Assembly (NCBI GenBank): GCA_003520555.1
Contig: DOUO01000128.1
Span: forward strand, 1-18,764
Source: Oscillospiraceae bacterium
Lineage (GTDB): Bacteria > Bacillota > Clostridia > Oscillospirales > Acutalibacteraceae
Reading direction: 5' to 3'
Length of the DNA stretch: 18,764 bases
Shown here: in pieces, positions 1-18,764 of the stretch
Numbering within the stretch: position 1 is the stretch's first letter
How the letters are laid out: every line of letters starts with the position of its first letter
Program-made: the position numbers and the translations under genes
Notes under the pieces: model-generated
Seen by the model: only the letters and a program-made list of their open reading frames with translations
The model's database searches: none
What the model was told of the DNA's origin: nothing

Positions 1-324
<324 letters not shown>

Positions 325-336
325 TTAAAAAAATAC

Positions 337-365
337 TTGCAAGAAACGTATAAAACTGCTATAAT
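337..365 (+). promoter_or_regulatory. Promoter of yajC (sigma-A type, extended -10)
   Basis: A -35 box TTGCAA (337-342) and a perfect -10 box TATAAT (360-365) are separated by 17 bases. TGC directly precedes the -10 and gives an extended -10. Transcription would start near 372, leaving a leader of about 24 bases before the yajC start. It lies just after the tgt stop codon, so yajC can be expressed separately from tgt. Confidence 0.75.
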
Positions 366-395
366 CTTAATAATTGTCAGAAAGGAATGAATGAT

Positions 396-803
396 ATGAA
401 TAATTTACCAATACTCGCTCAGGCTGACGGAGGCGCAGGCGGCGGATTCGGCATGTGGGGCATGATTGCGATTTACGCGCTTATCATTGTAGCCGTATAT
501 TTCTTCCTGCTCAGACCGAACTCAAAAAAGAAAAAAGAAGAAGCCGAGATGAGAAACTCACTTGAAATCGGCGACGATATCACAACTATCGGCGGAATTA
601 TGGGCAGAATCGTTGCCATCAAGGACGACGAGGACGCTATTATCATTGAAACAGGCTCAGACCGTGTTAAGATGAAGTTTAAAAAGTGGTGTATTTCTTC
701 GGTTGACACCGTTAAAGACAAAGGCGCGAACGCCGCACCCGAGAAAAAGAGCTTTTTCAGCCGTTTTAAAAAGAATGACGACGAAAACAAAACCGCTGAA
801 TAA
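396..803 (+). CDS. yajC: Preprotein translocase accessory subunit YajC
   Basis: YajC is a small single-span membrane protein that associates with the Sec translocon through SecDF. From the start chosen here the protein has 135 residues. It has a short Gly-rich N-terminus, one membrane helix at about residues 21-39, and then the family hallmark YFFLLRPNSKKKKEE. A compact soluble domain (IGDDITTIGGIMGRIVAI) and a charged, Lys-rich tail follow. I prefer ATG at 396 over the in-frame ATG at 387, because the ribosome site AAAGGA (381-386) sits right before 387 but about 9 bases before 396. secD and secF, frequent partners elsewhere, are not next to it here. The tgt-yajC order matches Bacillus and clostridia. 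A terminator-like hairpin follows the gene. Confidence 0.95.
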   Translation: MNNLPILAQADGGAGGGFGMWGMIAIYALIIVAVYFFLLRPNSKKKKEEAEMRNSLEIGDDITTIGGIMGRIVAIKDDEDAIIIETGSDRVKMKFKKWCISSVDTVKDKGANAAPEKKSFFSRFKKNDDENKTAE

Positions 804-832
804 TTAACAAATTACTTAGAATTTAATTTCAA

Positions 833-875
833 CTCCCTGAATATAATTTAGAAATTGTATTCAGGGGGATTTTTT
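833..875 (+). terminator. Terminator-like hairpin after yajC that also buries the next gene's ribosome site
   Basis: CCCTGAATATAATTT (835-849) pairs with AAATTGTATTCAGGG (852-866) with one G-U wobble. The pair can be extended outward by C833-G868 and a wobble at 834/867. The two-base centre means the innermost pairs must open to form a loop. Six T residues (870-875) follow, the layout of an intrinsic terminator. The ATG of the next gene is at 876, and its only ribosome site, AGGGGG (863-868), lies inside the right arm. The hairpin can therefore stop transcription and also block translation on any transcript that reads through. Confidence 0.7.
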
Positions 876-1274
876 ATGCAGGATAAAAGAAAGCTTGTAA
901 AAGCTGTTGCGGCAGGAACAATTTGTTCAATGCTTTGCAGTGTTATTTTGACCGCTGCTTTAGCGGCGGCAATAATGAGCGTCGGCTTGCTGCCGGACGA
1001 TATACTTATGTGGATAACCGTGGGGATTATGCTCGTAAGCGCTTTTGCCGGCGGTTTTATTGCCGCGAAAATCAACAAAGGCGCCGGAATTCCCGTTGGC
1101 GGACTCACAGGACTTGCGGTATTCTGCGCCGCCGCGCTGTCATCTTTTTCACGCGGCGAATCAAACGTTACTGTCATGATTCTTATTAAGCTTGCCGCGG
1201 CGGTTTTTGGCTCTGTCGCGGGAGGAATAACGGGAGTGCGGGAAAAACGCGGCTCTAAATACGGCAAATTTTAA
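876..1274 (+). CDS. TIGR04086/YrzE-like small integral membrane protein
   Basis: This is a 132-residue membrane protein with about four hydrophobic helices (roughly residues 8-35, 45-66, 73-92 and 100-122). Gly/Ala-rich stretches such as AFAGGFIAAKINKGAGIPVGG and GSVAGGITG are typical of the TIGR04086 family. Genes of this family lie beside tgt-yajC in clostridia, and yrzE holds the same place in Bacillus. No function is established and there are no catalytic motifs. The start at ATG 876 is favoured over an in-frame TTG at 855, because AGGGGG (863-868) sits 7 bases before 876 and the extra residues (MYSGGFF) are non-conserved in character. Family assignment rests on topology and neighbourhood as well as sequence flavour. 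Expression is probably held down by the hairpin that overlaps its ribosome site. Confidence 0.75.
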   Translation: MQDKRKLVKAVAAGTICSMLCSVILTAALAAAIMSVGLLPDDILMWITVGIMLVSAFAGGFIAAKINKGAGIPVGGLTGLAVFCAAALSSFSRGESNVTVMILIKLAAAVFGSVAGGITGVREKRGSKYGKF

Positions 1275-1277
1275 TTT

Positions 1278-1312
1278 CAGCCGACGGCTGTTATTCAAAT
1301 TATTCTTTTTTT
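1278..1312 (+). terminator. Weak hairpin after the TIGR04086-like gene
   Basis: CAGCC (1278-1282) pairs with GGCTG (1286-1290) around the loop GAC. A run of eight T residues comes only about 15 bases later (1305-1312). The stem is short and the T-tract is distant, so this is at best an inefficient terminator. Confidence 0.3.
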
Positions 1313-1408
1313 GACAGTAAACGGCGTGCCAAAACGCGCAATCTGTGTATGTAACGCTCAAGGGCAGGCAGATTATCCCAAAGGAATTAAATTTTATTGT
1401 AAAAACAG

Positions 1409-1437
1409 TGGAAAAATACAATTTATTATGCTATAAT
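1409..1437 (+). promoter_or_regulatory. Promoter of the pseudokinase gene (extended -10)
   Basis: A perfect -10 box TATAAT (1432-1437) is preceded by TGC, giving an extended -10. At 17 bases upstream is TGGAAA (1409-1414), a 4-of-6 match to TTGACA. Transcription would start near 1444, giving an AT-rich leader of about 70 bases before the AGGAG ribosome site at 1501-1505. I see no recognisable riboswitch in that leader. Confidence 0.7.
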
Positions 1438-1513
1438 AGAATGAATGAGATTTTAAAGAGATAAAAAGCGGGATTTGAAAAATAAACTTAGTTGTTTTAA
1501 AGGAGAAGTTTAA

Positions 1514-3718
1514 ATGGCAAAATTTAAATTACCCGAAGCTCTGATAGCTTGGAAGGTAGTATCGTCATTGCCCAATCGGAACGGTCACGACATGTACGAG
1601 GTTACACGCAGGGAAACCGACGGAACCGTTACCGAAGCGCAGATGGCGTACGTTGCTTTTCAGGGCGACGACTACAACAGCGACAATGTCAGGTTTATCG
1701 GCGACGAGGCAAAATTTATCCGCAACGTTATTGACTGCGGCGACGTGAGCACCTACATTGACGCGGAAGTGCTTGACAACCCGTCAAAAAACAAAATCGG
1801 GCTGTTTATTATTACAAGCCGTGACAAAACTCTTGAGGATGAACTTAAAAACCGTGAATTTTCCGAAGACGAGGTTATTGATTTCGGTCTGCAAATGAGC
1901 GACCTTTTGTCAAAACTTGAGGCAAAGGGTATTCTTCACGGCAATATCAAGCCCTCAAACATCTGCATAACCGAAAACGGAGAATACAGACTGAGAGGCT
2001 TCACTGATTTTGAAAGCACAATTGATGATTTATCATATATCGCTCCCGAAATAAAGGAAGAAGCTCAGCCCGATATTACAACCGACATCTATTCGCTCGG
2101 TCTGATTATGTACTCAATGTGCTCAAAGGGCGAAGTCCCCTTTGAGAGCGAAGGGTTAAGCCGTGATGAGGCAACGCAAAAGCGCCTTGAAAAGCAAAGC
2201 GTACCTGCTCCGCAGACCGGAAGCGAAAAACTTAAGAGCGTTATTGTAATTGCCTGCCAGCCGGAAAACGCCAACCGCTGGAAAAACGCGGGCAATCTTA
2301 AAAACGCGCTTGCTTCAATCAAAACCGAAAGCAAACCCTCAAACGAGCCGAAGCAGGAAATCATCCCCCCTGCCTCAACAGAGTTCGACGGAAATGTTTT
2401 CGAAGAATATGTTTACGACGATTTCGAGGAAGAAGAACCCGCGAAAAACACAGACAACAGCGCAGCCGCCGCAGGTGTTGCGGGCGTAGCGGGCGCCGTT
2501 GCCGCGGGAATCGCGGCAGGAGAGATTTCCCCCGAAGCTTCGTCAGAAGCAGCTGAAGCCGCCGAAGCTTCGCCGGAAGCAGGTGAAGCCGCCGAAAGCA
2601 CGCAGGAAGCGAAAGCCGACGAAGCCGTCGCGGAAAGCTCCGATGCGGCTGAAACGAAGCCTGTTGACGAACCCGAAATTGACAACAGAGTTTTTGACGA
2701 TTATCAGGTTCAGACCAAGGTATTCAGCATTAACGACGCCAAAAAAGAACCGGGCAAGGACTACGGCGATTACTTTGACGACGAGCCCGAGCCCGCACCC
2801 GAAAAACCCGAAGAAAGCAAGGACGTTGACACCGAGTTCGGCGAAAACGGATTTTATGAGGACAATTCCTTCTATGCCGAGCAAAACGAGGAAGAAAAAC
2901 GCAGCCGCAAAGGTATGATTATCGCCATTGTTTCGGCTGTTTTGGTTGTCGCGCTGCTTGCGGGTCTGGGCATTGCCGGAGCCGTAAACGGTTGGTTCGG
3001 CGGCAATAAGGAACCCAAGGAAACTCAGCCCTCAACCGAAATTTACACAGAGGACACCACTGCCGCTAAGGCAACCACTCAGCCCACTACCGTTCCGCCG
3101 ACAACTGTTGCTCCCACCACAGAAAGCATGTTTGATTACCCGATTGACGTTACCGGCGCGTATTACGATTACGCCAAGAGCGTGCTTGAGGAACAGGGCT
3201 ACAATGTTGTTGAGGGCGAATACGCCGACAGCGAATATTATGAGGAAGGCATTGTCACCTCAATGAGCGTAGACCCGGACGAGCCTCTTGAGATAGGCAG
3301 CACAATCGCGCTTAATATTTCATCGGGACTTATTGAGCCTACGGAGGAGCCCGAAGAAAACGGGGATAATAACGAGGATGAAAACGGCGGAGAGTCCGGC
3401 GAAAACCGCAGAAACCGTGAAGCGCCCCAAAGCGAGGACACCTCCTACAGCCAATATAAAAACAACACAAGCTATCTGTCTCAGTCAGAAGTAAATAATA
3501 TGAGCCGTTCTGAGCTTAACCTGGCTTTGAACGAAATATACGCACGCAGGGGAAGAATATTTAAAAGTTCTTCCCTTTCAAGCTATTTTAACTCTCAATC
3601 GTGGTATACTCCCAAGTACACGGAAGAAGAGTTTTCACGGAAAGTCACGCTGAATGACTACGAAAACAAAAACATTGATATGATTCTGGAAGCTCAGCAG
3701 AATAAAGGATACAGATAA
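1514..3718 (+). CDS. Membrane-anchored serine/threonine pseudokinase with PASTA and YARHG domains
   Basis: This 734-residue protein is laid out like a PknB/PrkC receptor kinase but lacks key catalytic residues. The kinase-like domain covers about residues 10-265. The catalytic loop reads HGNIKPSN (142-149) instead of HRDLKPxN, so Asp is replaced by Asn. DFG reads DFE (165-167), and no VAIK-type lysine is evident near AQMAYVAF. APE is kept (177-179). A disordered Ala/Glu-rich linker follows (about 310-380) with a 10-residue repeat, then an acidic stretch and one membrane helix (about 468-489). A Thr/Pro-rich stalk, one PASTA-like domain (about 540-605) and a C-terminal YARHG domain (YARRG at 676-680, then YFNSQSWY) complete it. 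The outer part would face the cell wall. The start is ATG with AGGAG 8 bases upstream. No PP2C phosphatase gene is adjacent. It probably acts as a signalling scaffold or wall sensor, not an active kinase; this is inference. Confidence 0.85.
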   Translation: MAKFKLPEALIAWKVVSSLPNRNGHDMYEVTRRETDGTVTEAQMAYVAFQGDDYNSDNVRFIGDEAKFIRNVIDCGDVSTYIDAEVLDNPSKNKIGLFIITSRDKTLEDELKNREFSEDEVIDFGLQMSDLLSKLEAKGILHGNIKPSNICITENGEYRLRGFTDFESTIDDLSYIAPEIKEEAQPDITTDIYSLGLIMYSMCSKGEVPFESEGLSRDEATQKRLEKQSVPAPQTGSEKLKSVIVIACQPENANRWKNAGNLKNALASIKTESKPSNEPKQEIIPPASTEFDGNVFEEYVYDDFEEEEPAKNTDNSAAAAGVAGVAGAVAAGIAAGEISPEASSEAAEAAEASPEAGEAAESTQEAKADEAVAESSDAAETKPVDEPEIDNRVFDDYQVQTKVFSINDAKKEPGKDYGDYFDDEPEPAPEKPEESKDVDTEFGENGFYEDNSFYAEQNEEEKRSRKGMIIAIVSAVLVVALLAGLGIAGAVNGWFGGNKEPKETQPSTEIYTEDTTAAKATTQPTTVPPTTVAPTTESMFDYPIDVTGAYYDYAKSVLEEQGYNVVEGEYADSEYYEEGIVTSMSVDPDEPLEIGSTIALNISSGLIEPTEEPEENGDNNEDENGGESGENRRNREAPQSEDTSYSQYKNNTSYLSQSEVNNMSRSELNLALNEIYARRGRIFKSSSLSSYFNSQSWYTPKYTEEEFSRKVTLNDYENKNIDMILEAQQNKGYR
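2534..2623 (+). repeat. In-frame 30-bp tandem repeat in the pseudokinase linker
   Basis: Two near-identical 30-base units (2534-2563 and 2564-2593, both starting GAAGCTTCG and ending GAAGCCGCC) are followed by a diverged third (2594-2623). They encode the 10-residue units EASSEAAEAA, EASPEAGEAA and ESTQEAKADE. The length is a multiple of three, so copy-number change would lengthen or shorten the linker without breaking the frame. Confidence 0.8.
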
Positions 3719-3735
3719 AAGGCTGGTTGTTTATA

Positions 3736-5460
3736 ATGAAAGACCTTATATTAAAGGCGCTGAAAAGCAAAATTCTGTTCGCGGCTGTAATAAACGCAGT
3801 CTTTGCCGCGGTAATTATTATTTTTACATCTTTTTCATATCTTGACAGCAAGGATTTTTACACTTCTACGCTGATTTGCAGAGACCATTTTTACTACAGC
3901 GGCACAATCAACTACATTCTTGCCGCGATTGTGGGTACCGTTCAGTATTCTATGCAGGATTTCAACTGCTTTGTACTGTTTCAAATTTTGGCTTCTTACG
4001 CGGCTTTTGTGTCCATTACCTTTGTTTTCGCGGACAAATACAATAAACGCAAGGCGTTTATTTTTACCGCTGTATTCAATATTATATACGCGCTGAACCA
4101 CTATTCGCAGGTCAGCAGCAAAAGCACCTCGGCGCTGCTGCTTTTGGGCGGCTTTATGTTGGTGCTCGGTGCAATTTACCACAAGCGCTACAGTCTTTCG
4201 TGCTGGCTGGGCGTGGTAGAAATTATTTTCGGTTCGTTCTTAAACTACCTGTATTTCTTCGTGGCGCTTGGCTTTGCCGTCGCGTTCTTCTTCGGAGATA
4301 TGATAGCTAAAAAGAAGTACCGTTTGCAGTTTCAAAAGTTCTTTTGGTATTCCCGCCCGTTCTTTTTGATGTTTCTGCTTGTTACCGCGCTTTGCATGGG
4401 ACTGGCTCAGTTCTCATATTCCGTTAACCACGCTACCTATGAAGCGGAAGAATATTACAGATATTCAACCGCCGCCGAAGCTGTTGATTCGCTTCCCTTC
4501 CCCGATTACAAGGAGCACACCGAGGAATTTAAGCAGGCCGGAATTGACACGGAATCAAAATACGAGGTCTTTAAGCAGGGTTACTACGACGCGGACAAAA
4601 AGCTTGACACCGACGCTATTGAGGCGGTAAACAAAATTCAGCTCGCGGAGGTCAGAAGCAAGCCTGCCTACGCGCTTGACTCAATGTTTATGGACTTTTA
4701 CGCCCATATTCAAAATCCGGACACAACGTTTATCGCCATGCTTGTATACATCGCGATTTCAATAATATTTATTATTTACCACAAAAACCGATTCAGTTTC
4801 TTTCCGCTGTTTTATTTCTTGGCAGGAATTATAACCTGTATTGTTCTGAGGCTGTTCCTGTTTATCAACAGCGCGGTGCTGTACGGTGTGCTGATGTTTA
4901 TGCTGGCGCTTTTGATGAATTCGTTTAACTTTGAAATTCAAAGAAGCGAAAAGCCCTCGTCAAAGCTCAGACAAAGCAACGGATACTTGATTATTTCGTC
5001 AATCGCCGTAATTTTGGTAGGCGTTATTAACGTGTTTGTGTTCTTCAACAGCCTTCCCACGGTCAACTACAACAATGTGCCCGAAAGCCTGATTTCCGAT
5101 ATAAACCGAAATCCCGACTGCTACTACGTTATTGACACGGCTACCGAAAAGGATTTTGTCCAATATACCGAAAATTACCTTCACCCTATGTGGGGCTTCA
5201 GAAACGAATACCTTGAAAATCTTGACAGCTTCGGATATTTCCACAACAGCGACATGTTGAGAAGAAGGTACTTGCCTGAGAATATTTACGAAGCGGTGAT
5301 GACCAACCGCAAGATTTACGTAATTGATAAAAACATTGTTTTCCGCAAGGAAAACTACCTCACCGAAAACTACGCCGACCCGAACAGCTATGTTTCCTAT
5401 GAACAGGCAAACGAGCTTGACGGTTACAAAATTTATGAGGTTAAGCAGTACGAAAAGTAA
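3736..5460 (+). CDS. Multi-spanning membrane protein of unknown function (GT-C-like topology)
   Basis: I do not recognise this family. The protein (about 574 residues) has a first helix at about residues 13-33 followed by a polar loop with an acidic motif (SYLDSKDFY). Some six more helices follow to about residue 225. Next come a hydrophilic region of roughly 100 residues (Glu/Asp/Lys-rich), about four further helices and a C-terminal soluble domain of about 120 residues rich in Tyr and Asn. A helix bundle with a short acidic first loop and a soluble tail resembles GT-C glycosyltransferases or wall-polymer enzymes, but no diagnostic motif was found. It starts 17 bases after the pseudokinase stop and is probably co-transcribed with it. 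The start is uncertain: ATG 3736 has AAAAGG (3717-3722) 13 bases upstream, while an in-frame TTG at 3727 has it 4 bases upstream. A strong terminator follows. Confidence 0.8.
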   Translation: MKDLILKALKSKILFAAVINAVFAAVIIIFTSFSYLDSKDFYTSTLICRDHFYYSGTINYILAAIVGTVQYSMQDFNCFVLFQILASYAAFVSITFVFADKYNKRKAFIFTAVFNIIYALNHYSQVSSKSTSALLLLGGFMLVLGAIYHKRYSLSCWLGVVEIIFGSFLNYLYFFVALGFAVAFFFGDMIAKKKYRLQFQKFFWYSRPFFLMFLLVTALCMGLAQFSYSVNHATYEAEEYYRYSTAAEAVDSLPFPDYKEHTEEFKQAGIDTESKYEVFKQGYYDADKKLDTDAIEAVNKIQLAEVRSKPAYALDSMFMDFYAHIQNPDTTFIAMLVYIAISIIFIIYHKNRFSFFPLFYFLAGIITCIVLRLFLFINSAVLYGVLMFMLALLMNSFNFEIQRSEKPSSKLRQSNGYLIISSIAVILVGVINVFVFFNSLPTVNYNNVPESLISDINRNPDCYYVIDTATEKDFVQYTENYLHPMWGFRNEYLENLDSFGYFHNSDMLRRRYLPENIYEAVMTNRKIYVIDKNIVFRKENYLTENYADPNSYVSYEQANELDGYKIYEVKQYEK

Positions 5461-5464
5461 TATA

Positions 5465-5499
5465 AAAACCGCCGTTTCCTTATCGGTTACGGCGGTTTT
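5465..5499. terminator. Bidirectional intrinsic terminator between convergent genes
   Basis: AAAACCGCCGT (5465-5475) and ACGGCGGTTTT (5489-5499) are perfectly complementary over 11 bp around a 13-base loop. The A-run on one side and T-run on the other give a U-tract in both directions. It can end both the pseudokinase/membrane-protein transcript and the convergent RluA-family transcript whose stop is at 5549. Confidence 0.9.
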
Positions 5500-5548
5500 C
5501 CGATTTTCATTAATAATCAGTTTTTCTGCTTTCTGACAGAGAATAGTA

Positions 5549-6412
5549 TCATTTTATCAGTTTTTGCATATCCTGCGGCATACGCGCGGATATGCTTATT
5601 TTTTTACCTGTCACGGGATGCGAAAAGCTCATGAGTCCACAGTGCAGGGCTTGGCGGTTGATTTTTTCACGGCTTCCGCCGTACAACTCGTCACCCAAAA
5701 GCGGATAACCGATACTGCTCATATGACAGCGAATTTGGTGCGTCCTGCCTGTTTCAAGCCACAGGCGCAAAAGCGTGCAGTCTTTTCCCGTGCTCTCAAC
5801 GCTGTAATGCGTGACGGCAGGCGTTCCTCCGCTTAAAACATGACGGACTATTTTTGATTCGGGCGTAACTCCTATCGGAGCGTTTATTGTGCCGCCGTTT
5901 TGAACAATACCGTGAACAACGGCAAAATATTCCTTATAAACGGCATTTTTAAGCTTATTGACCGTGAACCTGTCCTTTGCGATGAGCACAAGTCCCGAGG
6001 TGTCGCGGTCAAGACGGTTCAGCGCGCGGAAAACGTAGTCCTCTCCCCTTTGACGGCTGTAAAACGCGGCGATGTTCGCCAGGGTATCGGTTTGGTGCTG
6101 TTTAACGGGATGAACGGGCATGAACGGCGGCTTATTGACAACCAGTATATGGCTGTCCTCAAAGGCAACGTCAAGGCTGCCCTCAACGGGCAAAATGCTC
6201 ATTTGCTCGCTTGGCAGGGTAACTGTGATTTCCGCTTTCGCTCGCACCGGGTCAATGCTCCGCAAAATTTTTCCGTCCATCAAAATACCGTCTTTTTCTC
6301 GCTTGAGCTGTGTTATCATTCTTGTAGACAATCCGCAGCGGCTTTTCAAAAACCACTTTGCGGTCATGCCGTCACATTCGTCGGGCACGGTAAAGGTTAG
6401 CTTTTCAGGCAT
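5549..6412 (-). CDS. RluA-family rRNA/tRNA pseudouridine synthase
   Basis: This enzyme isomerises specific uridines in RNA to pseudouridine. The 287-residue protein has an S4-like RNA-binding region at about residues 12-65 and then the RluA-type catalytic domain. Visible motifs are NKPPFMPVHP (93-102), the catalytic block NRLDRDTSG (132-140) with nucleophile Asp135, ETGRTHQIRCHM and YPLLGDELYGG. The usual HRLD motif is NRLD here. The start is taken at ATG 6412 because GGAGG (complement of 6420-6424) lies 7 bases upstream; an in-frame TTG at 6433 would place that ribosome site inside the gene. It overlaps the stop of the DUF1294 gene by 8 bases, so the two are translationally coupled. The exact RNA target (RluA, RluC or RluD type) cannot be told from sequence. 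Confidence 0.92.
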   Translation of the reverse strand: MPEKLTFTVPDECDGMTAKWFLKSRCGLSTRMITQLKREKDGILMDGKILRSIDPVRAKAEITVTLPSEQMSILPVEGSLDVAFEDSHILVVNKPPFMPVHPVKQHQTDTLANIAAFYSRQRGEDYVFRALNRLDRDTSGLVLIAKDRFTVNKLKNAVYKEYFAVVHGIVQNGGTINAPIGVTPESKIVRHVLSGGTPAVTHYSVESTGKDCTLLRLWLETGRTHQIRCHMSSIGYPLLGDELYGGSREKINRQALHCGLMSFSHPVTGKKISISARMPQDMQKLIK

Positions 6413-6677
6413 GGAAAAACCTCCAAACGACAAACGCGGCTCCGAGCTGCAAAAGGATGATTACGGGAATTCCGACCATGAATTTGGGATGGCGGATTTT
6501 GTGTCTGATTAACAGCATTGTCAACAGCATTGCCGCGCTGCCGCCCAAAGCGGCAAAAATAAGCAGTGTTCTTTCCCTTATTCTGCGGCTGTGTCTTATT
6601 GCCTTTATTTTATCCGCAACGGTAATTATAATCGAGATTAAGCTTATCGCCGCAAGGTAAATTAATAAATATTTCAT
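6405..6677 (-). CDS. DUF1294 small membrane protein
   Basis: This 90-residue protein has helices at about residues 3-20, 37-58 and 68-86. The DUF1294 signature is readable: ADKIKAIRHSRRIRERTLL, then ALGGSAAMLL, then RHKIRHPKFMVGIPVI. Function is unknown in the family. The start at 6677 is supported by GGAGAA (complement of 6681-6686) a few bases upstream. Its 3' end overlaps the RluA-family gene by 8 bases. It starts only 23 bases from the divergent gene at 6701, so its promoter must lie within that neighbour's coding region. Confidence 0.88.
   Translation of the reverse strand: MKYLLIYLAAISLISIIITVADKIKAIRHSRRIRERTLLIFAALGGSAAMLLTMLLIRHKIRHPKFMVGIPVIILLQLGAAFVVWRFFHA
6627..6632 (+). promoter_or_regulatory. 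Possible -10 box for the GHL10-like gene, inside the divergent DUF1294 gene
   Basis: A perfect TATAAT hexamer lies about 70 bases before the plus-strand start at 6701, within the opposite-strand DUF1294 coding region. The matching -35 position (6604-6609, TTTATT) is poor. It is noted because the 23-base gap between the divergent genes leaves no room for a promoter. Confidence 0.35.
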
Positions 6678-6700
6678 AATTTCTCCGAAGGATGATGTAA

Positions 6701-7927
6701 TTGAAGCATAAAAGTTTTATTCCTGCCGTGCTGTCGGCGGCTTTGCTTGCGTCGGCAATTGCGGTAAGCGCGTTTTACGGCTCCGGCAAAGAACCCGCGG
6801 TTCAGACCATTAGCGCTCAAACGCCCGATTCCGCCGAAAAAACCGAGGATGAAATGAAGGGCGTCTGGATTACATACATGGAGCTTGGAATGGAGCACGA
6901 GAAGGACAAAAGCGAAAAAGCTTTTACGCGAAAGTTTGAAGCTATTGCCGAAACCTGCAAAAGCTTTGGCTTTAATACTCTTATTGTTCAGGTGCGTCCG
7001 TTTTGCGACGCGCTGTACAAATCAAGCTACTTTCCGTATTCGCATGTTTTAACGGGCGTTCAGGGGAAAAATCCGGGATACGACCCTTTGAGCATTATGT
7101 GCCGCGTCAGCCGTGAGAACAACATGAAAATTCACGCGTGGGTAAATCCTTACAGGATTTCTTATAATAACGTACCGAAAAAGCTGTGCGGCGGCAATCC
7201 GTATATCAGGGACAAAAGCCTTGGCATTGAAACAGACTCCACGCTGTTTTTGAACCCGTCAAGCGAAAAGGCGCAAGCCCTGATTGAGAACGGCGTGGCG
7301 GAGCTTGTAAAAAATTATGATATTGACGGCGTGCAGTTTGACGATTATTTTTATCCGCCCGACACGGAAAACGAGGATATTGACAGCTACAACAATTATC
7401 GCGAAACATCCGAAGGCGAGGTTATGAGCCTTGAGGAATGGCGCAAAGCGAATATCAACCTGCTGATGGCGAGGTGCTTTATCGCTGTGCATAAAAACGG
7501 CAACAACGCCGTTTTCGGCATTTCTCCGCAGGGCAACCTTGAAAATAACGCCGAGCTGTTTGCCGATGTTAAAAGCTGGTGCGCCGCGCGCGGCTACTGC
7601 GATTACATTTGTCCGCAGATTTATTTCAGCCTTGACAACCCGGCTTTGGGCTTTGAGGAGGCGTTGAACGAATGGTGCGCCCTGGATTTGAACGGTAAAA
7701 CGAGGCTTTACGCCGGTCTTGCCGGCTACAAGGCAGGCACCGACGACGACGAAGGCACGTGGGAATACAGCGACAATGTGCTGTCGAGCGAATATAATAT
7801 TCTTAAAAAAAATAATAAAGTCAGCGGAATAATGCTTTACAGCTATTCAAGCCTGATAAATGATGAGGCAAAAAAGGAAATGAACAACTTAAAGAAACAG
7901 CTTTACAGCAAAACTCCGCCGCAATAA
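6701..7927 (+). CDS. Secreted GHL10/DUF187-type glycoside hydrolase-like protein
   Basis: This 408-residue exported protein has a signal peptide or N-terminal anchor (MKHKSFIPAVLSAALLASAI) and a low-complexity spacer to about residue 50. A TIM-barrel domain of the glycosyl hydrolase-like 10 (DUF187) family follows. Visible motifs are KGVWITYMELG near residue 54, FNTLIVQVRPFCDALY, HAWVNPYR, then DGVQFDDYFYPP with the acidic pair D214-D215, and CPQIYFSLDN. Homologues act, or are thought to act, on peptidoglycan or other surface polysaccharide. The substrate here is unknown. It starts at TTG 6701: AAGGAT (6688-6693) is 7 bases upstream, the ATG codons at 6692 run into a stop, and the signal peptide begins directly at this codon. 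Its last 25 bases overlap mtaB tail-to-tail. Confidence 0.88.
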   Translation: MKHKSFIPAVLSAALLASAIAVSAFYGSGKEPAVQTISAQTPDSAEKTEDEMKGVWITYMELGMEHEKDKSEKAFTRKFEAIAETCKSFGFNTLIVQVRPFCDALYKSSYFPYSHVLTGVQGKNPGYDPLSIMCRVSRENNMKIHAWVNPYRISYNNVPKKLCGGNPYIRDKSLGIETDSTLFLNPSSEKAQALIENGVAELVKNYDIDGVQFDDYFYPPDTENEDIDSYNNYRETSEGEVMSLEEWRKANINLLMARCFIAVHKNGNNAVFGISPQGNLENNAELFADVKSWCAARGYCDYICPQIYFSLDNPALGFEEALNEWCALDLNGKTRLYAGLAGYKAGTDDDEGTWEYSDNVLSSEYNILKKNNKVSGIMLYSYSSLINDEAKKEMNNLKKQLYSKTPPQ

Positions 7928-9195
7928 TCGTCGTAAGCCTTAACAAGCCTGACTTTTTGTATTGTCGAACAAAGCGAGGCGTCATCGCTTTCAACGTGTA
8001 CCGGAGTGTAGTTTTTTGTGTAGCCTTCAAGATAGCCGTGACGCAGCCGCTCAAACAGCACCTCTTCCTCAAGTCCGACCTGTGACCGCAAAAAATCGCG
8101 GCGCGATTCATCCGTCAGCGCTGTCATTCGCTTTGCGCGCTGTTCCTTCACAGAAGGATTTACCTGATTAGGCGCGTCAGCCGCCTTTGTGCCTCTGCGT
8201 TGAGAATAAGGAAAAACATGAACCTTGGCAAAGCCGACTTCCTTTACAAACTGCATTGAGCTTTGGAAATCCTCCTCTGTTTCTCCGGCAAAGCCGACCA
8301 TTACGTCGGTGGTAATCGCGGCGTTTTTAAAGCTGTCGCGAAGCCTGTTTACTATTTCCATGTATTTCGCGGAGGTGTAATGCCTGTTCATTGCCTTTAG
8401 GGTGTTGTCGCAGCCGCTTTGCAGCGATAAGTGAAACTGCGGACAAAATTCAGGCTGAGCGGAAAGCCTTTTTACCATTTCTTCATCCATGCGCTCGGGT
8501 TCAATTGAGCCGAGACGCACGCGTTCTATTCCGTCAACAGCGCATGCCGCTTCAACAGCGTCGGCAAGGTTAAAGCCTTCGTTCAGGCCGTATGCCGAAA
8601 GGTTTATTCCGACCAAAACCACCTCGCGATAACCGCTTAAGGCTACGTTTTCAAGCTCGCGTTTTAAATCATCAAGAGGCTTTGAACGCACTCTGCCGCG
8701 CGCGTAAGGGATAATGCAGTAAGAACAGAAGCGGTTGCAGCCGTCCTCGATTTTGATAAACGCGCGCGTGTGTTCGCCGAAGGAAGATACGCTGAGGCTT
8801 TCGTATTCAAAGTTTTTATTTTCATGAAGCGAAATGTCGGTAAACGGGTTATTATCGTTAAGAAACTTCTCGATTGAAGGAATAAGCTTTTTCCTCTGCT
8901 TATTGCCCAAAATTATGTCACACTCGGTAAACCGCTTCATTTCATCGGGAAAAGCCTGCGGCATACAGCCGGTAAGCACAATTACCGCCGAAGGATTGTT
9001 GCGGCGTATGCGGCGGATCAGCTTGCGGTTTTTCGCGTCGCTGACCGAGGTCACCGTGCAGGTATTGATGATAAAAATGTCGGCAAAATCCTTGTTTTCC
9101 GCCTGAGAATAGCCGTGCGCGAGCATGTCCTCGCGCATTGCTTCGGATTCGTATTGGTTAACCTTGCAGCCGAGGGTAACTATATTAAAATTCAT
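7903..9195 (-). CDS. mtaB: tRNA t6A37 methylthiotransferase MtaB
   Basis: MtaB is a radical-SAM enzyme that adds a methylthio group to N6-threonylcarbamoyladenosine at position 37 of ANN-decoding tRNAs, giving ms2t6A. The 430-residue protein shows the full architecture. The N-terminal UPF0004 domain has the three cluster cysteines C10 (TLGCKVNQYES), C46 (NTCTVTS) and C77 (TGCMPQ). The radical-SAM motif is C-x3-C-x2-C at 153/157/160 (DGCNRFCSYCIIPYARGR), and a C-terminal TRAM-like region ends the protein. TLGCKVNQYESE and the overall length favour MtaB over MiaB or RimO. AAGGAAG (complement of 9205-9211) lies 9 bases before the start. Its 3' end overlaps the convergent gene by 25 bases with no terminator between them. 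Confidence 0.95.
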   Translation of the reverse strand: MNFNIVTLGCKVNQYESEAMREDMLAHGYSQAENKDFADIFIINTCTVTSVSDAKNRKLIRRIRRNNPSAVIVLTGCMPQAFPDEMKRFTECDIILGNKQRKKLIPSIEKFLNDNNPFTDISLHENKNFEYESLSVSSFGEHTRAFIKIEDGCNRFCSYCIIPYARGRVRSKPLDDLKRELENVALSGYREVVLVGINLSAYGLNEGFNLADAVEAACAVDGIERVRLGSIEPERMDEEMVKRLSAQPEFCPQFHLSLQSGCDNTLKAMNRHYTSAKYMEIVNRLRDSFKNAAITTDVMVGFAGETEEDFQSSMQFVKEVGFAKVHVFPYSQRRGTKAADAPNQVNPSVKEQRAKRMTALTDESRRDFLRSQVGLEEEVLFERLRHGYLEGYTKNYTPVHVESDDASLCSTIQKVRLVKAYDDYCGGVLL

Positions 9196-9253
9196 TATTA
9201 TGTTCTTCCTTTTTATTGAAAATGTTGAAATTACAATTTTTTAATATTTTTGA

Positions 9254-9282
9254 TTGATAAATCATCGAAATAGTGCTATTAT
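9254..9282 (+). promoter_or_regulatory. Promoter of the HPr-like gene (extended -10)
   Basis: TTGATA (9254-9259) and TATTAT (9277-9282) are 17 bases apart, and TGC precedes the -10 box. Transcription would start near 9289, leaving about 40 bases of leader before ATG 9331. A small inverted repeat, TGATT-GATA-AATCA (9251-9264), covers the -35 box and could be an operator half-site; that part is speculative. Confidence 0.7.
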
Positions 9283-9330
9283 TATATTGTTAAGGACAAG
9301 TATGTAATAATTTTTGAGGTGAGCATAAAT

Positions 9331-9573
9331 ATGTACAGCGTACCGATTTCGGCTATTAACAAAAACGGTTTAATTGAAATATTTGAGACACTCGCTCAGT
9401 TTCCCAATGTTATGATGATTAAAAACGGTGATTACACCGTTGACGCCCATTCGCTTATCGGTGTTTTTTCACTTGATATAAACAAACCGCTTGAGATTAT
9501 TCTGGATGAAGCTCCCGATATGGAGTTTATGAACGCCGTTTCCAAATTTATTCCGGCTCAGCAGGTTTCATAA
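9331..9573 (+). CDS. HPr-like (Crh-like) domain protein lacking the phospho-histidine
   Basis: This 80-residue protein aligns with the PTS phosphocarrier fold. NKNGLIEIFETL matches the HPr active-site helix N-x-x-G-[LI]-H-A-R-P-A, and DAHSLIGVFSLD matches the regulatory segment N-x-K-S-I-x-G-V-x-S-L. In HPr, His15 receives phosphate from enzyme I; here the matching residue is Ile15. Ser41 aligns with the HPr-kinase target Ser46 and is kept. This is the pattern of Bacillus Crh (Gln15, Ser46), which has a regulatory role and not a sugar-transport role. A catabolite-signalling role is inferred. GTG 9319 is in frame, but GAGGTGA (9316-9322) is correctly spaced for ATG 9331, so the shorter form is chosen. 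The gene stands alone between its own promoter and terminator. Confidence 0.8.
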   Translation: MYSVPISAINKNGLIEIFETLAQFPNVMMIKNGDYTVDAHSLIGVFSLDINKPLEIILDEAPDMEFMNAVSKFIPAQQVS

Positions 9574-9591
9574 TTTAACGCAAATCAATTT

Positions 9592-9624
9592 GGTTCAAAG
9601 CCGTTTCGGTTTTGAACCTTTTTT
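9592..9624 (+). terminator. Intrinsic terminator of the HPr-like gene
   Basis: GGTTCAAAGCCG (9592-9603) pairs with CGGTTTTGAACC (9607-9618) over 12 bp with one wobble and a TTT loop. TTTTTT (9619-9624) follows. It works on the plus strand; on the minus strand there is no T-run after the stem. Confidence 0.9.
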
Positions 9625-9637
9625 ATTTTTGCCGCAT

Positions 9638-9730
9638 AAATTTAGGGTTCGGTTTCAACCGAGCCGCAGGTCAGGCGCCATATGCCTGTTCAAAGCCCGC
9701 GGTCGGTCAAGACGCGACCCCTACAAATTC
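9638..9730. repeat. Small repeat-like element with inverted ends and three hairpins
   Basis: A 93-base GC-rich block lies between the HPr-like terminator and the hisE end. Its ends are roughly inverted (AAATTTAGGGTT against the complement GAATTTGTAGGGGTC). Inside are three hairpins: 9646-9654 with 9657-9665, CAGGC/GCCTG (9672-9676 with 9684-9688), and GGTCGGTC pairing with GAC-g-CGACC (9701-9719). Composition differs from the AT-rich flanks. The layout resembles dispersed intergenic palindromic elements of gut Firmicutes. It is also the only structured sequence downstream of the his operon, so it may serve as its 3' end. Confidence 0.5.
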
Positions 9731-9751
9731 TTTAATGAATTATTTGTTAAA

Positions 9752-10084
9752 TTAAGTATTCTTGTCAACAACGTGGAAGGTCTTGAGGTTGCCTGTTTTT
9801 TCGCTGCGCTTTTCAAGCTCCGCAAGCACGTCCTCAAGCGGTATTCCCTGCTGAACCATCATAACCGTAAGGTGATAAATAAGGTCGGCTATCTCATAAA
9901 CGGTTTCGCTGTTGTCCCCGTTTTTCGCGGCGATAATGGTTTCGCTGCACTCCTCGCCCACCTTCTTCAAAATTTTGTCAATGCCCTTGTCAAGCAAATA
10001 GCAGGTGTATGAGCCTTCCTTGGGATTGTCTCTTCTGTTTTCAACCGTTGCGTACAATGCCGCAAGCACTTCTCTATCGTTCAT
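9752..10084 (-). CDS. hisE: Phosphoribosyl-ATP pyrophosphatase
   Basis: HisE hydrolyses PR-ATP to PR-AMP and pyrophosphate, the second step of histidine synthesis. The 110-residue protein is an all-alpha MazG-fold domain with the magnesium-binding block KKVGEECSETIIAAK, the second acidic helix ETVYEIADLIYHLTVMM, and the N-terminal RRDNPKEGSYTCYLL. It is separate from HisI here; the two are fused in many bacteria. It starts 12 bases after the hisI stop with GAGGT upstream. It is the last gene of the operon. Confidence 0.95.
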   Translation of the reverse strand: MNDREVLAALYATVENRRDNPKEGSYTCYLLDKGIDKILKKVGEECSETIIAAKNGDNSETVYEIADLIYHLTVMMVQQGIPLEDVLAELEKRSEKTGNLKTFHVVDKNT

Positions 10085-10096
10085 AAAAATTTACCT

Positions 10097-10411
10097 CTAT
10101 ACTAATTTTTTGAAAAAGCAGCTGTGATTTCCCGTGTGGCAGGCTGCTCCCGTTTGCTCAACAATCACAAGCAGGGTGTCGTCGTCGCAGTCGGCGTAAA
10201 GCTCGACAACCTTTTGAAGATGTCCCGAGGTCGCGCCCTTGTTCCAAAGCTCTTTGCGGCTTCGCGACCAAAACCAGGTGTAGCCTGTTTCAAGCGTTTT
10301 TTGCAGGCTTTCGCGGTTCATATACGCGAGCATAAGAACCTCTCCGGTTGACTTTTCCTGCACAACGGCGGGAATAAGGTCTGCTTTTACAAAATATTTT
10401 TCCAAATCCAT
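10097..10411 (-). CDS. hisI: Phosphoribosyl-AMP cyclohydrolase
   Basis: HisI opens the adenine ring of PR-AMP, the third step of the pathway, as a zinc-dependent dimer. The 104-residue protein carries the full set of motifs: [27 protein letters not shown], the magnesium/zinc block DCDDDTLL, and [11 protein letters not shown] with the metal-binding Cys and His. Length is normal for a monofunctional HisI. It begins 10 bases after hisA ends, with AAGGAT overlapping the hisA stop region, so coupling to hisA translation is likely. Confidence 0.96.
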
Positions 10412-10421
10412 ATTGTTATCC

Positions 10422-11141
10422 TTAAATTCTGGCTGTCATTTCAATAGCCTGTTTTAAATCAATTGTGCCGCTGTAAATTGCCTTGCCGCAGATTGCCCCG
10501 TAAATATCGAGGTCTGAAAGATTGATTAAATCCTTGAGCACGGCAACGCCGCCGCTGGCGATGATATTGCAGCCCACCTCATGGGTGAGGTCGTCAAGCT
10601 GTTTTAAGTTCGGGCCCGCGAGCGTGCCGTCCTGGTCGATGTCCGTAAAAACAATTGTCTGAACTCCGACATCCTCCATACGCTTTGCAAGCTCGATATA
10701 ATTGATGTCGGAGCTGTCAAGCCAGCCCTCGGCGCGAACCATACCGTTTTTGGCGTCTATTCCGACTACAATCTTATCGCCGTATTCTCTTACCGCGTCT
10801 ACAACGAGCTGTTGATTTTTAACCGCCGCAGAACCGAGAATTACACGGTTGACTCCGCTCGAAAGGTAGTATTCAACGGCGCGCATATCACGGATTCCGC
10901 CGCCTACCTCAACTGACAGCCCCGAGGCTTTGGCTACGTCGGCAATTAAACCGGCGTTAACAAGCCTTGCGTCCTTAGCGCCGTCCAAATCCACCATATG
11001 CATCCATTCCGCTCCTGCGCGGGCAAACTGTTCAGCCGCCTTGTACGGGGATTCGCAAACCTGATGGGCTGTGGAATAGTCGCCCTTTACAAGGCGAACG
11101 CAGTTTCCGTCCTTTATGTCAATCGCGGGTAAAATTATCAT
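10422..11141 (-). CDS. hisA: ProFAR isomerase (HisA)
   Basis: HisA converts ProFAR to PRFAR by an Amadori rearrangement, the fourth step. The 239-residue (beta/alpha)8 barrel begins [17 protein letters not shown] with catalytic Asp8. The opposite-half catalytic Asp lies in [16 protein letters not shown]. The phosphate-binding loops VEVGGGIRD and [10 protein letters not shown] and the loop [14 protein letters not shown] are intact. The last motifs are of the HisA kind, not HisF. The start lies one base from the hisB stop, with GGAGT inside the hisB 3' end. The next enzyme, HisF/HisH, is not encoded nearby. Confidence 0.96.
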
Positions 11142-11142
11142 A

Positions 11143-11721
11143 TTAAAGCACTCCTTTTGTTGAAAGAGGTTTGCCGCTGTCGTTTTGCTTTACCGCAAGG
11201 CGCAGCGCGTGAGCCGCCGCCTTGTACAGCGCTTCGGTGATGTGATGCGAATTGGCGCCGTAAAGCGATTTTAAGTGAAGCGTGATTCCTGAGTTGAAGG
11301 CAAGCGCGCGCATAAATTCCACCGTCATTGAGCAATCATAGCCGCCGCAGCGCTCCTGCGGAAACTCCGCGTCAAAAACCAAAAACGGTCTGCCGCTTAC
11401 ATCAACGGAGGCAAAGGCAAGGGCTTCGTCCATGGGAACATAAAAGCTGCCGAAGCGTTCGATTGAGCTTTTGTCGCCCAGGGCTTCGGCAAACGCCTTG
11501 CCGAGCACAATGCCCGTATCCTCAACGGTGTGGTGTTCGTCAACATATAAATCACCCTTCACGGATACACGCAGTCCGAAGCCGCCGTGAGTCGCGAAGG
11601 AATTGAGCATGTGGTCAAAAAATCCCACGCCCGTGTCAATTGACACCTCGCCGCCGTCAAGACTGAGGCTGAGAGTGATGTCGGTTTCCTTTGTTTTTCT
11701 TTCAATGTGTGAGGTTCTCAT
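11143..11721 (-). CDS. hisB: Imidazoleglycerol-phosphate dehydratase
   Basis: This enzyme dehydrates imidazoleglycerol phosphate to imidazole-acetol phosphate, using manganese sites in a 24-subunit shell. The 192-residue protein is the monofunctional form, without the phosphatase domain of enterobacterial HisB. Metal-binding motifs are clear: GFFDHMLNSFATHGGF, DEHHTVEDTGI, and NSHHITEALYKAAAHALR. The FDAEFPQERCGGYD segment is also typical. It starts 4 bases after the hisC stop; GGGTGA (complement of 11726-11731) acts as ribosome site and overlaps that stop. hisA follows after one base, in the spot where hisH usually sits. Confidence 0.96.
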   Translation of the reverse strand: MRTSHIERKTKETDITLSLSLDGGEVSIDTGVGFFDHMLNSFATHGGFGLRVSVKGDLYVDEHHTVEDTGIVLGKAFAEALGDKSSIERFGSFYVPMDEALAFASVDVSGRPFLVFDAEFPQERCGGYDCSMTVEFMRALAFNSGITLHLKSLYGANSHHITEALYKAAAHALRLAVKQNDSGKPLSTKGVL

Positions 11722-11725
11722 ATTA

Positions 11726-12775
11726 TCACCCGAAAAAATTATTCAGCGCGTTTACGGTCAGCTCCACCTCATATTCGGTGCCTGCGGTGATTCGCAGATA
11801 ACCGCCCATTAAGCGCACTACAATTGACTTTTCCTTTAGGTATTCCCAAATTTCAGCCGCGCGGTCTGTTTTAATAAATACAAAATTCGCGACGCTTGGA
11901 TAAACCGTGAAATCTTCCTGCTTTTCAGCTATGGTTTTCAATTCATTATACAGCTTTTCACGGTTATTTACAATAGTTATTTTTCTTTTATGCAAATATT
12001 CTTTATTTTTATAGATTACTTCGCCTATCGCCTGTGAAATACTGTTGACATTGTACGGCGATTTTACAGCCTTTATTGCCCTGGAAATAACCGGATTAGC
12101 GACGGCAAAGCCAAGCCTTAACGCCGCGCAGCCGACAGCCTTTGACGCGGTGCGGAACACTATCAGATTATCATATTTCTCAACCTCTTTGATAAGGCTT
12201 TCGTCCCAGAAGTCCATGTAGGCTTCGTCAAGGATAACCAGCGCGTCAGTGTTTTTTACCAGCCTGCGCGCTTCATCCGCGGTCATTCCCCTTCCGGTCG
12301 GATTGCACGGATTTGAAAACAGCAGAAGCTTTATATTGTCGCCGTTCAGCTTTTTGATAAGCGCGTCAACGTCAATTTCAAGGCTTTCGTTCTTTAAAAA
12401 CGAATCACATTCCACCTCGCAAATTGAGGAATAAAAGCGGTACATTGAAAAATCCGGGGACACAACAAGCATTTTGTCGCCCTTTTCAAGAAAAGCGGAT
12501 TCGATTAAGAAAATCAGCTCGTCCGAACCGTTGCCTGCCGTAACAAGCTCGGGCTTGATATCGTAAAATTCCGCAAAAGAATTAACAAGGCTTTCCGCCA
12601 ACGGGTCGGGATAGCGATTGTATGAAATTTTTTTAATTGCGGCGTCAATTTGCCGCCTGATATCGTCAGGCAGATTGTCCGGACATTCGTTGGCGTCAAG
12701 ACGTATTTCATATGTGCCGCTGATTGGCTCGTATGGCACAAGCTCCCTGATTTTATTGTTAAGTGAGTAACTCAT
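11726..12775 (-). CDS. hisC: Histidinol-phosphate aminotransferase
   Basis: HisC is a PLP enzyme of fold type I that transaminates imidazole-acetol phosphate to histidinol phosphate. The 349-residue protein has the N-terminal substrate motif RLDANECPDNLP. It also shows GNGSDELI (phosphate pocket), SNPCNPTGRGM (154-163), DEAYMDF (183-189), the Schiff-base Lys212 in RTASKAVGCAALRLGF, and the C-terminal arginine region RLMGGYLRITAGT. It lies 12 bases after hisD with AGGA upstream. Within a his operon the HisC role is secure, though relatives can also act on aromatic keto acids. Confidence 0.95.
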   Translation of the reverse strand: MSYSLNNKIRELVPYEPISGTYEIRLDANECPDNLPDDIRRQIDAAIKKISYNRYPDPLAESLVNSFAEFYDIKPELVTAGNGSDELIFLIESAFLEKGDKMLVVSPDFSMYRFYSSICEVECDSFLKNESLEIDVDALIKKLNGDNIKLLLFSNPCNPTGRGMTADEARRLVKNTDALVILDEAYMDFWDESLIKEVEKYDNLIVFRTASKAVGCAALRLGFAVANPVISRAIKAVKSPYNVNSISQAIGEVIYKNKEYLHKRKITIVNNREKLYNELKTIAEKQEDFTVYPSVANFVFIKTDRAAEIWEYLKEKSIVVRLMGGYLRITAGTEYEVELTVNALNNFFG

Positions 12776-12787
12776 ATTTTTCCTGCC

Positions 12788-14080
12788 TTAGTCAAGGTCA
12801 AATCGAACCTTGATTGAATTTGCGTGAGCCGTCAGCCCTTCGGTGTCGGCAAAGCGGATAACGTCCTCGGCGTCAGCCCTGAGCGCGTCCTCAGTGTAAT
12901 AAATGAAGCTTGATTTTTTAATGAAGCTGTCAACCGAAAGCGGTGAAAAGAAACGCGCCGTGCCGCTTGTGGGTAAAACGTGATTGGGGCCGGCAAAATA
13001 GTCGCCCAAGGGTTCGGGACTGTAATTGCCGAGGAACACCGAACCGGCGTTGTCAAGTTTGCCGATGTATTCCATCGGGTTTTCACAGCAAACCTCAAGG
13101 TGTTCGGGGGCAAGCTCATTGGCAAAGTCCACCGCCTGAGTCATGTTGCTGCATACAATTATCGCGCCGAAATTGTCAAGAGAGGACTCGATAATTTCCC
13201 TGCGTTCAAGCTTTTGCATTTGGATTTCAAGCTCAGCCTTGGTTTTTTCCGCGATTTCGGCGGAATCCGTAAGCAATATTGCCGAAGCAAGCTTGTCGTG
13301 CTCGGCCTGGCTCATGAGGTCTGCGGCAAGGAATTTGGGATTGGCGGTTTTATCAGCCACAATCAATATCTCGCTGGGGCCCGCAATCATGTCGATATCA
13401 ACGGTGCCGTAAAGCAGCTTTTTGGCGGTGGCAACAAAGATATTGCCCGGACCTACAATTTTATCAACCTTGGGTACGGTCTCCGTTCCGTAAGCCAATG
13501 CCGCCACAGCCTGAGCTCCGCCCATAAGGAAAACACGGTCAACGCCTGCGGTTTTTGCCGCGGCGATAATATTGGGGTTGGGGGTACCGTCCTTCTGCGG
13601 AGGAGTAACCATGATTATTTCCTCAACTCCGGCGATTTTTGCGGGAATTGCGTTCATGAGCACCGAAGAAGGATAAGCCGCCGTGCCGCCGGGGACGTAA
13701 ATTCCGACGCGCTTTAAACCGCGAACCCTCTGCCCCATTATTACACCGTTTGATTTGGTGGTAAGCCAGCTTTGCTGAAGCTGTCTTTTGTGGAAGTCGG
13801 CTATGTTTGCCGCCGCCTTTTTGACGGTTTCAAGATATGACCCGTCGCATTTTTCAATAAGCGCGTCAATTTCATTTGCGGAGATTTCGGCGTTTTCGGG
13901 AGCCTTTCCGTCAAACCTGATTGTGTAATCCCTTACAGCGCTGTCGCCGTTTTCGCGCACATTGTCAATAATTTCCTGAACAGTGGGAATTACGTTTTTG
14001 TCGGAATTCTGCGCCCTTTTTTTAAGATATTCAATAAACTCATATTCCTTTGAGCCGTCTGCCGTTACAGTTGTAATCAT
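12788..14080 (-). CDS. hisD: Histidinol dehydrogenase
   Basis: HisD oxidises histidinol to histidine with two NAD+, the last two steps of the pathway. The 430-residue length is normal. Conserved stretches are KRVGIYVPGGTAAYPSSVLM, VGPGNIFVATAK, DMIAGPSEIL, the zinc-ligand block SQAEHD (258-262), the catalytic pair Glu326-His327 in APEHLEV, and PEPLGDYFAGPNHVLPTSGT. The ATG overlaps the hisG stop (ATGA, 14077-14080), and GGAGG (complement of 14091-14095) lies 10 bases upstream. Confidence 0.97.
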   Translation of the reverse strand: MITTVTADGSKEYEFIEYLKKRAQNSDKNVIPTVQEIIDNVRENGDSAVRDYTIRFDGKAPENAEISANEIDALIEKCDGSYLETVKKAAANIADFHKRQLQQSWLTTKSNGVIMGQRVRGLKRVGIYVPGGTAAYPSSVLMNAIPAKIAGVEEIIMVTPPQKDGTPNPNIIAAAKTAGVDRVFLMGGAQAVAALAYGTETVPKVDKIVGPGNIFVATAKKLLYGTVDIDMIAGPSEILIVADKTANPKFLAADLMSQAEHDKLASAILLTDSAEIAEKTKAELEIQMQKLERREIIESSLDNFGAIIVCSNMTQAVDFANELAPEHLEVCCENPMEYIGKLDNAGSVFLGNYSPEPLGDYFAGPNHVLPTSGTARFFSPLSVDSFIKKSSFIYYTEDALRADAEDVIRFADTEGLTAHANSIKVRFDLD

Positions 14081-14706
14081 TGAGTTACAGCCTCCAATTT
14101 CTTTTGCAGTTCTTCAATTTCCTTTTTTCTGAGCTTAAGGCTTGCGGTGTTGGCAATAAGCCTTGCGGAAATGTCGGTTACCCATTCAATAACCTCCAGG
14201 CCGTTTGCCTTAAGGGTTGAGCCGGTTTCAACGATATCCACTATGCCGTCCGCAAGTCCGACAAGCGGGGCAAGCTCAACCGAGCCTTCTATTTTTATAA
14301 TGCGTACATCCATGTTTTTATCGTCAAAAAACGCGCGCGTAACATTCGGGTATTTTGTGGCTATGGTTTTTGTATTGTAACCGCTGTAAAAATCCCTGCC
14401 CCCGGCTGTGGCAAGCGCGAAGCGGCATTTTCCGAAGCCCAAATCAAGCAGCTCGTAAAACGACGTGCCGTTTTCAAGAATAGTGTCCTTGCCGACAACT
14501 CCGAGGTCGCAGACGCCGTGTTCAACATATGTAATAACGTCCGCCGCCTTTGCAAGCACAACCTCAAAAAGACCGTCGCCGACGGATAAAATAAGCCGTC
14601 TGCCCTTGTTTTTTACTTCGTCGCAGTTGTAGCCGATTTTCTCAAACAGCTCAACCGTTGTTTTTTCAAGTCTGCCCTTTGTGAGGGCAATTCTGAGAGG
14701 CTTCAT
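14077..14706 (-). CDS. hisG: ATP phosphoribosyltransferase, short form catalytic subunit
   Basis: HisG joins ATP and PRPP to make PR-ATP, the committed first step. At 209 residues this is the short form, which lacks the C-terminal regulatory domain and needs HisZ for activity and feedback control. Key motifs are LRIALTKGRL, the VEHGVCDLGVVGKD segment, and the PRPP loop IVDIVETGSTLKANGL. It overlaps the hisZ stop by one base (TAATG), with AAGGAGG (complement of 14714-14720) inside the hisZ end. The adjacent hisZ confirms the two-subunit type. Confidence 0.97.
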   Translation of the reverse strand: MKPLRIALTKGRLEKTTVELFEKIGYNCDEVKNKGRRLILSVGDGLFEVVLAKAADVITYVEHGVCDLGVVGKDTILENGTSFYELLDLGFGKCRFALATAGGRDFYSGYNTKTIATKYPNVTRAFFDDKNMDVRIIKIEGSVELAPLVGLADGIVDIVETGSTLKANGLEVIEWVTDISARLIANTASLKLRKKEIEELQKKLEAVTQ

Positions 14707-15875
14707 TATTTTACCTCCTTAACCTGCGGAATTCCGCGTTCACGCGCAAAGCGCTGTGTTTCCTCAAGAGTCGGCAAAACGCTGAACTGAGCCTTCACTC
14801 CTTCGGCGTTAAGCCTTTCTACCTCCGAAATAGCCTGCATTTCATAGCCGTCGGCGGCAAACACAAGCACGTCGGGGTTGTCCGAATAACTGATATTTTC
14901 ATCGCTTAAGCGCTTCATGGTTACGGCGTCGGTGTCAATGGCAAAGCCCGCGGCGCCCATGGGCAGGTCAAATTCGCCCAAAAGCTCGTCGTATCTGCCT
15001 CCGGAAAGCACAGCGTCACCGATTCCGCTTATATAACCCGAAAATACAATGCCGGTGTAGTAATCGTTGCGCTGAACCAGTCCCAGGTCAACTATTATTT
15101 TTTCACCCAAGCCCAGCGAACTGAGATTTGTGTAGATTTTATGCAGATATTCAAGCGCGTCCTCCGCCTTTGTTCCGCGGCAGATTTCACGCGCCTTGTC
15201 AAACACCTCGTCTCCGCCGAAAAGCGACGGCAGGCTGCGTATCGCGCTTACCGCCTTTGAGGGCTGAAGCTTATCAAGCAGATTGTTAAGCGCGGAATAA
15301 TTTTTGCCCTCAATTGAAACTCTGATTTTTTCCTTATAATTATCGTCAATTTCAAGGTTTTCGGACAACGCGTCAAAAACGCCGGCGTGACCGAGCTCAA
15401 TTCTGAAATCCTCGGCAACCGAAGAAACAGCGCTGACCGCGGTGGTGAGCACCTCCAAATCCGCGCGGATTCCCCTGACGCCCAGAAGCTCAACGCCCAT
15501 TTGCATATTTTCACTGCTTCTGCCGGTTAGGGTAGGATTATTGCGGTATACAGCCTGCTTGTAATACAGCCGCAACGGCAAAAGGCTGTTTTTGAGCCTG
15601 GTTGAGGTCATGCGCGCGATGGGAAGCGTTGAGTCCGGACGGACAACCAAAAGCCTGCCCTTGTTGTCAACGGTTTTGAACATTGCCTCCTGCATGATTC
15701 CGCTGCACGGAAGCGCGAAAATGTCATAAAACTCAATTGCGGGTGTGATGACCTTTTTAAAGCCGCGCGCGCGGAAAACCGTTTCCACCTTTCCGCATAC
15801 ATCGTCCATTGCCGAACATTCGGCAAAAAGAAAGTCCTTTGTACCCTCGGGGGTAATTTTAGTATATCTTTTCAT
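14706..15875 (-). CDS. hisZ: ATP phosphoribosyltransferase regulatory subunit
   Basis: HisZ is a catalytically inactive relative of histidyl-tRNA synthetase that forms an octamer with short HisG and gives histidine feedback. The 389-residue protein starts ITPEGTKDFLFAE, as in class II synthetases. It retains motif-2-like RPDSTLPIARMTST and LYYKQAVYRNNP and motif-3-like SGGRYDELLGEFDLP. It lacks the full HisRS anticodon-binding domain; only about 60 residues follow residue 330. AGAGGA lies upstream of ATG 15875. It is the first gene of the operon, downstream of the 15914-15942 promoter. Confidence 0.94.
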   Translation of the reverse strand: MKRYTKITPEGTKDFLFAECSAMDDVCGKVETVFRARGFKKVITPAIEFYDIFALPCSGIMQEAMFKTVDNKGRLLVVRPDSTLPIARMTSTRLKNSLLPLRLYYKQAVYRNNPTLTGRSSENMQMGVELLGVRGIRADLEVLTTAVSAVSSVAEDFRIELGHAGVFDALSENLEIDDNYKEKIRVSIEGKNYSALNNLLDKLQPSKAVSAIRSLPSLFGGDEVFDKAREICRGTKAEDALEYLHKIYTNLSSLGLGEKIIVDLGLVQRNDYYTGIVFSGYISGIGDAVLSGGRYDELLGEFDLPMGAAGFAIDTDAVTMKRLSDENISYSDNPDVLVFAADGYEMQAISEVERLNAEGVKAQFSVLPTLEETQRFARERGIPQVKEVK

Positions 15876-15889
15876 ATATTCCTCTCATT

Positions 15890-15915
15890 ACTTTAGTATG
15901 ATAACACTTTAGTAT
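15890..15915 (-). promoter_or_regulatory. Candidate his operator: two 10-bp direct repeats at the transcription start
   Basis: Read on the minus strand, ATACTAAAGT occurs twice (complements of 15906-15915 and 15890-15899), 16 bases apart. The first copy overlaps the -10 box and the likely start site; the second follows. Each core ACTAAAGT is nearly palindromic (ACT-AA-AGT). The position suits a repressor. No T-box fits, since the leader is only about 30 bases. A TrpR-family HisR/YerC type regulator is one possible binder, but that is inference. Confidence 0.6.
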
Positions 15916-15942
15916 ATTACCATAATAAAACAATCCTGTCAA
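15914..15942 (-). promoter_or_regulatory. Promoter of the his operon (near-consensus, extended -10)
   Basis: On the minus strand, TTGACA (complement of 15937-15942) and TAATAT (complement of 15914-15919) are separated by exactly 17 bases, and TGG precedes the -10. The -35 is a perfect match. The start site should be near 15907, giving a leader of about 32 bases to hisZ. Confidence 0.88.
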
Positions 15943-15952
15943 GACATAGCTT

Positions 15953-15975
15953 GGGGAGACCGCGAAGGTCTCCCC
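15953..15975. terminator. GC-rich hairpin between the permease gene and the his promoter
   Basis: GGGGAGACC (15953-15961) and GGTCTCCCC (15967-15975) form a perfect 9-bp stem. It sits 12 bases past the permease stop, where a terminator for that minus-strand gene would be. However, the downstream minus-strand sequence is AAGCTATG, with no U-tract. T-rich sequence follows only on the plus strand, where no gene is read. On the minus strand the loop is TTCGC. It may stabilise the mRNA end or act as an inefficient terminator. Confidence 0.55.
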
Positions 15976-15987
15976 TTCTTATAATTT

Positions 15988-17391
15988 TTACTTTTTATTA
16001 TCCTCTGTTATTTCAGCAAAGGTTTTCTCATTTGTTTCCGATTCGGTTTCCTGTTTATCCGCTTCCGAATCTTCCCTGTCGCCTAAATTAAAATGAATAA
16101 GCTTTTTAATCTTGTTCTTTTGCTCGGCTTCCTTTTCCTCGCGGATACGCTTTTGCTCCTCGGCTATTTCAGCGTAACGCAGCACCTGAAAATCAAGCGC
16201 TTCCTGACCGAGCTTGCCCTTTTCCTTAAGATTATTTCTGACGCGCTTGCCGACAAGCGAGTAAATAACGGCATAAATCGGCGTACCGAGGATAAAGCCC
16301 ATAAGCCCGAACAACGCGCCTCCGATAAGTACGCTGAACAGTACCCAAAAGCTTGAAAGTCCGACGTGGTTTCCGATAATCTTCGGACGGGTAATATTTG
16401 CGTCAATTTGCTGCAAGATGAATACGATGATTATAAACGTGATAAGCGGCTGAGGTCCGATAAGAGCCAGGATAAAGGCGCTTGGGATACCGCCGATCCA
16501 CGGACCGAAAAACGGTACGATGTTGCACACGCCGCAGATTACGGCAATCAGCGGAGCGTAAGGCACGCCGAAGATTGTCAAAAGCACAAACAGCGCGATT
16601 CCGAACACTGCGGAATCAACAATGTCGCCTACAAGGAAGCGGCCGCATTTGGTGTCGGTGATATCTACGATTTCATAAAGCTTGGGAAGCACCTTGATAG
16701 GAAGAAAAGCAACCGCAAGCTTTTTTATCTGATAGCAAAGGGATTCCTTGAACGCAAGGAAGTATACGGAAATTACAACGCCCATGATGAAGTTGTAAAT
16801 GCCTGTTGTCGCTGATGTCAGGAAGCCGAAGAAGTTTGAGAAGATGTAAGGCAGGCTGTCAAAGATAGTCTTTGTTATATCGGCGGCACTCACGTTTTCC
16901 TTGCCGGTAAAGAATTTTAACACGTTGCTGATCATTTCTTCCTGGGTAAAGGTGATCGGAATTCCCGCGTTAAAGGTTTTGTTTGCCCAGTTTACCGCGT
17001 CCTGATAATAGCCGTAGGCTGTTTGACCGTATTTAGGCGCGTTTTTAATCAGAGTCGCAAGGTTTGCCGCGATTTGAGGCACAACCGTTACAATCAGCGC
17101 GACGACAATTGCGGTTGCGCCTACATAGGTCAGCGTAATGGCAAGCGGTTTTTTGACCTTAAGCAAAAATTTACGCTTGGTTCCCATTTTCTTAAAAGCC
17201 TTGTCGTGAATAAGCTTATAGGGAAAATTGAGAATATAAGCGAACAGGAATCCGATAAAAAACGGAGTAAGAATTGCCAAAAGTCCGCCCAGAACTACAA
17301 AAATTACGCTGAGATTGTCCTTTACCAACAGCAATAAAACCGTAAAGGCTATTGCAATAAGGATATTTTTCATGGTTAAAAGTTTTTTCAC
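15988..17391 (-). CDS. AI-2E family (PerM/YdbI-like) membrane permease
   Basis: This 467-residue membrane protein belongs to the AI-2E transporter/PerM family, whose members export small molecules or exchange ions. It has an N-terminal pair of helices (about residues 8-55), a periplasm-side middle domain (about 105-205) and a C-terminal helix bundle. The typical family block DSAVFGIALFVLLTIFGVPYA is followed by VPFFGPWIGGIPSAFI. A charged cytoplasmic tail of about 80 residues, rich in Glu and Lys, ends the protein. Substrate cannot be assigned; the autoinducer-2 role applies to few members. It starts at GTG 17391: AAGGAGG (complement of 17399-17405) lies 7 bases upstream, whereas the first ATG, at 17373, is 25 bases away. 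It follows polC after 12 bases and is probably co-transcribed with it. Confidence 0.9.
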   Translation of the reverse strand: MKKLLTMKNILIAIAFTVLLLLVKDNLSVIFVVLGGLLAILTPFFIGFLFAYILNFPYKLIHDKAFKKMGTKRKFLLKVKKPLAITLTYVGATAIVVALIVTVVPQIAANLATLIKNAPKYGQTAYGYYQDAVNWANKTFNAGIPITFTQEEMISNVLKFFTGKENVSAADITKTIFDSLPYIFSNFFGFLTSATTGIYNFIMGVVISVYFLAFKESLCYQIKKLAVAFLPIKVLPKLYEIVDITDTKCGRFLVGDIVDSAVFGIALFVLLTIFGVPYAPLIAVICGVCNIVPFFGPWIGGIPSAFILALIGPQPLITFIIIVFILQQIDANITRPKIIGNHVGLSSFWVLFSVLIGGALFGLMGFILGTPIYAVIYSLVGKRVRNNLKEKGKLGQEALDFQVLRYAEIAEEQKRIREEKEAEQKNKIKKLIHFNLGDREDSEADKQETESETNEKTFAEITEDNKK

Positions 17392-17403
17392 AAAAGTACC
17401 TCC

Positions 17404-18764
17404 TTAAAACAAAGACATCTGTGATGTTTCCGGCAGTCCGCTGAGAACGCCGACCGAGGACAGGGTTTCGATTACCGCCTTGGTAACCTTGGTTTTCACC
17501 TGCATGTCCTCGATTGAAAGATATTCGCCTTTTTTGCCTTCCTCGGCAAGAGCTATTGCCGCCGCTTCGCCTACGCCCGGAAGCGATGAAAACGGCAAAC
17601 GGATTTTTCCGTCCTCAACAACAAACATTTTTGCCTCTGATTTATAAATATCAACCGGAAGAACCTGAATTCCGCGGGCAAGCATTTCGTTGACAATTTG
17701 AAGCGTTTGGTAATCCTTGTCATCCTTGTCTGAGGATTCATGATTTTGCTGAAGCTGCTTGATTTGATTCATCTTAGCCTTAACCGCCGAATGTCCCTGC
17801 ATAAGCACGGCTCCGTCAAGGTTTTCGCTGCGGACGGTAAAGTACGCGGCGTAATATTCGGTCGGCTTGTGAACCTTGTACCAGCCGAGCCTTAAGGCGG
17901 CAATCATGTACGCCGCCGCGTGAGCCTTGGGGAACATGTATTTAATCTTCATGCAGGAATCGATGTACCATTCGGGAACGTTGTGTTCGCGCATAGCCTT
18001 AAAATGTTCGTCGGTAAGAAGCTTGGTCGCCTTGCCCTTACGCACAATTTCCATAATCTTAAACGCCATTGAGCTGTCAAGTCCCTTGTGCATAAGGTAT
18101 GTCATAATCGAGTCACGGGTTCCGATAACCTCGGAAATGGTACAGGTGCCGTTATGGATAAGCTCCTGCGCGTTGCCGAGCCATACGTCCGTACCGTGCG
18201 AAAGTCCCGAAATCTGCAAAAGGTCGGTAAAGGTTTTGGGATTTGACTCAACTAACATTCCGCGTACAAACCCCGTGCCGCATTCGGGAATACTGAACGT
18301 GCCTGTTTTGCAGTCGATGTCGTCCTCGCTGACGCCCAAAGCCTTGGGCGAATTAAACAGCGACATAACGTCGGGGTCGCTCATTGAAACGTTCATTACG
18401 GGGATGCCGGTGAACATTTCAAGGTAGTGATATATGGTCGGAACATCGTGTCCGAGCTCGTCAAGCTTGGTTATTGTATCGTGAATTGAGTGGAAGTCAA
18501 AATGCGTTGTGATATTGTCTGAGGTCATGTCGTTTGCCGGGTGCTGAACCGGGCAAAAGTCGTAAATCTCGTTTGTGCGCGGCACAACAACCATGCCGCC
18601 CGGGTGCTGACCGGTGGTGCGCTTTACGCCCGTACAGCCCTTTGCAAGGCGTTTAAGCTCAGCCTTATTGCGGCTGAGTCCGCGTTCCTCAAGATATTTT
18701 TTGGCAAAGCCGATTGCGGTTTTTTCGGCAACGGTCGAAATTGTGCCTGCCTTAAACACGTTGT
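17404..18764 (-). CDS. polC: DNA polymerase III alpha subunit, Gram-positive PolC type, C-terminal part
   Basis: This is the 3' third of polC, the replicative polymerase of low-GC Gram-positives. Its 5' end lies beyond the window edge. The frame is open at 18764 and reads [23 protein letters not shown], then [45 protein letters not shown], and [20 protein letters not shown], all PolC landmarks of the fingers and palm-adjacent regions. Near the end are the helix-hairpin-helix motif [15 protein letters not shown] and the final residues SQMSLF, which match the beta-clamp-binding consensus QLSLF. Its stop overlaps the ribosome site of the permease gene. PolC, as opposed to DnaE, supports a Firmicute host. 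Confidence 0.96.

Follow-up and report, generated by a model that had tools for sequence, protein, structure and literature searches.

A PASTA–YARHG receptor pseudokinase and its predicted GT-C-fold neighbour as a possible wall-sensing unit in clostridial gut bacteria

Receptor kinases of the PrkC/PknB/Stk1 group (NF033483) combine an N-terminal kinase fold with one membrane helix and outer PASTA repeats. A kinase–PASTA–YARHG protein of Firmicutes, D4L881, has been taken to be a phosphorylating kinase, and the YARHG domain has been proposed to bind peptidoglycan (Coggill and Bateman 2012, PMC3355149, available text). The available text of a review of bacterial pseudokinases (PMC12599244) has headings for the families ActPs1–3, GLW, CP1, DYD and DLHK, and describes mechanisms for a handful of proteins: MviN, EssB/YukC, SidJ, SdjA and SelO. 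Degraded motifs with a shortened activation loop are given there as a feature of ActPs3/MviN; CP1 is without a membrane region, and DYD has lost the αC Glu while HRD and/or DFG are kept. In the mycobacterial MviN (MurJ)/FhaA system, a motif-less kinase fold is tied to a membrane protein of the cell envelope, the MviN flippase, to which it is fused in the type member of ActPs3, and its tail, once phosphorylated by PknB, recruits FhaA (PMC12599244 and PMC11898655, available text).

Here we describe a receptor gene of an Oscillospiraceae bacterium, encoded on an 18,764-nucleotide stretch of DNA (contig DOUO01000128.1; hereafter the window), that shares parts of each of these systems. Its best structural matches are kinases of the PrkC/PknB/Stk1 group, with which it has the N-terminal fold, the single membrane helix and the outer PASTA domain in common; unlike them, it lacks the catalytic set of active PASTA kinases (β3 Lys, HRD Asp and DFG Asp), has one PASTA domain and ends in YARHG. 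It reaches 87.4 bits against the PrkC/PknB equivalog NF033483, for which the cut-off is 450. With D4L881 it has the order of domains in common, in Firmicutes. As in MviN, a kinase fold with degraded motifs and a shortened activation loop is associated with a membrane protein, a comparison made with the description of ActPs3. In contrast to MviN, that membrane protein is the product of a separate gene and has a predicted GT-C fold, the pseudokinase carries its own outer PASTA–YARHG part, and only one membrane helix and no flippase domain are found in it (Pfam and AlphaFold2). By the descriptions in the available text of the review, the family does not fit ActPs3 or GLW, whose motifs differ, nor CP1 or DYD. 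Among the titles listed in searches of the open-access literature, one of which was a poor one dominated by food pasta, none describes this pseudokinase and GT-C pair; no YARHG paper is on a pseudokinase (by title and start of abstract), no publication was returned on a pseudokinase in Ruminococcus bromii, and the one paper combining FHA, FtsW and a PASTA kinase was mycobacterial. We rate pseudokinase control of an envelope enzyme as already known, and the variant with a PASTA–YARHG receptor and a GT-C gene as new.

The layout set out in a preliminary description of the sequence (kinase-fold domain, linker, one membrane helix, Thr/Pro stalk, one PASTA repeat and a terminal YARHG domain) was borne out by Pfam and AlphaFold2 (Table 1). 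Pfam places Pkinase at residues 92–257 of the 734-amino-acid protein (52.6 bits, E = 5.7e-14, above cut-off), and AlphaFold2 predicts a two-lobed kinase fold, mostly at pLDDT >90, with PASTA and YARHG also folded. Among 7,990 candidates scored, 964 are homologues at E ≤ 1e-3, and 116 of the 120 listed among these carry Pkinase, PASTA and YARHG together in precomputed annotation. Given the E-values of Pkinase and YARHG and the 964 homologues, these features are beyond chance expectation. Upstream of the gene pair, at positions 13–1274 of the window, lie the final part of tgt, then yajC and a gene for a membrane protein of the DUF3792 type; tgt is also upstream in six of the nine relatives' loci that show that side, and not so in L002, L003 and L009. 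The promoter candidate is weak, as 10 such sites occur in the 4.5 kb scanned against 5.9 (s.d. 3.0) expected.

Table 1. Features of the receptor pseudokinase gene and the adjoining partner gene (positions in the window)
Feature	Positions	Strand	Basis and remarks
Sigma-70-like promoter candidate, ahead of the gene pair	1409..1437	+	TGGAAA-17-TATAAT with TG before −10; 10/12 matches
Ribosome-binding site AGGAG	1501..1505	+	Sequence; 8 bases 5′ of ATG
Pseudokinase gene	1514..3718	+	ATG open reading frame, 734 aa, PASTA–YARHG receptor type
Pseudokinase domain, residues ~8–275	1535..2338	+	Kinase fold (AlphaFold2)
HGN at the place of HRD, residues 142–144	1937..1945	+	Alignment with relatives and intact kinases
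GFT at the place of DFG, residues 162–164	1997..2005	+	Alignment; DFE is residues 165–167
Cytoplasmic linker with short conserved motifs	2339..2908	+	AlphaFold2 pLDDT <50 over most; mainly disordered
TKVF, residues 401–404, candidate phospho-Thr docking motif	2714..2725	+	Pattern T-x-[VI]-[FIL]
KDYGDYF linker motif, residues 415–421	2756..2776	+	Pattern [KD]DYG[DSN][YF]F in 31/35 linkers
Membrane helix (one), residues 466–491	2909..2986	+	AlphaFold2 and hydrophobic sequence
PASTA domain, residues 545–603	3146..3322	+	Pfam, 29.5 bits, above cut-off
YARHG domain, residues 650–728	3461..3697	+	Pfam PF13308, 70.2 bits (cut-off 27), E = 1.5e-19
Partner membrane protein, 574 aa from ATG at 3736	3736..5460	+	Predicted GT-C fold; 17 bases past the pseudokinase stop
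Asp40 of partner, right behind TM1	3853..3855	+	Invariant in 39 sequences and two distant homologues

The kinase-fold domain in the window has lost the residues of phosphotransfer, as the preliminary description had proposed, and the loss extends across its relatives. Alignments place Ala, Asn and Gly of the window protein at the β3 Lys, HRD Asp and DFG Asp columns (the Ala in an alignment of relatives, read in the register of the alignment of representatives), and the Gly-loop is degenerate. The change of HRD to HGN and the missing ATP-binding lysine were thus seen correctly from the start, as was the retention of APE. The reading of DFG as DFE was a register error of three residues: the true DFG columns are G162 and F163, followed by T164 (RLRGFT), and the DFE itself differs in many relatives (DAES, AFEN). 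The pseudokinase reading stands with this one of its three catalytic points corrected. To count residues, we collected 152 sequences (the 120 listed proteins of the 964 matches and 32 of 41 loci, no start being found in nine) and left out P0001, a 100% match to the window, and P0022, by pattern. In the remaining 150, aligned with intact kinases, the HRD columns are H (150), G (150) and then N (145), S (3), K (1) or D (1); the DFG Asp column is G (148), S (1) or A (1), with the Phe in all 150; and the β3 Lys column is R (94), T (48), L (4), K (2), I (1) or A (1). All 150 keep the αC Glu (E65 in the window) and the APE Glu, and compared with PrkC their activation segment is short by about 11 residues. 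Because this set is redundant, we repeated the count on 32 representatives at <80% identity: the catalytic Asp is lacking in 31 (retained only by L004), the DFG Asp in all 32, and the β3 Lys is retained in one (L005). A survey of the HGNxK motif, which had been suggested as a check, gave HGN in 29 of the 32. Judged from these alignments, the domain is a pseudokinase, which would be without phosphotransfer and very probably without Mg-ATP binding as well.

The domain is nevertheless maintained. Across nine pairs of coding sequences, its dN/dS is 0.04–0.19 (Nei–Gojobori, with dS >1 in several of the pairs), values from which we conclude that the kinase fold is under purifying selection. In seven of the eight pairs with a computable linker, dN/dS is lower in the kinase domain than in the linker, the exception being the window against L007 (0.19 and 0.16, respectively). 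The reading frame is full length in 16 of 17 coding sequences (697–897 amino acids), the seventeenth (L001) running to a contig end.

Matches at E ≤ 1e-60 occur in 38 of 100 sampled genomes of the genus, samples for which completeness is unstated; one of the 38, G218, carries an intact-kinase relative discussed below, and excluding it leaves 37 pseudokinase genomes, two of which (G245 and G295) have one internal stop inside the match. In 200 sampled genomes of the wider family, 199 have a match at E ≤ 1e-3 and only G002 a full-length one; the next best is partial (1.2e-42). The 11 named loci belong to Ruminococcus bromii YE282, Ruminococcaceae bacterium P7 and uncultured Ruminococcus, Clostridiales and Clostridia assemblies. 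A plasmid location found no support, as none of 78 matching plasmid records spans 80% of the query, and the five listed are partial matches to the kinase region, at 25.6–28.9% identity.

The protein in G218 has the same layout (Pkinase at 94.1 bits, PASTA and YARHG in Pfam) with the motifs GSGLYGTVY, VAKH, HGDIKPEN and ADFG. We took as its family the 30 top scorers when it was used as a search query, after which the score drops from 578 to 221 bits. DFG is present in 30 of 30, HGD in 26 and HGN in four, the Gly-loop pattern in 29 and the β3 Lys in eight of the eight sequences listed; precomputed annotation shows all domains in 29 of 30. Profiles of this sister family and of the pseudokinases align over their whole length (618 columns, E = 2e-67). 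A tree of 56 rows unites the pseudokinases in a single clade (100/100), which has a long stem (2.65) and lies among other clostridial kinases, not with PrkC; the HGD kinases are their sister group (89/82, not starred). The preliminary description had held that orthologues with an intact catalytic set would point to an active or divergent kinase. Such a set does exist in proteins of the same layout, but these form a separate clade, so the catalytic loss is derived and the window protein need not be active. The gene of the sister family was found in two of the 100 genus genomes (G212 and G218), neither of which carries the pseudokinase, and a third genome listed, G268, is a pseudokinase match at 35% identity. 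This lack of overlap is not telling, because the frequencies are only 2 and 37 of 100. In G218, the sister gene and a homologue of the partner lie on separate contigs. The alignments and the tree suggest that the pseudokinases probably descend by degeneration from a PASTA–YARHG kinase that also left an intact sister family, and the simplest history would be that one lineage lost catalysis as its gene became linked to the GT-C gene. Four sister proteins (P0251, P0252, P0255 and P0256) have HGN while keeping the Gly-loop and DFG. Because these HGN sisters keep DFG, the change to Asn can arise on its own, and these four may possibly give a picture of the first step of loss.

The downstream membrane protein, named at the outset as a candidate partner, is present in all 37 pseudokinase genomes and adjoins the pseudokinase gene in 36, the remaining one being broken between contigs. 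No Pfam family scores above cut-off for this protein. In GT-C enzymes, an acidic catalytic residue sits in the first outer loop. The predicted structure of the partner has the GT-C fold, as in ArnT, Pmt, AftA and STT3/PglB, and its Asp40 lies at the place of that acidic residue; unlike those enzymes, it falls outside Pfam families, and it is only 5–13% identical to them. Two distant homologues (L118:2381-4117 and L119:1924-3717) lie within surface-polysaccharide clusters and read DD where the window partner has KD at the conserved Asp. Because of its fold and the company of these homologues, the partner is likely to be a transferase that takes a lipid-borne sugar and adds it to a surface glycan.

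We favour, with moderate confidence, the reading that the protein is a PASTA/YARHG wall sensor whose kinase fold, without phosphotransfer, controls the GT-C enzyme of the next gene by direct contact. The outer PASTA and YARHG domains would sense the state of peptidoglycan, and the cytoplasmic kinase-fold domain would serve as a protein-binding module. Because the pairing is constant and the domain is under selection, we infer that the activity of the GT-C protein is set through contact with this domain and the linker. The transferase would then put a lipid-carried sugar on a surface glycan, such that wall status governs glycan addition. More tentatively, the two genes may form a unit in which PASTA sensing has been rewired onto an enzyme and phosphotransfer shed, with a PASTA–YARHG receptor gating a GT-C surface-glycan transferase by direct contact through a dead kinase domain, while sister species still have a catalytically intact kinase built in the same way.

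The linker holds short motifs, one of which could be read differently. KDYG is invariant across 15 aligned sequences. The other motif, T-x-[VI]-[FIL], is carried by 23 of 35 linkers, at one common position in most aligned rows that have it; its sites number 28, where shuffles predict 4.34, an expectation that ignores shared descent. In a scheme resembling MviN–PknB–FhaA (PMC12599244 and PMC11898655, available text), an active PASTA kinase would phosphorylate the linker Thr (of the T-K-V-F type) and an FHA domain would dock there, perhaps that of an FHA–FtsW/RodA fusion, steering peptidoglycan synthesis besides or instead of the GT-C partner. PrkC and FHA–SEDS were sought in 11 relatives' genomes. 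A separate PASTA kinase, intact and in the PrkC operon, is complete in nine, a fragment in G008 and not found in G003, with its PASTA repeats confirmed by Pfam in one genome. A fusion of an FHA domain with an FtsW/RodA-type (SEDS) protein is found by tblastn in all 11 at 75–100% identity (in one, L042:978-2663, Pfam confirmed the domains), which makes the fusion a candidate for reading phospho-Thr at a wall polymerase. Of the 30 intact sisters, 23 also have the motif, a count that becomes 7 of 14 once near-copies are thinned. Three kinase-less proteins combine zinc-ribbon cysteines, a membrane helix, PASTA and YARHG (L078:1480-2589 and L079:1237-2466 by Pfam, L081:1024-2397 by eye and profile match), and two of these have a T-x-[VI]-F site N-terminal of the membrane helix (SETRVF and DVTKIF). 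However, the motif is missing from 12 of 35 linkers, from half of the thinned sisters and from the R. bromii-type P0057, and by eye there is no FHA gene among the open reading frames flanking the pair. Co-occurrence with FHA says nothing, because FHA is in every genome examined. We consider the phospho-scaffold, whether as an addition or as a rival, unlikely; a phospho-Thr/FHA step may occur but is a weaker reading than control of the GT-C enzyme by contact.

Pairing with PrkC is a less probable alternative still, in which the pseudokinase would bind PrkC through the N-lobe and tune its activity. The fold is nearest to Stk1/PknB, the αC Glu is preserved, most of the genomes have an intact PrkC-type kinase as noted, and MviN, like some canonical kinases, is described as forming back-to-back dimers (PMC12599244, available text). 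Yet this would leave the tight link to the GT-C gene unexplained, and the gene lies outside the prkC operon, which is occupied by a different degenerate PASTA protein. This second, separate PASTA pseudokinase of about 545 amino acids (L070:7504-9147, L071:384-2033, L032:1072-2709 and others) has zinc-ribbon cysteines, a kinase-like domain, a membrane helix and two PASTA domains; HRD is replaced by HYA (eight sequences) and DFG by GF or GY, and the gene follows a thiN-like gene. In 10 of the 11 relatives' genomes, frames of that size share a contig with PrkC or a fragment of it, and in G003 one follows a thiN-like gene; its profile matches at E ≤ 1e-50 in 85 of 100 wider-family genomes, and one sequence pattern recovered it in 10 of 21 loci. 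We had considered this protein (~550 amino acids) as a close paralogue of the window pseudokinase and rejected the idea, as the 56-row tree clusters it with PrkC on a very long branch (6.55). Because of that placement, the tree suggests that PASTA pseudokinases arose twice.

We find it very improbable that the window protein is a divergent yet active kinase with unusual residues. The fold is intact, HGD is kept by one orthologue, the Lys column often holds Arg, and pseudokinases can be repurposed, as in SelO (PMC12599244, available text); but the window protein has lost the catalytic Asp, the DFG Asp, the Lys and the Gly-loop together, and none of the 150 relatives has the DFG Asp. A decaying kinase pseudogene, to which the missing catalytic residues, the long stem branch and the two genomes with an internal stop might point, is contradicted by the low dN/dS and the full-length frames and can be dismissed.

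Direct control of the GT-C enzyme by a dead receptor kinase thus remains our preferred reading. This receptor combines an outer part of wall type with a single, constant partner gene and has a living sister of the same layout, which makes the step from enzyme to adaptor directly testable. If the reading is true, PASTA sensing would control an enzyme of surface glycans in gut bacteria that include Ruminococcus bromii.
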